A model generated the notes under the pieces. It searched no databases. It was not told where the DNA came from and was given only the letters and a program-made list of their open reading frames with translations. 64,000 bases of DNA from an uncultured Phascolarctobacterium sp. (GTDB lineage Bacteria; Bacillota; Negativicutes; Acidaminococcales; Acidaminococcaceae). Shown in pieces: positions 1 through 64,000 of the stretch. Each line of letters opens with the position of its first letter. Position 1 is the stretch's first letter. The stretch spans positions 62,001 to 126,000 of the forward strand of contig CANREP010000002.1 of NCBI GenBank assembly GCA_947629685.1, in the 5' to 3' direction. The position numbers and the translations under genes are program-made.

Positions 1-495
1 AGCGTCGGTGAACTGGCAGGCTTTCTGCAGATTGAAAAAGCGCAGGTATGGAGCTTGCTGGGCGCTTTAAAAGAGCAGTATGCCGCAGAATGCCGCGGGC
101 TTATGCTGCGCGAAGTAGACGGAGGCTTCCAGCTTGTAACTAAGCCGGATTTTTATCAAATGCTTTCAGCCTTGTGCCAGAGCCGCGAAGTAAAACTTAC
201 TAACGCAGCTTTGGAAACCCTGGCAATCGTAGCTTTTAAACAGCCGGTTACACGTGCTGAAATAGAAGCGATACGCGGGGTAAAAGTTGACGGTGTGCTC
301 AATAAGCTGTTAGAGCTGGAGCTAATCAATGAGGCAGGACGCAAAAAATCTCTCGGCAATCCAATCTTGTATGCTACGACCGGCAAGTTTCTGACCGTAT
401 TTGGCTTGGCATCGCTGGATGATCTGCCGCGTCCTGATGCAGAAGATGCAGTAACGGGCGAGCAGCAGCTTTTGATGCCGATAGAGCAAAAATAA
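1..495 (+). CDS. scpB: Segregation and condensation protein B, 5'-truncated
   Basis: ScpB is the winged-helix partner of ScpA in the SMC condensin complex, which helps compact and separate the chromosome. The reading frame is open from base 1, so the gene starts left of the window and only the last 164 residues are seen. The visible part has the typical ScpB core: a region on how 'AALETLAIVAFKQPVTRAEIE' style helices lead to an RGV motif, then LLELELINEAG and a GNP-YATT turn. It ends in an acidic tail. The first start codon in the window (TTG at 55) is internal to the fold and is not a real start. It stands directly upstream of an RluB-type pseudouridine synthase, the usual scpB-rluB order in Firmicutes. 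Family call is firm. Confidence 0.93.
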   Translation, partial: SVGELAGFLQIEKAQVWSLLGALKEQYAAECRGLMLREVDGGFQLVTKPDFYQMLSALCQSREVKLTNAALETLAIVAFKQPVTRAEIEAIRGVKVDGVLNKLLELELINEAGRKKSLGNPILYATTGKFLTVFGLASLDDLPRPDAEDAVTGEQQLLMPIEQK

Positions 496-517
496 ATTTA
501 TGCAAAGGAATGCATGT

Positions 518-1243
518 ATGGAAGAACGTTTACAAAAAATCCTGGCTGCTGCCGGTATCGCTTCACGACGCGAGGCTGAGAAAATCATTCTGGCCGGACG
601 CGTCAAAGTCAACGGCAAGACGATTACAGAGCTGGGATGTAAGTTTGATGCTGCCAGCTGCCGCATTACTGTTGATGGCAAAGCGATAGCAGCAGAAAAA
701 AAGGTATATTACGTTTTTTATAAACCGCGCGGCGTAGTGACTACTATGGCTGACCCGCAAAAAAGACGCACGGTAGCAGATTTTATGCAGGAACTGCCGG
801 AAAGAGTTTTCCCGGTTGGCAGGCTGGATTATAATACTGAAGGACTGCTGCTGATGACTAACGACGGTGAACTGGCACAGAAACTGATGCATCCAAGTCA
901 TGAGGTAAATAAGACTTACCTTGTCCGTGTTCCTGGTATCGTGCCGCAGGAAAAGCTTGATCTGCTGCGCATAGGAGTACAATTAGAAGATGGGCTTACT
1001 GCTCCTGCCGTTGTTAATCTGCGGACTTATGACCATGAACGCAACAATACTCTGTTCGATATTACTATTCATGAAGGACGCAACAGACAGGTGCGCAGGA
1101 TGTGTGATTTTATCGGCTTCCCGGTACGTGATCTTAAACGTATCAAGCTGGGCCCGTTAAACCTTAGCGGCCTTAGCAAAGGCAAGTTCAGAAAGCTGAC
1201 GGAAGCTGAGCTGTCTGAGCTTAAAAAGGCGGCCGGCCTATGA
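518..1243 (+). CDS. rluB: 23S rRNA pseudouridine synthase, RluB/RsuA family
   Basis: This enzyme converts a specific uridine in 23S rRNA (U2605 type) to pseudouridine. The 241-residue protein has an N-terminal S4 RNA-binding domain (about residues 1-60, with IASRREAEKII and GRVKVNGK) and then the catalytic domain with GRLDYNTEGLLLMTNDG, whose Asp is the catalytic residue of the family. HEGRNRQVRRM near residue 185 is also typical. I chose ATG at 518 because AAAGGA lies 8 bases upstream; an in-frame ATG at 500 has no ribosome binding site. It follows scpB by 22 bases and its TGA overlaps the next ATG. RluB against another RsuA-type member cannot be decided with certainty, but the scpB neighbour favours RluB. 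Confidence 0.92.
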   Translation: MEERLQKILAAAGIASRREAEKIILAGRVKVNGKTITELGCKFDAASCRITVDGKAIAAEKKVYYVFYKPRGVVTTMADPQKRRTVADFMQELPERVFPVGRLDYNTEGLLLMTNDGELAQKLMHPSHEVNKTYLVRVPGIVPQEKLDLLRIGVQLEDGLTAPAVVNLRTYDHERNNTLFDITIHEGRNRQVRRMCDFIGFPVRDLKRIKLGPLNLSGLSKGKFRKLTEAELSELKKAAGL

Positions 1244-2472
1244 AGACGGTATTGATTATCGGCGGCGGCGCCGCAGGGCTGATGGCCGGGATTACCGCAG
1301 CAGAAAAAGGCTGTAAAGTAACGATATTTGAAAAAATGCGCACGCCGGGTAAAAAAATGTTGATTACCGGGAAAGGGCGCTGTAACATAACAAATAGCTG
1401 TGAACTGCAGGAATTGATAGCCAATATTCCTGGCAATGGACGATTCCTCAATAGTGCTTTAAGGCGTTTCAGCAATACGGATGTTATTGACTTTTTTAAT
1501 AATCATGGATTGCCTACCAAGGTGGAGCGCGGCGGCAGGGTATTTCCTGTCAGCGATAAGGCAGGCGATGTGGTGGAAACGATGGTCAGGGCTTTCAGGC
1601 AAGCCGGCGGAAATCTGCTTACTGATTGCAAGGTTTTGGGCATTATCCTGCAGGAGGGCAAAGCCTGCGGAGTAAAAACTGTGAACGGCAGCTTTTATGG
1701 TGACAGGATTATTCTTGCGGCAGGCGGAGCATCCTATCCCGGTACGGGCAGCGACGGCAGCGGAGCAAAACTTGCAGCTGCAGCAGGTCATACGATTACG
1801 CCTTTAAAACCTTCTCTGGTGCCGTTGGAAAGTGATAACCCATACCTGGAAGAACTGCAGGGGCTGTCATTGAAAAATGTAAAAGTAACATTGATAGGTG
1901 ATGACAGAAAACTGTTTGAGGATTTTGGCGAGATGCTTTTTACTCATTACGGCGTTTCCGGGCCGTTGATTCTTTCTATGAGCAATACTGCCTCTGCTGC
2001 GCTGGACAAAGGGCTGGAGCTTGATTTGGCCATAGACCTGAAACCTGCTTTAAGCGAAGAAAAACTTGATGCCAGGATTCAGCGCGACTTTGCCCAATAC
2101 AGCAGAAAACAGCTGGCTAACGGACTGAAAGATTTATTGCCGCATAGTATGATTGCGCCTGTGTGCGATATGGCTTTTCTGGATGAAGAAAAATTTATCA
2201 ACCAGATATCCAAAGAGGAACGCAGACACTTGGTATACACACTTAAAAATTTTATTATACCTATCAACGGTACAAGACCGTTAGCCGAAGCCATAGTTAC
2301 CGCGGGCGGCGTTTCTGTAAAAGAAATAAATCCTAAAACTATGGAATCAAAACTGATTACAGGACTGTATTTTGCCGGCGAGGTTATGGATGTCGACGAA
2401 TATACCGGCGGTTTTAACCTGCAGGCGGCGTTTTCCAGCGGGTACGCTGCCGGAAGTGCAGTTTCTGAATAA
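1240..2472 (+). CDS. NAD(P)/FAD-dependent oxidoreductase, HI0933/BaiN-YhiN family
   Basis: This is a 410-residue flavoprotein of the HI0933 (YhiN/BaiN) family. It begins with a Rossmann FAD-binding motif GGGAAGLMAG, followed by a basic GKKMLITGKGRCNITN signature, and ends with the FAD-closing segment GLYFAGEVMDVDEYTGGFNLQ. The physiological substrate of most members is unknown. The name BaiN comes from a proposed role in bile acid 7-dehydroxylation, which should not be transferred to this gene because its context is housekeeping. The ATG overlaps the rluB stop (ATGA), which suggests translational coupling. It is followed by cmk after 14 bases, an order often seen in Clostridia and Negativicutes. 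Confidence 0.9.
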   Translation: MKTVLIIGGGAAGLMAGITAAEKGCKVTIFEKMRTPGKKMLITGKGRCNITNSCELQELIANIPGNGRFLNSALRRFSNTDVIDFFNNHGLPTKVERGGRVFPVSDKAGDVVETMVRAFRQAGGNLLTDCKVLGIILQEGKACGVKTVNGSFYGDRIILAAGGASYPGTGSDGSGAKLAAAAGHTITPLKPSLVPLESDNPYLEELQGLSLKNVKVTLIGDDRKLFEDFGEMLFTHYGVSGPLILSMSNTASAALDKGLELDLAIDLKPALSEEKLDARIQRDFAQYSRKQLANGLKDLLPHSMIAPVCDMAFLDEEKFINQISKEERRHLVYTLKNFIIPINGTRPLAEAIVTAGGVSVKEINPKTMESKLITGLYFAGEVMDVDEYTGGFNLQAAFSSGYAAGSAVSE

Positions 2473-2486
2473 AAGGTGAGATATTG

Positions 2487-3173
2487 ATGAATAAGAAATT
2501 AGTAATAGCTATTGACGGACCTGCGGGAGCGGGCAAAAGTACTATAGCCAAACTTGTAGCTGAGAAACTTGGTTATGCTTATATCGACACAGGGGCGATG
2601 TACCGCAGCGTTACCTGGAAGTTTTTGCAGACTAAAGCAGCTTTTGATGAGCAGCTGATCAGCGAATTGGCTGAAAGAATGGTCATTGAATTCAGACCTG
2701 AGGCCAGTGTCAACAGAGTATTTGTAGATGGCGTAGAGGTTACGGAAGCAATCCGCAAAGCTGAGGTTACCTGTAATGTTTCTAAAGTTGCCGCTATCGG
2801 TCCTGTACGTGAAGCAATGGTGGCTCAGCAGCGGCGGATGGGCGAAGCTGGCGGCGTCCTCATGGATGGTCGTGACATAGGTACCGTTGTTTTCCCTCAT
2901 GCCGATTTGAAAATATTCCTTACGGCAACAGTAGAAGAGCGTGCAAGAAGGCGCTATAAAGAACTGACGGAAAAAGGCGAGATAATCGATCTGGCTACGC
3001 TGCAGCAGGAAATCGCCCAGCGTGATAAACAGGACAGCGAGCGTGAAATCAGTCCTCTGCGGCAGGCTGAAGACGCTTTGCTGCTGGATTCTTCTGACAT
3101 GACGATTGCTGAAGTGGCTGCGTTCATTATCAGACTGGTGCAGGAGAAAGAAAATGTTTTATGCAATAACTAA
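2487..3173 (+). CDS. cmk: Cytidylate kinase
   Basis: Cmk phosphorylates CMP and dCMP with ATP, so it recycles cytidine nucleotides from RNA and phospholipid turnover. The 228-residue protein has the Walker A loop GPAGAGKST at residues 10-18, the substrate region DTGAMYRSVTW, the DGRDIGTVVFP motif near residue 130 and a lid region EERARRRYKEL. Length fits the family. The start at 2487 is preferred because AAGGTGAG lies 8 bases upstream; a TTG three bases earlier is possible but less likely. The 3' end overlaps the plsC start by 20 bases. The cmk-plsC-ispH-S1 order is a recurrent Firmicute cluster. Confidence 0.97.
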   Translation: MNKKLVIAIDGPAGAGKSTIAKLVAEKLGYAYIDTGAMYRSVTWKFLQTKAAFDEQLISELAERMVIEFRPEASVNRVFVDGVEVTEAIRKAEVTCNVSKVAAIGPVREAMVAQQRRMGEAGGVLMDGRDIGTVVFPHADLKIFLTATVEERARRRYKELTEKGEIIDLATLQQEIAQRDKQDSEREISPLRQAEDALLLDSSDMTIAEVAAFIIRLVQEKENVLCNN

Positions 3174-3747
3174 GCTGATTTTCCAGGTTTTGTTTAAACT
3201 CTTCCTGCGTATGGAAGTAAGCGGTACAGAAAATATTCCGGCAACAGGGCCGCTGGTTATTGCCAGCAACCATCTGAGCCTGCTTGATCCGCCAGTTTTG
3301 GGGACAGCTGCAACCCGTAAAGTGCATTTTATGGCCAAACAGGAATTATTCGTACCGATACTGGGCGATATTTATAAAGCGTTGGGTGCGTTCCCTGTTA
3401 AGCGCGGCGGCGCAGACAGAAGCGCGATAAAACACGGACTTGACATTTTGCAGCGCGGTGATGTACTGGCAATCTTTCCTGAAGGTACGCGCAGTAAGAC
3501 AGGTCAGCTGGGCAAGGCGGAACCAGGCGCATTGATGCTCGCAGGCAAATCGCAGGCTGCTATCGTGCCTGCCTGCGTGCTTGGTACAGATATAAAGCGC
3601 TGCGGCAAACTGTGGCCTAAAGTAAAGGTAGCTTTTGGCGAGCCGATGTATTTTCCGTCAGGGCAGGCAGTCAACAAAGAACTGCTGAAAGAGCTGACAG
3701 ATGAACTGATGCGCCGTATTGCCGAATTACAGAAAGGAACAATATAA
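3154..3747 (+). CDS. plsC: 1-acyl-sn-glycerol-3-phosphate acyltransferase
   Basis: PlsC acylates lysophosphatidic acid at position 2 to make phosphatidic acid, the precursor of all membrane phospholipids. The 197-residue protein has a hydrophobic N-terminal segment (about residues 3-19), the catalytic HX4D box at His40 and Asp45 (NHLSLLD) and the glycerol-phosphate-binding FPEGTRS motif near residue 110. The start at ATG 3154 gives the natural N-terminus MFYAITK and has GGAG about 9 bases upstream; a longer in-frame extension back to 3106 lies inside cmk and adds no family sequence. The gene overlaps cmk, so translation is probably coupled. PlsY, which makes its substrate, is encoded at 10205 in the same window. 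Confidence 0.95.
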   Translation: MFYAITKLIFQVLFKLFLRMEVSGTENIPATGPLVIASNHLSLLDPPVLGTAATRKVHFMAKQELFVPILGDIYKALGAFPVKRGGADRSAIKHGLDILQRGDVLAIFPEGTRSKTGQLGKAEPGALMLAGKSQAAIVPACVLGTDIKRCGKLWPKVKVAFGEPMYFPSGQAVNKELLKELTDELMRRIAELQKGTI

Positions 3748-3751
3748 CTGT

Positions 3752-5824
3752 ATGGAAGTAAAGGTTGCAAAATATTGTGGATTCTGTTATGGTGTAAAGC
3801 GGGCAGTAGATATTGCCAGACAAGCCGCTGATGAGCATATCTGCGGGGGAACGTTAGGTCCGCTCATCCATAATCCGCAACTGATTGAAGAATTGGCGGA
3901 ACAGGGCATTGCCTGCCACGAAGATCTGGCAGAGTTTTCTGCCGGAGAAGCGGTTATTTTTCGTTCACATGGCGTCGGGCCTGAAATCTACCGGCAAGCG
4001 GAAGAAAAAAATTTGAAAATAATAGACGCTACCTGTCCTAATGTACGTATGGCGCAGCAAAAAGCCGCTGCCGCTGCCCAGGATGGCTTTTATCCGATTA
4101 TTGTTGGTGAAAAAAATCATCCTGAAGTAAAAAGTATTTTAAAATGGGCAGGAAAAAACGCTATTGTTATAGAATGTATAAAAGATATCTCTGATATTCC
4201 AGTTAAAGATAAGTATGCGGTAATAATTCAGACCACATTTGAACTGCAGAAGTTTGAAAAAATTCTGGCTGCTGTTAAAGAAGCACACCCTGGTGAATAC
4301 AGGGTAGAAAAGACAATCTGTCTTGCTACTTCTCAAAGACAGCAGGCGGCGCTGGAACTTGCCGATGAAGTTGACGCTATGGTCGTTATCGGCGGACGCA
4401 ACAGCGCTAACACCAGACATTTATATGAACTTGTTGCTGATAAATGCAGTTTGGCTTACCATATTGAAACCGCTGCAGAATTAAAGCAGGAAATGTTCAG
4501 GGGTTGTACTAAAATAGGAATTACGGCAGGAGCATCGACTCCAGACCGTTTAATTAAGGAGGCTATCATTGTAATGGAAAACATGGAATCTTTTGAAAGT
4601 TTGCTTGACAAAAGCATGGAGGACGTTAACGTATATCCCGGTAAAATCGTTGAAGCAACCGTTATCCAATTAGATAAAGACGGTGTTTATGTTGATTTCG
4701 GCTATATGCGTGAGGGCATGATCACCTACGCTGAATGGTCCCTGACTGAAGCTGCAGAAGATCTGATGCAGAGCATTAAACCGGGTGATAAAGTAGAAGC
4801 TAAAGTTATTCCCGGCAGTTCCAAAGACGACTTTGTTCGTCTTTCCAAAGTTAAAGCAGAACGCGATGCTGCATGGAAGAATGTTGCTGAATTGCCTGAA
4901 GGCGAAAAACGTGCTGCTGCTGTAAAAGTTCTGCGCATCATTAAAAACAAAGCTAAAAATATTGTCGGCCTGGCCGTTTCCGTTGAAGGCGTTGAAGGCT
5001 TTATGCCTGCTTCCCATGTAGAACTGCGCCGTGTAGAAGATTTCAGCGACTATGTTGGCAAAGAACTGGAAGCTGAGATCATCGAAGTTGACCTGGAGAA
5101 AAAACGCATCGTAGTTTCCCGCCGTGACCTTTTGAAAGCTGAAAAAGAAGCTAAGGCAAAAGCATGGAAAGAAGCTAAAGAAGCAAGAATCCAGGCAGCT
5201 AAGGAAGCAAGAGCAGCTGCTGAAGAAGCTGCCTATAATTCCGTAACCGAAGGCGAAGTTGTTACTGGCAAAGTAGTAAAAATCGCCGAATTCGGTCTGT
5301 TTGTAGAAGTTGGTCAAGGCCTTGTTGGTCTGGTACACAATACCGAGCTTTCCTGGGATCGCAATGTCAAGGCAGAAGATGTAGCGCAGGTTGGCGATGA
5401 AGTACAGGTACTGGTTAAGAAAATCGACCGTGAAAACAAACGCGTAGCGCTCAGCATTAAAGCTACTCAGGAAGATCCTTGGAAAGTTGAAGCTGCTAAA
5501 CTGCATGTTGGCGAAGTTGTAGAATGTAAAGTCGTACGTTTCCTGACTTTCGGCGCAATCGTTAAAGTAACCGACAGAGTTGAAGGCCTGGTACATATTT
5601 CTGAAATTGCTGAAGAGCGCATCAACAAACCGGAAGATGTTTTGGAAATCGGTCAGATCGTTAAAGCTGAAATTCTGAAAATTGACCTGGACAACAAGAA
5701 AGTAGGCCTCAGCATCGCTAAAGCTAAAAGAGATGCTGAAAAAGCTGAATACAGCTCCTATCTGACTGAAAAACCGAGCTTGACTCTGGACCTTGCTGAA
5801 CAGCTGGAAAATATCGAAAAATAA
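3752..5824 (+). CDS. ispH: Fusion of HMBPP reductase (IspH) with a four-domain ribosomal protein S1-like protein
   Basis: The N-terminal part (about residues 1-275) is 4-hydroxy-3-methylbut-2-enyl diphosphate reductase. This is the last enzyme of the MEP isoprenoid pathway and yields IPP and DMAPP from HMBPP. Its three [4Fe-4S] cysteines are visible as C12 (GFCYG), C95 (DATCPN) and C190 (TICLAT), with substrate residues H40, H73, H123 and E125. The C-terminal part (about 275-690) carries four S1 RNA-binding domains; a Lys/Glu/Ala-rich, probably helical linker separates the second from the third. Fusions of this kind are known in Clostridia and Negativicutes. I start at ATG 3752, though the site AAAGGA is 13 bases away, longer than usual. 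A perfect TAAGGAGG sits inside the gene at 4555-4562, ahead of an in-frame ATG at 4574, so the S1 half may also be made alone. Confidence 0.96.
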   Translation: MEVKVAKYCGFCYGVKRAVDIARQAADEHICGGTLGPLIHNPQLIEELAEQGIACHEDLAEFSAGEAVIFRSHGVGPEIYRQAEEKNLKIIDATCPNVRMAQQKAAAAAQDGFYPIIVGEKNHPEVKSILKWAGKNAIVIECIKDISDIPVKDKYAVIIQTTFELQKFEKILAAVKEAHPGEYRVEKTICLATSQRQQAALELADEVDAMVVIGGRNSANTRHLYELVADKCSLAYHIETAAELKQEMFRGCTKIGITAGASTPDRLIKEAIIVMENMESFESLLDKSMEDVNVYPGKIVEATVIQLDKDGVYVDFGYMREGMITYAEWSLTEAAEDLMQSIKPGDKVEAKVIPGSSKDDFVRLSKVKAERDAAWKNVAELPEGEKRAAAVKVLRIIKNKAKNIVGLAVSVEGVEGFMPASHVELRRVEDFSDYVGKELEAEIIEVDLEKKRIVVSRRDLLKAEKEAKAKAWKEAKEARIQAAKEARAAAEEAAYNSVTEGEVVTGKVVKIAEFGLFVEVGQGLVGLVHNTELSWDRNVKAEDVAQVGDEVQVLVKKIDRENKRVALSIKATQEDPWKVEAAKLHVGEVVECKVVRFLTFGAIVKVTDRVEGLVHISEIAEERINKPEDVLEIGQIVKAEILKIDLDNKKVGLSIAKAKRDAEKAEYSSYLTEKPSLTLDLAEQLENIEK
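4555..4576 (+). promoter_or_regulatory. Internal ribosome binding site before the S1 half of ispH-S1
   Basis: TAAGGAGG at 4555-4562 matches the full anti-Shine-Dalgarno sequence and lies 11 bases before an in-frame ATG at 4574 (residue 275, MENMESF). This is exactly the junction between the IspH and S1 parts. It is a better match than the site at the gene's own start. The sequence is seen directly; its use as a start is inference, and the codons also encode the IspH C-terminal helix. Confidence 0.5.
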
Positions 5825-5843
5825 TCTTCAAAGGAGAATGTTC

Positions 5844-6902
5844 ATGCAGCGGGCTCAACGTAAACTTAAACATATCAGGTTTGCTTTAGAAACGGGGTTT
5901 GGTCCCGGGAGCACGCATTTTGAAGATATCCGCTTTATCCATAATTGTCTGCCGGAAATAAATCCGGCAGACATTGTTTTATCTGCGGACTTATTTGGCA
6001 AAATGCTGAAAGCTCCTTTTTTAATCGACGCAATTACAGGCGGTACGGATGCTGTGACAGAAATAAACCGAAAGCTTGCCGACGTTGCAAGCAGGACGGG
6101 TATAGCTATGGCAGTCGGCTCTCAGTACGGCACTGTAAAATCTGGTTTAGGCAGAAACAGTTATACCGTGGTACGCGAGAATAATCCTGACGGCATCATC
6201 TTTGCCAATGTGAGCGCGCTGGCTACGCCGCAGCAGGCGCAGGATGCTGTTAATATGGTAGAGGCCGATGCGCTGGAAATACATCTTAATCCTGCCCAGG
6301 AATTGGTCATGCCCGAAGGCGACAGATGCTTTCGTGGATTTCTTGACAATATGTTGCTGATTAGGGACAAGGTAGATGTGCCGGTGATTGTTAAGGAAAC
6401 GGGCTGCGGTATTGCTCAAGAAGCCTATAAGCTTCTTGCAGACCATGGGTTTACTTTTTTTGACTGCGCCGGCAGCGGCGGAACAAACTTTCCTGTTATC
6501 GAGGCCAAAAGAGCTGTCGCAGATTTAGATGAAATGGCATTTTGGGGCAATCCTACTGCCTGGAGCCTTTTGGACGCAGCAGCGACGCTGGATAATGAAT
6601 ATTTTTTAATAGCCTCTGGCGGTATTGATAACGCAGCCAAGGCGGCGAAAGCTTTGGCCATGGGCGCAGATATGGTCGGTATGAGCGGCGTAATACTCAA
6701 ACTGTTGAGTGAACAGGATTCTGATGCGGCAGCTACATTTATCAAAAAAATGCAGACTGAACTGCGTGAATATATGCTGCTGCTGGGATGTCAAAATATA
6801 AAGGAATTGCGGAAAACGCCGTTGTTATTTAGCGGGCAGACAATGGACTTTATATTGTGCCGCGGCTATGACGCAGCTGTTTTAAGTAAAAAACGCAGAT
6901 AA
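5844..6902 (+). CDS. fni: Isopentenyl-diphosphate delta-isomerase, type 2 (FMN)
   Basis: The type 2 isomerase interconverts IPP and DMAPP using reduced FMN and Mg2+. The 352-residue protein folds as a TIM barrel in this family; visible signatures are the substrate region ALETGFGPGSTHFEDI near the N-terminus, DAITGGT, a GSQYGT turn, HLNPAQE and the FMN phosphate loops GSGGTNF and ASGGI. ATG 5844 is chosen because AAAGGAG ends 7 bases upstream; ATG 5838 would be only one base from that site. It follows ispH-S1 by 19 bases and is closed by a terminator. Because IspH already yields both isomers, the isomerase would tune their ratio rather than be essential, which is inference. Confidence 0.93.
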   Translation: MQRAQRKLKHIRFALETGFGPGSTHFEDIRFIHNCLPEINPADIVLSADLFGKMLKAPFLIDAITGGTDAVTEINRKLADVASRTGIAMAVGSQYGTVKSGLGRNSYTVVRENNPDGIIFANVSALATPQQAQDAVNMVEADALEIHLNPAQELVMPEGDRCFRGFLDNMLLIRDKVDVPVIVKETGCGIAQEAYKLLADHGFTFFDCAGSGGTNFPVIEAKRAVADLDEMAFWGNPTAWSLLDAAATLDNEYFLIASGGIDNAAKAAKALAMGADMVGMSGVILKLLSEQDSDAAATFIKKMQTELREYMLLLGCQNIKELRKTPLLFSGQTMDFILCRGYDAAVLSKKRR

Positions 6903-6906
6903 TAAT

Positions 6907-6945
6907 AACAGATTTTGCCGTGTTTCATGGCAGAATCTGTTTTTT
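6907..6945 (+). terminator. Intrinsic terminator after fni
   Basis: A 13-base-pair stem (AACAGATTTTGCC at 6907-6919 with GGCAGAATCTGTT at 6929-6941, one G-U pair) with a 9-base loop runs into five T residues. It ends the scpB-to-fni transcription unit. Confidence 0.9.
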
Positions 6946-6976
6946 ATTTGGATTTCTTGCGGCTATTATTACCCTA

Positions 6977-7005
6977 TGGAATTTATTTTCATACTATGAT
7001 ATAAT
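6977..7005 (+). promoter_or_regulatory. Possible promoter for the DUF512-cobO-der-plsY unit
   Basis: TATAAT at 7000-7005 is a perfect -10 box. The hexamer 17 bases upstream is TGGAAT (6977-6982), a poor -35 match. The placement between the fni terminator and the next ribosome site (AAAGGAG near 7027) supports a promoter here. Confidence 0.5.
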
Positions 7006-7039
7006 CAAGTGATAAATATTTTGCTCAAAGGAGATATAC

Positions 7040-8335
7040 ATGTTAGGACGCATTAGCAAAGTACGCAGGCACAGTCTGGCAGATAAGGCCGGTATCAAGC
7101 CTGGTGAAAAATTATGCACTGTCAATGGCTTCAGCGTTCAGGATATTATTGATTTAAGTTTTCTTGCTTCTGATGAAATGGTGAAGCTGGAAATAGAAAA
7201 TGCAGCAGGCACAAGAAGGCTGGTACAGATTGAAAAGTATCCTGACGAAGATTTGGGAATGGAGTTTGAAGCTGCAGTATTTGATAAGGTGCGTACCTGC
7301 TATAATAATTGTATATTCTGCTTTGTCGACCAGATGATTCCCGGTATGCGTCCGGGGCTGTATGTGCGTGATGACGATTATCGTCTGTCTTTTCTGTATG
7401 GGAATTTTATAACGCTTACTAATATGCGTGATGAAGATTTTGACAGGATTAGCAGGACGCATTTATCACCTCTTTATATTTCGGTTCATGCAACAGATCC
7501 CGATGTGCGCTGTCAGATGATGAAAAACAGGTTTGCCGGACAGCTCATGGAAAAAATTACCAGGCTGTTGGAGGCAGGTATACAGATACATACGCAGATT
7601 GTCTGCTGCCCGGGTTATAATGACGGTGAAGTACTGCAAAGAACTTTTGCTGATTTGTACGCTTTGCATCCTGGTGTGCTGACTATGGCTGTAGTGCCTG
7701 TCGGGCTTACCAAACACAGAGAGCATTTGCATCCTATGCGTACTTTTACTGCTCAGGAAGCGGCAGAAATAGTTGATACTGTTTCAGTGTGGCAGAAAAA
7801 ATGCAGGGAAGAAACAGGCAAGTCTTTCGTTTATCTGGGAGATGAGTTTTATTTGTTAGCCGGGAAAGAACTGCCTCCTTCTGACTACTATGACGGTTTT
7901 CCCCAGTTGGAAAATGGTATAGGTCTGACACGTAATTTTCTGAACGAATGGGAAAATGCTTTAAAAAGCCTGCGATATGCTGAGGGTGCAGACACTGCCG
8001 TTATACCAGTTGGAGAAAGTGCTTTCCGGGTACTGCAGCCGTTGATGGACGCTTTTAACAGCCGTTATGAAACTTGTCATAAATTTGTACCGGTTAAGAA
8101 TATTTTTTTTGGCGGATATGTGAACGTAACTGGGCTTTTGACCGGTGGTGATATACTGGCTGCAGTCCAAGGATGTAAGCGTTTGATTCTGCCGGGCGTA
8201 GTACTGAATAATGACAGGCTGTTTCTGGACGACATGTCGCTGGAAGATTTTAAAAACAGTTTCCAAGGTAAAGTTGAAATTGCCAAGGATGCAGGAGAGC
8301 TGCTGCATCTTTTGACAATACCCCGGGAGGGATAA
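7040..8335 (+). CDS. DUF512 family radical SAM-like protein with N-terminal PDZ domain
   Basis: This 431-residue protein has a PDZ-like domain at about residues 1-70 (SLADKAGIKPGEKLCTVNG), then C87xxxC91xxC94 (CYNNCIFC), the cluster-binding pattern of radical SAM enzymes, and a C-terminal DUF512 domain. The family (TIGR03279-like) is widespread in Firmicutes and cyanobacteria and commonly stands next to der. The reaction is not established to my knowledge. The segment LYVRDDDYRLSFLYGNFITLTN-like after the cysteine motif is strongly conserved in the family. ATG 7040 has AAAGGAG about 7 bases upstream. It begins the unit with cobO, der and plsY. Confidence 0.9.
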   Translation: MLGRISKVRRHSLADKAGIKPGEKLCTVNGFSVQDIIDLSFLASDEMVKLEIENAAGTRRLVQIEKYPDEDLGMEFEAAVFDKVRTCYNNCIFCFVDQMIPGMRPGLYVRDDDYRLSFLYGNFITLTNMRDEDFDRISRTHLSPLYISVHATDPDVRCQMMKNRFAGQLMEKITRLLEAGIQIHTQIVCCPGYNDGEVLQRTFADLYALHPGVLTMAVVPVGLTKHREHLHPMRTFTAQEAAEIVDTVSVWQKKCREETGKSFVYLGDEFYLLAGKELPPSDYYDGFPQLENGIGLTRNFLNEWENALKSLRYAEGADTAVIPVGESAFRVLQPLMDAFNSRYETCHKFVPVKNIFFGGYVNVTGLLTGGDILAAVQGCKRLILPGVVLNNDRLFLDDMSLEDFKNSFQGKVEIAKDAGELLHLLTIPREG

Positions 8336-8337
8336 CT

Positions 8338-8847
8338 ATGCTGCAGGTATATACCGGAGACGGCAAAGGCAAGACGACAGCTGCGCTGGGAGTTGCTTTC
8401 CGAGCAGCTGGCTATCAGATGAAAACTATAATGTTTTCATTTTTAAAGGATGATCCTGGTTACGGGGAAGCCAGGGCGGCCAGTATGATTTCGCATTTTG
8501 TTTTACGTCAGGTGGGCAGAGATGCCTTTGTTAATTTTAAAAATCCTGCTGCTGAAGATTTGCAGCTGTGCCGCAGTGGCTGGGAAGAGGCCAAATCTGC
8601 TATCAGTCAGCATAAAGCCGATATTTTTATTCTTGATGAGCTGAATATAGTGTTGGCTGCTAATATGTTGCCGATAGAAGAAGTTGCGGCTTTTTTACAG
8701 CAGCATAAAAATGAAATGGAGATTATTGTTACCGGCAGGTACGCTCCGGAACAGATTATACAAATTGCTGATTTGGTTACCGAGATGCGGGAAATTAAGC
8801 ATTATTTTCATAAAGGTGTATCATCCCGCAACGGTATTGATCATTAA
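8338..8847 (+). CDS. cobO: Cob(I)alamin adenosyltransferase, CobO/BtuR type
   Basis: This enzyme adds the 5'-deoxyadenosyl group of ATP to cob(I)alamin to form coenzyme B12. The 169-residue protein shows the P-loop GDGKGKTTAA at residues 7-16, the Mg-binding DELN motif near residue 100 and the C-terminal signature EMREIKHYFHKGVSSRNGID, all typical of the CobO/BtuR/CobP family. Length is a little below the usual 180-200 because the N-terminal arm is short. It starts two bases after the DUF512 gene and is followed by der; no other cobalamin gene is near, so it may serve salvage. ATG 8338 has GGGAGGG upstream. Confidence 0.93.
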   Translation: MLQVYTGDGKGKTTAALGVAFRAAGYQMKTIMFSFLKDDPGYGEARAASMISHFVLRQVGRDAFVNFKNPAAEDLQLCRSGWEEAKSAISQHKADIFILDELNIVLAANMLPIEEVAAFLQQHKNEMEIIVTGRYAPEQIIQIADLVTEMREIKHYFHKGVSSRNGIDH

Positions 8848-8862
8848 GGAGATTTGATAAGT

Positions 8863-10191
8863 ATGGGAAAACCGATAGTTGCGATTGTTGGCAGACCTAA
8901 TGTTGGGAAGTCGACATTATTCAATATTTTTGCTAATAGCAGGATATCTATTGTAGAAGATACTCCCGGCGTGACCAGAGACCGCCTTTATGCTACTGCC
9001 GAATGGCTGGATCATGAGTTTATGATGGTTGATACCGGCGGTATCGAGATCATGAATGCTGACGCTATAGCAGTATCAATCCGTCAGCAGGCACAGATAG
9101 CTATCAAGGAGGCGGATGTCATCCTCTTTGTCTGCGACGCGCGTACCGGCATTACCGGCGAGGACGCAGAGGTTGCTAAAATGCTGCGTCAGTCTAAGAA
9201 GCCGATTGTATTGGCAATCAATAAATCGGATTCTCCTAAACAGGAAATGAACATTTATGAATTCTATAATTTAGGTATAGGCGAGCCGATACCTGTTTCT
9301 GCAGCTAATCATCTTGGCTTGGGCGATCTTTTGGATGCAGTGGTTGCAAAATTCCCGGATAAAAAAGCCTTGGGTGAGATTGAAGATGAAGATGAAATCA
9401 AAGTCGCACTTATCGGTAGACCCAATGTAGGTAAATCTTCCATTTTCAATACTCTGGTAGGCGAGGAACGTTCCATTGTCAGCGATGTTGCAGGCACGAC
9501 ACGTGATGCCATTGATACGCCGGTAGTAAGAGACGGACAGAAATATCTTTTTATCGATACGGCAGGTATGCGCAGAAAAGCCCGTATTGATGAGCCTATT
9601 GAAAAATACAGTATTATGCGTTCTTTGCGTGCCGTAGATCGCAGCGACGTCGTACTTATGGTATTTGACGCTGTAGAAGGAGTTACAGAGCAGGATAAGA
9701 AGATTGTCGGCTATGCACACGAAGCTGGTAAAGGTATTGTTTTAGTAGTCAATAAATGGGATCTTTATGAAAAGGATAATACTTCTACACTGCGTTATAC
9801 AGAAATGCTGCGCAAAGAACTGGTATTTTTGCAGTATGCGCCGGTTGTATTTGTTTCTGCTGTTACTAAGCAGCGTATCCACAGACTGCCGGAAGTAATC
9901 TCTTTTGTGGCTGAACAGAATGCAATGCGTATTTCGACCAGCGTACTGAATCAGGTTATCGAAGACGCTGTTGCGATTAACCCCACGCCTACCGACAAAG
10001 GTAAGCGCCTGAAAATTCTTTATACGACGCAGGTCAAAATCAAACCGCCTACATTTGTTATCTTTGTTAATGAACCTGAAATCATGCATTTTTCCTATCA
10101 AAGATATCTGGAAAACAAGCTGCGTGAAGCATTTGGTTTTGAAGGTACGCCTATCCAAATGATTATACGCGGTAAAAATGAAGATGAATAG
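8863..10191 (+). CDS. der: Ribosome biogenesis GTPase Der (EngA)
   Basis: Der is an essential GTPase with two G domains that acts in 50S subunit maturation. The 442-residue protein has GRPNVGKST near residue 9 and GRPNVGKSS near residue 185 as its two P-loops, DTGG and DTAG G3 motifs, NKSD and NKWD G4 motifs and a C-terminal KH-like domain. Length is typical. ATG 8863 is chosen over TTG 8854, which would sit only two bases after AAGGAG. It lies 15 bases after cobO and 13 before plsY; der-plsY is a classic Firmicute pair. Confidence 0.97.
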
Positions 10192-10204
10192 GTGATGATG
10201 GGTA

Positions 10205-10834
10205 ATGGGTAATGAAGTAAGTATATTTCACTTCGTAATCGGCTTTATCTGCGGACATCTCTGCGGTTCCATACCCAGCGGGTTATGGATAGTCAGAAGC
10301 CTTTTCGGGATAGATATACGCGAATACGGCAGTAAGAATATCGGCACAACTAACGTTTTCAGGACAGTTGGCGCTAAAGCGGCTCTGTTGGTGTTGGTAA
10401 TAGATGTCCTTAAAGGGATTATCGCCGTATCTGCTATGAATTATTTGTTTGCTGATCCTTTACTGAATGTAATAACTGCGCTGGGTGCGCTTTTAGGCCA
10501 TAATTACTCTGCGTTCTTGGGCTTTAAAGGCGGCAAAGGCGTTGCTACCGGTCTGGGCCTTTTGGTATATCTGATGCCGAAAGTGTCGCTCGGATGCTTT
10601 CTCGTGTGGCTGGCGTTAGTACTTGTCACCCGTTATGTATCGCTTGGTTCGGTAGTGGCTGCCGTATTAGCGCCTGTTTTTTCCTGGTATTTTGCTTATC
10701 CGCCGGCATATATTGTTTTTGGCGGCATTGCCGGGCTCTTTGTGGTCATCCGGCATAAGGAAAATATTAAACGTCTGCTGAACGGGACTGAAAGTAAAAT
10801 TAAACAAGGTAGTGCAGAAAATATAAAAAAATAA
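10205..10834 (+). CDS. plsY: Glycerol-3-phosphate acyltransferase PlsY
   Basis: PlsY transfers an acyl group from acyl phosphate to glycerol-3-phosphate in the membrane, the first step of phosphatidic acid synthesis. The 209-residue protein is very hydrophobic with five or so membrane segments and carries the family motifs: GSIPSG near residue 22, YGSKNIGTTNVFRTVG, and GHNYSAFLGFKGGKGVATGLG. The C-terminus ends in a charged tail with RHKENIKRLLNG. ATG 10205 is the only in-frame start that keeps the first membrane helix. It is the last gene of its unit and is followed by a strong terminator. PlsC at 3154 would use its product. Confidence 0.96.
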   Translation: MGNEVSIFHFVIGFICGHLCGSIPSGLWIVRSLFGIDIREYGSKNIGTTNVFRTVGAKAALLVLVIDVLKGIIAVSAMNYLFADPLLNVITALGALLGHNYSAFLGFKGGKGVATGLGLLVYLMPKVSLGCFLVWLALVLVTRYVSLGSVVAAVLAPVFSWYFAYPPAYIVFGGIAGLFVVIRHKENIKRLLNGTESKIKQGSAENIKK

Positions 10835-10841
10835 TTTTATG

Positions 10842-10877
10842 AAAAGAGACTGAAAAATTTCAGTCTCTTTTATATTT
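10842..10877 (+). terminator. Intrinsic terminator after plsY
   Basis: A 14-base-pair stem (AAAAGAGACTGAAA at 10842-10855 with TTTCAGTCTCTTTT at 10858-10871) with a tiny AA loop is followed by a T-rich stretch. It closes the DUF512-cobO-der-plsY unit. Confidence 0.9.
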
Positions 10878-10890
10878 TTTGTAAAAACTA

Positions 10891-10920
10891 TTGTACTTTT
10901 AGAAAGAACAATGTTATAAT
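10891..10920 (+). promoter_or_regulatory. Sigma-A-type promoter for pheB-hom-thrB
   Basis: TTGTAC at 10891-10896 and TATAAT at 10915-10920 are separated by 18 bases, 44 bases before the pheB start. No T-box or riboswitch is visible in the short leader. Confidence 0.75.
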
Positions 10921-10964
10921 AATTAAGTATTAAGTTTGTGATTTCAATTTAAGGAGGCAATAAA

Positions 10965-11408
10965 ATGGCTGAAAAATCTACTTTTTATCTGGTGCGTGAA
11001 GAAATCCTTCCTGAAGCTATCAAAAAAACAATCAAGGTCAAGGAAATCTTAAAAAGAGGAGAAATCAAAACTATCAACGAAGCTGTAGAAAAAATGGGAC
11101 TGAGCCGCAGCGCTTATTATAAATACAAAGATTATGTTTTTCCGTTCTATGAAGCAAGCAAGGAAAAAATTATTACTCTTTCCCTGCTGTTGGAACATAA
11201 ATCGGGTGTGCTGTCTAAGGTACTCAATACTGTTGCCGATGATTCCGGCAGCATTATGACTATCAATCAGGGTATTCCTTTACAGGGAGTTGCTAACACT
11301 ACTATTTCCATTGAAACAAAGAATTTGACTATCGATCTGGAAGCATTGCTTGATAAGCTGCGCATGATTGACGGCGTAAAACGTTTGGAAGTACTGGGTC
11401 AGGTGTAA
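10965..11408 (+). CDS. pheB: ACT domain-containing protein, PheB/UPF0735 family
   Basis: This 147-residue protein has an N-terminal helix-turn-helix-like region (INEAVEKMGLSRSAYYKYKDYVFPF, about residues 40-65) and a C-terminal ACT domain of the kind that binds amino acids (about residues 72-147, LEHKSGVLSKVLN). The family was named PheB from early Bacillus work but its biochemical role is not settled; an amino-acid-sensing regulator is plausible. It stands 37 bases ahead of hom, as in many Firmicutes, which suggests a link to homoserine and threonine supply. ATG 10965 has AAGGAGG about 6 bases upstream. Confidence 0.9.
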   Translation: MAEKSTFYLVREEILPEAIKKTIKVKEILKRGEIKTINEAVEKMGLSRSAYYKYKDYVFPFYEASKEKIITLSLLLEHKSGVLSKVLNTVADDSGSIMTINQGIPLQGVANTTISIETKNLTIDLEALLDKLRMIDGVKRLEVLGQV

Positions 11409-11445
11409 TCCAGCAATATACTTTTCTTATCTGGAGGGGTTATCT

Positions 11446-12747
11446 TTGCAGAATTGTATTAAAGTCGGTTTATTAGGCGCCGGTACTGTAGGTGGCGGTG
11501 TCCTGGCCGTTATGGAGCAAAACGCCGATATTATAGAGAAAAAAATCGGTAAGAAAATCAAAATCACAAAAGTGTTCGGGCGTAATGTACAAAAACTTGA
11601 GGAGCAGTATGGGCCTTTGTACCAATATACGACTAATATTGACGATATTTTGGAAGACCCGGAAATAGATATCGTAGTCGAACTGCTGGGGAGAGAACAT
11701 CCGGCTAAAGAATATATTGCCCGTGCGTTTGAAAACGGAAAAAATGTTGTTACCGCTAATAAAGACGTATTGGCAAAATACGGTAAAGAGCTGTTCCCGC
11801 TGGCTGCGGAAAAAAACTGCGATTTTATGTTTGAGGGCAGCGTGTGCGGCGGCATTCCCATCATTCAGCCGCTGAAAACGTCTTTGGCTGCAAATAAGAT
11901 TACATCCATTATGGGGATTGTAAACGGTACCACCAATTATATGTTGACTAAGATGTCCAATGAACATCTTGATTACGCCGAAGTATTGCAGGAAGCACAG
12001 AGCAAAGGGTATGCAGAATCAGATCCTACGGCTGATGTAGGTGGTTTTGATGCGGCACGCAAGCTTGCTATCCTGGCATCTATCGCTTTCAATACCAGGA
12101 TCAGCTTAGAAGACGTACAGATAGAGGGTATTGAACGAATCAGTCTGCGCGATATCAATTATGCGGCAGAGCTTGGTTACGCAATCAAGCTGCTCGCTAT
12201 AGCTAAAAATGATGCGGAGCATGGAATCAGCATCCGTGTTCATCCTACCATGTTGCCGTTATCGCATCCGCTGGCAGGTGTAAACGATGTTTATAACGCA
12301 GTATTTGTTACTGGGGACGCTGTCGGCGAAGCCATGTTCATGGGACTTGGAGCAGGCAGGATGCCTACAGCCAGCGCGGTTTGCGGCGATATTATAGACG
12401 TCGCCCGTAATCTGCAGCATGGAGAAACAGGCCGTATCAACTGTACCTGTTTTGAAGATAAAAAACTATGTTCGCTGGAAAATATGTGTTCTCCCTGCTA
12501 TATCCGTATGCATGTTATGGATAAACCGGGAGCACTGGCGGCGATTGCTGCTGCTTTCGGAGCTCAGAATGTCAGCCTGCGCAATGTCGTACAGAAGAAC
12601 AAGATTGGCAATGAGGCGGAAATTGTCGTTATTACGCATAATGTTTCTGAGTTCAATCTGCAAATGGCTGTCCAGACCCTTAAAGCACTGCCTGTAATCA
12701 ATGAAGTATGCAGCGTTATCAGGGTTGAAGACAGCAGTTTAGCCTGA
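11446..12747 (+). CDS. hom: Homoserine dehydrogenase
   Basis: Hom reduces aspartate semialdehyde to homoserine, the branch to threonine and methionine. The 433-residue protein has the NAD(P)-binding loop GLLGAGTVGGGV at the N-terminus, the catalytic region with GIVNGTTNYMLTKM and AESDPTADVGGFDAARKLAIL, and a C-terminal ACT domain (about residues 350-430, MDKPGALAAIAAAFG) that usually gives feedback inhibition by threonine. The start is TTG at 11446, supported by GGAGGGG ending 6 bases upstream and by the N-terminus leading directly into the Rossmann motif. It is followed by thrB after 13 bases. Asd, which makes its substrate, is at 59576-60607. Confidence 0.97.
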   Translation: MQNCIKVGLLGAGTVGGGVLAVMEQNADIIEKKIGKKIKITKVFGRNVQKLEEQYGPLYQYTTNIDDILEDPEIDIVVELLGREHPAKEYIARAFENGKNVVTANKDVLAKYGKELFPLAAEKNCDFMFEGSVCGGIPIIQPLKTSLAANKITSIMGIVNGTTNYMLTKMSNEHLDYAEVLQEAQSKGYAESDPTADVGGFDAARKLAILASIAFNTRISLEDVQIEGIERISLRDINYAAELGYAIKLLAIAKNDAEHGISIRVHPTMLPLSHPLAGVNDVYNAVFVTGDAVGEAMFMGLGAGRMPTASAVCGDIIDVARNLQHGETGRINCTCFEDKKLCSLENMCSPCYIRMHVMDKPGALAAIAAAFGAQNVSLRNVVQKNKIGNEAEIVVITHNVSEFNLQMAVQTLKALPVINEVCSVIRVEDSSLA

Positions 12748-12760
12748 ATGGTATCAGATT

Positions 12761-13675
12761 ATGAATAAAATCTGTATCCAGGTACCGGCCACTTCCGCCA
12801 ACTGTGGCCCAGGTTACGATACTCTTGGGGTAGCCTGTACTTTATATAATGTACTGACCTTTGAAATATTGCCGCCTGCTGATGGTTTGCTTTTAAAAGT
12901 AAGCGGAGAAGGCAGCGAATACCTTGCAGCATCAGAAGATAATCTGGCGTTTAAGAGTTTTTTTGCTGTCTGGAAAGCTGCGCGTCCTGATGGTGCCGTG
13001 GGGCTGAAAATAACTATGGACAACAAAATTCCTATGTCACGCGGGTTGGGCAGCAGTTCCAGTGCGATTGTGGCAGGAGTATATGCTGCTAATGTTTTCT
13101 GCGGCAGTAAATTTTCGCAGGACGAGCTGTTAAACTTTGCTACTGAAATAGAAGGCCATCCAGATAATGTTGCGCCTGCTCTTTTGGGCGGGTTTACCAT
13201 CAGTTATATGGAAGGCGGTAAAGCTCATTCGTTAAGTTTTAAACCGGCTTTGCCCTTGAAGCTGATAGCTGCTGTACCAGAACATAAACTGGCAACTGCG
13301 CTGGCCAGACAGGCTATTCCGCAGCAGATAAGGCATATTGATGCTGTTTTCAATGTTTCCAGAGCTTCGCTGCTGGTGGCTGCGCTGATGAGTGGTTCAG
13401 GCCAATACCTTGCTGCGGGACTGGAAGATAAATTGCATCAGCCGTATCGAGCCCATCTTATTCCAGGCTTGCAGGATGTTTTTAATGCTGCTAAGAAAGC
13501 AGGCGCTTACAATGCCATTATAAGCGGCGCAGGATCGACAGTTATGGCTTATGCCGCAGCAGATGCCGACCATGAAGGTATTGCCGCCGCTATGCAGCAG
13601 GCATTTGCCATGCACGGACAAAAATGTCAAACGCATATTCTTGATATTGATTATCAGGGAGTGCGCCAGCTGTAA
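12761..13675 (+). CDS. thrB: Homoserine kinase
   Basis: ThrB phosphorylates homoserine to O-phosphohomoserine, the substrate of threonine synthase. The 304-residue GHMP-kinase protein opens with the PATSANCGPGYDTLG motif and carries the GHMP ATP loop SRGLGSSSSAIVAG near residue 90 and a C-terminal GAGSTVMAYA segment. Length is typical. The ribosome site before ATG 12761 is weak, so coupling to hom is likely. Threonine synthase (thrC) is not in this window. A hairpin overlaps the stop codon. Confidence 0.96.
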   Translation: MNKICIQVPATSANCGPGYDTLGVACTLYNVLTFEILPPADGLLLKVSGEGSEYLAASEDNLAFKSFFAVWKAARPDGAVGLKITMDNKIPMSRGLGSSSSAIVAGVYAANVFCGSKFSQDELLNFATEIEGHPDNVAPALLGGFTISYMEGGKAHSLSFKPALPLKLIAAVPEHKLATALARQAIPQQIRHIDAVFNVSRASLLVAALMSGSGQYLAAGLEDKLHQPYRAHLIPGLQDVFNAAKKAGAYNAIISGAGSTVMAYAAADADHEGIAAAMQQAFAMHGQKCQTHILDIDYQGVRQL

Positions 13676-13693
13676 TCTATCAGCTGGGAATTT
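13666..13693 (+). terminator. Weak hairpin at the end of thrB
   Basis: CCAGCTG (13666-13672) can pair with CAGCTGG (13681-13687) across an 8-base loop containing the stop codon; GAATTTT follows. The stem is short and the T run is short, so it may only partly end transcription. Confidence 0.4.
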
Positions 13694-13708
13694 TGATTCA
13701 CAAAACAG

Positions 13709-13737
13709 TTGACAAATCTTTTGGTATCAGATATAAT
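13709..13737 (+). promoter_or_regulatory. Consensus promoter for tRNA-Pro
   Basis: TTGACA at 13709-13714 and TATAAT at 13732-13737 are both perfect and separated by exactly 17 bases, 13 bases before the tRNA. It is one of the two best sigma-A-type promoters in the window. Confidence 0.93.
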
Positions 13738-13750
13738 TGTTTTTGTGATT

Positions 13751-13827
13751 CGGGGCGTGGCTCAGTTTGGTAGAGCGCTTCCTTGGGGTGGAAGAGGTCG
13801 TGGGTTCAAATCCCGCCGCTCCGACCA
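13751..13827 (+). tRNA. tRNA-Pro (anticodon GGG)
   Basis: The 77-base gene folds as a full cloverleaf. The acceptor stem is CGGGGCG with CGCTCCG (one G-U pair), the D arm contains GGCTCAGTTTGGTAGAGC, the anticodon stem CTTCC/GGAAG holds the loop TTGGGGT with anticodon GGG at 13785-13787, the T arm has GGTTCAAATCC, and CCA is encoded at 13825-13827. The G after the anticodon fits the conserved m1G37 of proline tRNAs. It reads CCC and CCU codons. Confidence 0.97.
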
Positions 13828-13837
13828 TTTCGGATCG

Positions 13838-13871
13838 AAAGCCTTTACGGGTTCCCGTAAAGGCTTTTTTT
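13838..13871 (+). terminator. Intrinsic terminator after tRNA-Pro
   Basis: A 13-base-pair stem (AAAGCCTTTACGG at 13838-13850 with CCGTAAAGGCTTT at 13855-13867) with the loop GTTC runs into seven T residues. It lies between the tRNA and the zinc-ribbon gene whose GTG is only 27 bases further on. Confidence 0.92.
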
Positions 13872-13897
13872 ATGTCTTATTTTGGAGGAATAGATCA

Positions 13898-14455
13898 GTG
13901 ATTCGTACTTTAGAACTTATCTGCAGCGAATGCCACAATAACTTTATTCCAGAAGGTAAATTATATTATCGTGATAATTATCTGAATACCATTCGTGATA
14001 CTCAGTTTATCTGTCCCGACTGTATAAAGAAATGGCATGATAAATGGAAAATAAAAAAAGCGGTATTCAGCGAGATTGATTACGTTTTATCTGTTACAAT
14101 AGAATTAGAAGACGGTACCGTCTATAATGATATGGATTGTACGCCTATCCATGAAACAGAAACTGTTGTAACAGGCGAAGATATACCTGTAGAAGCTCAG
14201 CAGCAGTTATATGCTGTTTATGCGGCATGGGATAGAGAGCGTAAATCACATTATCTGAAAGACTGCACTTTTAAAGATGAGTTTATGCGTACTACTTTCA
14301 GCTGTGAGACCTACGCAGGCGATAAATATGAAGACATAGCCTTTCGTTTTAACATGCGCGGTGAACTGGAAACGGAAAAACCCGTGCCGGAATATGTCAA
14401 GCAGCAGATTGTAGACGCTTACAGAATTTATGAAGCACAGAATACTGAAGAATAA
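13898..14455 (+). CDS. Uncharacterised protein with an N-terminal zinc ribbon
   Basis: I do not recognise a named family. The 185-residue protein starts with two CxxC pairs, C9-C12 (CSEC) and C39-C42 (CPDC), which look like a zinc ribbon, followed by an acidic, soluble C-terminal part without membrane segments. The start is GTG 13898, with GGAGGA ending 8 bases upstream. A longer open frame back to 13709 reads through the tRNA and terminator and is artificial. It is 12 bases ahead of prfC and probably shares its transcript, so a role near translation is possible but unproven. Confidence 0.8.
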   Translation: MIRTLELICSECHNNFIPEGKLYYRDNYLNTIRDTQFICPDCIKKWHDKWKIKKAVFSEIDYVLSVTIELEDGTVYNDMDCTPIHETETVVTGEDIPVEAQQQLYAVYAAWDRERKSHYLKDCTFKDEFMRTTFSCETYAGDKYEDIAFRFNMRGELETEKPVPEYVKQQIVDAYRIYEAQNTEE

Positions 14456-14467
14456 CAGGGGGAACAC

Positions 14468-16078
14468 ATGCAGGATTTATTAGAAAAGATTGAAAAGAGA
14501 AGAACATTTGCTATTATTTCGCATCCTGATGCCGGTAAAACAACTTTGACAGAAAAACTGCTCCTGTATGGCGGAGCAATCCATCTTGCTGGCTCGGTAA
14601 AAGCCAGAAAAAGCAATAAACATGCTGTTTCTGACTGGATGGAGATTGAAAAACAGCGCGGCATTTCAGTTACTTCTTCTGTTTTGCAGTTTGATTATAA
14701 TGGTTATAGAGTAAATATCCTGGATACCCCTGGGCATCAGGACTTTTCTGAAGATACCTATAGAACGCTGATGGCTGCTGACAGCGCCGTCATGCTGATT
14801 GATGCTGCTAAAGGCGTAGAACCGCAGACTAAGAAGCTTTTCTGGGTTTGCCACAGACGTAAACTGCCCATTTTTACCTTTATTAACAAACTTGACCGTT
14901 ACGGCAGAAATCCGTTTGATTTAATGGATGAACTGGAAAAGGTCCTGGGCATCAGGGCGTTTCCGATAAACTGGCCTATCGGTATCGATGGCCACTATAA
15001 AGGCGTTTATGACCGACTGCAAAATACCATTGAGCTGTTTGAAGACGATACCAGCCACGGTGCTAAACAGTTAAAATCAACGACCGGTTCTTTAGATGAT
15101 CCTAAAATCAAAGAAATGCTGGGTGAGGAACTGTATGACAACCTTTGCAACGACATTGAGCTGTTGGATCTGGCCGGCGATGAATTTGATATGGAAAAAG
15201 TAAATGCCGGCGAACTGACACCGATGTTCTTTGGCAGCGCCATGACTAACTTCGGCGTACAGAGCTTTCTGGAAAAATTTCTGGAACTGTCTCCCATGCC
15301 GCAGCCGCGTACATTGCAGAACGGTGAATTGATTAACCCGTCTAATAAAGCTTTTTCAGCTTTTGTATTTAAAATCCAGGCTAATATGAATCCGGCTCAT
15401 CGTGACAGAATATCGTTTATGAGGATATGCTCAGGCGTATTTGAAAAAGGTATGAGCGTTTATCATAAGCAATCCAATAAAATGATTAAACTGACGCAGC
15501 CGCAGCAATTTCTGGCCCAGGAAAGAACGATTGTAGAAAAAGCTTACCCCGGCGATATTATCGGCGTCTTTGACCCGGGGATTTTCGGCATCGGCGATTC
15601 TTTAAGCGACAGCAGTCTTAAACTGCAGTTTGAAGACTTCCCCGTATTTCCGCCGGAAATTTTTGCCCGTGTGCAGCCTAAAGATTCTTTAAAACGTAAA
15701 CAGTTTGAAAAAGGCATTATCCAGCTGTCTCAGGAGGGTGCCATCCAAGTTTTTGAACAAAAGGGCGTAGGCCTTGAATGTTACGTTGTCGGTGTCGTCG
15801 GCGTGCTGCAGCTCGAAGTGCTGGAATACAGGCTGCTGAATGAATACAGCGCGCAGCTGCTGATGAATCAGCTGCCTTATTCGGTGGCGCGCTGGGTTTA
15901 TACTGAAGATAAAAAGCTGATTGATAATATTAAGGGTTTGGACAACGGTATGCTGGTTTATGATAAAAAAGACCGTCCTGTTATCCTCGTGAATAACGAA
16001 TGGTCTCTGAATTGGATTTTAGAACGTAATCCCGGCATACAGTTCCTGACGGTGCCTGCAGATGTTGCAAAAATTTAA
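14468..16078 (+). CDS. prfC: Peptide chain release factor 3
   Basis: RF3 is a translational GTPase that removes RF1 and RF2 from the ribosome after peptide release. The 536-residue protein has the P-loop SHPDAGKTT near residue 19, the EKQRGISVTSSVLQF switch region, DTPGHQDFSEDTYR as G3 and NKLDR as G4, and RF3-type C-terminal domains (EFPEYR-like region with LQLEVLEYRLLNEY). Length is typical. Its end overlaps the histidine kinase start by 17 bases. RF3 is not universal, so its retention here is a lineage feature. Confidence 0.97.
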   Translation: MQDLLEKIEKRRTFAIISHPDAGKTTLTEKLLLYGGAIHLAGSVKARKSNKHAVSDWMEIEKQRGISVTSSVLQFDYNGYRVNILDTPGHQDFSEDTYRTLMAADSAVMLIDAAKGVEPQTKKLFWVCHRRKLPIFTFINKLDRYGRNPFDLMDELEKVLGIRAFPINWPIGIDGHYKGVYDRLQNTIELFEDDTSHGAKQLKSTTGSLDDPKIKEMLGEELYDNLCNDIELLDLAGDEFDMEKVNAGELTPMFFGSAMTNFGVQSFLEKFLELSPMPQPRTLQNGELINPSNKAFSAFVFKIQANMNPAHRDRISFMRICSGVFEKGMSVYHKQSNKMIKLTQPQQFLAQERTIVEKAYPGDIIGVFDPGIFGIGDSLSDSSLKLQFEDFPVFPPEIFARVQPKDSLKRKQFEKGIIQLSQEGAIQVFEQKGVGLECYVVGVVGVLQLEVLEYRLLNEYSAQLLMNQLPYSVARWVYTEDKKLIDNIKGLDNGMLVYDKKDRPVILVNNEWSLNWILERNPGIQFLTVPADVAKI

Positions 16079-17756
16079 TTTCCATAATGAAGAAAACTTA
16101 AAAAATACCGTTGCCTCATCATATCAAAAACGCTCTAAAGTTTTTACTCTGTCACAGAAAATCGTCCTGTTGATTACTTTGGTAGTCTGTGTAGCGCTGC
16201 TGCCTACTTCTGTATTTACCACTATCCGCGTAGCAAAGGTCATTTATGACCGCATCAGTATCAATGCAGTCAGCATCACGACAATCCTGTGTAATTCACC
16301 CGAAATTCATAAAGGTCTGATGCAGACTAATGATGTCCCGGACGAAGAAGTGGACAAGATGATGCAGGATTATGTAAATGATGTTGATAATTCTGATGAA
16401 GCCAGCGTGGCAATCTTTGACAGAAATCATAATCTCCGCGTTCTGTATAATCCGGGCAAATTGGAAGATTTTCAGAAAAGCGCTCAGGATATAGTGTATA
16501 AGTATGCCTCTGACGGAAATATCAGCTGGCAGGAAAATTATAATATGCCCAATAAAGCGCTTGGCTTTATTAAAGATAAAAACAATCAGACGATAGGGTA
16601 TGTTGTTACAGGTTATTCTGACAGTATTTTTAATGATTCCACAATGGATTCTGTGTTTTTCCTGTTGTTTATGACTTTTGTCGGGCTTTCCGTTGGTATT
16701 GCAGGAGCTATGTATCTGGCGCGTCATATCAAAAAAGTACTTTTTGGTCTGGAGCCGGAAGAAATAGCCGCCTTGCTGCAGGAACGTAACGTACTCTTGA
16801 ATTCCGTGCGAGAGGGCGTTATAGATGTTAATAACCAGGGGATTATCACTTTGGCTAATACTGAGGCTAAAAATCTGCTGGCGCAGGCCTCCATTGCCGA
16901 TGCGGAGCAGCTGGTAGGTAAGAAGGCCAAAGAAATTTTAAATAAAATCAATTTTGATGATATTATCGAAAATGGCAGGGTTTTATCTGACGCCGGCACC
17001 AAGATTGGCAATACCATATTTATTGTAACAGCCGTACCGCTGATGCTGGAAAAAAATATCCTTGGTGCAGTTGTTACTTTCAGAAAAAAATCTGTCGTTG
17101 AAGAAATGGCTAATCAGCTTACTGGTTTTAAAAATTATGCCACGGCTTTAAGAGCACAGACCCATGAATTTATGAACAAGATGCATGTTATCATGGGGCT
17201 TATCGATATGAAAGCTTATGACGAGCTGAAAAAATACACGCAGGAAATAGCATATAACAGGCAGTCAGAAGTGTCATATGTGGTAACGCGGCTGAAAGAC
17301 ATTACCTTAGCCGGTTTTATTCTGGGTAAAATGAGCCGCAGCCGTGAGCTGCAGATAGATTTTTCTTTGTCAGATGAAAGTGAGATTCATAGTGATTTAG
17401 AAGTGCCGTCAGTTCATGACCTGGTACTTATAATAGGTAATATCGTAGAGAATGCGTTTGACGTTCTGAAAAAGTTTCAAGGTGAACGCATAGTTAATCT
17501 AAGTATTCTGGATTTTGATAAAGAAATTGTTATCGTCGTAGAAGATTCCGGGCCAGGCATGACGGAAGAAGTGCGCGAGAATATTTTTAAGCGTGGTTAT
17601 TCCAGTAAAGGCGAGTGTCACGGCTTTGGACTGTATCTGGTAAAACAGAGCATTGATAATCTTGACGGTACCATAACTGTGGAATCTGTTCCAGGAGAAG
17701 GTACTACATTTACTATCAGACTGCCAATAAAAAAGGATGGTGAAGCAAATGATTAA
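16062..17756 (+). CDS. CitA/DcuS-type sensor histidine kinase
   Basis: This 564-residue membrane kinase has a membrane helix at about 33-53, an extracytoplasmic PDC-like sensor domain (about 55-192), a second membrane helix (about 197-220), a PAS domain (about 235-345), the CitA/DcuS-type H box with His368 (RAQTHEFMNKMH) and a C-terminal HATPase domain with N box NIVENAFDVL and GHGFGLYLVK-like ATP lid (CHGFGLYLV). Such kinases sense C4- or C6-carboxylates. I could not match the classical ligand residues, so the signal is unknown. ATG 16062 lies inside the prfC end; it overlaps the regulator gene by 8 bases. Confidence 0.93.
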   Translation: MLQKFNFHNEENLKNTVASSYQKRSKVFTLSQKIVLLITLVVCVALLPTSVFTTIRVAKVIYDRISINAVSITTILCNSPEIHKGLMQTNDVPDEEVDKMMQDYVNDVDNSDEASVAIFDRNHNLRVLYNPGKLEDFQKSAQDIVYKYASDGNISWQENYNMPNKALGFIKDKNNQTIGYVVTGYSDSIFNDSTMDSVFFLLFMTFVGLSVGIAGAMYLARHIKKVLFGLEPEEIAALLQERNVLLNSVREGVIDVNNQGIITLANTEAKNLLAQASIADAEQLVGKKAKEILNKINFDDIIENGRVLSDAGTKIGNTIFIVTAVPLMLEKNILGAVVTFRKKSVVEEMANQLTGFKNYATALRAQTHEFMNKMHVIMGLIDMKAYDELKKYTQEIAYNRQSEVSYVVTRLKDITLAGFILGKMSRSRELQIDFSLSDESEIHSDLEVPSVHDLVLIIGNIVENAFDVLKKFQGERIVNLSILDFDKEIVIVVEDSGPGMTEEVRENIFKRGYSSKGECHGFGLYLVKQSIDNLDGTITVESVPGEGTTFTIRLPIKKDGEAND

Positions 17757-18453
17757 TGTTTTAGTTGTCGAAGATGACCCCATGGTAGCCCAACTGCATG
17801 AACATTATCTAAGTCAGATTAAGGGATTCCAGTTATGCGATATTGCCCGCAGCGGTGACGAGGCCTTAAAACTTTTGCAGACTAAAGAATATGATTTGCT
17901 TATTTTAGACGTCTTTATGCCTTTTATGGACGGATTACAGATGCTGGAAAAAATCCGTGAATCTAAGTATGATGTGGACGTCATCATAGTTTCCGCAGCT
18001 AACGATAAGGATAAAATCAAACAGGCTCTAAGGTTAGGAGCAGTAGATTATATCATCAAGCCGTTTGAATTTGAAAGATTCAATCTGGCTCTGAGCAATT
18101 ATCAGAAGCGCTATCACATTGTAGAAAATCAGGATGTACTTAAACAGTCCGAACTGGACAAAACTATCATCAAGCATGAGAAGGAAGCTGTCGTAGCTCT
18201 GCCTAAAGGACTTGATAAGCATACCCTTTCTACTGTCTGGGATTGTATAGTGACTTTTGACGGTATGTTTACGACGGAAGAAGTATCCGCCAAAGTAGGC
18301 ATTTCCAGGGTATCAATCCGTAAATATCTTGAATTTCTCAAGACGCTTCATCTGTTAAAGCTCGACCTGCACAGAGGCAGCGTAGGCCGCCCCGTATACA
18401 AATATCTATGTGTAGATAAGCAGAGCGATTTATTAAATGTGTATATTCAGTGA
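17749..18453 (+). CDS. CitB/DcuR-type response regulator
   Basis: The 234-residue regulator has a receiver domain (residues 1-120) with acidic pocket E8-D9-D10, phosphorylation site Asp54 (LLILDVFMPFMDG) and conserved Lys near residue 104 (IIKPFE), and a C-terminal helix-turn-helix of the CitT/DcuR kind (VSAKVGISRVSIRKYLEFL). It is the partner of the overlapping kinase. ATG 17749 is preferred to ATG 17737 because GGATGGTG lies about 6 bases before it and the product then begins MINVLVVEDD like its family. No transporter or carboxylate gene lies next to the pair, so its targets are elsewhere. Confidence 0.93.
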   Translation: MINVLVVEDDPMVAQLHEHYLSQIKGFQLCDIARSGDEALKLLQTKEYDLLILDVFMPFMDGLQMLEKIRESKYDVDVIIVSAANDKDKIKQALRLGAVDYIIKPFEFERFNLALSNYQKRYHIVENQDVLKQSELDKTIIKHEKEAVVALPKGLDKHTLSTVWDCIVTFDGMFTTEEVSAKVGISRVSIRKYLEFLKTLHLLKLDLHRGSVGRPVYKYLCVDKQSDLLNVYIQ

Positions 18454-18467
18454 GGGAAGATAGAATA

Positions 18468-19202
18468 ATGCAGATAAAAAAGCCTGTAAAAATTTTAGGT
18501 GTGCCTGTACATCCGCTGACGATGGACGAGTCAGTTGCAGCATTAGAAACAAAGCTGCAGAATAAAGAGCAGGCTTTTGTGGTTACTGCTAATGCGGAAA
18601 TCATCATGATGTGCCAGCAGGATAAAGAATATAATTCTATTGTTTCCGGGCAGGCCGACTTGGTTTTGCCTGACGGCGCAGGAGCAGTATGGGCAGGCAG
18701 ATATTTGGGCAATGATATTCCTGAACGTGTGGCGGGTTTTGACTTGTATAACAGACTGTTGGAACTTTCCGCCGCAAAAGGCTATACTGTATACTTTTTT
18801 GGCGGAGCGCCAGGGGTAGCTGAAGCAGCTAAAAATAAGGCTGAAGAGCTTTATCCCGGAGTACAGGTAGTCGGTTGCCGTAACGGATATTTTACTGATG
18901 CGGAAGAAGACTCTATAGTACAGGAGATTAACGCAGCAGCGCCTGACATGCTTTTTGTTGCTTTAGGAGCTCCAAAACAGGAAAAGTGGCTGGTGAAATA
19001 TCGTAAGAAATTGAAACCCAGAATTCTGATGGGTATTGGCGGCAGCTTTGACGTCCTGGCCGGAAAAATGGAGCGGGCACCGAAATGGATGCAGGATGCT
19101 TCTTTAGAATGGGCGTTCAGGCTTTACAAACAGCCGAGCAGATTTATGCGGATGCTGGCGCTTCCCAAGTTTGTGCTCAAAGTAGTATTCAGTCATAAAT
19201 AA
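18468..19202 (+). CDS. WecG/TagA/CpsF family glycosyltransferase
   Basis: This 244-residue protein belongs to glycosyltransferase family 26. Members transfer UDP-N-acetylmannosamine (TagA) or its uronic acid (WecG) to a lipid-linked sugar in making cell-surface polymers. Visible motifs are TANAEIIMMC with the conserved Thr-Ala-Asn-x-Glu, LPDGAGAVW with the catalytic-type Asp, and a GAPKQEKW segment near residue 170. The likely start is ATG 18468; a GTG at 18450 lacks a ribosome site. It follows the response regulator closely and is ended by a terminator. Which surface polymer it serves cannot be told here. Confidence 0.92.
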   Translation: MQIKKPVKILGVPVHPLTMDESVAALETKLQNKEQAFVVTANAEIIMMCQQDKEYNSIVSGQADLVLPDGAGAVWAGRYLGNDIPERVAGFDLYNRLLELSAAKGYTVYFFGGAPGVAEAAKNKAEELYPGVQVVGCRNGYFTDAEEDSIVQEINAAAPDMLFVALGAPKQEKWLVKYRKKLKPRILMGIGGSFDVLAGKMERAPKWMQDASLEWAFRLYKQPSRFMRMLALPKFVLKVVFSHK

Positions 19203-19215
19203 TTTCTTTGATAAA

Positions 19216-19244
19216 TGGACAAAAGGAATTTAGTGTATTATAAT
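19216..19244 (+). promoter_or_regulatory. Promoter for psd-pssA-GT2
   Basis: TGGACA at 19216-19221 and TATAAT at 19239-19244 with a 17-base spacer. The expected start near 19251 lies inside the upstream terminator's left arm, so new transcripts would carry only part of that stem. Confidence 0.75.
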
Positions 19245-19283
19245 AGTGTGATGAAATATGTGCTTTCATCGCACTATTTTTTT
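19242..19283 (+). terminator. Intrinsic terminator after the WecG/TagA gene
   Basis: AATAGTGTGATGAAA (19242-19256) pairs with TTTCATCGCACTATT (19264-19278) with one G-U pair, 15 base pairs in all with a 7-base loop, and runs into seven T residues. Its left arm overlaps the -10 box of the psd promoter. Confidence 0.88.
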
Positions 19284-19344
19284 GCTTATTTAATTACAAG
19301 CTGTACAAAATTGTTTTAAAAGATAAATGAAAGAGAGGATTATT

Positions 19345-19974
19345 ATGGTAATCGTAAAAGATGGGTATCCATTTATTATTGCAGCTATAATTCTTACCTT
19401 GCTTGTGTGGTATTTTCTTGGAGCTGCAGCGGCAGTCATTCCCGGAGTGTTAGCAGCATTCTTTATATATTTTTTCAGGAATCCTTCCAGAACCATGCCA
19501 TATGATCCGAATATTCTGTATTCTCCGGCCGACGGGACAGTAATGGCCGTGGAGGATGTTTTTGATGATGAATATCTGAACGAGCCAGCAACTAAAGTCA
19601 CGGTATTCTTATCTGTATTTAATGTGCATGTAAACCGCAGTCCTATTGACGGTGAAATCAAATATCAGCGTTATACCTGCGGGCAGTTCGTACCGGCTTA
19701 TAAAAAATCAGCTTCTTTTGAGAATGAAAGACATGCTATCGGCCTTGATAACGGCAGGATGCGTATCCTGGTAACGCAGGTCGCAGGGCTTTTGGCCCGC
19801 CGTATCGTATCGTGGGTAACGCTTGGTCATCAGATGAAGCAGGGCGAGTGCTACGGTATGATTAAATTTGGCTCCAGTACAGAGCTTGTTGTTCCCAAGA
19901 ATGTTGAAATAACTGTTAAAAAAGGCGATACCGTAGTAGGCGGCATTACCGTTATGGGGAGGATTAAACAGTAA
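19345..19974 (+). CDS. psd: Phosphatidylserine decarboxylase, short (archaeal-type) form
   Basis: Psd decarboxylates phosphatidylserine to phosphatidylethanolamine at the membrane. The 209-residue protein has two hydrophobic segments (about 9-25 and 27-44), PADG near residue 61, the NVHVNRSP motif at 93-100 and the self-cleavage site FGSSTE, where Gly176-Ser177 would split to give the pyruvoyl group. Length fits the short form of the family. ATG 19345 has GAGAGGA 5 bases upstream, better than ATG 19327. Its stop overlaps the pssA start by one base (TAATG), so the two are coupled. Confidence 0.95.
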   Translation: MVIVKDGYPFIIAAIILTLLVWYFLGAAAAVIPGVLAAFFIYFFRNPSRTMPYDPNILYSPADGTVMAVEDVFDDEYLNEPATKVTVFLSVFNVHVNRSPIDGEIKYQRYTCGQFVPAYKKSASFENERHAIGLDNGRMRILVTQVAGLLARRIVSWVTLGHQMKQGECYGMIKFGSSTELVVPKNVEITVKKGDTVVGGITVMGRIKQ

Positions 19975-20648
19975 TGAATTATCGTCGTATAGTTCCTAAC
20001 AGTATTAGTTCTATTAGTTTGATTTTTGGTATTTTATCTATTTTCAGAACTTTTGAACATGACTTCTTTTATGCTGCTGTGTTCATTATTTTAGCAGTAT
20101 TGGCAGATTCTATGGACGGAAGAGCTGCCCGTTTGCTGGGAGTAAGCGGTGATTTTGGCAAAGAGCTGGATTCGCTGTGCGACCTTGGTTCTTTTGGCGT
20201 TGCGCCAGCAATAATGATTTATTATTACGGAATGACCGAGCTTGGGCTTACGGGACAGATTATTGCTGCCTGCTTTACTATCGGCGGAGCTATGAGGCTG
20301 GCGCGTTTTAATGTCAATGCTGCTACGGTTAAGGGATATTTTCAGGGGATGCCTATTCCTGCCGGCGCCTGCTGTCTGGCTACTTATGTTTTATCCGGCT
20401 ACAGCTTTTCGCCGCTTATGGTTGCCGTCATGACCTTTGTTATTGCCGTCATCATGTACAGTAATGTGAAATTCCCGGATTTCAAGGGTAAGGGCAATCC
20501 TATGTTTGCATTGCCGGTCATTATTGCCTTGCTGCTCGGTGTTTACATGATTTATGAGCGTCCTGCCGCCTGGCCTTTCATTATTATGTTTACCTATACT
20601 GTGGCGGGTATCATCAATTATTTCTATGTGCTCATATTACGAAAATAA
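19974..20648 (+). CDS. pssA: CDP-diacylglycerol-serine O-phosphatidyltransferase
   Basis: PssA makes phosphatidylserine from CDP-diacylglycerol and serine, feeding Psd. The 224-residue integral membrane protein shows the CDP-alcohol phosphotransferase motif as DSMDGRAARLLG followed by GDFGKELDSLCD, with the Asp residues that bind Mg2+ in place, and about six membrane segments. Length is typical of the Bacillus-type enzyme. It overlaps psd by one base and is followed after 38 bases by a glycosyltransferase. Phosphatidylethanolamine as a main lipid fits a diderm Firmicute, which is inference. Confidence 0.95.
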   Translation: MNYRRIVPNSISSISLIFGILSIFRTFEHDFFYAAVFIILAVLADSMDGRAARLLGVSGDFGKELDSLCDLGSFGVAPAIMIYYYGMTELGLTGQIIAACFTIGGAMRLARFNVNAATVKGYFQGMPIPAGACCLATYVLSGYSFSPLMVAVMTFVIAVIMYSNVKFPDFKGKGNPMFALPVIIALLLGVYMIYERPAAWPFIIMFTYTVAGIINYFYVLILRK

Positions 20649-20686
20649 TTGCAGATGATAAAATAGTGAAACAGGGGAGTTAGCTA

Positions 20687-21979
20687 ATGAATACGTATTT
20701 TGATATTATCATGATACCTTTGCAGTTCTTAATCATTTTTTTTACTGTATATTATTTCGTGATTTCCTGGTTTGGCCTGTTTGGCAAGAAAAAAGAAGTC
20801 AAGATTTATGATGAAAGCAAGACCTTTGCACTGGTTGTCTGCGCTCATAATGAAGATAAAGTAATCGCACCATTGGTAGAAAATTTAAAGCGGCTCAACT
20901 ATTCTAATGAACTGTATGATATCTTTGTCGTAGCTGATAACTGTTCAGATAAGACTGCGCAGGTAGCGCGCAATGCCGGCGCTATTGTGCATGAACGTTT
21001 TAGTGAGACCGGCAAGGGCAAAGGTTATGCAATGGACTGGATGTTTAACAGACTGTTCCAGCTGGAAAGACAGTATGACGCCGTTTGTGTCTTTGATGCA
21101 GACAACCTGGTACATCCTAATTTTCTGCGTGAAATGAACAGCCGTCTCTGCAACGGCGAGCGCCTTATTCAAGGTTATCTTGATTCCAAAAATCCGAACG
21201 ATACCTGGATTTCCGGTGTTTTTTCCATCTCTTTCTGGGTTGTAAACCATGTCTGGCATTTGGCAAAATACAATATCGGGCTTTCCAGCTGTTTAGGCGG
21301 GACTGGTATGTGTATTGACTCAGAAATATTGAAACGTTATGGTTGGGGCGCTACCTGCCTGACGGAAGACATGGAATTTACCATGAAGGCCATGATGGAA
21401 AATATCCCTACGACCTGGGCGCATGATGCTATCATTTATGACGAAAAGCCGCTGACATTTAAAGCAGCCTGGAACCAGCGTAAACGTTGGGCACAGGGAC
21501 ATTTTGATGTTGCGAACAGATATCTGGGGCCGATGCTGAAAAAAGCTATTAAAGAACGAAATATCGTAGTCCTTGACTGTATGGTTAATTTGTTTCAGCC
21601 GTACTTCCTTTTGATTTCCACTTTCTTTTTGCTGTGCAGTTATATTTACGAATTCGTTCCTTTCTATGATAATATCCTGTACAGGGTATTGCCTTTGGAA
21701 GTTTGGACGCTGATAGGCTTTGGCCAGTATATTTTCCCCATGGCGGTTTTGTTTAAAATCAGGGCTTCCTTTAAGTCTTGGTGCTATCTGCTTTTATACC
21801 CCATCTTTATTTACAGCTGGGTACCTATAACAGCTTTGGGCTTTATTCATAGAAATGATCATGAGTGGAGCCACACTGCGCATACCAGGGGTATCCATTT
21901 CGACGAGGTACTGATTCCTGAAGATGCAGCCAAGGTAGGTCCCAAACAGGTAGCTTTTGTGAAAAAGCAGCCCAAATAA
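20687..21979 (+). CDS. Membrane glycosyltransferase, family 2
   Basis: This 430-residue protein has an N-terminal membrane segment (about 8-30), a GT-A catalytic domain with VVCAHNED, VADNCSD, the metal-binding DADN motif, TEDMEF and the Q/RxxRW motif (QRKRWAQG), and at least three C-terminal membrane helices. This is the layout of processive or polyprenyl-linked family 2 enzymes such as those for hyaluronan, N-acetylglucosamine polymers or glycolipids. The substrate cannot be read from sequence. It shares a transcript with psd and pssA, so a glycolipid or envelope role is plausible. GGGGAG lies about 8 bases before ATG 20687. Confidence 0.9.
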   Translation: MNTYFDIIMIPLQFLIIFFTVYYFVISWFGLFGKKKEVKIYDESKTFALVVCAHNEDKVIAPLVENLKRLNYSNELYDIFVVADNCSDKTAQVARNAGAIVHERFSETGKGKGYAMDWMFNRLFQLERQYDAVCVFDADNLVHPNFLREMNSRLCNGERLIQGYLDSKNPNDTWISGVFSISFWVVNHVWHLAKYNIGLSSCLGGTGMCIDSEILKRYGWGATCLTEDMEFTMKAMMENIPTTWAHDAIIYDEKPLTFKAAWNQRKRWAQGHFDVANRYLGPMLKKAIKERNIVVLDCMVNLFQPYFLLISTFFLLCSYIYEFVPFYDNILYRVLPLEVWTLIGFGQYIFPMAVLFKIRASFKSWCYLLLYPIFIYSWVPITALGFIHRNDHEWSHTAHTRGIHFDEVLIPEDAAKVGPKQVAFVKKQPK

Positions 21980-21994
21980 ATCATAATTTCCCTG

Positions 21995-22024
21995 AAGACA
22001 CCGAAACAATTCGGTGTCTTTTTC
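21995..22024 (+). terminator. Intrinsic terminator after the GT2 gene
   Basis: AAGACACCGAA (21995-22005) pairs perfectly with TTCGGTGTCTT (22010-22020) around an ACAA loop, followed by a T-rich run. Confidence 0.92.
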
Positions 22025-22055
22025 TTTGCTCCGTACCAGAATGCGCAGGAAAAAT

Positions 22056-22084
22056 TTGGATAAAGAAAGATTTTATGGTATGAT
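22056..22084 (+). promoter_or_regulatory. Promoter for the nucleoside salvage cluster
   Basis: TTGGAT at 22056-22061 and TATGAT at 22079-22084, spacer 17. It lies 37 bases before the first gene; no SAM riboswitch or other long leader is present. Confidence 0.75.
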
Positions 22085-22120
22085 ATATTAGATAGAGTTT
22101 AATTGATAAAGGATGAATCC

Positions 22121-22801
22121 ATGCCTATTAAGGGAATATTATTTGACTTTGACGGAACGCTGGCTAATACAAACGATTTGATTTTAGCAGCATTTGAGCA
22201 TACGTTTTCACGTTTTCTGAAAAGAAAAATTCCCAGAGAAGAAATCATTAAAACCTTTGGACTGCCGCTGGCAGAAGCAATGGCTCTATATGCTTCTTCT
22301 CCTGAAATGATTACGGAAATGCGTGCTGTTTATCGAGAGTTTAATCTCAAACATCATGACGAGATGATCCAACCAATCAGCGGCGTGGCAGATGCCTTGG
22401 CTGCCTTAGATGCTGACGGTATCAGGATGGCTGTTGTCACTTCTAAAAAATCACCTATGGCGCACAGAGGATTAAAATGCTGCGGCCTTGAGGCATTTAT
22501 CTCTGCTGTAGTAGGATGTGACGATACAGTAAATAATAAACCGCACCCGGAACCAATGCTGAAAGCCTGTAAAATGCTGGATTTGCTGCCCCAGGAGTGT
22601 GTATGTGTAGGGGATAGCCCCTATGACTTACAGAGCGGCAAGCGTGCAGGAGCCTTGACTGCCGCTGTCCGTTATACTTCTTTTGAATGGCAGCAGCTGC
22701 TGCGCGAGGGTCAGCCGGATTTCGTTCTGGATAATATGTTGGATTTGTTGCCTATCATAGATAAACTTAATTTTTCTGAGGAGGTAAGACATAATGCGTA
22801 A
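22121..22801 (+). CDS. HAD-family hydrolase, PpaX/Gph-like
   Basis: This 226-residue haloacid dehalogenase phosphatase has the DxD nucleophile motif FDFDGTLANTN at the N-terminus, motif II Ser/Thr-Lys as VVTSKK, motif III Lys in KPHPEP and motif IV GDSPYD. The sequence resembles PpaX-type pyrophosphatases and phosphoglycolate phosphatases; the substrate is not determinable. It opens the salvage operon and overlaps mtnP by 8 bases, so a role in dephosphorylating a pathway intermediate is possible. ATG 22121 has AAAGGATG about 6 bases before it; the GTG/ATA-containing extension to 22103 is less likely. Confidence 0.88.
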   Translation: MPIKGILFDFDGTLANTNDLILAAFEHTFSRFLKRKIPREEIIKTFGLPLAEAMALYASSPEMITEMRAVYREFNLKHHDEMIQPISGVADALAALDADGIRMAVVTSKKSPMAHRGLKCCGLEAFISAVVGCDDTVNNKPHPEPMLKACKMLDLLPQECVCVGDSPYDLQSGKRAGALTAAVRYTSFEWQQLLREGQPDFVLDNMLDLLPIIDKLNFSEEVRHNA

Positions 22802-23591
22802 AATTGCCATTATTGGCGGTACCGGCATTTATGGCCCGGAAGCGTTGAGTGGATTTGAAAGCAGGATAGTTCAGACTCCTTATGGACCTGCTTTGTGCAA
22901 CATCGGAGAAATGTCCGGCAATATGGTGGTATTTATTACCCGTCATGGCGTAGGACATAAAACTCCGCCGCATAAAGTAAATTATCGTGCCAATATCTGG
23001 GCTTTAAAAAGCTTGGGCATCGAGGAAATATTCGCAACTACTGCTGTAGGTTCGCTGAATCCAGAAATGAAAGCAGGCCATTTCGTAGTCTGCGACCAGG
23101 TGCTTGATTTTACTAAAAGCCGGATCAATACTTTTTATGATACACCTGAACGCGGTGTAGCCCATGTAGATTTTACCTATCCGTATTGTCCCGTACTGCG
23201 TGAAAAGGTCATTAACTGCCTGAAGAATACAGATATCGTTTTCCATGAACATGGTACTTATGTCTGCACAGAAGGCCCGCGTTTTGAAACAGCTGCTGAA
23301 ATCAAAATGTTTGCCCAACTGGGCGGCGATTTGGTAGGTATGACCAATATTCCCGAATCGCTGTTGGCTCGTGAGGCGGAAATGTGCTACACGAATTGTT
23401 CTATTGTTACTAATATGGCTGCTGGTATTTCTCCGACGCCGCTTTCCCACAGTGAAGTGGTAGAAGAGATGCAGCGCAGCATTGTAAATATGGAAAAACT
23501 TATTTCCGCGTTTATCGCTTATGACGGACTTGTCCACACTGAATGCGGCTGTCATAGCTGTATGGCGGAATTTGGCGGATTCAAGCTGTAG
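22794..23591 (+). CDS. mtnP: Methylthioadenosine/methylthioinosine phosphorylase (MtnP/PNP family)
   Basis: This trimeric-type nucleoside phosphorylase splits 5'-methylthio-nucleosides with phosphate into purine base and 5-methylthioribose-1-phosphate. The 265-residue protein has IIGGTGIYG (phosphate loop), RHGVGHKTPPHKVNYRAN and the GPRFETAAEI and GMTNIPE motifs. Where adenine-specific enzymes have TDYDCW, it has TNMAAG with Asn207, the type seen in 6-oxopurine phosphorylases. That suggests methylthioinosine or a related inosine nucleoside as substrate, consistent with the deaminase mtaD in the same operon; this is inference. GAGGAGG precedes ATG 22794, and mtnA follows after 12 bases. Confidence 0.92.
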   Translation: MRKIAIIGGTGIYGPEALSGFESRIVQTPYGPALCNIGEMSGNMVVFITRHGVGHKTPPHKVNYRANIWALKSLGIEEIFATTAVGSLNPEMKAGHFVVCDQVLDFTKSRINTFYDTPERGVAHVDFTYPYCPVLREKVINCLKNTDIVFHEHGTYVCTEGPRFETAAEIKMFAQLGGDLVGMTNIPESLLAREAEMCYTNCSIVTNMAAGISPTPLSHSEVVEEMQRSIVNMEKLISAFIAYDGLVHTECGCHSCMAEFGGFKL

Positions 23592-23603
23592 GGAAGTGTT
23601 GTT

Positions 23604-24656
23604 ATGACCGAAACCATGCGTTGGGAAAACGGTAAACTAATATTATTAGATCAGACAAAACTGCCGCAGGAAAGTGCCTTGATTTCCTGCGCGGACTATA
23701 GACGTGTAAAAGAAGCAATCAAGCGGCTGGAAGTAAGGGGAGCGCCTGCAATCGGTGCTGCTGCAGCTTTTGCAATGGTACTGGGAGCAAAAGAAGCCGC
23801 TAACCGTCCTGATTTCTTAGGTGCCTTGACTAAGATTAAAGATGATTTAATCAGTGCGCGCCCTACAGCAGTAAATCTGCAATGGGGAGCAGAAAAGGTC
23901 TATAGCCTTGCGGCTGCCTTAAGTGAAGGACTTACTGCGCCTGCTAAGATTATCGACAGGCTGGAACAGCTGGCCATAACAATTTATGAAAATGACATCG
24001 CAGTCAACAAAAAAATTGGCTGTTATGGCGCAGAAATTTTACCCGACAACGCCGTTATCCTGACGCATTGTAATGCCGGAGCGCTGGCAACATGCGGTTG
24101 GGGAACTGCCTTGGGCGTTGTGCGTGCAGCTTATAGCCTTGGTAAGCTGCAGATGGTATATGCCGATGAAACCAGGCCCTTATTGCAGGGAGCACGTTTG
24201 ACTGCTTATGAATTGTCTGAAGATAATATTCCTGTCACTGTCATAACCGACGGCATGGCTGCCTGGACGATGAAGACTAAAGGTATTAACGCTGTTATTG
24301 TAGGAGCTGACCGTATTGCCGCTAACGGCGATACGGCAAATAAAATCGGTACTTACGGTGTAGCCTTGGCTGCTAAAGCACATAATATTCCGTTTTATAT
24401 AGCAGCGCCGGTAAGCACTTTTGATTTTACGCTTGCTGATGGCAGCAGTATACCTATCGAGGAACGCGGAGCCTGGGAGGTAAGAGGCTTTGGGCAGGAA
24501 AAAACAGTACCGCCGAAGGCGGGTATTTTCAATCCAGCCTTCGATGTTACTCCGTCCGAGCTTATTACGGGTATAATAACCGAATATGGCGTTATCAAAG
24601 CGCCTTACAAAGAAAATATTAGATTATTGCAGAAACATCTTGAGGAGGAAAACTGA
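23604..24656 (+). CDS. mtnA: S-methyl-5-thioribose-1-phosphate isomerase
   Basis: MtnA opens the ring of methylthioribose-1-phosphate to methylthioribulose-1-phosphate; related enzymes also take 5-deoxyribose-1-phosphate. The 350-residue protein has the family motifs RGAPAIG near residue 47, HCNAGALATCGWG with the catalytic Cys near residue 160, and VGADRIAANGDTANKIGTY with the catalytic Asp near 240. Length is typical. ATG 23604 follows a GGGAAG site. It stands between mtnP and ahcY; no mtnBCD-type dioxygenase route is encoded nearby, but a class II aldolase is, two genes on. Confidence 0.96.
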   Translation: MTETMRWENGKLILLDQTKLPQESALISCADYRRVKEAIKRLEVRGAPAIGAAAAFAMVLGAKEAANRPDFLGALTKIKDDLISARPTAVNLQWGAEKVYSLAAALSEGLTAPAKIIDRLEQLAITIYENDIAVNKKIGCYGAEILPDNAVILTHCNAGALATCGWGTALGVVRAAYSLGKLQMVYADETRPLLQGARLTAYELSEDNIPVTVITDGMAAWTMKTKGINAVIVGADRIAANGDTANKIGTYGVALAAKAHNIPFYIAAPVSTFDFTLADGSSIPIEERGAWEVRGFGQEKTVPPKAGIFNPAFDVTPSELITGIITEYGVIKAPYKENIRLLQKHLEEEN

Positions 24657-24659
24657 TTC

Positions 24660-25904
24660 ATGGAAAGCATGATTAAAGATATCAATTTAGCCGTATCAGG
24701 TAAACAAAAAATCGCCTGGGTTAAAGAGTATATGCCGCTTTTAAATATTCTGAACGAAAAATACAGTAAAGAGCAGATTTTTAAAGGTATCAACATGGTT
24801 GTTACCATCCATCTGGAAGCAAAGACCGCTTATTTAGCGCAGGTATTGAAGAATGCCGGCGCTAATGTGGTTGTTACCGGCAGCAATCCTCTCTCTACTC
24901 AAGACGATGTTGCTGCGGCGCTGGTGGAAAGCGGAATCTCAGTATTTGCAACTCACGCCTGCACCGGCGAAGAATACGATACTTATCTGCGTAAAGCGCT
25001 GGAAATTGAACCTGATCTGATTATCGATGATGGCGGCGACCTGGTAAATATGCTGCATGGCGAAAGAAAAGACCTGATAGGTAAGCTTATCGGCGGCAGT
25101 GAAGAAACAACCACTGGTGTTCATCGTCTGAAAGCTCTTTCTAAAGCCGGACATTTAGCTTTTCCGATGATTGCGGTTAATGATGCTTACTGCAAATATC
25201 TTTTTGACAACCGTTATGGTACCGGACAGTCTTCCTGGGACGGTATCATGCGCACTACCAACTTGTCTGTTGCTGGTAAGACTGTTGTCGTAGCAGGTTA
25301 CGGCTGGTGCGGCAAAGGTGTCGCTATGCGTGCCAAAGGTATGGGCGCCAATGTCATCGTGACGGAAATTGACCCGATAAAAGGTATTGAAGCCGTTTTT
25401 GACGGTTTTAGAGTTATGCCTATGGCAGAAGCTGCTAAATATGGCGATATTTTTGTAACTGTAACTGGCTGCAAGGATGTTATTACCAAAGAACATATGC
25501 AGGTAATGAAAGACGGCGCCGTACTGTCTAATGCCGGTCATTTTGATGTAGAAGTTAATAAGCACCATCTGGAAGAACTTTCTGTTATCCCGCCCTATGA
25601 AGTGCGTAAGAATATTACGACTTATACCATGGCTGACGGTCGCAAACTCAATCTGCTGGGAGAGGGACGCCTTGTAAACCTTGCCTGCGGCGACGGTCAT
25701 CCTATCGAAGTCATGGATTTGTCTTTTGCCATGCAGTTTTTAGCAATGAAATATCTGCTGGAACATAAAGGCAGGATGGAAAATAAACTTTATGTGCTGC
25801 CGGAAGAACTCAATACTGAAGTTGCCGCGCTTAAACTGGAAGCTATGGGAGCAGGTATTGATAAGCTTACGCCGGAACAGCAGGCTTATCTGGAGCAGGA
25901 ATAA
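24660..25904 (+). CDS. ahcY: Adenosylhomocysteinase
   Basis: AhcY splits S-adenosylhomocysteine, the by-product of SAM-dependent methylation, to homocysteine and adenosine with bound NAD. The 414-residue protein has the N-terminal substrate domain with HLEAKTAYLAQVL and GSNPLSTQDDVAAAL, the NAD-binding loop VAGYGWCGKGVAMRAKGMG near residue 210 and a C-terminal NLACGDGHP motif. It is the shorter, Thermotoga/archaeal-like form. In some archaea such enzymes act on S-inosylhomocysteine after a MtaD-like deaminase; with mtaD two genes downstream that is possible here. AGGAGG lies about 11 bases before ATG 24660. Confidence 0.95.
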   Translation: MESMIKDINLAVSGKQKIAWVKEYMPLLNILNEKYSKEQIFKGINMVVTIHLEAKTAYLAQVLKNAGANVVVTGSNPLSTQDDVAAALVESGISVFATHACTGEEYDTYLRKALEIEPDLIIDDGGDLVNMLHGERKDLIGKLIGGSEETTTGVHRLKALSKAGHLAFPMIAVNDAYCKYLFDNRYGTGQSSWDGIMRTTNLSVAGKTVVVAGYGWCGKGVAMRAKGMGANVIVTEIDPIKGIEAVFDGFRVMPMAEAAKYGDIFVTVTGCKDVITKEHMQVMKDGAVLSNAGHFDVEVNKHHLEELSVIPPYEVRKNITTYTMADGRKLNLLGEGRLVNLACGDGHPIEVMDLSFAMQFLAMKYLLEHKGRMENKLYVLPEELNTEVAALKLEAMGAGIDKLTPEQQAYLEQE

Positions 25905-25906
25905 TC

Positions 25907-26584
25907 ATGTACAGCTTACAGGATAAGGATAAACTGGCTTGCAGTAAGATTGTTGCCACAGGTAAGCTGTTGACGGAAAAGCATCTGGTTGCCGGATCGT
26001 GGGGTAATATCAGCTGTAAAATAGGTGAGAGTATTTATGCTGTCACTCCCTCCGGTAAAGGATATACTTCGCTTACTGATGAAGATATCGTTATCATTGA
26101 CCAGCAGTGTGATACGGTTTGGGGAAGACATGTGCCTTCTTCTGAAAGTAAATTACATGTAGCTGTTTATTCAGCCTATCCTGAAGCGCAAGCAATAATC
26201 CATACTCACAGCATTTATGCCAGTGCCTTAGCGGCTATGCGTAAACCTATACCGCCTATTATTGAGGATATCGTGCAAATAATCGGCGGCAGCGTAAACT
26301 GCGCTGAATATGCATTACCTGGTACACAGCAGCTTGCTGCCAATGCCGTAAGTGCTTTAGCTGGACGTAAAGCCGTGCTTTTGGCTAACCACGGCGCAGT
26401 TTGCTGGGGCAAATCTCTGGAAGATGCGCTTATCGTAGCAGAAGTACTGGAAAAAGCTGCTCAGATCGCTGTAATCTGTCAAAGCTGCGGAGGAGCAGTG
26501 GAGCTGCCCGCAGATGATGTCGCTGTAATGCACGAATTTTATAATAAGCATTATTCCAAACGCCAGATGGGAGAAGAAGGATGA
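25907..26584 (+). CDS. Class II aldolase, candidate 5-deoxyribulose/methylthioribulose-1-phosphate aldolase
   Basis: This 225-residue protein belongs to the class II aldolase/adducin family that includes L-fuculose-phosphate aldolase. Metal ligands are visible as H99 and H101 (IIHTHS) and H162 (LLANHGAV), with Glu80 (SSESKLH) in the catalytic position and SWGNIS near residue 31 for phosphate binding. Members in MTA salvage operons split methylthioribulose-1-phosphate or 5-deoxyribulose-1-phosphate to DHAP and an aldehyde (the DHAP shunt); a dehydratase role (MtnB) is the alternative. The absence of downstream mtnC/mtnD-type genes and the company of mtnP-mtnA-mtaD favour the aldolase. It overlaps mtaD by 4 bases (ATGA). 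Confidence 0.82.
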   Translation: MYSLQDKDKLACSKIVATGKLLTEKHLVAGSWGNISCKIGESIYAVTPSGKGYTSLTDEDIVIIDQQCDTVWGRHVPSSESKLHVAVYSAYPEAQAIIHTHSIYASALAAMRKPIPPIIEDIVQIIGGSVNCAEYALPGTQQLAANAVSALAGRKAVLLANHGAVCWGKSLEDALIVAEVLEKAAQIAVICQSCGGAVELPADDVAVMHEFYNKHYSKRQMGEEG

Positions 26585-27861
26585 GCAAATTATTACTGAA
26601 AAATATTGAGCTGCTCAGCACTCCGAATGGAGAAACAAACTTTATCGCTGTTGAAAATGACAGGATAACTTATGTGGGTTCAGAACTGCCAGAAAACTTT
26701 GCAGCTGACGAAGTCGTTGACGGTAAAGGAATGCTGGGTACTGCAGGCATGGTAAATACACATGGACACGTTTCCATGACATTACTGCGCAGCTATGCAG
26801 ATGATATGGCCTTGATGGATTGGCTGGAAAATAAGATTTGGCCTATTGAAGCAAAGATGAATGCCAAGGATATTTATTGGGGCGCCATGCTTGGCATTGC
26901 TGAAATGCTGAAGAGCGGCACTACCTGTTTTGCCGATATGTACTGCTTTATGGACGATGTGGCGCGTGCTGTTGCCGAAACAGGCATCCGTGCCAATTTA
27001 TCCCGAGGCATGATCGGGGTAGCGCCGGATAAGGATGACAAGCTGGCAGAAAATACCAAATTAGTCAAGGATTGGCAGGGATACGATAATGGACGTATTC
27101 GTATTACCTATGGTCCTCATGCTCCGTACACTTGCCCGGTTGAGTATCTGAAGCAAGTCATAGCTGCGGCTAAGGAAAATGATGCTGAAATCCAAATGCA
27201 TCTTTGCGAAACTAAGGGAGAAGTCCAAAACTGTCTTCAAGAACACGGAATGACGCCTATCCAGCTCATGGATCAGTTAGGCATGTTTGAGGTAGGGACT
27301 ATTGCTGCTCATTGCGTGTATTTAACCGAAGAAGATATGGATATTATGGCAGCAAAACATGTGCGTGTTGCACATAACCCTCAAAGCAATCTGAAATTGG
27401 CAAGCGGTATAGCTCCTGTTGCTCGAATGTTGGAAAAAGGCATCTGCGTTGGCCTTGGTACAGACGGCGCTTCCAGCAATAATAATCTGGACATGCTGGA
27501 AGAATGTCGTGCAGCAGCAATGCTGCATAAAACCACAACATTGAATCCGTTGGCAGTACCGGCAGCTCAAGCTTGGGAAATGGCTACAGTCAACGGCGCT
27601 GAAGTCCTCGGCTTTAAGGAGTTAGGTAAACTCTGTGCAGGACAAAAAGCTGATATCGTGTTATGGGATATGCATAAACCATACTGGTACCCAAGACATA
27701 ATAAGCTGTCTTTACTCGTGTATGCTGCCAACAGCAGCGATGTGGATACAGTTATCGTAAATGGCAAAATAGTCCTGAAACATGGTTGCATGACATTGTT
27801 TGACGAAGAGAAAATTTATGCGGAAGCTAATCTGCGTGCGCAGAAATTATTACGCAAATAA
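26581..27861 (+). CDS. mtaD: 5-methylthioadenosine/S-adenosylhomocysteine deaminase
   Basis: MtaD is an amidohydrolase that deaminates MTA, SAH and often 5'-deoxyadenosine to the inosine forms. The 426-residue protein has the metal motif NTHGHV near residue 59, QMHLCE with the third His and catalytic Glu, AAHC, and GLGTDGASSNN with the metal Asp, all typical of this family. It is the last gene of the salvage unit and overlaps the aldolase gene by four bases. Acting before MtnP, it would supply methylthioinosine, matching the Asn-type purine pocket of MtnP. A strong terminator follows. Confidence 0.94.
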   Translation: MSKLLLKNIELLSTPNGETNFIAVENDRITYVGSELPENFAADEVVDGKGMLGTAGMVNTHGHVSMTLLRSYADDMALMDWLENKIWPIEAKMNAKDIYWGAMLGIAEMLKSGTTCFADMYCFMDDVARAVAETGIRANLSRGMIGVAPDKDDKLAENTKLVKDWQGYDNGRIRITYGPHAPYTCPVEYLKQVIAAAKENDAEIQMHLCETKGEVQNCLQEHGMTPIQLMDQLGMFEVGTIAAHCVYLTEEDMDIMAAKHVRVAHNPQSNLKLASGIAPVARMLEKGICVGLGTDGASSNNNLDMLEECRAAAMLHKTTTLNPLAVPAAQAWEMATVNGAEVLGFKELGKLCAGQKADIVLWDMHKPYWYPRHNKLSLLVYAANSSDVDTVIVNGKIVLKHGCMTLFDEEKIYAEANLRAQKLLRK

Positions 27862-27886
27862 TTATCTGTTTGTAAAAGGATGTTTA

Positions 27887-27935
27887 AATTAACAGTTTAG
27901 CAGTATTTGAATGCTGTTAAACTGTTAATTTTTAC
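27887..27935 (+). terminator. Intrinsic terminator after mtaD
   Basis: AATTAACAGTTTA (27887-27899) pairs perfectly with TAAACTGTTAATT (27918-27930), with a further short GCA/TGC pairing inside; five T residues overlap and follow the right arm. Confidence 0.88.
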
Positions 27936-27983
27936 TCTTTTGTGAATTTATAACTTATATCTGGCAAAATGAGCCAAGTTAAG

Positions 27984-28012
27984 ATGACATTAAATAGATA
28001 TTAGGCTATAAT
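27984..28012 (+). promoter_or_regulatory. Promoter for pduL and the secreted paralogs
   Basis: ATGACA at 27984-27989 (five of six) and TATAAT at 28007-28012, spacer 17, 33 bases before pduL. Confidence 0.8.
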
Positions 28013-28045
28013 TTACAGTAGAAAAATAAATCATGAGGTGATAAT

Positions 28046-28621
28046 ATGAAATTTCCGTTAGTATTAGGCGTATCTGCCCGCCATGCTCATCTGAGCCGTG
28101 AACATATGGATATTTTATTCGGGAAAGGCAGTGAACTGCATCCTAAAAAAGCTATCGGGCAACCGGGGCAATATGCTTCTGAGGAACAAATTAAACTGAT
28201 TACGCCTAAAGATGAAATGAAACTGCGTATCATTGGTCCTTTGCGTCCTGAAACACAAATAGAATTGTCTCTTACTGATGCCAGAAAATTGGGATTGCAG
28301 GCTCCTATCCGCAACAGCGGCAATATCAAAGGTTCTGCAGGCGGAAAGCTTGTAGGTCCTGCTGGAGAATTGGAGCTGCAGGAAGGCATTATTATTGCCG
28401 CACGTCATATTCATCTTTACCCAGAAACTGCTGCCAAATTTGGTCTTGAAGATGGCGATATCGTAGATTTGCAGATAGGCGGAGAACGTGCCTTAACGCT
28501 GAATAATGTACTGGTTCGTACTGGCGAAAAACATGCTGACGAAGTACATATCGATACTGACGAAGCTAATGCCTGCAACCTTGACAGCGGTGTCATGGTG
28601 GATGTCGTATTTAATAAATAA
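28046..28621 (+). CDS. pduL: Phosphate propanoyltransferase PduL
   Basis: PduL swaps CoA and phosphate on acetyl- or propionyl groups, linking acyl-CoA to acyl phosphate and so to ATP by a kinase. The 191-residue protein shows the two zinc-binding motifs of the family: SARHAHLS near residue 10 and ARHIHLYP near residue 123. It lacks the extra N-terminal targeting peptide of microcompartment versions and no shell genes are near, so it is probably a cytosolic phosphotransacylase for acetate or propionate fermentation. GAGGTG lies about 6 bases before ATG 28046. It is followed after a short gap by the secreted paralogs without a terminator. Confidence 0.93.
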   Translation: MKFPLVLGVSARHAHLSREHMDILFGKGSELHPKKAIGQPGQYASEEQIKLITPKDEMKLRIIGPLRPETQIELSLTDARKLGLQAPIRNSGNIKGSAGGKLVGPAGELELQEGIIIAARHIHLYPETAAKFGLEDGDIVDLQIGGERALTLNNVLVRTGEKHADEVHIDTDEANACNLDSGVMVDVVFNK

Positions 28622-28644
28622 TTTTGTCATTACCTGGAGAAAGA

Positions 28645-29952
28645 GTGTTTGCTATGATAAAATCTGCCGCTTTGGCTCTGATTTTGCTGCCTTTAGGGGT
28701 TTTTCCTGCTTATGCGTATACAGATCGCAATGCTGGTTATAGTATTTCTGACCATAATCCAGAAGCTATTATCCGCAGCAGTAATGTGTATGCTTTTACT
28801 GATAAAAATCTAAATAATATTGCTGTGCATACCTATTCTGCCGCAGAAGTAGAAACTCTGACAGGCATAAAATTTTCTACAGAGATCTTTCAGCAAGAGT
28901 ATGAAAAACTGGCCTTATTGCAAAGATCGCAGTTAAGCCTGAAGACCTTGCCCATACCTTTATTAGATCTTACAAAATATCAAAAAGATGAACAGAAAAT
29001 CTTTTTTGGAGGCAATACGGAAGACAGAGAAGCTGATATAAGGATTGACAAATTCAATAAACTCCATGCTGTGACTTTCTGCTATCCTGCTGATAAGGAA
29101 AATACTGCTGCCTATGTTTCATTTGTTTCTGATAACGACCGGCTCTATATTATAACCTTTTCAGCCAATGATATGGTACCGACGACACTTGATAACGAAA
29201 ACAGTGCAGCGATTAAAAATGCTGTATGGCAGCAGTATTTGCACTCTGTAAAAACTTTTAAAACCAGCAAACCACAAATATCTGCTGATAAAAGCCTGCA
29301 ATATTATGATGCGGTAAACAAGCGTAATGTTGCTTTACCAGCCGACTGGGTCTATATTCAGACTAATTTTAAAGACCAATATAATCAAGGCTGCCTCACA
29401 GCGTCGTTACCTTTAGGCACTATGCGTGCTTTAACAAAAATTATCAAGCAGGAGTTTAAAATAAATTCCTTTGATGATGTTAAACAAGGTACGGACAATA
29501 TCATTTCTAAAGAGGTGGCAATATTTGCTGATACAGATATTTTGAGACAGCAGAAGCAGACAGGCCAGCAAATTGCTGCTGCCCTTGGAGAAACATTGAT
29601 TACGGCTTCCTTAAAAGTAAAAGATGATTCATGGCAAGATTTATTCGCCCAACCAGATGCTTCTCAAATGGAATTTACCTCTCTTCTGGAATATTCCTTG
29701 CAGCGCTTACAGAATTTGAATGATGAATATTTTACTTTAAATAATTATGAGTATTCTGTGGATTTTGATAGCCAAAAAGCGTGCATGTCAATAAATAGTA
29801 ATATTGCTTTATACAAAGAGTATCTGTTTGATACCTTAGCGCAAGTTTATTGCACACCTAAACAGAAAATAAACTGTTTACTGTATCTTAAAAGGCAAGA
29901 TGAACTGCAGCAGTTAAATATAGCCAATATACAAACAGACTGGCAATTTTAA
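28645..29952 (+). CDS. Secreted protein of unknown function, paralog 1
   Basis: I do not recognise the family. The protein of about 435 residues starts with a signal peptide (IKSAALALILLPLGVFPAYA, cleavage after AYA), then has YTDRNAGYSIS and, in the middle, LPADWVYIQTNFKDQYN. Both patterns recur in the next protein, so the two are diverged tandem paralogs. No catalytic motif, membrane helix or lipobox is seen after the signal peptide. The start may be GTG 28645 (4-5 bases after GGAGA) or ATG 28654; the signal peptide fits either. Base composition is more AT-rich than the flanking housekeeping genes. Export to the envelope or outside is inferred. Confidence 0.75.
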   Translation: MFAMIKSAALALILLPLGVFPAYAYTDRNAGYSISDHNPEAIIRSSNVYAFTDKNLNNIAVHTYSAAEVETLTGIKFSTEIFQQEYEKLALLQRSQLSLKTLPIPLLDLTKYQKDEQKIFFGGNTEDREADIRIDKFNKLHAVTFCYPADKENTAAYVSFVSDNDRLYIITFSANDMVPTTLDNENSAAIKNAVWQQYLHSVKTFKTSKPQISADKSLQYYDAVNKRNVALPADWVYIQTNFKDQYNQGCLTASLPLGTMRALTKIIKQEFKINSFDDVKQGTDNIISKEVAIFADTDILRQQKQTGQQIAAALGETLITASLKVKDDSWQDLFAQPDASQMEFTSLLEYSLQRLQNLNDEYFTLNNYEYSVDFDSQKACMSINSNIALYKEYLFDTLAQVYCTPKQKINCLLYLKRQDELQQLNIANIQTDWQF

Positions 29953-29996
29953 TTATGGGAAAATAGAATCCTATCCTTGAACAATAGGTGGTAAAT

Positions 29997-31676
29997 ATGA
30001 AAAGAAAACTTACTAAAATCTTACTTACCAGTTTTTTCTGCAGCGTGGCTGTCGCAGCTAATGCCTTTGATTACGTCAGTAGGGAAGCAGGATTTTCCGT
30101 TACTATTCCTGAGCAGAACATTATGGTGGTAGGCGAGAATATATTTGCAGCCGAGAACAGGACTTTTGACACTGATAAACAGGTTGTCAAAACTAACGGC
30201 ATACATATCGTTACCTGTCTTACTGCTGATCAGCTGCAACGAAATTTTGGTAAAAATTTTACTACCGATGTTTTTAATTCGGATTTAAACAATATACAAA
30301 AAGATAGCAAAGTAAGGCAAGATGTATTGACAGAAGACGATTATAAATATTTACTGCAATCGGCAACTGGCGCTTATGTCAACTGCAGCAGTCGAAGTGA
30401 TGATTTCAGCGAATTAGCCAAATTAAATGAGCAGCTGAGTAAAATTGCTGAAATAAATAAGATTATAGTTGAAAATATCAATGGCAATAAAGCTTTGAAA
30501 GTTGAAAGTAAGCTGAAAAATATCGGCTTTAGTTTAAAGCTCCCTGTACAACAATCTGAAATAATTTCACACTCAGAACAGGATAAAAAATTTACCCCTA
30601 TAACAGAGCAGGGGATGAAGTTAGATTTTGCTGCTGACGGATATTTGGTTATGCAGTTTGACAATCTTTACAGTATACAGGAAATTACTTATCTGCTTTC
30701 AGCAAATAATAATTTATATGCAGTTACCAGCCTATATCCGCAAATTGAAAATCTTCCTGAAATGGAGAAGCTGTATAAATTAGATTACAAGGGCTTTGTC
30801 AAACTAAACAAAACATTGGTGCAGAATTTAAAATTTACTGACACACAACAAAAAATTTTTTTGCAAATTGATGATAAGGTGGCAGGCCGTCAACTGTCTT
30901 TACCGCCTCAATGGCTGTATACTCAGACTGATTTGGCCAGTATGTATAATATGAAAGATAAAGGCGTTGAGCTTACTGCATATAATGCGCTGCCGGAAAC
31001 ATCGCTGCAAGCTGCCAATGAGACAATGCAAACGTTGGGATTAAGCTTTGATGCCGAAGAAAAGACCCTGAAAATGGATTTATCGCAGTTCACCATGCAC
31101 GATTTATTGAACTTTGTTGACGAAGGAGTCTTCATGATCAGCGGTAACCTAAATAGCTTGGCGCAGCTTAATCCTGATTTAATTTCCTATACAGAGGAAT
31201 ATAAAAATATGTTTAACATGCCTTATTTAACTAAGTTCATGTTTAATGAAACAATGGCGCATCTGCAGAATATTATAACCCCGGCCAAGGCTGCTGCGAT
31301 TGAAAAATACCTGAAAGCAGAAAATTTTGCTTATACTTTTGATATCAATCACTATAACGGACGTTTTACTTGTGATGCTGACCTTAAAGTACATTTTCCG
31401 GACATCTTTAAATTATTCCGAGATGAAGAACTTCTATTACGTACTAATACTGACTTTACGGCTACTAAAGAAGAGAATAGATTGTCCGCTGAAAGATTAG
31501 TTTCATCCATAATGAATGAGGATCTTATTCCGTTTGACTGCTATGTTAAAAATCAATTATATTTTAACAGAAGCCGTCATTTTAATAATTTGTTATACTT
31601 TACTAAAGGCAATAAGGAAACTGCCAATAAACAAATTTTGCAGCAGTTTGACCAGAGTGATTTATATATTTATTAA
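29997..31676 (+). CDS. Secreted protein of unknown function, paralog 2
   Basis: This 559-residue protein has a signal peptide (residues 1-22, ending ANA) and resembles the preceding gene product: DYVSREAGFSVTIPEQ after the signal and LPPQWLYTQTDLASMYN in the middle match the same places of paralog 1. It is longer by roughly 120 residues, mainly an insert after residue 110. No known catalytic motif is visible. AGGTGG lies 5 bases before ATG 29997; a GTG at 29988 is less likely. The two genes are 44 bases apart and a terminator follows this one. AT-rich composition and lack of a recognisable family suggest a lineage-specific envelope protein. Confidence 0.75.
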   Translation: MKRKLTKILLTSFFCSVAVAANAFDYVSREAGFSVTIPEQNIMVVGENIFAAENRTFDTDKQVVKTNGIHIVTCLTADQLQRNFGKNFTTDVFNSDLNNIQKDSKVRQDVLTEDDYKYLLQSATGAYVNCSSRSDDFSELAKLNEQLSKIAEINKIIVENINGNKALKVESKLKNIGFSLKLPVQQSEIISHSEQDKKFTPITEQGMKLDFAADGYLVMQFDNLYSIQEITYLLSANNNLYAVTSLYPQIENLPEMEKLYKLDYKGFVKLNKTLVQNLKFTDTQQKIFLQIDDKVAGRQLSLPPQWLYTQTDLASMYNMKDKGVELTAYNALPETSLQAANETMQTLGLSFDAEEKTLKMDLSQFTMHDLLNFVDEGVFMISGNLNSLAQLNPDLISYTEEYKNMFNMPYLTKFMFNETMAHLQNIITPAKAAAIEKYLKAENFAYTFDINHYNGRFTCDADLKVHFPDIFKLFRDEELLLRTNTDFTATKEENRLSAERLVSSIMNEDLIPFDCYVKNQLYFNRSRHFNNLLYFTKGNKETANKQILQQFDQSDLYIY

Positions 31677-31698
31677 TTCATACTATTATTATAAATGC

Positions 31699-31745
31699 TA
31701 AGAGGTTTGAGCATATTACTGCATAAACCTCTTATATTTTTGTTT
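31699..31745 (+). terminator. Intrinsic terminator after secreted paralog 2
   Basis: TAAGAGGTTT (31699-31708) pairs with AAACCTCTTA (31725-31734) across a 16-base loop; a T-rich run follows. Confidence 0.8.
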
Positions 31746-32069
31746 TTAGGAAAAAAGTAACGTCATATTTTCGTTGTAAGCCGTTTTTATATCAAGATGC
31801 TTATTCTGATATCAGTTAAAGAATAAAAACTGTTAAAACGAAAATAAAGCTGCAGAAATAGTAATGCCTGAAAATATCTCATATTATTTTATAAATAGAA
31901 AATAGAATTAGTAACGTAGTGGTTATATTTGCAGTCACAAGTAAAATATAAATTGTTCATTGCTGATTTTGTTTATCTATCAGAAATCTTCGGTTCCATA
32001 ACTATAAGATAATTTTACATAATATATATTATCGGACGTAATTTATTATCTATTATCCTAAACACCTGT
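31746..32069. other. AT-rich intergenic stretch with a large imperfect inverted repeat
   Basis: No gene is supported in this stretch between secreted paralog 2 and lexA. It contains a nested inverted repeat: TATTTTCGTT (31766-31775) with AACGAAAATA (31837-31846), and inside it GTTTTTAT (31783-31790) with ATAAAAAC (31823-31830), centred near 31806. The rest is AT-rich and I see nothing else in it. Confidence 0.6.
31766..31846. repeat. Nested inverted repeat (possible hairpin or cruciform)
   Basis: Outer arms of 10 bases and inner arms of 8 bases are both perfect, with gaps of 7 and 6 bases between them on the two sides, so the structure is nearly symmetric over 81 bases. No T run follows on either side, so it is not a simple terminator. 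Confidence 0.6.
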
Positions 32070-32098
32070 TTGACCATATACTCATTATTTGATATAAT
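32070..32098 (+). promoter_or_regulatory. Promoter of lexA
   Basis: TTGACC at 32070-32075 and TATAAT at 32093-32098, spacer 17, 38 bases before the lexA ATG. I looked for a Bacillus-type LexA box (GAAC-N4-GTTC) here and found none. Confidence 0.8.
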
Positions 32099-32136
32099 AT
32101 AAAAAATAAGACAATAACGATTGGAGGATTTGAATC

Positions 32137-32802
32137 ATGGGTCGACGCAAGGCTTTACCCCCTGATTTTGATGGTAATTATACAGAAGATATGTTATCTG
32201 AGCGTCAGAGAAAGATACTGGATTTCGTGCGTGATTTTATAAATGCTAAAGGATATCCTCCTGCAGTGCGTGAAATTGGTGCAGCTGTCGGTTTATCTTC
32301 CAGTGCCAGTGTTCATAATCATTTGAAGCGGCTGCAGGAATACGGCTTCCTGGTACGTGATGCAGCTAAACCGCGTGCTTTGGAATTGATGTCTGATAAC
32401 GATGCTTGGCGGAATAAAATTGTCGTACCTGTTCCGCTTGTCGGCAGAGTTACTGCCGGGCAGCCTATTTTGGCAGTTGAAAATATTGAAGAGACTTATC
32501 CTATTCCCCGTGATTTGATTGGCTGTGATGAGGATGTCTTCATGCTTTCTGTTACTGGAGACAGTATGATAAATGCCGGCATTCTTGACCATGATTATAT
32601 AATCGCCAGAAAACAGAATTTTGCTAATAATGGCGATATTGTCATCGCGCTGATCGATAATGAAACTACAACTGTCAAACGTTATTTTAGAGAATTACGT
32701 TCTGTAAGGTTACAGCCGGAAAATGATAAATATGAGCCTATTATTGGAACAGACAATATCCAGGTTTTAGGAAAGGTTATTTCTGTATTTAGAATGTTAT
32801 AA
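32137..32802 (+). CDS. lexA: LexA repressor
   Basis: LexA represses the SOS genes and cuts itself when RecA filaments form on damaged DNA. The 221-residue protein has a winged helix-turn-helix (residues 20-75, PPAVREIGAAVGLSSSASVHNHL), the cleavage site Ala107-Gly108 (VTAGQP), and the Ser143 (GDSMI) and Lys181 (TTVKRYF) catalytic pair. It has about 15 extra residues at the N-terminus compared with Bacillus LexA; GGAGG upstream of ATG 32137 supports this start. It is a single-gene unit with its own promoter and shares a bidirectional terminator with the convergent thioesterase gene. Confidence 0.96.
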   Translation: MGRRKALPPDFDGNYTEDMLSERQRKILDFVRDFINAKGYPPAVREIGAAVGLSSSASVHNHLKRLQEYGFLVRDAAKPRALELMSDNDAWRNKIVVPVPLVGRVTAGQPILAVENIEETYPIPRDLIGCDEDVFMLSVTGDSMINAGILDHDYIIARKQNFANNGDIVIALIDNETTTVKRYFRELRSVRLQPENDKYEPIIGTDNIQVLGKVISVFRML

Positions 32803-32842
32803 TGATGTTTAAATGACATCATAAAAACATTATAAAAACACC

Positions 32843-32877
32843 AAAACCCTGCTATTTAAATAATAGTAGGGTTTTTT
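32843..32877. terminator. Bidirectional terminator between lexA and the thioesterase gene
   Basis: AAAACCCTGCTATT (32843-32856) pairs with AATAGTAGGGTTTT (32861-32874, one G-U pair). The run of T after it serves lexA and the run of A before it serves the minus-strand operon, whose last stop lies at 32879. Confidence 0.88.
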
Positions 32878-32878
32878 A

Positions 32879-33328
32879 TTACCATTTTTCAGGTATATTT
32901 TCAAAGCTGCCAATAACATATGCGGTTCCTTGCAGTTTTGTTAGTAAAATATCGTGGCTATCATAGGTATTTACTTCAACTACTATAACCTTGTGTCCAC
33001 GTTGCAATACACGCGCTACAGATTTTGCAGTATCACCGGCTTTAATATTTTTTAAAAAGTTTATTGAATAGTCAATGGTAACTATTCTGGCTCCCGTACT
33101 GGCACAAGCTGTTCCGAGAGCTGTATCCGCCAAAGCGGCCAACGCTCCGCCGTGTACTACAGAATACATATTAGTATGCTTGCTGCTGTCTACTTTCATA
33201 GTCAGTACAGCAGTACCACAGGAAATATCCTGAAACTCTATCCCACATAATGCAACAAAAGCATTTTTGCTGTAATTATCAACTATGATTTTAGTTATAT
33301 CAGCTTTGGTCAGCGGCTGTTCACTCAT
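32879..33328 (-). CDS. Hotdog-fold thioesterase, PaaI type
   Basis: This 149-residue protein belongs to the PaaI/YigI-like hotdog thioesterases that hydrolyse acyl- or aryl-CoA. The signature VVHGGALAALADTALGTACAS near residue 58 contains the HGG turn and the catalytic Asp of the family. The substrate is not known. ATG at 33328 is preferred over GTG at 33337 because AGGTG then lies about 7 bases upstream. It overlaps the end of the PLP enzyme gene by 8 bases and is the last gene of the long minus-strand run that begins with rnj. Confidence 0.88.
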   Translation of the reverse strand: MSEQPLTKADITKIIVDNYSKNAFVALCGIEFQDISCGTAVLTMKVDSSKHTNMYSVVHGGALAALADTALGTACASTGARIVTIDYSINFLKNIKAGDTAKSVARVLQRGHKVIVVEVNTYDSHDILLTKLQGTAYVIGSFENIPEKW

Positions 33329-34562
33329 TATGGGCACCTACTCTTTTGGCAGCAGCCATTATAGCCAGTCTGCCGTGTTCAAAAGTCAAGCCGCCCTGGA
33401 AGAAAACATTGTAAGGTTCGCGGCAGGGACCGTCTGCACTTAGCTCAATAGAAGCACCCTGAACAAAAGTTCCGGCAGCCATGATTATCTCGTCCTGATA
33501 ACCAGGAAGCGGAGACGGTACCGGCTCAACATGAGCATCTACAGGAGAATTGCTTTGGATGGCCACGCAGAAGTCGCACAGACGTTTCCGTGTTTCCAGT
33601 GTTATCGCTTGAATAATATCGCTGCGCGTTTCTTCCGGCTGCGGTTTAACTGCATAACCAAGGCTTTGGAAAACAGATGCAGCAAAAATAGAAGTTTTGA
33701 CCGCCTGTAAAACAATATGGGGAGCCATAAATAATCCCTGGTAGAATTCACGTGCTGTATCGCCTAAAGTGGCTCCCATTTCTCCCCCTAAACCAGGCGC
33801 CGTAAGTCTGTAGGATGCCTTCTCCACCAGCTCCTGCCTGCCAACGATATATCCGCCTGTAGGTGCAAAACCACCGCCTAGATTCTTAATTAAAGAGCCA
33901 GCCATCAAATCGGCACCTACTTCTGTAGGCTCCTGTTTTTCAATGAACTCGCCATAGCAGTTATCAACAAAACAGATTACGTCAGGATTTGCTTCTTTGG
34001 CAGCCTGACAAATACGACCTATTTCAGCAACATCAATAGTTTTACGCAAGCTGCTGTAGCCGCAAGAGCGCTGAATATGAATCATTTTTGTTTTTGCAGT
34101 AACAGCTTTTTTTACAGCGTCCAGATCTACATGGTCGCCAGTCATGGGGATTTCCTTATATTCTATACCTAAATCTACCAGGGATCCCTCAGTTTTTTCA
34201 GGGTACCCGATAATAGTCTGCATAGTATCATAGGGAGTTCCTGTTACGGCAATAAGCTCGTCGCCGGCACGCAGATTACCTAATAAGGCTACTGCCAGCG
34301 CGTGAGTGCCAGATACAAACTGAGAACGCACGAGCGCAGCCTCAGTTTTAAATATTTCGGCATAAATAAGGTCTAATTTTTCGCGGCCGACATCAGAATA
34401 AGCATAGCCAGTAGTCGGTTTAAGATAAAAATCTGAAACCATATTATTACGAAAAGCAGCGATTACTTTTTCAGTGTTATAAAGTGCTGCTTCTTCCAGT
34501 TTTTTACTCTGTAAAGCAACTGCTGCCAGTGCTTTTTCTTCAATCTCCTGATAATTGATCAA
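33321..34562 (-). CDS. ynbB: PLP-dependent methionine gamma-lyase-like protein, YnbB family
   Basis: This 413-residue fold-type I PLP enzyme belongs to the YnbB family, once labelled aluminium resistance protein and related to cystathionine beta- and methionine gamma-lyases. The PLP lysine is in SLIKNLGGGFAPTGGY near residue 224, and SGTHALAVALLG near residue 84 forms the phosphate cup. The reaction of the family is not established. It overlaps hflX by four bases. The hflX-ynbB pair is also found in Bacillus, so the link is old. The start ATG 34562 is fixed by that overlap and gives a standard N-terminus. Confidence 0.9.
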   Translation of the reverse strand: MINYQEIEEKALAAVALQSKKLEEAALYNTEKVIAAFRNNMVSDFYLKPTTGYAYSDVGREKLDLIYAEIFKTEAALVRSQFVSGTHALAVALLGNLRAGDELIAVTGTPYDTMQTIIGYPEKTEGSLVDLGIEYKEIPMTGDHVDLDAVKKAVTAKTKMIHIQRSCGYSSLRKTIDVAEIGRICQAAKEANPDVICFVDNCYGEFIEKQEPTEVGADLMAGSLIKNLGGGFAPTGGYIVGRQELVEKASYRLTAPGLGGEMGATLGDTAREFYQGLFMAPHIVLQAVKTSIFAASVFQSLGYAVKPQPEETRSDIIQAITLETRKRLCDFCVAIQSNSPVDAHVEPVPSPLPGYQDEIIMAAGTFVQGASIELSADGPCREPYNVFFQGGLTFEHGRLAIMAAAKRVGAHNE

Positions 34563-36391
34563 TTTTCTTCACCTTTGCTAAGATAATTTTCAAATTCATT
34601 TATTGCTTCCGCCGCTAAACGTACTTTAAGTTTTGTACCTTCTGCAAGATATTCCTGCTCCAATACAGTACCGATAGTGTGCAGTTTTGCGGCCTTATCG
34701 GAATCACTGTAAGGGATAACAAAGTAAGCTTCTACGGCTTTTAAATTTAGATTTTCACTAATCAGTTCCAACAGTTTATCAGTATTCATACCGCTTTTAG
34801 CCGAAATACAGATACTGTTTTCTTCTTGTTCCAGTCTATTGATAAGGCCGGATGCATCCTGCAGTTTATCAACTTTATTATATACGGTAATAATCGTCTT
34901 ATCCTTTACCCCTATTTCATTGAGTACTTGATAAACTGCCCTGCTTTGTTCCTGGTAGAGTTCATGGCTTACATCTATTACATGCAAAAGAATATCTGCT
35001 TCAACAACTTCTTCCAGTGTAGACTGAAAAGCAGCTACCAGTTGATGTGGCAGCCGTTGGATAAAACCGACTGTATCAGTAAGGATAACCTGTTGTTTAT
35101 CAGGAAGATTAAGCTGCCGCATGGTGGGATCAAGTGTTGCAAAGAGTTGATCCTTAGCATAAATATCAGAATTGGTAAGCTTATTAAGCAAGGTTGACTT
35201 ACCTGCATTAGTGTATCCTACTAAGCTGACGGTGGGTATAGAAGCCTTATTTCTTCCAGTCCTATGTAAAGTACGAACGCTTTTTACCTTGCCAATACAT
35301 TCTTTCAGATACGCGATACGATCCCTAATCCTGCGACGATCGACTTCCAGTTTGGTTTCGCCTGGGCCGCGGGTACCGATACCGCCGCCAAGACGAGATA
35401 GGCTGAGACCTTTGCCCATAATACGCGGTAGCGTATATTGCAGTTGCGCAAGTTCTACCTGCAGTTTACCTTCGTTGGTATGTGCGCGCTGAGCAAAAAT
35501 ATCGAGGATTAAAGCCGTGCGGTCAAGCACGCGTATACCCATAGCCTGTTCAATATTGCGCTGCTGGGCCGGTGAAAGGTCGTCATCAAAAATACACAGA
35601 TCTATATTTTCCTGCTGCACATAAAGCGCCAATTCCTGCACCTTGCCTTTACCAATGAAAAAAGCCGGATCTGGTTTAGGGCGCTTTTGAATGAACTTTG
35701 CAACCACGACGGCTCCCGCAGTATCAGCAAGCTGTTTCAGTTCTTCCACGGAATCTTCTATGCTCCAGCCAGAGACGCCAAACAAGCCGCTGTACTCCAT
35801 CCCTACCAAAATAGCTCTTTCCGCTGTTTTGGCCAGAGCCGTACTGTCAGACTGTTTATCCAGAATTCTTTCTACCGTATTGACTAAGTTGGGGAAATAG
35901 ATATTTTCTGCTTCGGCCAGTTGCATTGGCCCGTAGCATTCAGTTACAAACTGTTCATTGGCATCAATACCCACTATCATTCCGAAACTGGCGGTTGAAG
36001 CAGTGTAGTCAGGCGAGGTAACACCTATAGCAATCATTGCATCAAAACGGTTGTTTTTAAGCGCTGAAATATCGACGCCGCTAAGAGCAGAATTGCCGTT
36101 AGGATGTGTATGTACGCACCTGATGCCGTTTAAACGGCTGCTTTTTCTACGCCCTTCTGCATTAGGCAGCTCAACACTTTCTGTACTTCCGACAGCAACG
36201 CTCAGTACCTGTCCGCTGCGGCTGATGTAGACGGATATTTCTCTGTTAATAAATTCCGTAATATCAGCAAGCTTTAAGGCCAGCTCAGTTGTTAAAAGCT
36301 GCCCGGAGGACAGCTTTATATCATAAATCGTCTTTAATTCATCAATGACGGAGTTTCGGATACCTTTCAGATTACCCAATATTTCTTTCAT
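34559..36391 (-). CDS. hflX: GTPase HflX with an N-terminal JAMM/RadC-like domain
   Basis: HflX binds the ribosome and can split stalled 70S particles in stress. The 610-residue protein is about 180 residues longer than Bacillus HflX. Its core (about residues 190-610) has the HflX N-terminal domain (FFIGKGKVQEL), a GGIGTRGPGETKLE linker motif, the P-loop GYTNAGKST and DTVGF. The added N-terminal domain contains H94-T-H96-P-N-G followed by S104 and D107, the exact HxH-x7-S-x2-D spacing of JAMM metalloproteins and RadC. A candidate active-site Glu is E51. Whether this domain binds zinc is untested. GGAGATGA lies about 7 bases before ATG 36391. Confidence 0.93.
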   Translation of the reverse strand: MKEILGNLKGIRNSVIDELKTIYDIKLSSGQLLTTELALKLADITEFINREISVYISRSGQVLSVAVGSTESVELPNAEGRRKSSRLNGIRCVHTHPNGNSALSGVDISALKNNRFDAMIAIGVTSPDYTASTASFGMIVGIDANEQFVTECYGPMQLAEAENIYFPNLVNTVERILDKQSDSTALAKTAERAILVGMEYSGLFGVSGWSIEDSVEELKQLADTAGAVVVAKFIQKRPKPDPAFFIGKGKVQELALYVQQENIDLCIFDDDLSPAQQRNIEQAMGIRVLDRTALILDIFAQRAHTNEGKLQVELAQLQYTLPRIMGKGLSLSRLGGGIGTRGPGETKLEVDRRRIRDRIAYLKECIGKVKSVRTLHRTGRNKASIPTVSLVGYTNAGKSTLLNKLTNSDIYAKDQLFATLDPTMRQLNLPDKQQVILTDTVGFIQRLPHQLVAAFQSTLEEVVEADILLHVIDVSHELYQEQSRAVYQVLNEIGVKDKTIITVYNKVDKLQDASGLINRLEQEENSICISAKSGMNTDKLLELISENLNLKAVEAYFVIPYSDSDKAAKLHTIGTVLEQEYLAEGTKLKVRLAAEAINEFENYLSKGEEN

Positions 36392-36422
36392 ATTGCATCA
36401 TCTCCAAAACAGAGCACGTGCA

Positions 36423-38015
36423 TTATCTTCTGACACGCGCAGGTTCTACATTGATTTTATAGCCTTTGATGGTGTTTCTATGCATTGCGCCCAATACTTT
36501 TTCAGCAACGTCTTCAGGTACTTCCACAAAGGTGAATTTATCATAGATATTTATCAGGCCGACATCGCGTGCAGGAATATCAGCTTCGATAGCGATAGTG
36601 CTGACAATATCCTTCACGGTTATTTTTTGGCTGCGGCCGACATTCATAAACAGACGGACCATACCGGGACGAGCGCCAGTATTTTTCAGCTCAACAGCTA
36701 TTTCGTCTTCTTGCGGTGCTTCCAGTGCCTTGATACCTTCCTGCATGAGTTTTAAAGCCGCAGCAGCAATTTCTTCGGCAGAATAATCATCCAGCAGGCT
36801 TTCAGCAATAGGCATATAGTCCTGGAAATTATTGAGTTCCAGAACGGTTTGCATCTTAGTAAGAATCTGTTCGCGCTGACGTTCGATAACATTGGCTGCA
36901 GTGGGCAGCTGACGGCGTACAATTTTTGTTTTTACGGTTCGTTCAATCAGTTTCAGCTGACGGAATTCACGCGGAGTGATAAATGTCATGGCAACGCCGG
37001 TATTGCCGGCACGGCCTGTACGTCCGATACGATGCACATAGCTTTCTGGATCCTGGGGGATATCAAAGTTAACAACATGAGTAATATTATCGATATCAAT
37101 ACCGCGCGCAGCCACGTCAGTTGCAATAAGAATATCGACGGAACCTTCGCGGAACTTTTTCATTACTCTGTCGCGCTGATTCTGGCTCAGGTCGCCGTGC
37201 AGTCCTTCTGCCATATAACCACGGCTGGAAAGCGCGATGGAAAGATCATCAACGCCTTTTTTGGTCCGGCAGAAAATAATCAGTTTACCGTCAATCTCTG
37301 TATCCAGCAGCCGGCACAGCCCTTCTACTTTATCCTTAGTTTCAAAATAATACTGTTCAATAAGCGGTACCGTAAGCTCTTCCTTAGTAATGGTAACAGA
37401 CTTAGGCGCTTTCATATATTTTTTTGTCAGGCTCAGGATGGGACGCGGCATAGTTGCAGAAAACAGTAAAGTCTGCCGTTCGGCAGGCAGATTCTTCATG
37501 ATTTCTTCAATATCATCCACAAAACCCATATCCAGCATTTCATCCGCTTCGTCAAGTACAAGAAATTTAATATGGTCCAATTTGATGGTGCGCCTGTTAA
37601 TATGGTCGATGAGCCTGCCGGGAGTACCGATGACAATCTGAACATTATTTTTCAGAGCACGAATCTGACGCTCTATTGGTTGTCCGCCATAAACAGGAAG
37701 CGCCTTGACACGTGTAGTTCTACCAATCTTGCCCACTTCTTCAGCAACTTGGATAGCCAGCTCGCGGGTCGGTGTCATGATGAGGGCTTGGATATGACGG
37801 TGATCGGTGATACTTTGCACCAGCGGAATACCAAACGCAGCAGTTTTGCCGGTACCGGTTTGAGCCTGTCCGATAATATCATTGCCTTCCAAAACCAAGG
37901 GGATTGTAGCTGCCTGGATTGGAGATGGTTCTTCAAAGCCCATGTCAGTAAGAGCAGCAACGATTTTTTTATCAAGCAGTAATTCACCGAAATTTTCTTT
38001 TTGTGTATTTGACAT
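36423..38015 (-). CDS. deaD: DEAD-box RNA helicase, DeaD/CshA type with C-terminal RNA-binding domain
   Basis: This ATP-dependent RNA helicase works in ribosome assembly and RNA decay, especially in cold. The 530-residue protein has the Q motif (GFEEPSPIQ), AQTGTGKT as motif I, PTRELA, the DEAD box (VLDEADEMLDMGF), SAT, and HRIGRTGRAG. The C-terminal part (about 450-530) matches the DbpA-type RNA-binding domain (VRLFMNVGR). Length agrees with DeaD of Firmicutes. GGAGGAAT lies before ATG 38015. The hflX, helicase and RNase J genes in one run suggest a shared stress or RNA-handling transcript, as inference. Confidence 0.95.
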   Translation of the reverse strand: MSNTQKENFGELLLDKKIVAALTDMGFEEPSPIQAATIPLVLEGNDIIGQAQTGTGKTAAFGIPLVQSITDHRHIQALIMTPTRELAIQVAEEVGKIGRTTRVKALPVYGGQPIERQIRALKNNVQIVIGTPGRLIDHINRRTIKLDHIKFLVLDEADEMLDMGFVDDIEEIMKNLPAERQTLLFSATMPRPILSLTKKYMKAPKSVTITKEELTVPLIEQYYFETKDKVEGLCRLLDTEIDGKLIIFCRTKKGVDDLSIALSSRGYMAEGLHGDLSQNQRDRVMKKFREGSVDILIATDVAARGIDIDNITHVVNFDIPQDPESYVHRIGRTGRAGNTGVAMTFITPREFRQLKLIERTVKTKIVRRQLPTAANVIERQREQILTKMQTVLELNNFQDYMPIAESLLDDYSAEEIAAAALKLMQEGIKALEAPQEDEIAVELKNTGARPGMVRLFMNVGRSQKITVKDIVSTIAIEADIPARDVGLINIYDKFTFVEVPEDVAEKVLGAMHRNTIKGYKINVEPARVRR

Positions 38016-38020
38016 TAAAT

Positions 38021-39274
38021 TTATTCCTCCAAATCATTTTCTTGATTGATTTTATCTAATAACATGGAAATTGCTGTTAAAGCAATCCGTAGTTTGTTTT
38101 CCACTCTACTATGGTGGAAATGATGTTCCTGGCAATAAACAACTTCATCAGTTGCTACCGCTATATATACAAGGCCTACAGGCTTATTTTCACTGCCTTC
38201 GGGACCTGCATTGCCTGTAATACTGATGCCGTAATCACTGTCAAAAAGCTTGCGGACGCCTGCTGCCATTTCACAGGCTGTTTCTCGGCTTACAGCACCA
38301 AATTCCTGCAAAGTTTCCAGCTGCACATTGAGTAGTTTATTTTTGATTGCATTTGTATAAGTAACAGCGGATCCGAGCAGATATTCAGAGCTGCCGGGAA
38401 TATCGGTTATAAGGCTGCTGGCAAGGCCGCCGGTACATGATTCAGCAAAGGCTATAGTTTTACCTTTAGCCAGCAGTTTTCTGCCTAAGACAGCAGGTAA
38501 AGATTCATCGTCAACCCCATAAATATATTGTTCCAGCCGTGCACGTATCAGTGCTTCGCATTGATCAAGCATTACATTGGCATCCTGTTGCTTGGCAGCT
38601 TTGGCTGTGAGGCGTACTAATATTTCTCCATGCCTTGCATAGATAGCGATAGTAGGATTAGATTGTCCGATTATGAGGTCATCAATTTTCTCAGCTGTCA
38701 GAGACTCGCCTATTCCGCGCAGGTGCAACGTGCGTGAAAGGATTATTCCCTGATTGCCAAACTTCTGTTCTAATAAAGGCCAGAGCTGTTTTTCACAGAT
38801 ATCCGTCAATTCTGTAGGTGGACCAGGCAATAATACAAGATATTTTCCGTTATAGCTGATAAAAAGTCCCGGAGCCGTCCCTACGTCATTTTGCAGGATT
38901 TCTGCACCCACGGGGATCATAGCCTGTTTATCGTTATTAGCAGGCGCACAGGTACCTTTTTGCGCAAAAAAAGCGTCTATCCTTCCCCAGGTATCAAGAT
39001 CAAGGTAACATTCCAAACCGCAGATGTCTACCACCGTATCTTTGGTAATATCGCCGCGGGTTGGTCCTAATCCGCCTGTAATAACGATCATATCAGCTCG
39101 CTCCATGGCCTGCACTACAGCATGTTTCATGCGCTGTGCGTTATCGCCTATAGTAGTCTGATATAAAACGTCAAAACCCATATTATTCAGATGTCGGGAT
39201 AAATACTGAAAATTAGTATTCAGTATTTCTCCTAATAGTAATTCTGTGCCAGTATTGATAACCTCAACAATCAT
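38021..39274 (-). CDS. cinA: CinA family protein (nicotinamide-nucleotide amidase)
   Basis: CinA proteins hydrolyse nicotinamide mononucleotide and ADP-ribose in the pyridine nucleotide cycle; the competence label comes from Bacillus and Streptococcus. The 417-residue protein has an N-terminal molybdopterin-binding-like domain (ITGGLGPTRGDITKD near 66 and a LPGPPTE motif) and a C-terminal amidase domain with AESCTGGLASSLIT and GAVTYTNAIK-like segments (GSAVTYTNAIK). Both domains are complete. GGGGAGG lies about 7 bases before ATG 39274. It sits between rimO and the helicase gene with gaps of 18 and 5 bases. Confidence 0.95.
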   Translation of the reverse strand: MIVEVINTGTELLLGEILNTNFQYLSRHLNNMGFDVLYQTTIGDNAQRMKHAVVQAMERADMIVITGGLGPTRGDITKDTVVDICGLECYLDLDTWGRIDAFFAQKGTCAPANNDKQAMIPVGAEILQNDVGTAPGLFISYNGKYLVLLPGPPTELTDICEKQLWPLLEQKFGNQGIILSRTLHLRGIGESLTAEKIDDLIIGQSNPTIAIYARHGEILVRLTAKAAKQQDANVMLDQCEALIRARLEQYIYGVDDESLPAVLGRKLLAKGKTIAFAESCTGGLASSLITDIPGSSEYLLGSAVTYTNAIKNKLLNVQLETLQEFGAVSRETACEMAAGVRKLFDSDYGISITGNAGPEGSENKPVGLVYIAVATDEVVYCQEHHFHHSRVENKLRIALTAISMLLDKINQENDLEE

Positions 39275-39292
39275 TTTACTGCCTCCCCGGCT

Positions 39293-40618
39293 TTACACTT
39301 GCTCCGCTACCAATTCATAGGTAAATCCCTGCAGTATGCGCACTTTGGTAAATTCACCGATATGCAGATTGCCGGCATTTTCTACGAAGATATTACCATC
39401 GATTTCTGGAGCTTCTCTGTAAGAACGTGCAACTGCAAGAGAAGTGTTTTCTTCGTCAAACCCTTCTATAACTACGTCAAGTTCTGACCCTTCCAGTTCC
39501 TGATGTAATTCTTCAGATATTTCTGCCTGCAAGGCCATTAACTCATGGTATCTGTTTTCCTTAAGCTCTTCAGGAATCTGGTTTGGCATCTCGCCTGCCA
39601 CAGTTCCCTCTTCCTGAGAATATTTGAATACACCGGCATTTTCAAAACGCTGCGCAGCAACAAACTCCTTGAGTTCTGCAAAATCTGCCTCCGTTTCACC
39701 AGGAAAGCCTACGATAAAGGTAGTACGAATTACAATACCCGGAACAGCTGCACGCAGTTTCTTCAGCAATTTTTCAACTTCTTCTTTAGTATCGTAACGA
39801 TTCATGCTGGTAAGCAGGCTATTGCTGGCATGTTGTAAAGGCAAATCGACATATTTGCATACTTTAGGAAGAGTGGCAAACGCTTCGATGAGTTCGTCAG
39901 TGAAATTATTAGGATAACAATACATAACACGTATCCACTCAATACCTTCCAGTTCATTCAAATCTTTTAATAACTGGGGCAGCATCAGTTTACCATATAA
40001 ATCTTCACCGTATCTGGTGGTATCCTGCGCCACTACGATGATTTCTTTGATGCCATGCGCAGCCAGTTCTCTGGCTTCAGCCATAACTGCTTCATATGGC
40101 CTGCTGGTATAGGGCCCGCGTAATTTGGGAATAATGCAGTAAGAACAACAGTTATCGCAGCCCTCAGCAATCTTAAGGTAAGCCATATAATCCGGAGTTG
40201 TAAGCATACGCGGCATTTCTGCTGGCTGTTCTGCGTCGTTTTTAGTCATATGCAGCACTTTTTTCCCTGCCATGACCTGGTCAATGACCCAGCCTATCTC
40301 AGTAAAACATTCTGTACCTACAAAAGCGTCAACTTCAGGGATACTTTCAGCAAGTTCATTGGCATAACGCTGGCTCAGACAACCTGTAACAATAAGGTAA
40401 CGACAGCTTCCCTGCGTTTTATATTCGCTCATCTGCAGGATAGTATTGATAGATTCCTCTTTTGCTGATTCAATAAAACCGCAGGTATTGACGATGATGA
40501 TATCAGCTTCAGCAGGGTTATTGGTTACCATGAGGTCTTTTTCTCTGATAATGCCAAGCATGACTTCCGAATCAACAAGATTTTTAGGACAGCCCAGGCT
40601 GACCATGCCTAATTTCAT
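39293..40618 (-). CDS. rimO: Ribosomal protein uS12 methylthiotransferase RimO
   Basis: RimO is a radical SAM enzyme that adds a methylthio group to Asp of ribosomal protein uS12. The 441-residue protein has the N-terminal UPF0004 domain with conserved Cys (SLGCPKNLVDSE, NTCGFI, TGCLSQRY), the radical SAM triad in CDNCCSYCIIP near residue 155 and a C-terminal TRAM domain. The GCPKNLVDSE signature distinguishes RimO from MiaB. AGGAGG lies 8 bases before ATG 40618. It is followed by cinA after 18 bases, a common Firmicute order. Confidence 0.96.
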   Translation of the reverse strand: MKLGMVSLGCPKNLVDSEVMLGIIREKDLMVTNNPAEADIIIVNTCGFIESAKEESINTILQMSEYKTQGSCRYLIVTGCLSQRYANELAESIPEVDAFVGTECFTEIGWVIDQVMAGKKVLHMTKNDAEQPAEMPRMLTTPDYMAYLKIAEGCDNCCSYCIIPKLRGPYTSRPYEAVMAEARELAAHGIKEIIVVAQDTTRYGEDLYGKLMLPQLLKDLNELEGIEWIRVMYCYPNNFTDELIEAFATLPKVCKYVDLPLQHASNSLLTSMNRYDTKEEVEKLLKKLRAAVPGIVIRTTFIVGFPGETEADFAELKEFVAAQRFENAGVFKYSQEEGTVAGEMPNQIPEELKENRYHELMALQAEISEELHQELEGSELDVVIEGFDEENTSLAVARSYREAPEIDGNIFVENAGNLHIGEFTKVRILQGFTYELVAEQV

Positions 40619-40634
40619 GAAACAGTCCTCCTAA

Positions 40635-41618
40635 TTATTTATCGTTACTGAACCGTACAAGATCCAGCCATTTTCTATTTAATTTTTCCTGTTCCTGATA
40701 AGATAGATAGGATGTATTGAGCCATAGCTTATCAGGATCTGCCGCCGGTCCGTTTAAACCCTGTGGCAGTAGGAACATAAAACCAGTATTTTTCTCTAAA
40801 GATATGCGTTTTACCGCAGCATCAGCAATTAACCAATCAATAAAGTCCGACCCTTCGGCAGCTTTTTTACTGCTCGCAAATACGCCCGCTCCGTATAAAT
40901 TGACCGGCGTTCCTTCCTCCGGGTAAACGACATAAGCAGGGAAATTATTTTCAAGATATTTGAACACGTAACTTTGACGTGTCAAAGCAAGATCGGCATC
41001 GCCAACTGCCGTCATACGTATTGGCGTAAAAGGAAATTTGGCATATTGTCCAATAAAGCGATTGATATTCCACAAATAGTTAAGAGAAATACTTTCTCCT
41101 AAATGTGAAGCAAAAGCTCCCAGAAAATTCTGTGTGCTGTTGCTGTTGGAAAGATTTTCCAAAGCAATCCTGATATCGTTTCTATCTTCCAAATCACTCC
41201 AGCCTTTGATATTTTCCTGGCCAACCAGCCTTGCATACCGCTGGTTAATAAGAAATACAGCTGGGTCATAAAAAGCGCCATACCAGCGCTCCTGGTCGTC
41301 CTTGAACTCTACAGGCAGTCTGTCACCGGCACTGCAGACAATCGGTTGCAGCTTGTTATCTGTACAAAATCCATTTAATGTACGTGTATTGCAAAGCACT
41401 ATATCAGGGTCAATGTCTTTTAACTCATAAATAACGCTGATAACATTACCATTTTTTGTCTGCTGATTATATTCACGGATTATACTTTCAGTAAAATCAG
41501 CATCAATTTCTGAATACAGGATAAGATCAGTACGAGTCTTTACTGCCTCATCTTTACCACAGCCATAACAAAAAGGCAGACATAACAATAAAAGCAGCAT
41601 CATAAAAGAACGCAACAT
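40635..41618 (-). CDS. Lone extracytoplasmic solute-binding lipoprotein
   Basis: This 327-residue protein has a lipoprotein signal peptide with the lipid-modified Cys at residue 20 (CYGCGKD) and the fold signatures of iron/spermidine-type periplasmic binding proteins (LILYSEIDADF at the N-terminus, a central hinge region with WYGAFYDPAVFLIN). No ABC permease or ATPase gene lies near; the neighbours are rimO and ygiQ. It may supply a distant transporter or have a non-transport role. Ligand cannot be read from sequence. GGAGG lies about 8 bases before ATG 41618. Confidence 0.85.
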   Translation of the reverse strand: MLRSFMMLLLLLCLPFCYGCGKDEAVKTRTDLILYSEIDADFTESIIREYNQQTKNGNVISVIYELKDIDPDIVLCNTRTLNGFCTDNKLQPIVCSAGDRLPVEFKDDQERWYGAFYDPAVFLINQRYARLVGQENIKGWSDLEDRNDIRIALENLSNSNSTQNFLGAFASHLGESISLNYLWNINRFIGQYAKFPFTPIRMTAVGDADLALTRQSYVFKYLENNFPAYVVYPEEGTPVNLYGAGVFASSKKAAEGSDFIDWLIADAAVKRISLEKNTGFMFLLPQGLNGPAADPDKLWLNTSYLSYQEQEKLNRKWLDLVRFSNDK

Positions 41619-41631
41619 AATAATGCCTCCA

Positions 41632-43482
41632 TCATTTACGTCTGCCAGCCCGTTTGCGGAAACCTTGCTGATGTAATGCTTTGGAACGGCCGTCGTCTAT
41701 CAGGCATTTTGACGCAGAGCCGATTAAATCAGTACGACCGCTCAGACGCAGTGCTTCCAGAACAAGAGCTTTATTTTTAGGATTCTTATACTGCATAAGA
41801 GCCCGCTGCATCGCTTTTTCATGAGGATTATGCGCTGTAAATACTTTTCGGCCCGTTTCCGGATCTACTCCCGAATAATACATGGCGGTAGAAGCGCTGC
41901 CGGGAGTAGGGATAAAATCTTGTACCTGCTGCGGATGATGTTTAATATCACGCAGAAATTCAGCCAGTTCCACAGCATTTTCAAGAGTGCATCCGGGATG
42001 GCTGGAAATAAAATAAGGCACAAGATACTGAGGTAAGCCGATTTCCTTATTTTTTTTATCAAACAAACGCATAAAACGCAGATAAACATTCTTCCCAGGT
42101 TTCTTCATATACCGCAATACAGTAGGAGAAATATGTTCCGGCGCAATTTTTAACTGCCCGCTAATATGATACCGGCATAATTCGTCAAGAAACGCCAGTT
42201 TTTCATCTGCCAGCAGGTAATCATATCTAATACCGCTGCGGATGAAAACTTTCTTGATTCCCGGCAGACTGCGAATCTTACGTAATAAGGAAATGTAATC
42301 ACTGTGATCCGCATCAAGATTGGGACAAGGCTCTGGAAACAGACATTGTCTGTCCTTACAAACGCCAACTTTCAGCTGTTTTGCACAGGAAGGATGGCGA
42401 AAATTTGCCGTAGGGCCGCCTACATCATGAATGTAGCCTTTAAAGCCCGGCAACTTAGTTATAATCTTAGCTTCACGCAGAATGGATTCATGGCTGCGGG
42501 ATTGAATAATACGTCCCTGATGGGCATGAATAGCGCAGAAAGAACAGCTGCCGAAACAACCGCGGCAGCTGACGATACTGAATTGTACCTCTTCCAATGC
42601 CGCAACGCCTCCTAAAGGCTTATAAGAAGGATGACAATCACGCATATAGTCAAGATCATAAATAGCGTCCATTTCTTCTTGAGAAAGCGGATAAGGAGGC
42701 GGATTCTGAACAATGTATTTTTTTAATCCTTTTTGCAGAACATATTTGCCATAAAACGGATCCTGTTCCTGACTTTGCAGTTTATAAGCAGTGGCGAAAA
42801 GTTCACGTTTATTTTTGATTTCAGCAATACCTGGCAGTTCGACCAGCTCTTCTTTGAGAAGCTCAGGCTTCTTATCAGAAGCATAAGCAGTGCCCCGGAT
42901 ATAAAGCATATCGCTTATATCAGCACCGCCTGACAGATAGTCGGCAATTTCGACGACCTGCTGCTCACCCATACCATAAACCAGCAAATCTGCATGGCTT
43001 GATTCCAAGATAGAAGGCAGCAGCTTGTTTTCCCAATAATCGTAATGTGCAAAACGACGCAGACTGGCCTCTATACCGCCGATAATAACAGGTATTTCCG
43101 GCCACAGCTTTTTCACCTGCTGAGCATAAACTTCCGTTGCATGGTCAGGCCTTTTGCCCATCACGCCACCGGGAGTGTATTTATCTTCACTGCGAGGCTT
43201 TTTGGCAGCTGTATAATGACAGAGCATAGAATCAAGGTTGCCTCCTGAAATCATTACGCCCAGACGAGGCTTACCCAGTATGGCAAAGTTCTGCGGCTTA
43301 TGCCAGTCAGGCTGACATAACAGCGCTACCTTATATCCTCTTGCTTCCAGGACGCGGCAAATAACCGCAGGACCAAAAGAAGGATGATCCACATAAGCGT
43401 CTCCGCTTACGAAAAGAAAATCAATCTGTTCCCATCCGCGTGCCTGTATCTCTTCAGGCGAAATTGGTAAAAACTCTTTCAT
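41632..43482 (-). CDS. ygiQ: YgiQ family radical SAM protein
   Basis: The 616-residue protein belongs to the UPF0313/YgiQ family. It has an N-terminal cobalamin-binding-like region, an N-terminal UPF0313 signature (SGDAYVDHPSFG, IIGGIEASLRRFAHYDYW) and the radical SAM cluster motif CRGCFGSCSFCAIHAHQG near residue 305. The C-terminus is basic (KRAGRRK). The reaction is not known for the family. GGGAG lies upstream of ATG 43482. It stands 15 bases after rodZ and 13 before the binding lipoprotein gene. Confidence 0.94.
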   Translation of the reverse strand: MKEFLPISPEEIQARGWEQIDFLFVSGDAYVDHPSFGPAVICRVLEARGYKVALLCQPDWHKPQNFAILGKPRLGVMISGGNLDSMLCHYTAAKKPRSEDKYTPGGVMGKRPDHATEVYAQQVKKLWPEIPVIIGGIEASLRRFAHYDYWENKLLPSILESSHADLLVYGMGEQQVVEIADYLSGGADISDMLYIRGTAYASDKKPELLKEELVELPGIAEIKNKRELFATAYKLQSQEQDPFYGKYVLQKGLKKYIVQNPPPYPLSQEEMDAIYDLDYMRDCHPSYKPLGGVAALEEVQFSIVSCRGCFGSCSFCAIHAHQGRIIQSRSHESILREAKIITKLPGFKGYIHDVGGPTANFRHPSCAKQLKVGVCKDRQCLFPEPCPNLDADHSDYISLLRKIRSLPGIKKVFIRSGIRYDYLLADEKLAFLDELCRYHISGQLKIAPEHISPTVLRYMKKPGKNVYLRFMRLFDKKNKEIGLPQYLVPYFISSHPGCTLENAVELAEFLRDIKHHPQQVQDFIPTPGSASTAMYYSGVDPETGRKVFTAHNPHEKAMQRALMQYKNPKNKALVLEALRLSGRTDLIGSASKCLIDDGRSKALHQQGFRKRAGRRK

Positions 43483-43497
43483 TAACTGATCTCCCTG

Positions 43498-44253
43498 TTA
43501 TCTGGTATAGGTTTTGACCGCTACACCTTTTTGCCCTTGTAAATTTTCGGATACGCCATTGACAATGACGTTCATGACACCTATATTCCCGTATTTGACA
43601 ATCAATTTATCCTTAGCTTCAAAAGTTTTTTTATCGTTAGCCTGCAGCATACCGACAAAAATTTCTGTACCGTCTGCACTTACTTCCAGCCAGCAAGACC
43701 CGGCTGCAGTCATTTCTACTGTTACTTTATCAGCTTTTACCGGCTGTTTTTCAGTGGCTGCTGGAGCATTTGCCGTGGTATTTTCTGCTGCAGGAACTGA
43801 CGCGGGCAACATCTCCATAATCTTAGGCACTGCAAAATAACTGGCACCTAAAATCGCAACGGCAATTAGGCTCACAACAATCTGTTTCCACGGCAGCTGG
43901 ATGGAAGATAAAGAAAAGCCGTTGCCGCTCCCGAGGCTGCGCTGCTGTTTTAAAGAAATATTAAGCTTGACATTCTTAACTTCACGTATTCCCTGGCTTT
44001 TTATTTCTTCAACGTCGGCTCCCGCTTTTTGTGCTTTGTACATATCTACCAGGTCGGCGCCGTTTAATCCAAGAAAATTTCCGTAGGTACGGATGATACC
44101 TTTAACAAACACTTCTCCGGGAGCTTTACTATATTCGTCATTTTCTATTGCTTCGATATAGATGCGACGGATGCTGGTACCTTTTTCTACATCATCATGG
44201 GAAAGATTTTTAGCTATTCGCGCTGCTTTTAAAATCTGGCCAACACTTTCCAT
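43498..44253 (-). CDS. rodZ: RodZ-like cell-shape protein (HTH plus DUF4115)
   Basis: RodZ-type proteins link the MreB cytoskeleton to the membrane. The 251-residue protein has a cytoplasmic helix-turn-helix domain (residues 1-70, ARIAKNLSHDDVEKGTSIRRIYIEAIE), a basic juxtamembrane region, one membrane helix (about 129-148) and an extracytoplasmic DUF4115 domain (about 170-251, EMTAAGSCWLEVSADG). It is shorter than E. coli RodZ but agrees with Firmicute forms. GGAGG precedes ATG 44253. It is next to ftsK, a frequent arrangement; a shared role in cell division and shape is inference. Confidence 0.92.
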   Translation of the reverse strand: MESVGQILKAARIAKNLSHDDVEKGTSIRRIYIEAIENDEYSKAPGEVFVKGIIRTYGNFLGLNGADLVDMYKAQKAGADVEEIKSQGIREVKNVKLNISLKQQRSLGSGNGFSLSSIQLPWKQIVVSLIAVAILGASYFAVPKIMEMLPASVPAAENTTANAPAATEKQPVKADKVTVEMTAAGSCWLEVSADGTEIFVGMLQANDKKTFEAKDKLIVKYGNIGVMNVIVNGVSENLQGQKGVAVKTYTR

Positions 44254-44268
44254 AAAACTTCCTCCGTA

Positions 44269-46791
44269 CTACTCATGTTTAAAAAAACGTTCTTCAATTT
44301 CCTGACGGGATAAAATAACTTCACGCGGCTTGCTGCCGGCGGATTGGCTTACAATGCCAAGTTCCTCCATCATATCGACCAGCCGTGCCGCTCTGGTATA
44401 ACCTATACGAAATCTGCGCTGCAGCATAGAAGACGACGCCTGCCCCATATCAACTACCAGTTGTACGGCGCTTTCAAATAATTCGTCTTCGTAGTACTCA
44501 TTGCCGGCGGCTTCATTACCGCCATTATTTTTATTTTCGCATTCTAAGGCCTGCGTAGTAACCTCTTCACTATAGTTTACAGGTATAGACTGTTTAATGA
44601 TGAAATCAACTATGCGGTTGAGTTCCGCATCGCTGACAAACGCTCCCTGAACACGCACCGGCTTGTTATAACCGATAGGATAGAACAGCATATCGCCTTT
44701 GCCAAGAAGTTTTTCAGCTCCACCCATATCTAAGATAGTGCGGGAATCGGTCTGCGAAGAAACAGCAAAAGCAATCCTGGAAGGAATATTTGCCTTGACG
44801 ATGCCGGTAATAACATCTACCGAAGGACGCTGCGTTGCCAAAATCAAATGGATACCAGCCGCACGCGCTTTCTGCGCCAGCCGCAAAATAGCGTCTTCTA
44901 CATCTACCTTTGCCACCATCATCAAATCAGACAGTTCGTCGATGATAATAACGATAAAGGGCATTTTTTCTTCTGCCTGCTGATTATAACTGTTTATTTC
45001 CCGCACATGGCTATCGGCAAACATTTGATACCGTCGTTCCATTTCCGCTACCGCCCAATGCAGAGCCGAGGCGGCTTTTTTAGCATCCGTCACCACAGGC
45101 GTAAGCAAGTGCGGAATGCCGTTATAATTGGAAAGTTCTACAACTTTCGGGTCGACAAGTATCAGTTTAACGTCGGATGGACTGGCTTTATATAGCAGTC
45201 CGGCAATAATCGTGTTAATGCAGACTGATTTACCGGATCCAGTAGAGCCTGCTACCAGAAGATGCGGCATTTTTGCCAGATCAGCTGTGATAATATTACC
45301 GCTGATATCTTTTCCGAGGCCGATGCAAAGCTTGGATTCCGCTGTCTGTACTTCTGCGTTATCCACAACCTCACGAAAGTAGACAGGGTCGTTTTTGATA
45401 TTAGGAACTTCAATACCGATGGCGGCTTTACCAGGAATAGGCGCTTCAATACGTACGCCTGAGGCTGCCAGTTTTAAAGCTATATCATCCGCCAGATTGA
45501 CGACAGAACTTACTTTAACGCCGGGAGCCGGCTCTAACTCAAATCTGGTAACTGACGGTCCCCTTGTCACAGCTACTACCTTGGCTTTAACTCTGAAATC
45601 GGCTAAAGTCTGTTCCAAAACAGAACACTGGTGCATGATATCGTTTTCATAAGAAACAGGGTCTGTTACCTTAGGTACATCAAGCAGCTCAATAGCTGGA
45701 AATCTATAACTGCTTTCTTGCGGAATATCTTCCCCTCTATCAGATGAAACCTTGTGAACATCAATTACTGTCGCAGCATTGTGATATTGCTTTTCAGCAC
45801 TGTCGTAAATAGTTACATTAACAGGTGCTTCCGTCTGCTTTATTGCCGGCTCCTGATTGATGACGGCAGACTGCGCTTCTTGCTGCAGCTTATAGTCTTT
45901 ATATGGATTATTGACAATAATATTTTCCTGTTTTAGCGGTTCTGACTTTTGCTTATCCTGCTTAGCTGCAGCATCATAATTTATAATGGGACGCACAATA
46001 ACTGGCTTGCGCTCTTCTTCCCATTCAGGCAGTTCCACAGGATTTTCCTTTATTGCCGCCTGGACTTCTTTCTTCTCATAGATATTTTTCTTATTAAAAT
46101 TTAAAATGCGTTTAAACGAACGCTGATTATTGATGCCGTCCGTAAAAGCAGCAAATTCTTCCTGTTTATAAACACTGCCCGTCTTTCCGTATTTCTTACT
46201 GAAAGCATTTTTACTAACAGCAGCAGGCTCGCGTTCAGTAAAGAAGTGACTTTTTCTGTCTGATGCAGACGTATTGTCGGCAGTTTTACTGCGTGAAAAA
46301 AGTCTTGTGAAGAGCTTTTTTACCGAAATTGCTGCGTATAGAACTATCAGCCAGCATATACCGAGCACAACCCAGGTACCAGTCAAGCCAATCAATCTGT
46401 GCAAAGGCAGGACAAACATGCCACCGACGAGTCCACCGCCGTTTAACATCTGATCAGGATATAGCTCCTGATTAACGGGCACAAAAATATTATGAGCTGT
46501 ACCAAGCAGGCACAGCACGAACAGAAAAAGCAGGCATAGCTTGCCGGCAGACAAGAATGGCAGCAAATCCGCAAAAACAAGCTTTGTACCTACTGCCAAC
46601 AGCAGTATAGGCAGCAGGAAAGCTCCCCTGCCGAAAAAATAATGCTGGAATGTGTTAAAGTCAGCACTGAAAAAAGCGGTTAAAACACCACAATAAGACA
46701 GAAACGCATAAATAGCCGCCAGAATCAGCAATATACCGCAGATACGCTTTAAGACTGTATTATTTTTTTCTTTATTTTTCTTTCTGAGCAA
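44269..46791 (-). CDS. ftsK: DNA translocase FtsK/SpoIIIE
   Basis: FtsK pumps chromosomal DNA through the closing septum. The 840-residue protein has four N-terminal membrane helices (first 170 residues), a linker to about 350, the motor domain with P-loop VAGSTGSGKSV near residue 505 and Walker B IIVIIDELSD, and a C-terminal gamma winged helix (MLQRRFRIGYTRAARLVDMMEE). The start is uncertain: ATG 46806 has no ribosome site, while GGAG inside its first codons is 9 bases before TTG 46791, so I prefer TTG 46791. The 3' neighbour is rodZ after 15 bases; rnj ends 22 bases upstream. Confidence 0.95.
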   Translation of the reverse strand: MLRKKNKEKNNTVLKRICGILLILAAIYAFLSYCGVLTAFFSADFNTFQHYFFGRGAFLLPILLLAVGTKLVFADLLPFLSAGKLCLLFLFVLCLLGTAHNIFVPVNQELYPDQMLNGGGLVGGMFVLPLHRLIGLTGTWVVLGICWLIVLYAAISVKKLFTRLFSRSKTADNTSASDRKSHFFTEREPAAVSKNAFSKKYGKTGSVYKQEEFAAFTDGINNQRSFKRILNFNKKNIYEKKEVQAAIKENPVELPEWEEERKPVIVRPIINYDAAAKQDKQKSEPLKQENIIVNNPYKDYKLQQEAQSAVINQEPAIKQTEAPVNVTIYDSAEKQYHNAATVIDVHKVSSDRGEDIPQESSYRFPAIELLDVPKVTDPVSYENDIMHQCSVLEQTLADFRVKAKVVAVTRGPSVTRFELEPAPGVKVSSVVNLADDIALKLAASGVRIEAPIPGKAAIGIEVPNIKNDPVYFREVVDNAEVQTAESKLCIGLGKDISGNIITADLAKMPHLLVAGSTGSGKSVCINTIIAGLLYKASPSDVKLILVDPKVVELSNYNGIPHLLTPVVTDAKKAASALHWAVAEMERRYQMFADSHVREINSYNQQAEEKMPFIVIIIDELSDLMMVAKVDVEDAILRLAQKARAAGIHLILATQRPSVDVITGIVKANIPSRIAFAVSSQTDSRTILDMGGAEKLLGKGDMLFYPIGYNKPVRVQGAFVSDAELNRIVDFIIKQSIPVNYSEEVTTQALECENKNNGGNEAAGNEYYEDELFESAVQLVVDMGQASSSMLQRRFRIGYTRAARLVDMMEELGIVSQSAGSKPREVILSRQEIEERFFKHE

Positions 46792-46813
46792 AATAACACA
46801 CTCCATAATAAAA

Positions 46814-48478
46814 TCATATTTCCATGATAATAGGAAGAATCATAGGACGACGACGAGTTTTTTCGTATAAGAATCTGCCCAGTGAATCTCTGATAGCAGA
46901 CTTAATGGAAGACCATTCAGAAACGCCGTTTTCTTCGCATTTATCAAGCGCAGCTTGTACTTTATCACGTGCATTATCCATAAGTCCTTCTGCTTCTCGT
47001 ACATACACAAAACCGCGTGACACGATATCAGGCCCAGAAACAACGCGACAGGTTTCCTTTTCAATCGTTACCACAACAATCATGATACCGTCCTGGGAAA
47101 GCTGTTTACGGTCGCGGAGTACGATGTTGCCTACATCGCCGACGCCAAGACCGTCAACGAGTACCTTGCCTGCAGGTATCCTGCCCGCAATACCGATACT
47201 GTTACGGGTTAATTCTACCACACAGCCGTTTTCAGCAATGACGATATTTTCTTTGGGCATACCAAGATCCTGAGCAAGGCTTGCATGTTTGATCAGATGA
47301 CGATATTCGCCATGAACAGGCATGAAGAATTTCGGTCTTACCAGATTATGCATCAGTTTAATTTCTTCACGGCTGGCATGTCCCGAAACATGTACGCCGT
47401 TGGATTTTTCATAAATAACGTCGGCACCTAATTTATACAGGTGGTCGATAGTACGAGCTACCAGCTTTTCGTTGCCGGGAATAGGCGTTGCGGAAATAAT
47501 AACCGTATCGCCGGGCATGATATCTACCTTTTTATGGTCGTTCATAGCCATGCGGGTTAAGGCAGACATCGGCTCACCCTGGCTGCCAGTAGTGATAATA
47601 ACGATTTTATCGGCAGTATAATTATTGGTCTCGTCTATGTCGATTAAAACGCCTTCAGGAGCTTTCAGATAGCCTAATTCCAATGCAATATTGACAACGT
47701 TGACCATGCTGCGGCCAATAACAGCAACTTTGCGTTTATATTTTACCGCGCTGTCAATTACCTGCTGAATCCTGTGTACGTTGGAAGAGAAAGTAGCCAC
47801 GATGATTCTGTTTTTAGCATATCTGAATTCATCATCAAAAGTCTGACCGACCATTTTTTCACTGGGAGTTACGCCGGGACGTTCAGCATTGGTGCTGTCT
47901 GCCAGAAGAGCCAGTACTCCCCTGTCGCCGTATTCGGCAAATTTATTGAATTCCGTTACCTGACCGTCTACAGGCGTATGGTCAAATTTAAAGTCGCCAG
48001 TATGGATAATAGTACCAATCGGCGTATTGATTACGATGGAGACAGCGTCAGGGATGCTGTGGTTGACACGGATAAACTCCAGATTAAACACACCAGCCTT
48101 GATTCTGTCGCCAGGTTTGATTGTGTGTAATCCTTCAGAAGACACGCCGTTTTCCTTGAGCCTGCCTTCCAAGATACCAAGAGTAAGCGCAGTACCGTAA
48201 ACAGGAACATTTACCTGTTTCAAAACATAAGGTAAAGCTCCGATATGGTCTTCGTGACCATGAGTAAGGAAGATAGCTTTTACCTTGTCTTTATTTTCGA
48301 TAAGGTAGGTAAAATCAGGGATTACTAGGTCGATGCCAAGCATATCGTCTTCCGGGAACATCAGCCCGGCATCAATTAAGATAATATCTTCACCATATTT
48401 AAAAACGGTCATATTTTTACCGATTTCCCCTAAACCGCCTAAAGGAATAATTTGAATTTTACTTTGATTTTTTGCCAA
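46814..48478 (-). CDS. rnj: Ribonuclease J
   Basis: RNase J is a metallo-beta-lactamase/beta-CASP nuclease with 5'-exo- and endonuclease activity on RNA. The 554-residue protein has GGLGEIGKN, the metal motif THGHEDHIG near residue 74, HTGDFKFD and a VHVSGHASREE segment. The start is TTG 48478, supported by GGAGGTG seven bases upstream and by the natural N-terminus MAKNQSKI. It is the first gene of an 11-gene tight run on the minus strand that extends to the thioesterase, with no clear internal terminator. A single J paralog is seen here; J1 and J2 cannot be told apart. Confidence 0.95.
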   Translation of the reverse strand: MAKNQSKIQIIPLGGLGEIGKNMTVFKYGEDIILIDAGLMFPEDDMLGIDLVIPDFTYLIENKDKVKAIFLTHGHEDHIGALPYVLKQVNVPVYGTALTLGILEGRLKENGVSSEGLHTIKPGDRIKAGVFNLEFIRVNHSIPDAVSIVINTPIGTIIHTGDFKFDHTPVDGQVTEFNKFAEYGDRGVLALLADSTNAERPGVTPSEKMVGQTFDDEFRYAKNRIIVATFSSNVHRIQQVIDSAVKYKRKVAVIGRSMVNVVNIALELGYLKAPEGVLIDIDETNNYTADKIVIITTGSQGEPMSALTRMAMNDHKKVDIMPGDTVIISATPIPGNEKLVARTIDHLYKLGADVIYEKSNGVHVSGHASREEIKLMHNLVRPKFFMPVHGEYRHLIKHASLAQDLGMPKENIVIAENGCVVELTRNSIGIAGRIPAGKVLVDGLGVGDVGNIVLRDRKQLSQDGIMIVVVTIEKETCRVVSGPDIVSRGFVYVREAEGLMDNARDKVQAALDKCEENGVSEWSSIKSAIRDSLGRFLYEKTRRRPMILPIIMEI

Positions 48479-48563
48479 AAAAAAACACCTCCAGATTTTT
48501 AGTTACGTACAAATATATAATTGATTACAATATTGTGTCCGAACCGCACTTACTCTTCATAAT

Positions 48564-48583
48564 ATTATACACTAAATATTATA
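48564..48583 (-). promoter_or_regulatory. Possible promoter region of the rnj run
   Basis: Two TATAAT boxes on the minus strand (48583-48578 and 48569-48564) lie 86-105 bases before the rnj start. Neither has a convincing -35 at 17 bases, so the call rests on the -10 boxes and on the position after the TRAP terminator. Confidence 0.4.
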
Positions 48584-48623
48584 CAAAAAAAATAGAAAAG
48601 TATATTTTTTATAAAATATTCCC

Positions 48624-48668
48624 TAAAAAAAGAACACCTGAATCAGGGCAAACCCTAATCCAGGTGTT
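48624..48668 (-). terminator. Intrinsic terminator after the TRAP transporter operon
   Basis: On the minus strand AACACCTGGATTAGGG pairs with CCCTGATTCAGGTGTT around a 4-base loop and is followed by CTTTTTTT. It separates the TRAP operon from rnj. Confidence 0.9.
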
Positions 48669-48676
48669 GGAGGTTT

Positions 48677-50629
48677 TTATAAATCTGAATTGCTGTCTTG
48701 TTTGATAGCGCCTTTAATCTTATTAGTACGCTGCCATAAGAAGCCAAGTACCAGAAGGACTATTCCGACAAGGTCGGTAACAGCTCCGGGTATAATCATG
48801 CAGATACCGCCGGCAAAGAAAAGGAGGCGCTGCGGATAATTTAGTACGTTCTGACAGAAGCCTATCATAGCAATAGACGCGCCCCACATACCAACCAGCG
48901 CGGTAAGCGTACTGTAAAGAATGGTCAAGCCAGTAGCGTTTATCATCAGCAGTTCCGGCGAAAGCACAAAGATATAAGGAACGATGAAGGCTGCGATTGC
49001 CAATTTTGCCGCGATGACGCCGGTACGCATGGGGTTAGCACCTGCAATACCTGCGCCGGCATAAGCAGCTAAAGCTACTGGAGGCGTTACGTCAGCAACG
49101 ATACCGAAGTAGAAAGCAAACATATGCGCAGCCAGTACGGGTATGCCCATCTGGATCAGCGCAGGCGCTGCAATCGTAGAAGTAATAACGTAGTTTGCCG
49201 TTGTCGGAACGCCCATACCGAGGATAAGAGAAGTTACCATAGTAAAGAACATGGCAGGAAGCAGCTGGCCGCCGGAAAGATCCAGCAAGGCAGTAGCAAT
49301 TTTCAGACCTACGCCTGTCTTAGTAACTACACCGATGATGATACCTGCCGTTGCGCAGGCAATCAATACGCCAAGAACACCTTTAGAACCGTCGATAAGG
49401 CCTTGAATAATCTGCTTGAAGCTGATGCGTGTAGATTTACGCAAACATGCGCACACAATGCTCAAACCGATTGCGGCCAGTGCAGCACGCATAGGAGTAT
49501 AGCCGCTGACAAGCAGGTAGATAATTACAATCAAGGGGATGGCCAAATGACCTTTTTCCATGAACAGCGTTTTAAATTTAGGCAGTTCTTCACGCGGAGT
49601 ACCTTTTAAACCGTATTTTTTTGCTTCATAATGAACGCCGAGCCATACGCCTATATAATACAGCAAAGCCGGAATGACTGCAGCTTTAACAACATCAAAA
49701 TATGGAACGCCAACGAATTCTGCCATCAGGAAAGCCGCCGCACCCATTACTGGAGGCATCAACTGACCGCCTGTGGAAGCAGCAGCTTCTACAGCACCGG
49801 CAAATTCAGGTCTGTAGCCAAGTTTTTTCATCATAGGGATGGTAAAAGCGCCTGTACCGGCAACGTTACCTACAGAGCTGCCGGAAACGGTACCCATGAG
49901 ACCGGAAGACAGTACGGCAACTTTAGCCGGTCCGCCTGCTGCCCACCCGGCAATAGCGTTGGCAAGATCGATAAAGAATTTACCGAGGCCGGTAGTTTCA
50001 AGATACGCACCAAACAGGATAAACAGATAAATAAATGTTGAAGATACACCCATTGGCGTACCGAAAATACCTTCCGTAGTAAAATACAGGTGGTCGAACA
50101 TTTCCTGAACGCCGACACCGCGATGCGCCAATATTCCCGGCACATACGCACCAAAGAAAGCATAAGCCATAAATACCAGAGCAACAGTAATCATGGGCCA
50201 GCCTACTACGCGGCGGGCAGCTTCAAAAACAAGCAGCGTACCTATAACGCCGACAATAAAGTCGGTTTCATTGTTCATACCGGCACGTTTAACCAGTTCC
50301 TGATAGTTAAAAACGATATACAGAGTGCTGGCAGCACCTACTATGGCAAAAAGCACATCTAAAGGATGCATGGAAGAACGCGACCAGCTGCGGCGCGCAG
50401 GGTACAGCAGAAAAATCAGCAAAAAGCCGAACATAAGATGTATAGCACGCTGCAGGTGCGCATCCAGGATACCGAAGGTAGCGGTATATAACTGAAAAAT
50501 TGCAAACACAATACAAATAGCTGAAATTAAAATATTCCAGAAGCCCTTTAGTTCTCTCTTATCTGATTCTTTATCAAACTTTTGCAGGACTTCTTCTGCA
50601 GATAGTTCTCTGATTTCTTTTGCAGACAT
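48677..50629 (-). CDS. TRAP transporter permease, fused small and large membrane subunits (TAXI type)
   Basis: This 650-residue membrane protein joins the DctQ-like and DctM-like subunits of a tripartite ATP-independent periplasmic transporter in one chain, the 4TM/12TM arrangement of TAXI-type systems. About 16 or more hydrophobic segments are visible, with GSSVGNVAGTGAFTIPMMKK and GMGVPTTANYV as conserved DctM-like motifs. Transport is driven by an ion gradient. The substrate is not known; related systems carry dicarboxylates or amino-acid-like anions. GGGGAG lies before ATG 50629. It is the last gene of the operon after the binding protein and DUF1850 genes. Confidence 0.94.
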   Translation of the reverse strand: MSAKEIRELSAEEVLQKFDKESDKRELKGFWNILISAICIVFAIFQLYTATFGILDAHLQRAIHLMFGFLLIFLLYPARRSWSRSSMHPLDVLFAIVGAASTLYIVFNYQELVKRAGMNNETDFIVGVIGTLLVFEAARRVVGWPMITVALVFMAYAFFGAYVPGILAHRGVGVQEMFDHLYFTTEGIFGTPMGVSSTFIYLFILFGAYLETTGLGKFFIDLANAIAGWAAGGPAKVAVLSSGLMGTVSGSSVGNVAGTGAFTIPMMKKLGYRPEFAGAVEAAASTGGQLMPPVMGAAAFLMAEFVGVPYFDVVKAAVIPALLYYIGVWLGVHYEAKKYGLKGTPREELPKFKTLFMEKGHLAIPLIVIIYLLVSGYTPMRAALAAIGLSIVCACLRKSTRISFKQIIQGLIDGSKGVLGVLIACATAGIIIGVVTKTGVGLKIATALLDLSGGQLLPAMFFTMVTSLILGMGVPTTANYVITSTIAAPALIQMGIPVLAAHMFAFYFGIVADVTPPVALAAYAGAGIAGANPMRTGVIAAKLAIAAFIVPYIFVLSPELLMINATGLTILYSTLTALVGMWGASIAMIGFCQNVLNYPQRLLFFAGGICMIIPGAVTDLVGIVLLVLGFLWQRTNKIKGAIKQDSNSDL

Positions 50630-50657
50630 TGAATAAAAACTCCCCTTTCATAGAAAT

Positions 50658-51197
50658 TTACAAATAATAAGCAAGCCAATATTGATAACGATACATAGTT
50701 TTTATTTCAATCAGAGTGCCCTGACCATACATATCGCATAAATCATAAACCGTTCCGTCATGGATAATGCATGGCCGAGCTTGAACGGCTATCCTCATTT
50801 TGACCGTTTTGTACGGCCTATTCATAATCAATTCGAATCTTCCGTCCTCCGTCTGGCTGATTTTACCGTCAGCCGGCGAATAAGGGAAACCCCATCCAAA
50901 CGATTCAAAACGCGTATGCGTCATTGTCAGATCATCAATACCATTAACAGTGAAATATTCATCTACCGGCGTTTTCTCCACTGAATGAGTAAAACGGATC
51001 CTCCAGCCTTCACCGGGGCTTGTAGCAAAAGCACAAGGCGTTCTGTTACCTTCCGGTATGATGACCGTAATAAGCTGCAGCGCATACCATATCAACAGAA
51101 TTGCTGCCACAAGTGCGCAGGAGAAGATATATCGTGTTTTAAAAAAAGACCGGAAACCGGTAACAACCGGATGCCGGTCTTTCAGATTCTGCGTCAT
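50658..51197 (-). CDS. DUF1850 domain-containing membrane-anchored protein
   Basis: This 179-residue protein has a short cytoplasmic part, one membrane helix (about 27-49) and an extracytoplasmic DUF1850 domain with RIRFTHSVEKTPVDEYF. The family is found almost only beside TAXI-TRAP genes, so an accessory function in that transporter is likely, though the mechanism is unknown. The ribosome site is weak and the start lies 9 bases after the binding-protein stop, so translation may be coupled. An alternative shorter start is not obvious. Confidence 0.85.
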   Translation of the reverse strand: MTQNLKDRHPVVTGFRSFFKTRYIFSCALVAAILLIWYALQLITVIIPEGNRTPCAFATSPGEGWRIRFTHSVEKTPVDEYFTVNGIDDLTMTHTRFESFGWGFPYSPADGKISQTEDGRFELIMNRPYKTVKMRIAVQARPCIIHDGTVYDLCDMYGQGTLIEIKTMYRYQYWLAYYL

Positions 51198-51206
51198 TGC
51201 AAAACC

Positions 51207-52175
51207 TTATTTTTCTTTCAGGAATTTATCTGCGCCGGGTGCAAGATCAATGGACATACCTTCAAGAGCAGTTGCCTTGGAAATTACGTTTGCTGCAGAA
51301 TGAGCTGCTTTCATACGGTCAAGGTTGTTGAAAATAGCCTTGGTGATGTCGTAGGCGGTGTTGGCATCCATTTTATTTGTAACTGCCAACATGCAGCGTA
51401 CTGCAACTGCAGGAACGTTTTCAGCCTGTTTAGCATAGGTATTGGCATTGATGGTTACTTTGGTGTAGAACGGATATTTTTTAATTAAAGCGTCTGCTTT
51501 ATCAGCGTCTACAGGAACCAGTACAATTTCGTTTTGAGTTGCGATATCTTGGATTGCTGCGGTAGGATGACCAGCGGTAACAAATGCAGCGTCAACATTG
51601 CCGTCCTTCAGGGCGCTGGATGCTTCACCGAAAGACAGGTACTGAGCGTCGATATCTTTGTAGGTCATGCCATAAACTTCTAAGATCTGACGTGCATTCG
51701 CTTCGGTGCCGGAACCTGCTGCGCCTACAGCAATGCGTTTGCCTTTAAAATCAGCAATAGATTTGATACCGGATTTTTTCAGAGTAACGATTTGAATGGT
51801 TTCAGGATACAGAGTTGCAATGCCTTGTAAACCGTTAACTTTTTTGTCTTTGAACATTTCAGTGCCGTTAGCAGCATAATAAGCGATATCGTTCTGTACA
51901 AAAGCGATTTCAACTTTACCCTGCTGCAACAGATTGATGTTGGCTACAGCAGCGCCTGTAGATTGTGCGGAAGCATTGCAGCCAGGAATATTTTTGTTGA
52001 GAATATCGGCAATAGCGCCGCCCAACGGGAAATAGGTACCGGAAGTACCGCCGGTAGCAATGTTAATAAATTTTTGTGCAGCCGGTTTCTTATCGCCGTC
52101 GTTTCCACCGCCGCATCCGGCAATCATGACTGTCATAACCATGATGCCCATGAGAAAAGCCAATAGTTTTTTCAT
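51207..52175 (-). CDS. TAXI family TRAP transporter solute-binding lipoprotein
   Basis: This 322-residue protein captures the transporter's substrate outside the membrane. It has a lipoprotein signal peptide with MIAGCGGG (lipid Cys about residue 21) and the TAXI-type domain (INIATGGTSGTYFPLGGAIADIL near residue 39, and GAAGSGTEANARQILEVYG). Some TAXI proteins bind glutamate or other carboxylates, but the ligand here is unknown. AAGGAGG lies about 8 bases before ATG 52175. It is the first gene of the operon binding protein, DUF1850, permease. Confidence 0.94.
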   Translation of the reverse strand: MKKLLAFLMGIMVMTVMIAGCGGGNDGDKKPAAQKFINIATGGTSGTYFPLGGAIADILNKNIPGCNASAQSTGAAVANINLLQQGKVEIAFVQNDIAYYAANGTEMFKDKKVNGLQGIATLYPETIQIVTLKKSGIKSIADFKGKRIAVGAAGSGTEANARQILEVYGMTYKDIDAQYLSFGEASSALKDGNVDAAFVTAGHPTAAIQDIATQNEIVLVPVDADKADALIKKYPFYTKVTINANTYAKQAENVPAVAVRCMLAVTNKMDANTAYDITKAIFNNLDRMKAAHSAANVISKATALEGMSIDLAPGADKFLKEK

Positions 52176-52272
52176 AAAATCCCCTCCTTAAAGTTACATA
52201 TGCGCTGAAGAAAATATTTTGGCAGCATATTTACGATGTACTTTTTTCGTTTTAAAACAAAAAAATCCTGCT

Positions 52273-52301
52273 TAAATATCCAATTTTCTGCATGTATACA
52301 A
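52273..52301 (-). promoter_or_regulatory. Possible promoter of the TAXI-TRAP operon
   Basis: On the minus strand TTGTAT (52301-52296) and TATTTA (52278-52273) have a 17-base spacer. The match is only fair; the leader to the ATG would be about 90 bases. Confidence 0.4.
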
Positions 52302-52386
52302 AATACTTTTTATTTTTACTGACTTTTTGTTTACTATGTAACACAATGAACTGTTTTTTATTTATCTTTTCTCTTTTGCTTTTCTT

Positions 52387-52415
52387 TTGCTTAATAATGG
52401 TGTTTATGTTAAAAT
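52387..52415 (+). promoter_or_regulatory. Promoter of the small EF-hand-like protein gene
   Basis: TTGCTT at 52387-52392 and TAAAAT at 52410-52415, spacer 17, followed by AAGGAG about 8 bases before the ATG at 52448. Confidence 0.6.
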
Positions 52416-52447
52416 AAAAGATAAATTTGTTAAGGAGTGTGTAAAAT

Positions 52448-52807
52448 ATGAGTTCTGGAGCTTATACGTTAAGACTGGCACGTACTCTTTATAATGAAGT
52501 TTACCGCGCCATGCTTTATAATGAAAATCAGCAACCTATCGCCAAGCTGCGTATCGTCCCCAATATCCCCTTAGACCGCAGCCAGGTGCCGGAAGATGCG
52601 CCTGTTGTGCCTGCTTTCCTGCTGGTTATTGTCGATGATGCAGATATCAATAAAGATAATCTTATCGATTTTGAAGAAAGAGCTTCCTACGCTTTATTAA
52701 AACGTTTTTCTACTGAAGTAATCAGCTTCCAACACTGCCAGTTCTATTATCCTTCGCCGGCATTTATTTTTGAACAGCCGGATGCAGTCAACAATCCTGT
52801 AATGTAA
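52448..52807 (+). CDS. Small protein with an EF-hand-like loop, function unknown
   Basis: I do not recognise a named family. The 119-residue protein has no signal peptide or membrane segment. Residues 66-77 read DINKDNLIDFEE, which fits the 12-residue EF-hand calcium loop (Asp at 1, Asn at 3, Asp at 5, Ile at 8, Glu at 12), though only one such loop is seen and the usual Gly at position 6 is Asn. It is the only plus-strand gene in the right half of the window, with its own promoter and a bidirectional terminator shared with the ATPase gene. The calcium link is inference from the loop. Confidence 0.75.
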   Translation: MSSGAYTLRLARTLYNEVYRAMLYNENQQPIAKLRIVPNIPLDRSQVPEDAPVVPAFLLVIVDDADINKDNLIDFEERASYALLKRFSTEVISFQHCQFYYPSPAFIFEQPDAVNNPVM

Positions 52808-52810
52808 AAT

Positions 52811-52848
52811 AAAAAAATCCGAGATTATTTTTAATCTCGGATTTTTTT
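52811..52848. terminator. Bidirectional terminator between the EF-hand-like gene and the ATPase gene
   Basis: AAAAATCCGAGATTA pairs with TAATCTCGGATTTTT around a four-base loop (left arm from about 52813, right arm to about 52846), with A runs on the left and T runs on the right, so it can end transcription from both sides. Confidence 0.9.
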
Positions 52849-53674
52849 ATTTCCTTACAGAAAGGCTGCGAATTGATACATTGACATTTTTGACCTGCAT
52901 AGCAGTCATATATTCAACTTTTTCCTTTACTTTGGTCTGCAGCTGTTTGGTGACCTCAAAAATCTGCACGCCATAAAACAACACAACTTCGATGGCGATT
53001 ACAATCCCCTTACTGTTGTCGCTGCGCCGCCGTACTTTGATGTCGGTAACTTTATCAATTCCCGACATTTTTCTGCCGATAATCATAATTATATCCTCAA
53101 TAGCTTTATCGGCAATCAGTAATTTCCCGTAAAAGCTAAATGCTGGACGGACAATGGAACGGTCGGCGTCTTTTTCCTGTTTTCTATGCCGCGAAAAAAT
53201 ATTATACGGCAGGTTAGCAAAATACCCGGTAAAATGCGGCTTTAATTCTACGGACGGCACAGGTACGATATGCTTACCGTCATGCAGCCTGGAATAACGC
53301 GCTTTCTTTATTTCCTGTTTAGTCGCTATCTGACTGATATAGACAGTCTTTGTCGGCTCAGGCAGCTCCAGCCTGCCAACAATTTTCTTGATCATATTGT
53401 CGGAGGTGGCAATAATCAACAGACGTTTAATGGTGCTTTTCTGCAGAGCTTCCCGTACAGAACGGGCGTGCTCTTCGTCTGTGAAAATAGCGCGTTTTAC
53501 GGCCTGTATTCTGTTATCTTCATTTTTAGCCGACGTCCCGGCCAGAATCTTAGTCCCCTTGATCAGAATACCGTCATCAATAATAGCATCGCATTTATTG
53601 TCAAATGCTACGCCTATCGCTCTGTGGCTTTTACCAGTACCGCTGGGACCAACAAAAGCAACTACTTCTATCAT
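52847..53674 (-). CDS. P-loop ATPase fused to an Asp23/Gls24-like domain
   Basis: The 275-residue protein starts with a Walker A loop GPSGTGKS at residues 9-16 and a nucleotide-binding domain of about 130 residues. The C-terminal part (about 175-275) resembles the Asp23/Gls24 alkaline-shock family (FYGKLLIADKAIEDIIMIIGRKM, VAIEVVLFYG-like strands). The function of the combination is not known to me; a kinase-like or envelope-stress role is possible. It is the last gene of a minus-strand unit with PHP, pepA and NlpC/P60 genes, 27 bases after the PHP gene. GGAGATG lies before ATG 53674. Confidence 0.82.
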   Translation of the reverse strand: MIEVVAFVGPSGTGKSHRAIGVAFDNKCDAIIDDGILIKGTKILAGTSAKNEDNRIQAVKRAIFTDEEHARSVREALQKSTIKRLLIIATSDNMIKKIVGRLELPEPTKTVYISQIATKQEIKKARYSRLHDGKHIVPVPSVELKPHFTGYFANLPYNIFSRHRKQEKDADRSIVRPAFSFYGKLLIADKAIEDIIMIIGRKMSGIDKVTDIKVRRRSDNSKGIVIAIEVVLFYGVQIFEVTKQLQTKVKEKVEYMTAMQVKNVNVSIRSLSVRK

Positions 53675-53701
53675 AAAACAGCCATCTCCTTTGATATACA
53701 G

Positions 53702-54517
53702 CTATCTATAGTTTATTATATCACGAATGCTCTCTGCTTCCACCTTAAATATTCCCAGTTCTGTCGGGTATCGGTCAGGAATACCGTGAAAATCACTGCC
53801 GCCGCTGATCAGCAGATGATATTTGTCAGCCAGATGCAGCCAGTACCGCTGCTCGTCTATATCTGCACTGGGATGATAAACTTCAATAGCATCAAAATCA
53901 TATTTTTCTAAGAGGCTTTCTACTAATTCTCTATTGCCGATTTCACTGGGATGGGCCAAAGCGGCAATGCCACCGGCCTGATGCAGCAGGCTGATAGCTT
54001 CGTCAGGCGAGAGTTTGGGCTGCGGCACATACGCAGGCGCCCCGCGTCTAAGCAGATGGTCAAAAACCTCCTGCACACCGGAAAAATACCCTGCCGCAAC
54101 CAACGCTTTGGCTACATGCGGCCTGCCTACTGCCCTGTTTTGAGGATCGCAGGCTTCTACAGTAATATCGTAGCCCAGCTGATGCAGCTTAGCAAGCATT
54201 TTATATAACCTGCTTTCTCTGGCATGGCGCATCTCGTTCATTTTATCATGCAGCGGCTTGTACTGCATATTGACATAATATCCTAAAATATGGATACTGT
54301 TTTCCTGCAGCTGCGTGCCTAACTCTACACCCGGAATAACTTTTAATTGTGTTTTATAGGCTTCAGCAGCCTCAAGAGCCTCGTTAACGCCATTCCAGGA
54401 ATCGTGGTCCGTAAGTGCCAGAAAACCGATATTATGGGCTACAGCGGCTTCTACCAGCTGGATAGGCGTATATTTCCCGTCTGAATAGGTACTGTGTGTA
54501 TGAAGATCTGCAAGCAT
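53702..54517 (-). CDS. PHP domain phosphoesterase, YciV/RNase AM-like
   Basis: This 271-residue metal-dependent phosphoesterase begins with the PHP motif DLHTHSTYSDGKY and carries LTDHDSW, PGVELGT, LAHPSE and GGSDFHG, the metal-binding steps of the family. Relatives remove 3'-phosphates from nucleotides such as pAp or trim 5' ends of RNA (RNase AM). Which of these it does is not determinable here. The ATG at 54517 directly adjoins the pepA stop at 54518. It precedes the ATPase gene. Confidence 0.9.
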   Translation of the reverse strand: MLADLHTHSTYSDGKYTPIQLVEAAVAHNIGFLALTDHDSWNGVNEALEAAEAYKTQLKVIPGVELGTQLQENSIHILGYYVNMQYKPLHDKMNEMRHARESRLYKMLAKLHQLGYDITVEACDPQNRAVGRPHVAKALVAAGYFSGVQEVFDHLLRRGAPAYVPQPKLSPDEAISLLHQAGGIAALAHPSEIGNRELVESLLEKYDFDAIEVYHPSADIDEQRYWLHLADKYHLLISGGSDFHGIPDRYPTELGIFKVEAESIRDIINYR

Positions 54518-56005
54518 TTATAACATCTCCGCCAGTTTGATAAGGGTCATAGTACCAAAGCCCGTACCGCCCTTGACCTTGAAGCCTGTTGTCTTATCAG
54601 CAGTAGAGGTACCGCCAATATCAAGATGTGCCCACGCTACGCCAGGTTCAATAAACTCCCCGATAAAAAGTCCGCCGGTAATACAGCCTCCCGGCCGGCC
54701 GGCGCTGTTGAGCAAATCGGCCGTGTCGCTTTTCAAAGCTTCCCGGCATTCCGGCAGCGACGGCAGCTGCCAATAGCTTTCACCCGTCATTTTTCCTGCC
54801 TTGATAACCTTTGCTGCCAGCTCGTCATCGTTAGCAACCACTGCGGCAGTTTCTTTACCTAAAGCTATAATCACAGCGCCAGTAAGGGTAGCTATATCTA
54901 TTACTCTAACCGCGCCCTGTTTGCAGGCATACCATACGGCGTCTGCCAGTACCATCCTGCCCTCGGCATCCGTGGAAACAACTTCGATGGTTTTACCGTT
55001 GGCTGCCTTAACGATGTCTCCCGGCCGCTGAGCATTGCCGTCGGGCATATTTTCCGCACAGGCCAGTACCGCCATTACATTGCATGGCAATTTGAGCGCT
55101 GCTATGGCTCTAATAGCTCCCAGCACCGCTCCTGCGCCAGACATATCATCCTTCATTTCACCCATATTATCATCCGGTTTGATGGAAATACCGCCGCTGT
55201 CGAAAGTAATACCCTTACCAACAAAAGCAGTAAACGGACTGCCGCCTGCACCTTGGTATTTCAGCGTAATCAGGCAAGGTTTATTGTGACTGCCCTGCCC
55301 TACTGCCAGGATAGCGTTCATATTATTGGCAGCCAGCAGCTGCTCATCAAGTATTTCTATTTCCAGGCCGTATTGCTGTGCCGCCTGCTCAGCTTCGCTG
55401 ATCATTACTGCCGGTGTTACTACGTTGCCAGGTCTGTTAATAAGATTCCTGGTATAAGATACACTTGCAGAAATAATTCCAGCAGCTTCCATAACTTTCT
55501 GTCCTTCTGCAACATCATTAGCGATAGTTATGCTGCATAGAGCAGACTGTTTACTGCCGCTTTTAAATTCTTCAAAGGTATATGCTCCCAAATACAACCC
55601 TTCAGTTAAAGCCTGCAGATAATGCGCGCGTTCAGCTTTCATCAGCAGCGGAGCAGCTACCAGAGCCTTACTGCAGCGCAGTTCTTTGAGCTTTCTTACT
55701 GCACTGCCGGCAGCCTTGCGGATATTCGTCGGAGTACATTCTTTACCGCTTCCGCAGCCGACTAAAAGCAGCTGCTGCAGTTTATCATTGTTAAGAACAG
55801 TAAGGCAATGGACCTCCCCTACATCATAAATATCCGGCCGATTTTGCAGATAAAGTTCTATAGTTTTCTGCGCGTCGTCTGTAATACGCAGCTTCCGCAC
55901 TGCAGGCTGGCATTCCCGGCAAAGCATGATTACTATACAGTCTGGGCTGAGAAAATCAGCTTCGTTAAATTTTCGCCCAATACATTCAATATTATTTACA
56001 ATCAT
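54518..56005 (-). CDS. pepA: Leucyl aminopeptidase, M17 family
   Basis: PepA removes N-terminal amino acids from peptides in the cytoplasm with two metal ions. The 495-residue protein has the M17 catalytic domain with GKGITFDSGGISIKP (metal Lys and Asp), MKDDMSGAGAVLG, and the family signature VVSTDAEGRMVLADA near residue 340. The N-terminal domain is divergent as usual. Length is typical. AAGGAG lies about 6 bases before ATG 56005. It is between the NlpC/P60 gene (10 bases upstream) and the PHP gene. Confidence 0.95.
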   Translation of the reverse strand: MIVNNIECIGRKFNEADFLSPDCIVIMLCRECQPAVRKLRITDDAQKTIELYLQNRPDIYDVGEVHCLTVLNNDKLQQLLLVGCGSGKECTPTNIRKAAGSAVRKLKELRCSKALVAAPLLMKAERAHYLQALTEGLYLGAYTFEEFKSGSKQSALCSITIANDVAEGQKVMEAAGIISASVSYTRNLINRPGNVVTPAVMISEAEQAAQQYGLEIEILDEQLLAANNMNAILAVGQGSHNKPCLITLKYQGAGGSPFTAFVGKGITFDSGGISIKPDDNMGEMKDDMSGAGAVLGAIRAIAALKLPCNVMAVLACAENMPDGNAQRPGDIVKAANGKTIEVVSTDAEGRMVLADAVWYACKQGAVRVIDIATLTGAVIIALGKETAAVVANDDELAAKVIKAGKMTGESYWQLPSLPECREALKSDTADLLNSAGRPGGCITGGLFIGEFIEPGVAWAHLDIGGTSTADKTTGFKVKGGTGFGTMTLIKLAEML

Positions 56006-56015
56006 TTTTATCTCC

Positions 56016-57305
56016 TTATTTGAAAACTTTTGCGGTAGTCAGATCATTTAAAAAGCTGATGCCGCTGGAACGCTGCAAACTCAAATCGCTGACAACGACT
56101 TTCATAGCGCTTACCCTGCGTCCATCCTGATAATAACTGCCTAAAGCATGGATGACATAAGGTACGTCGTTGGAATGACCAAGATATATGACGCAATGTC
56201 CGTCCATGTATAAAGGCGCTCCTGCCGGCAGGGAAGCAATAACGCTGCTGCGCGCATCTGCGCTAAGACCGTTTAATTTGTAGGTGACGCCTGCGCTGCG
56301 TTCCTGTTCATCAGCATTGCGCGGTAAAATAATGCCTACGCTGCGATAAACATTATAAACAAGGCTTGAGCAGTCTACACTGTGTTTTAAGCCTCCCCAA
56401 CCATAGGGGCTGCCATAAAATTTAAAAGCGCCTTCAATAAGGTTATTGGCAGTATAAGGCAGATAACCATAGTGAACGGCAGGATTATCTTTGCGGATGA
56501 ATAATTTGACTGGAGCCAGCCTTCCGTTACTGCCGCGCACCGGCGCTTCGATAACATAAGTATCACCTTGTATGTTCTGCACGGGGATACGGGCGCCCAG
56601 CTGATATTCCACCATCTCGCCGGCTGTTTTCAGTTGCAAATTTTTATCCTTAACAATGAGGAATTTACTCGGAGCAGCATATTTCATCCAGGCAGCTTTG
56701 TCCGTAAAAGCGATGTCATATTTACTTATCCAACCGCTGTAATTTACAGATTGCACATAATAAAAGAAACCGTTATCACTAAAATGCAATACAGCTAACG
56801 GCTCGCCAGGATCGAGCGCCGTTTCCTGCAACGCATCAAAATCCTTGTCCGTCGCAAAATAGTATAAACCTTCTCCCGTAGGCAAATTACGAAGGTTGCA
56901 GCGGCGCACCGTCACCGCATATTGGACGCTGACCTTTTCTGGTATCGCTGCGATGTTAGTCTGCTTACGCAATATATTTTTATAATTTTCACTCACCTTA
57001 TTGCCATGCAGATATAAATCATCTTCCAGTACCGCATAATTCATGATCCTGGTCTTGAGAGAATCGCCGCTTATAGTACTCGGATAGCTTTTCATATCTT
57101 CCACAGTAGGAGACGCAGTTGCGATTTTTTTATTAAATGCCGCAATTGCCTCTGATGTCATGACCACATCATTGCCTGAAGGATTATTCTGTATCCAGTA
57201 ATCAGCGCTTGTCAGCGCCGGAAAATTTGTTACTCCCGCAGCGTGTGCGCAACCGGTAAATGTCGCCAAGAAACAAAAGCATAACAATAAATATTTCAAT
57301 CGCAT
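56016..57305 (-). CDS. Secreted NlpC/P60 peptidoglycan endopeptidase with SH3 domains
   Basis: This 429-residue protein has a signal peptide with a possible but atypical lipobox (TFTGC, Cys about residue 19), SH3-like domains (about 120-270, VRRCNLRNLP and GWISKYD) and a C-terminal NlpC/P60 domain. The catalytic residues are Cys in DCSSLVYNVYR and His in DGHCVIYLG, with VIHALG after. It would cut peptide stems of peptidoglycan outside the membrane. GAAAGGAG lies about 9 bases before ATG 57305. It is the first gene of the pepA-PHP-ATPase unit. Confidence 0.9.
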   Translation of the reverse strand: MRLKYLLLCFCFLATFTGCAHAAGVTNFPALTSADYWIQNNPSGNDVVMTSEAIAAFNKKIATASPTVEDMKSYPSTISGDSLKTRIMNYAVLEDDLYLHGNKVSENYKNILRKQTNIAAIPEKVSVQYAVTVRRCNLRNLPTGEGLYYFATDKDFDALQETALDPGEPLAVLHFSDNGFFYYVQSVNYSGWISKYDIAFTDKAAWMKYAAPSKFLIVKDKNLQLKTAGEMVEYQLGARIPVQNIQGDTYVIEAPVRGSNGRLAPVKLFIRKDNPAVHYGYLPYTANNLIEGAFKFYGSPYGWGGLKHSVDCSSLVYNVYRSVGIILPRNADEQERSAGVTYKLNGLSADARSSVIASLPAGAPLYMDGHCVIYLGHSNDVPYVIHALGSYYQDGRRVSAMKVVVSDLSLQRSSGISFLNDLTTAKVFK

Positions 57306-57370
57306 TTTCTGCAGCTCCTTTCATAATACATAATAAATTCTTTAAATTTTTAAAAAATCCTCCCGCAAAA

Positions 57371-57398
57371 GAAAAAAGGACGGCTACAGCCGTCCTTT
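57371..57398 (-). terminator. Intrinsic terminator after dapA
   Basis: On the minus strand AAAGGACGGCT and AGCCGTCCTTT form an 11-base-pair stem with a two-base loop (in practice slightly larger), followed by TTTTTTC. It ends the dapB-asd-lysC-dapA operon. Confidence 0.9.
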
Positions 57399-57406
57399 CA
57401 ATAGTT

Positions 57407-58300
57407 TCAAATTAAATTATATTCTTTCAAAACTGCGTCCAACTTAGCTTCGGCAGCAGTACTGATCGGAGTAAGCGGCAACCGCGGATTACCTGCCGGG
57501 ATTCCGGTAACTTTGGTAACAGCAGCTTTAACAGGTATCGGATTGCTTTCAATAAAAAGCACTTTAGCCAGCGGCAACATTTTTTTGTTTAAATCGGCAG
57601 CATCTTTTACACGGCCTTCACTGTAAGCCTGCATCAGATCCTGTAATAAACCGCCGCCAATATTGGAAAGTACGGAAATAAGGCCTGTTGCGCCAACGGA
57701 CATGAAAGGAAGTATCAGGCTATCGTCGCCACTGTAAATTGTAAAGTCAGCCGGCAGCAGACGGTACAGTTCAGCCACTTGGGCGACATTACCTGCCGCT
57801 TCCTTGATGGCTACGATGTTTGCAAAATCATGTGCCAGACGGGCAACTGTTTCAGGAGCGATATTAGAACCAGTACGTCCAGGCACGTTATAGATAATAA
57901 TAGGCAGCTTGGTAGCTTTGGCAACAGCTGCAAAATGCTGATAAAAACCTTCCTGCGTAGGTTTATTGTAGTACGGACCTACTACCAACAGGCCATCCAC
58001 CCCATGTTTTTCCATATCGTGTACCAGGTCGATAGTAGTAGCCGTGCAGTTAGTACCTGCTCCGACAACTACAGGGACACGTTTGTTAATACGTTTTACT
58101 ACGGCGTCAACAAAGGCAAGTTTCTCATCAGAGTACATGGTAGCAGCTTCACCGGTAGAGCCTTCTACCAGCAACGCGTCGCTGCCATTATTGATCAGCC
58201 ATTCAGCAAAATCAGCACCGGCAGTATGATTTACGCTGCCATCTTCATTAAAAGGAGTCACCATTGCTGTAAGTAATCTACCAAAATACGGATTAGACAT
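57407..58300 (-). CDS. dapA: 4-hydroxy-tetrahydrodipicolinate synthase
   Basis: DapA condenses aspartate semialdehyde with pyruvate, the first step of the lysine and diaminopimelate branch. The 297-residue TIM-barrel protein has the GSTGEAATMY motif near residue 47, the Tyr of YYNKPTQEGFYQHF and IIYNVPGRTGSN, and the Schiff-base Lys in IVAIKEAAGN near residue 165. ATG 58300 is preferred to the longer form from 58327 because GAGGGTG lies about 6 bases upstream and the product then starts MSNPYFGRLL. It is the last gene of the riboswitch-controlled operon, 27 bases after lysC. Confidence 0.96.
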   Translation of the reverse strand: MSNPYFGRLLTAMVTPFNEDGSVNHTAGADFAEWLINNGSDALLVEGSTGEAATMYSDEKLAFVDAVVKRINKRVPVVVGAGTNCTATTIDLVHDMEKHGVDGLLVVGPYYNKPTQEGFYQHFAAVAKATKLPIIIYNVPGRTGSNIAPETVARLAHDFANIVAIKEAAGNVAQVAELYRLLPADFTIYSGDDSLILPFMSVGATGLISVLSNIGGGLLQDLMQAYSEGRVKDAADLNKKMLPLAKVLFIESNPIPVKAAVTKVTGIPAGNPRLPLTPISTAAEAKLDAVLKEYNLI

Positions 58301-58327
58301 ATAAAACACCCTCTTTTCCAGATTCAA

Positions 58328-59548
58328 TTACAATTTAAACGCCTGATGCAGAGCGTTTACCGCATCAACCAAATGTTCTTCTTTGATAATTGCAGAAATA
58401 GTCGTATCCGAGTCAACTGTTTGTAAAATACCGATTTTCTTGCCTGCCAGTGCAGCAACAAAATTAGCCATAATACCTGGAACGCCGCGCATTGCACTGC
58501 CTACAACGGAAACCTTGGCACAGCCTTCGTTAAGGACATATTTAAAACCTGTGTCTTCCAATACTTTACAGGTGTGAGCAACATCGGGAGAGAAGACCGC
58601 AAACATTGCTTCTTTTTCTGACAAGTTCAGACAGCCTACGCTTATGCCTGCATCTGCCAAATCTTCAAACAACATCCTGCCGGCCGCAATATCATCAGGA
58701 TTAAGCTCGATACGGAACTGCGCCAGATCGCACAAGTGCGCCACGCCGCTGGCCAGATGTTCATTGATGCTGATATCGCTGCCACAGCTGCAGTCGCTGC
58801 GTTCATTAGTGATGAGAGTACCAGGCGCATCACTGAAAGTAGATTTTACGTAAACAGGGATATTTCTACTCATAGCAATTTCTACTGCGCGCGGATGGAT
58901 GACCTTAGCGCCGTTTTGTGCCATCTGGCAGACTTCTGCATATGTAATCTGATGCAATATATTAGCTTCTTCAACGATGCGCGGGTCTGCAGTCATAATC
59001 CCCTCAACATCAGTATATATTTCTACAAATTCAGCGTGCAAAGCTGCCCCCAGTGCTGCTGCAGAAGTATCGCTGCCGCCGCGGCCTAAGGTAGTGAATT
59101 TATAATTGTTTTCCGTAACGCCCTGAAATCCGCAGACAACGGGAATAATACCAGATTCTAGCAAATGATGCAGATTAGATACGTTGATGTTTTTGATCCG
59201 AGCAGCACCAAACTGAGAATCAGTAATGATACCGGCCTGGCCCCCAGTCAGCGCCATAGCGTTGATGCCGAATTTCTGCAAAGTTGCAGCCATTACGCAG
59301 GCAGAAATGATTTCACCGCAGCACATCATGACATCCAGTTCACGTACATTGACAGAAATATTTTCATTTTTCAGCACATCAATCAAAGTATCTGTAGCAT
59401 ACGGCGCGCCCCTACGCCCCATAGCAGATACTACGACCACAGGCGAAAGCCCTTTGCGGATGGCCTGCTGTACTTTATCCTTTACGGCGATGCGAGCTTC
59501 CGGCGTTGCTACAGAAGTGCCGCCAAATTTTTGTACGATTATCTTCAT
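58328..59548 (-). CDS. lysC: Aspartate kinase
   Basis: LysC phosphorylates aspartate, the entry to lysine, threonine and methionine synthesis. The 406-residue protein begins KIIVQKFGGTSVAT, carries LGRGGSDTSAAALGAAL and EIYTDVEGIMTADPRIV in the catalytic domain (to about 260) and ends in two ACT domains, usually a site of feedback inhibition. ATG 59548 follows AAGGGA at about 9 bases; a GTG at 59566 is less likely. It stands between asd and dapA under the lysine riboswitch, which suggests that this isozyme serves lysine. Confidence 0.96.
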   Translation of the reverse strand: MKIIVQKFGGTSVATPEARIAVKDKVQQAIRKGLSPVVVVSAMGRRGAPYATDTLIDVLKNENISVNVRELDVMMCCGEIISACVMAATLQKFGINAMALTGGQAGIITDSQFGAARIKNINVSNLHHLLESGIIPVVCGFQGVTENNYKFTTLGRGGSDTSAAALGAALHAEFVEIYTDVEGIMTADPRIVEEANILHQITYAEVCQMAQNGAKVIHPRAVEIAMSRNIPVYVKSTFSDAPGTLITNERSDCSCGSDISINEHLASGVAHLCDLAQFRIELNPDDIAAGRMLFEDLADAGISVGCLNLSEKEAMFAVFSPDVAHTCKVLEDTGFKYVLNEGCAKVSVVGSAMRGVPGIMANFVAALAGKKIGILQTVDSDTTISAIIKEEHLVDAVNALHQAFKL

Positions 59549-59575
59549 TACAAGTCTTCCCTTCACAGCTTTTGC

Positions 59576-60607
59576 TTAGAGCCAGTTATTTTTAATCATA
59601 GTTTCTGCAATCTGCAGAGTATTGAGAGCCGCACCTTTACGGATCTGGTCTCCTACAACCCACATATTGAAAGTATTATCATTGGATTCATCGCGGCGCA
59701 GACGGCCTACATAAACGTCGTCTTTTTCTGAGGTATAAAGCGGCATCGGATAAATCTGTTCCTGCGGGTTATCGATTACCTGTACGCCCGGGAAGCCGGC
59801 AAGCGCAGCCTGCATGGCAGCCAAATCCAGATCGTGCTCAAATTCCACATTCACAGATTCACTGTGACTGCGATATACCGGCACACGTACCGTCGTAGCG
59901 GTAATACGCATATCGTAATCGTCAAATATCTTTTTGGTCTCGTTGACCATCTTCATTTCTTCTTTAGTATAAAGATTATCCATGAACACATCAATCTGCG
60001 GAATCAGGTTAAACGCAATCGGATAATGCTTTGCAAGGCTTGCAGACGGTAAAATGTTAGCAACCATTTCCTTGCCTTCAGCAAAGTCTTTAACCTGGTC
60101 AGTTAATTCATCAATCCCCTCTTTGCCCGCGCCTGAAACAGCCTGATAGGTAGATACTACGATACGTTTGATTTTTGCCAAATCGTACAGCGGTTTCAAT
60201 GCCATTACCATAATGATGGTAGAGCAGTTGGGGTTAGCGATAATGCCTTTATGTTTTAAAATAGCCTGCGGATTTACTTCCGGCACTACCAGCGGCACTT
60301 CCGGGTCCATCCTGAAAGCACTGGAATTATCTATAACTACTGCTCCTGCCTCTACTGCATAAGGAGCAAATTCTTTGGAAACGCTGCCGCCGGCAAAAAG
60401 CGCAATATCAATACCGGCAAAAGAATCTTTTGTCGCTTCCTGCACAGTATATGTCTTGCCCATAAATTCTATTTGCTTACCGGCGCTGCGTTTAGACGCC
60501 AAAAGACGCAGTTCAGCATAAGGAAAATTTCTTTCTTCAATAAGTTTTAAAAACTCGGTGCCAACAGCTCCCGTAGCACCAAGGATTGCAACATTATATT
60601 TTTTCAT
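59576..60607 (-). CDS. asd: Aspartate-semialdehyde dehydrogenase
   Basis: Asd reduces aspartyl phosphate to aspartate semialdehyde, used by both DapA and Hom. The 343-residue protein starts with the NADP loop ILGATGAVGTEFL, has the catalytic Cys in NPNCSTIIMV near residue 130 and a VVSTYQAVSGAG segment, and the His in RVPVYRSHSESV. GGAGGGG lies about 7 bases before ATG 60607. It sits between dapB (8 bases after its stop codon begins the gap of 23) and lysC. The sole asd in the window, it probably feeds both branches. Confidence 0.96.
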   Translation of the reverse strand: MKKYNVAILGATGAVGTEFLKLIEERNFPYAELRLLASKRSAGKQIEFMGKTYTVQEATKDSFAGIDIALFAGGSVSKEFAPYAVEAGAVVIDNSSAFRMDPEVPLVVPEVNPQAILKHKGIIANPNCSTIIMVMALKPLYDLAKIKRIVVSTYQAVSGAGKEGIDELTDQVKDFAEGKEMVANILPSASLAKHYPIAFNLIPQIDVFMDNLYTKEEMKMVNETKKIFDDYDMRITATTVRVPVYRSHSESVNVEFEHDLDLAAMQAALAGFPGVQVIDNPQEQIYPMPLYTSEKDDVYVGRLRRDESNDNTFNMWVVGDQIRKGAALNTLQIAETMIKNNWL

Positions 60608-60630
60608 AACAGGCCCCTCCATCTTGATGT

Positions 60631-61404
60631 TTACAGTAAATTATCCAAGCCGTATACAAGTCCCTGCCTATCCATAATTTTGCGGCAGCCTAATGCAACA
60701 CCTGGCATATAGCATTCACGGTTGATAGGCTCGGTACTGATACGCAGCACTTCTCCCTGTCCGCCGAAAATCACTTCTTGGGAAGCAACATAACCAGGCA
60801 GACGGACACTGTGAATCTTCATTCCTTCATAATCTGCCCCACGCGCTCCCGGCATGGTTTCCTTCTCATCAGGATTACCCTGCTGCATTTTTGCTCTTAC
60901 TTCACTGATTTTTTGTGCGGTGATGATGGCTGTGCCAGAAGGTGCATCCAGTTTTTTATCGTGGTGCTTTTCAATGATTTCTACATGCGGGAAATATTTT
61001 GCCGCCTCACAGGCAAGTTTCATCATTACTACGGCACCCAGCGCAAAATTAGGTGCTATAAGCACGGCCGTACCATTTTCTTTCGCCAACGCATCAACTT
61101 CCTGCAAATCAGCGTCAGTAAAACCAGTCGTTCCCACTACAGCTCTGACACCAAGGCCAAGCACCTTGCGCAGATTTTCCATGACAACATCTGGACGGGT
61201 AAAATCGACAACTACATCCGGCTGAGTTTCCTTAATGGCCGCAACCAGGTCTGTATTCACCTGATATACGTTTCCGTCCACTGTAATAGTGCCTGGCTTT
61301 ATATCAACAACAGCTGCAACAGTCAAATCAGTTTCCGCAGTGACCTTTTTTACTACTTCGCTGCCCATCCTACCAAGGGCGCCGTTTACTAATACCTTAA
61401 TCAC
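60631..61404 (-). CDS. dapB: 4-hydroxy-tetrahydrodipicolinate reductase
   Basis: DapB reduces the product of DapA to tetrahydrodipicolinate. The 257-residue protein has the NAD(P)-binding loop VNGALGRMGSEV, VVDFTRP, GTTGF, the catalytic region EIIEKHHDKKLDAPSGTA and GxR-type turns near the end. The start is GTG 61404, because GGAGGT lies about 7 bases upstream; the ATG at 61419 overlaps that site. It is the first gene after the lysine riboswitch, 30 bases from its terminator stem. Confidence 0.95.
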   Translation of the reverse strand: MIKVLVNGALGRMGSEVVKKVTAETDLTVAAVVDIKPGTITVDGNVYQVNTDLVAAIKETQPDVVVDFTRPDVVMENLRKVLGLGVRAVVGTTGFTDADLQEVDALAKENGTAVLIAPNFALGAVVMMKLACEAAKYFPHVEIIEKHHDKKLDAPSGTAIITAQKISEVRAKMQQGNPDEKETMPGARGADYEGMKIHSVRLPGYVASQEVIFGGQGEVLRISTEPINRECYMPGVALGCRKIMDRQGLVYGLDNLL

Positions 61405-61434
61405 TGATACTACCTCCATTCAGATAAAAATTAA

Positions 61435-61460
61435 GCCGTTGAGAAAACTATCTCAACGGC
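61435..61460 (-). terminator. Riboswitch-controlled terminator before dapB
   Basis: On the minus strand GCCGTTGAGA and TCTCAACGGC form a 10-base-pair stem with a 6-base loop, then TTAATTTTTA. The 8-base sequence TGAGATAG of this hairpin is complementary to CTATCTCA at the aptamer's 3' end, which gives an antiterminator when lysine is absent. Confidence 0.85.
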
Positions 61461-61477
61461 AATCAGTAATCACAGTT

Positions 61478-61640
61478 ATGAGATAGCACTCCGCTGCTTG
61501 CTGCAGCGACAGTCCGTCAATTATTCACTGACAGCCCAGCATACCAGCATGGCTGCTGATAAACTTCGGCGCTAACCCTTTCGCCTGTCTCTACACTCCC
61601 GCTCCACAGGTTACTATTGTTTCGCGCTCCTCTACCTTAA
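61478..61640 (-). promoter_or_regulatory. Lysine riboswitch (L box) aptamer
   Basis: The minus strand shows the conserved L-box elements in order: GGTAGAGG-AGCGCGA, an AGTAA turn, GGCGAAAGGG, GCGCCGAAG, GGCTGTCAG, GGACTGTC and GGAGTGCTATC. P1 forms from AGGTAG and CTATCT. The known function is to bind lysine and stop transcription; here it controls dapB-asd-lysC-dapA through the adjoining terminator. Confidence 0.95.
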
Positions 61641-61657
61641 ATCCATTTATTGTATTG

Positions 61658-61686
61658 ATTATATTACCTCCGTATATCATTGTCAA
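61658..61686 (-). promoter_or_regulatory. Consensus promoter of the lysine operon
   Basis: On the minus strand TTGACA (61686-61681) and TATAAT (61663-61658) are perfect with a 17-base spacer. Transcription would start near 61651, about ten bases before the aptamer. Confidence 0.93.
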
Positions 61687-61751
61687 ATAATAAAAAATTA
61701 TTTTGATACACTGAGCGTAGACTGTAAAGAAAATGTAAATATTGTACAGTA

Positions 61752-62204
61752 TTACTGGCCAGTACTGCCGAAGCCGCCGCTGCGTACAGCTTTCCCGACA
61801 GCGGCATCATTATCTGCAGTCAGGTATTTGTAAAAAATTCCCTGAGCAATACGTTCATTTTTCTGCAGGATTACTGTATTTTTACTCATATTGAGCAGTG
61901 CCAGCATAATATGTCCTTCATTATCGGCATTGTTATAATAATCCGCGTCGATAATACCAACATTGTTGACCAGCATAAGATTTTTCTTAACTGCCATGCT
62001 GCTGCGGATATGTACACCCAAAAATTCATCTTGCTGCATATAAGCCTTTACACCCGTCGGTACCAGCTTTACTGCTCCTGGCTCCAAGATTATTTCTTCA
62101 GGAGCACAGATATCATAACCTGCCGAAGCTTTTGTTTTACGCTCAGGCATAGTAAAATCTATATTTTCGTAACTGCTGATTTTTTCAAATCCTCTTAATT
62201 TCAT
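61752..62204 (-). CDS. dut: dUTP diphosphatase
   Basis: Dut hydrolyses dUTP to dUMP and pyrophosphate, which keeps uracil out of DNA and supplies thymidylate synthesis. The 150-residue protein has the five trimeric dUTPase motifs: SAGYDI, RSSMA, GIIDADYYNNADNEGHI, ERIAQGIF and RSGGFGSTGQ. Motif 3 has a few extra residues after the catalytic Asp-x-Asp-Tyr, a variant seen in some Firmicutes. AGGTGAT lies about 5 bases before ATG 62204. It follows pnp by 60 bases containing a hairpin. Confidence 0.92.
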   Translation of the reverse strand: MKLRGFEKISSYENIDFTMPERKTKASAGYDICAPEEIILEPGAVKLVPTGVKAYMQQDEFLGVHIRSSMAVKKNLMLVNNVGIIDADYYNNADNEGHIMLALLNMSKNTVILQKNERIAQGIFYKYLTADNDAAVGKAVRSGGFGSTGQ

Positions 62205-62220
62205 TTTATCACCTATAAGA

Positions 62221-62256
62221 ATATCCCGCCGAAATTTTCAGCGGGATATATTTTTC
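62221..62256. terminator. Hairpin between pnp and dut
   Basis: ATATCCCGC (62221-62229) pairs with GCGGGATAT (62241-62249). On the minus strand the stem extends through a GAAA/TTTC core but lacks a T run, so it would be a weak terminator or an RNA-stabilising hairpin for pnp. The T run lies on the plus strand. Confidence 0.5.
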
Positions 62257-62264
62257 AAGAAAAC

Positions 62265-64000
62265 TTATTTTTCAAAACCTTTAGTGAGAACGGCTTTTCT
62301 GGAAAGATTGATGCGGCCTTTATTGTCGATTTCAGTTACCTTGACAACGATTTCGTCGCCAACGGAAACAACATCTTCAACCTTTTCCACACGTTCGGTA
62401 GACAGCTGGGAAATATGTACCAGTCCTTCTTTACCAGGCAGGATTTCTACAAAAGCGCCGAAATTCATCAATCTTGTTACCTTGCCGGTATAGATTTTGC
62501 CAACTTCAGCATCGGCAACAATACCGTTGATCATGTCGATGGCTTTATTGGCAGCTTCAGTATTTACTGCTGCAATATAGATTTTGCCTGAATCTTCGAT
62601 ATCAATCTTTGCGCCGGTTTCTTCAATAATCTTTTTAACAGTTTTGCCGCCGGGGCCGATTACCTTGCTGATCTTTTCAGGATCGATATGGATAGTGGTA
62701 ATCTTAGGCGCATACGGAGACAGTTCCTTGCGCGGCTGGTTGATGCATTCCATCATTTTGCCCATGATGAATTCGCGGCCGCGTTTTGCCTGTGCAAGCG
62801 CCTGTGTAAAGATATCCTTGTTGATGCCGTCGATTTTGATATCCATCTGAATAGCAGTGATACCTTTTTCAGTACCTGCTACCTTAAAGTCCATATCGCC
62901 AAGAGCGTCTTCCAAGCCTTGGATATCAGTCAGGATAGTAAAGTATTCACCGTCTTTTACCAGGCCCATAGCCACACCGGCAACAGGAGCTTTAATAGGA
63001 ACGCCTGCATCCATCAGAGACAGAGTGCTTGCGCAGACGCTGCCCATGGAAGAAGAACCGTTAGATTCCAGTACTTCGGACACGAGGCGGATAGCATACG
63101 GGAATTCCTCTTCGGAAGGAATTACCGGCAGCAGAGCACGTTCTGCCAGCGCACCATGACCGATTTCACGGCGGCCCGGGCTGCGCAGCGGTTTAGTTTC
63201 GCCAACGCTGTACGGAGGGAAGTTATAGTGATGGATATAACGTTTGGTATCTTCTGCACCAAGTCCGTCAAGTGTTTGTGCTTCACGCAGCGGAGCCAGC
63301 GCCAGGACATTCAGGATCTGGGTCTGACCACGGGTGAAAAGCGAGCTGCCATGCGGACGAGCCAGCAGGCCTACTTCGCAGGATACAGGACGTACTTCAT
63401 CCAGCTGACGTCCGTCAGGACGGATCTTATCAACAGAAATGGTACGGCGGACAATCTTTTTAACAAGCTTTTGTGTAATATACGCTACATCTTTAGCATT
63501 GTCAGGATATTTTTCCAGGAATACTTCAGCGATTTCAGCTTTAACTTTAGCAACGTTTTCTTCACGTTCCAGCTTATTAGCATCCATTAAAGCGTCTTTT
63601 AATTTTTGTGCGCCGTATTCTTCGATTTCAGCCACCATTTCTTCAGGCGGAGCGTAGAACGGAACTTCCATTTTCTCTTTGCCGATTTCAGCCACGATTT
63701 TTTCCTGGAATTCAACCAGTTGTTTTATTACGCCGTGACCGAACCAGATAGCATCCAGCATAACTTCTTCAGATACTTCTTTAGCGCCTGCTTCAACCAT
63801 GAGGATTGCGTCTTTAGTACCTGCAACAGCAAGGTTCAGAGAACTTACTTTAGCCTGTTCCACAGTAGGATTGATGATAAATTCGCCGTCAATCATACCA
63901 ACACGTACGCCTGCAATCGGCCCTTCAAAGGGAATATCGGAAATGGAAAGTGCGCAGGATGCGCCCACCATAGCCGGCATATCCGGGGCATTATCAGGAT
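62265..64000 (-). CDS. pnp: Polyribonucleotide nucleotidyltransferase, 5'-truncated
   Basis: PNPase degrades RNA from the 3' end using phosphate. The frame is open to the window end, so about 578 residues are seen and the N-terminus lies outside. The visible part has the end of the first RNase PH domain ([15 protein letters not shown]), the helical linker, the second RNase PH domain ([15 protein letters not shown] with catalytic neighbours), a KH domain ([27 protein letters not shown]-like region near the 3' end) and a C-terminal S1 domain. dut follows. The in-frame ATG at 63980 is internal and not a start. Confidence 0.96.

Follow-up and report, generated by a model that had tools for sequence, protein, structure and literature searches.

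A JAMM/MPN-type domain with a conserved active-site motif is predicted at the N-terminus of HflX in Phascolarctobacterium and other Bacillota

Background

HflX frees stalled or antibiotic-bound ribosomes, and zinc enzymes of the JAMM type, to which the domain described here appears related, remove ubiquitin in human cells. The MPN domains of Prp8 and eIF3 are not known to retain the metal ligands. In the available text of one structural study, the HflX core on the 50S subunit has its ND1 at H69 and a loop reaching into the peptidyl-transferase centre, and the mycobacterial HflX N-terminal extensions, 39-58 residues long, reach uL16, H38 and the H69-71 junction (PMC12493154). N-terminal extensions of HflX in several Clostridium species are mentioned in the accessible part of one review, which gives no identity for them.

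The JAMM motif, as defined for AfJAMM and Csn5, is E-xn-H-S/T-H-x7-S-xx-D, in which the His and Asp residues sit on zinc and the Glu holds a water (PMC300881). In the available passages of two further papers, RadC/JAB is argued to be a nuclease without the groove for a ubiquitin tail (PMC3482391, PMC5512222).

The JAMM superfamily and HflX are each already known; their combination seems undescribed in the literature searched. No JAMM domain on HflX was found in that literature, which lies mostly outside the subscription journals and outside bioRxiv. A paper by Srinivasan et al. (2018) reportedly deals with the modules and evolution of HflX. Where HflX and JAMM were paired, the word, in the text fragments retrieved, was "jammed", "jamming" or an author name.

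The hflX gene and its product

The window is a stretch of 64,000 nucleotides from an uncultured Phascolarctobacterium sp. (contig CANREP010000002.1, positions 62,001 to 126,000). It encodes an HflX whose core is complete. Canonical HflX occupies residues 212-548 (Pfam GTP-bdg_N, GTP-bdg_M and MMR_HSR1), the GTPase motifs are present as in known HflX, the protein scores 491.9 bits against NCBIfam TIGR03156 (cut-off 216.75 bits, E 8.6e-148), and it matches HflX in the PDB at E 5e-97. It differs from known HflX by an extra 185-residue predicted JAMM domain in front. Relative to short HflX, such as the 418-aa protein in PDB entry 8a57, the N-terminal extension is ~190 aa; an earlier note on this DNA gave ~180 residues over Bacillus HflX. 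Many HflX open frames in the phylum genome sample are ~415-460 aa long. The features of the locus are as follows.

33321..34562, minus strand: methionine gamma-lyase family protein, YnbB-like, downstream of hflX (Pfam Met_gamma_lyase, 1.6e-176)
34559-36391, minus strand: hflX open reading frame, 610 aa
34559..35836, minus strand: HflX core (Pfam, NCBIfam TIGR03156, PDB HflX match); its parts by Pfam are GTP-bdg_N 212-300, GTP-bdg_M 302-380, the GTPase domain 388-506 and a C-terminal part
35837..36391, minus strand: predicted JAMM/MPN-type N-terminal domain, HflX residues 1-185 (AF2 model, structure comparison, AMSH/RadC profile matches)
36071..36073, minus strand: D107, predicted metal ligand (conservation)
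36080..36082, minus strand: S104, predicted stabiliser of the tetrahedral intermediate (conservation)
36104..36106, minus strand: H96, predicted metal ligand (conservation)
36110..36112, minus strand: H94, predicted metal ligand (conservation)
36125..36184, minus strand: basic loop, residues 70-89, between the second and third strands (A1/A2 conservation)
36239..36241, minus strand: E51, glutamate with a predicted acid-base role in the JAMM site (invariant in 85/85; falls on RadC E21)
36423..38015, minus strand: DEAD-box RNA helicase carrying a DbpA-type RNA-binding domain, upstream of hflX (Pfam)

The JAMM motif and its conservation

The complete signature E-xn-H-T-H-x7-S-xx-D is found in the window HflX as E51, H94-T-H96, S104 and D107. 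The earlier note had recognised a JAMM signature here and had placed H94, H96, S104 and D107 correctly, but had missed E51. It had also pointed to a RadC-like spacing, and the E/H/H/S/D spacing is indeed common to RadC, with HxHPxG in most members. Amino-acid composition by itself predicts 0.0004 occurrences of H-x-H-x7-S-x2-D per 610-aa protein; conservation is a stronger argument than this expectation for a real motif.

Thirty-seven genomes of the window's own family were searched and 30 loci kept, the other genomes having yielded fragments, matches that gave no locus, or nothing on the scale of HflX. The motif is present in all 30 loci, and in alignment A1, made from 20 of them, E51, H94, H96, S104 and D107 are all invariant. 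Such constancy among close homologs had been set in advance as a check on the motif. More widely, 174 loci, in which some genomes appear as two records, gave 145 distinct N-terminal domains, which were thinned to 92 at <70% identity. The 85 with H/H/S/D form alignment A2, which has a mean column identity of 35%, and the 7 without were excluded. HTH is invariant across the A2 domains, as is E51 (85/85), though A2 was picked for H/H/S/D and not for E51. All five site residues are found in 132 of the 145 distinct domains, and the 13 without the motif belong to two lineages. Seven columns have zero entropy in the 132 motif-bearing domains (E51, G60, G68, H94, H96, S104 and D107), of which the H/H/S/D columns were pre-selected and E51, G60 and G68 were not.

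The predicted fold

The AF2 model of the domain, computed from A1, has a pLDDT of 88.3 and a pTM of 0.86. E51 sits in this model after two helices and directly before the first predicted strand (52-57). A Foldseek search of the PDB with the model gave no match at E ≤ 0.001; a GAF domain headed the rows, and many JAMM/MPN chains followed closely. VIA-align, which only re-aligns the Foldseek candidates, filled at least 49 of its 50 displayed rows with JAMM/MPN/RadC chains. The title of one row, 2kks, names no family, and some chains, e.g. those of EMC and the proteasome, are ones we take to be JAMM/MPN. The best row was RadC (2qlc, Z 7.7, 3.0 Å over 99 residues), followed by PfJAMM1 (5ld9, Z 7.4, 3.7 Å over 112), and AfJAMM (1oi0) aligned with Z 6.8 and 3.2 Å over 99 residues; AMSH and Sst2 chains are also among the 50 rows shown. 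No row reached Z ≥ 8 for the domain model. A Z below 8 alone might mean a common arrangement; the fold is accepted because the rows nearly all belong to one superfamily and the sequence agrees. HflX residues 1-185 are therefore predicted to form a JAMM/MPN-type domain, and the comparison of these residues with JAMM/RadC folds, also named in advance, came out JAMM-like.

The loop of residues 70-89 carries the consensus VELP..RR...RLSG, conserved in A1 and A2. Model confidence is low here (pLDDT averages 57 over residues 71-80 and 77 over 81-90), and the loop is a candidate contact to substrate or ribosome.

Sequence links to named families

The A2 profile found 19 matches among PDB sequences at E ≤ 10, and the 14 that head the list belong to AMSH, AMSH-like proteins or Sst2. 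In these deubiquitinases the HTHP-x6-S-xx-D stretch aligns over the active site, but the alignment spans only ~27-58 residues, with E 0.0018 at best. The shallower A1 profile gave 6 matches among PDB sequences and no JAMM protein.

The domain shares its predicted fold and catalytic set with Prok-JAB (PF14464), AfJAMM and PfJAMM1, and differs in its new domain partner and in its scores. Prok-JAB gave 13.0 bits on the window protein against a cut-off of 25 and matched 53 of the 85 A2 members at E ≤ 1. Pfam RadC (PF04002) had no match to the window protein at E ≤ 10; it matched 29 of the 85 members at E ≤ 1, the best at 4.7e-4. In the 11 members whose Pfam scores were inspected, all were below the curated cut-offs or unmatched, the best RadC score being 18.8 against a cut-off of 22.1. 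NCBIfam gave no family for the domain alone.

Profile comparison by hhalign joined A2 to 27 RadC domains at E 1.2e-4 and 55% probability; the control with 8 close HflX GTPase domains, a thin profile, gave E 0.39 and 0.2%. With A1 the values were E 0.0044 and 8%, and E51 aligned with the invariant E21 of RadC. HNHPSG is invariant in the 27 RadC domains, whereas an active-site loop of this type is absent from the 85 HflX domains, which have HTH instead. The HflX domain resembles RadC in its predicted fold and in the spacing of the site, but it has HTHP rather than HNHP, a long conserved loop after the second strand, and is fused to HflX.

Searched against 398 genomes at E ≤ 0.01, A2 gave seven extra weak matches beyond the HflX domain set. 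Five, in five genomes, are RadC-type ORFs (HNHPSG, E 2.7e-4 to 0.009); these are the best non-HflX genome matches of a profile that was built without RadC rows. The RadC profile itself, run against PDB sequences, finds RadC and, at E ~1, AfJAMM, so such links are weak even between accepted relatives. The other two extra matches are a detached piece of an intron-split hflX and an ORF near an ftsY-like gene. The latter (L259:728-1876, minus strand, genome G133) has 383 aa, shows HTHPGGSG in the second half, is unmatched by Pfam at E ≤ 0.01, and is possibly another distant JAMM-like protein.

Distribution and tie to the HflX core

In the 398 phylum genomes the HflX core was found in 305 (E ≤ 1e-50) and the domain in 73 (A1, E ≤ 0.001); most HflX-bearing genomes of this sample are without the domain. 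Sixty-three of the 73 domain-bearing genomes, the window's own included, were read: 49 have an active-type domain with the core, 13 a degenerate domain with the core, and one (L142) an active-type domain on a contig that ends early, before the core. Domain and core share one frame in 173 of 174 loci, some being copies of one genome. The 73 genomes (63 read) have one domain match each, in frames of 522-702 aa except for G362 at a contig end. A standalone domain outside HflX was looked for in the 398 genomes and none was found (A1, E ≤ 0.001; 63 of the 73 domain-bearing genomes read).

A contig search confirmed at least 563 relatives. The best 80 of these, which were kept, carry titles of Negativicutes and of Bacillota of the Clostridia type; two are MAGs labelled Acholeplasmataceae, and all 80 are active-type. 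IMG/VR gave one relative, also in an HflX frame.

A quick core tree was made from 99 HflX sequences: 43 active (every second of 84 representatives of 161 loci), 10 of the 14 degenerate and all 46 domain-free. With 36 of its 96 inner branches open, it needs 10 changes to explain the active label and 12 to explain the three states together; the history of the domain may be one gain followed by losses, or several gains.

Several variants of the gene were seen. In genome G060 the match begins at residue 177 and lies in a 460-aa frame, maybe an HflX without the domain inside the window's class. Genome G045, of the same class, has two full-length HflX (G045:C1:2319754-2321529 and 3553193-3554968), both matching residues 2-604, domain included. 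In L260 (G147:C1:2536800-2542500) the JAMM part of hflX is broken, past residue ~44, by a group II intron that encodes its own reverse transcriptase/maturase. Loci L205-L208 (family f72) join HflX to a C-terminal Dus-like (tRNA-dihydrouridine synthase) domain in one frame of 740-830 aa; Pfam Dus gave 1.4e-97 for L205, the one tested. In L114/L212 (G094), ~50 extra residues lie inside the GTPase domain after the P-loop.

Degenerate domains

Thirteen of the 145 distinct domains have lost H94; in the core tree they fall into two lineages (families f62/f114 and f106). As aligned, they have H at column 96 in one, E51 in 8, S104 in 7 and D107 in 5. Scaffold motifs are kept, e.g. NR-x-G, and RLSGLR in one lineage. 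The extension of L209 (G208), which adjoins f62/f114 in the core tree, is too diverged for the JAMM profiles and keeps the NRRG and LSGLR motifs. Counting L209, 14 loci are without H94 and much of the site and keep HflX. Catalysis is therefore not essential to such HflX everywhere, which suggests that the domain also has a non-catalytic role. The many HflX without the domain likewise weigh against a general need for the catalysis.

A model of one degenerate domain has a pLDDT of 84.9, and 49 of 50 rows in its comparison are JAMM/MPN, including the MPN domains of Prp8 and eIF3, the identities of some chains being our assumption; the remaining row is a deaminase. Four of the 11 rows in the alignment behind this model are active-type and may push it towards a JAMM fold. 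As in the MPN-minus pseudoenzymes Prp8 and eIF3, the fold would be kept and the metal ligands are lost; Csn6 is a further pseudoenzyme of this kind according to the title of a paper. The window protein differs from these in keeping the full site. The same GTPase comes with an active domain, a degenerate one or none, which makes a natural contrast set for finding the substrate.

Mechanism and alternatives

By computation, the domain is predicted to fold as JAMM, and its E/H/H/S/D site is intact and strongly conserved. The window protein is probably an ordinary ribosome-splitting HflX with an N-terminal JAMM-plus domain, in which a metal-dependent hydrolase would be delivered to the subunit interface. 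Of the earlier note's interpretation, the JAMM/RadC-type domain on HflX is borne out by predicted fold and conservation, and the metal-dependent hydrolase in ribosome rescue is retained as a proposal. H94, H96 and D107 would bind one zinc or similar divalent metal, E51 would activate a water and S104 would stabilise the transition state, as in AfJAMM. The HflX core would dock with GTP on a stalled 70S ribosome or a free 50S subunit. By analogy with the mycobacterial extension, the domain, which lies just upstream of ND1, may be held at the subunit interface near uL16 and H38, towards H69-71. There it would hydrolyse a protein that occurs at stalled or split ribosomes, at a peptide or an isopeptide bond; candidate targets are the tail of a ribosomal protein, a factor bound there and a nascent chain. 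The GTPase would be the targeting device and the JAMM domain the cutting tool, and in lineages without the active-site residues the domain would stay as a binding or regulatory module. In many Clostridia and Negativicutes, HflX may then both cut and split, as a rescue or ribosome-remodelling enzyme with a built-in JAMM metallo-(iso)peptidase, and pseudoenzyme descendants of the domain may only bind. This is put forward tentatively, as a serious possibility that falls somewhat short of probable.

A RadC-like nuclease would draw on the place of RadC at the head of the structure matches, where it is tied within 1 Z unit with PfJAMM1 and AfJAMM, and on the RadC-type ORFs as nearest non-HflX sequence matches in genomes. 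The nuclease proposal for RadC/JAB, as set out in the passages cited above (PMC3482391, PMC5512222), the conserved basic RR...R of the loop and the work of HflX amid RNA would also suit it. However, the active site reads HTHP, like AMSH, and not HNHP, like RadC, the A2 profile finds AMSH proteases and not RadC among PDB sequences, and the nuclease role of RadC is, in the same passages, itself a proposal from context. A nuclease is quite unlikely on this evidence; the hydrolase is more likely a peptidase, because the HTHP and the PDB sequence matches point to AMSH-type sites.

A domain that is catalytically silent in practice, binding metal as a structural or sensing module and tuning the HflX GTPase or its docking to the ribosome, is also unlikely on balance. 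Such a role would agree with the lineages that lack H94 and much of the site and keep the scaffold motifs, and with the JAMM/MPN rows of the degenerate model, but a purely structural role would hardly preserve the water-activating E51 in all of 85 domains not picked for it. The Pfam scores, below cut-off or absent, and the weak Foldseek E-values might be taken to mean a chance motif in an unrelated N-terminal extension. The composition expectation, the fold, E51 and the conservation speak against this; it is extremely improbable, and structure comparison and conservation together rule it out.

If the proposal of a peptidase delivered by HflX is true, stalled-ribosome processing in many Clostridia and Negativicutes, among them gut genera like Phascolarctobacterium, includes a covalent cutting step, of which no report was found in the literature searched. 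The HflX domain may also bear on what bacterial RadC-like JAMM domains cut.

Gene neighbourhood

The called downstream gene overlaps the end of hflX by 4 bases. Neighbours were surveyed in 68 of 80 loci, up to 5 kb on each side, 12 being dropped for want of a single HflX ORF by pattern; identities were read from sequence, except for four window neighbours that were run against Pfam. In 51 of the 68 loci the next gene on the same strand falls in a cluster read as the methionine gamma-lyase family, and in 30 of the 68 the preceding gene on the same strand falls in one read as the DEAD-box helicase family. Among the 22 most recurrent neighbour clusters of these loci no ubiquitin-like, E1 or E2 genes were recognised by eye, and the neighbourhood, within 5 kb on each side, gave no substrate lead. 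Other recurrent neighbours are common ones, cinA, rimO, lexA and spoVK-like genes. The order of hflX and its next gene presumably resembles the ynbA-ynbB order of Bacillus. Elsewhere in the window, a lysine riboswitch aptamer lies at 61476-61642 on the minus strand (108.5 bits).
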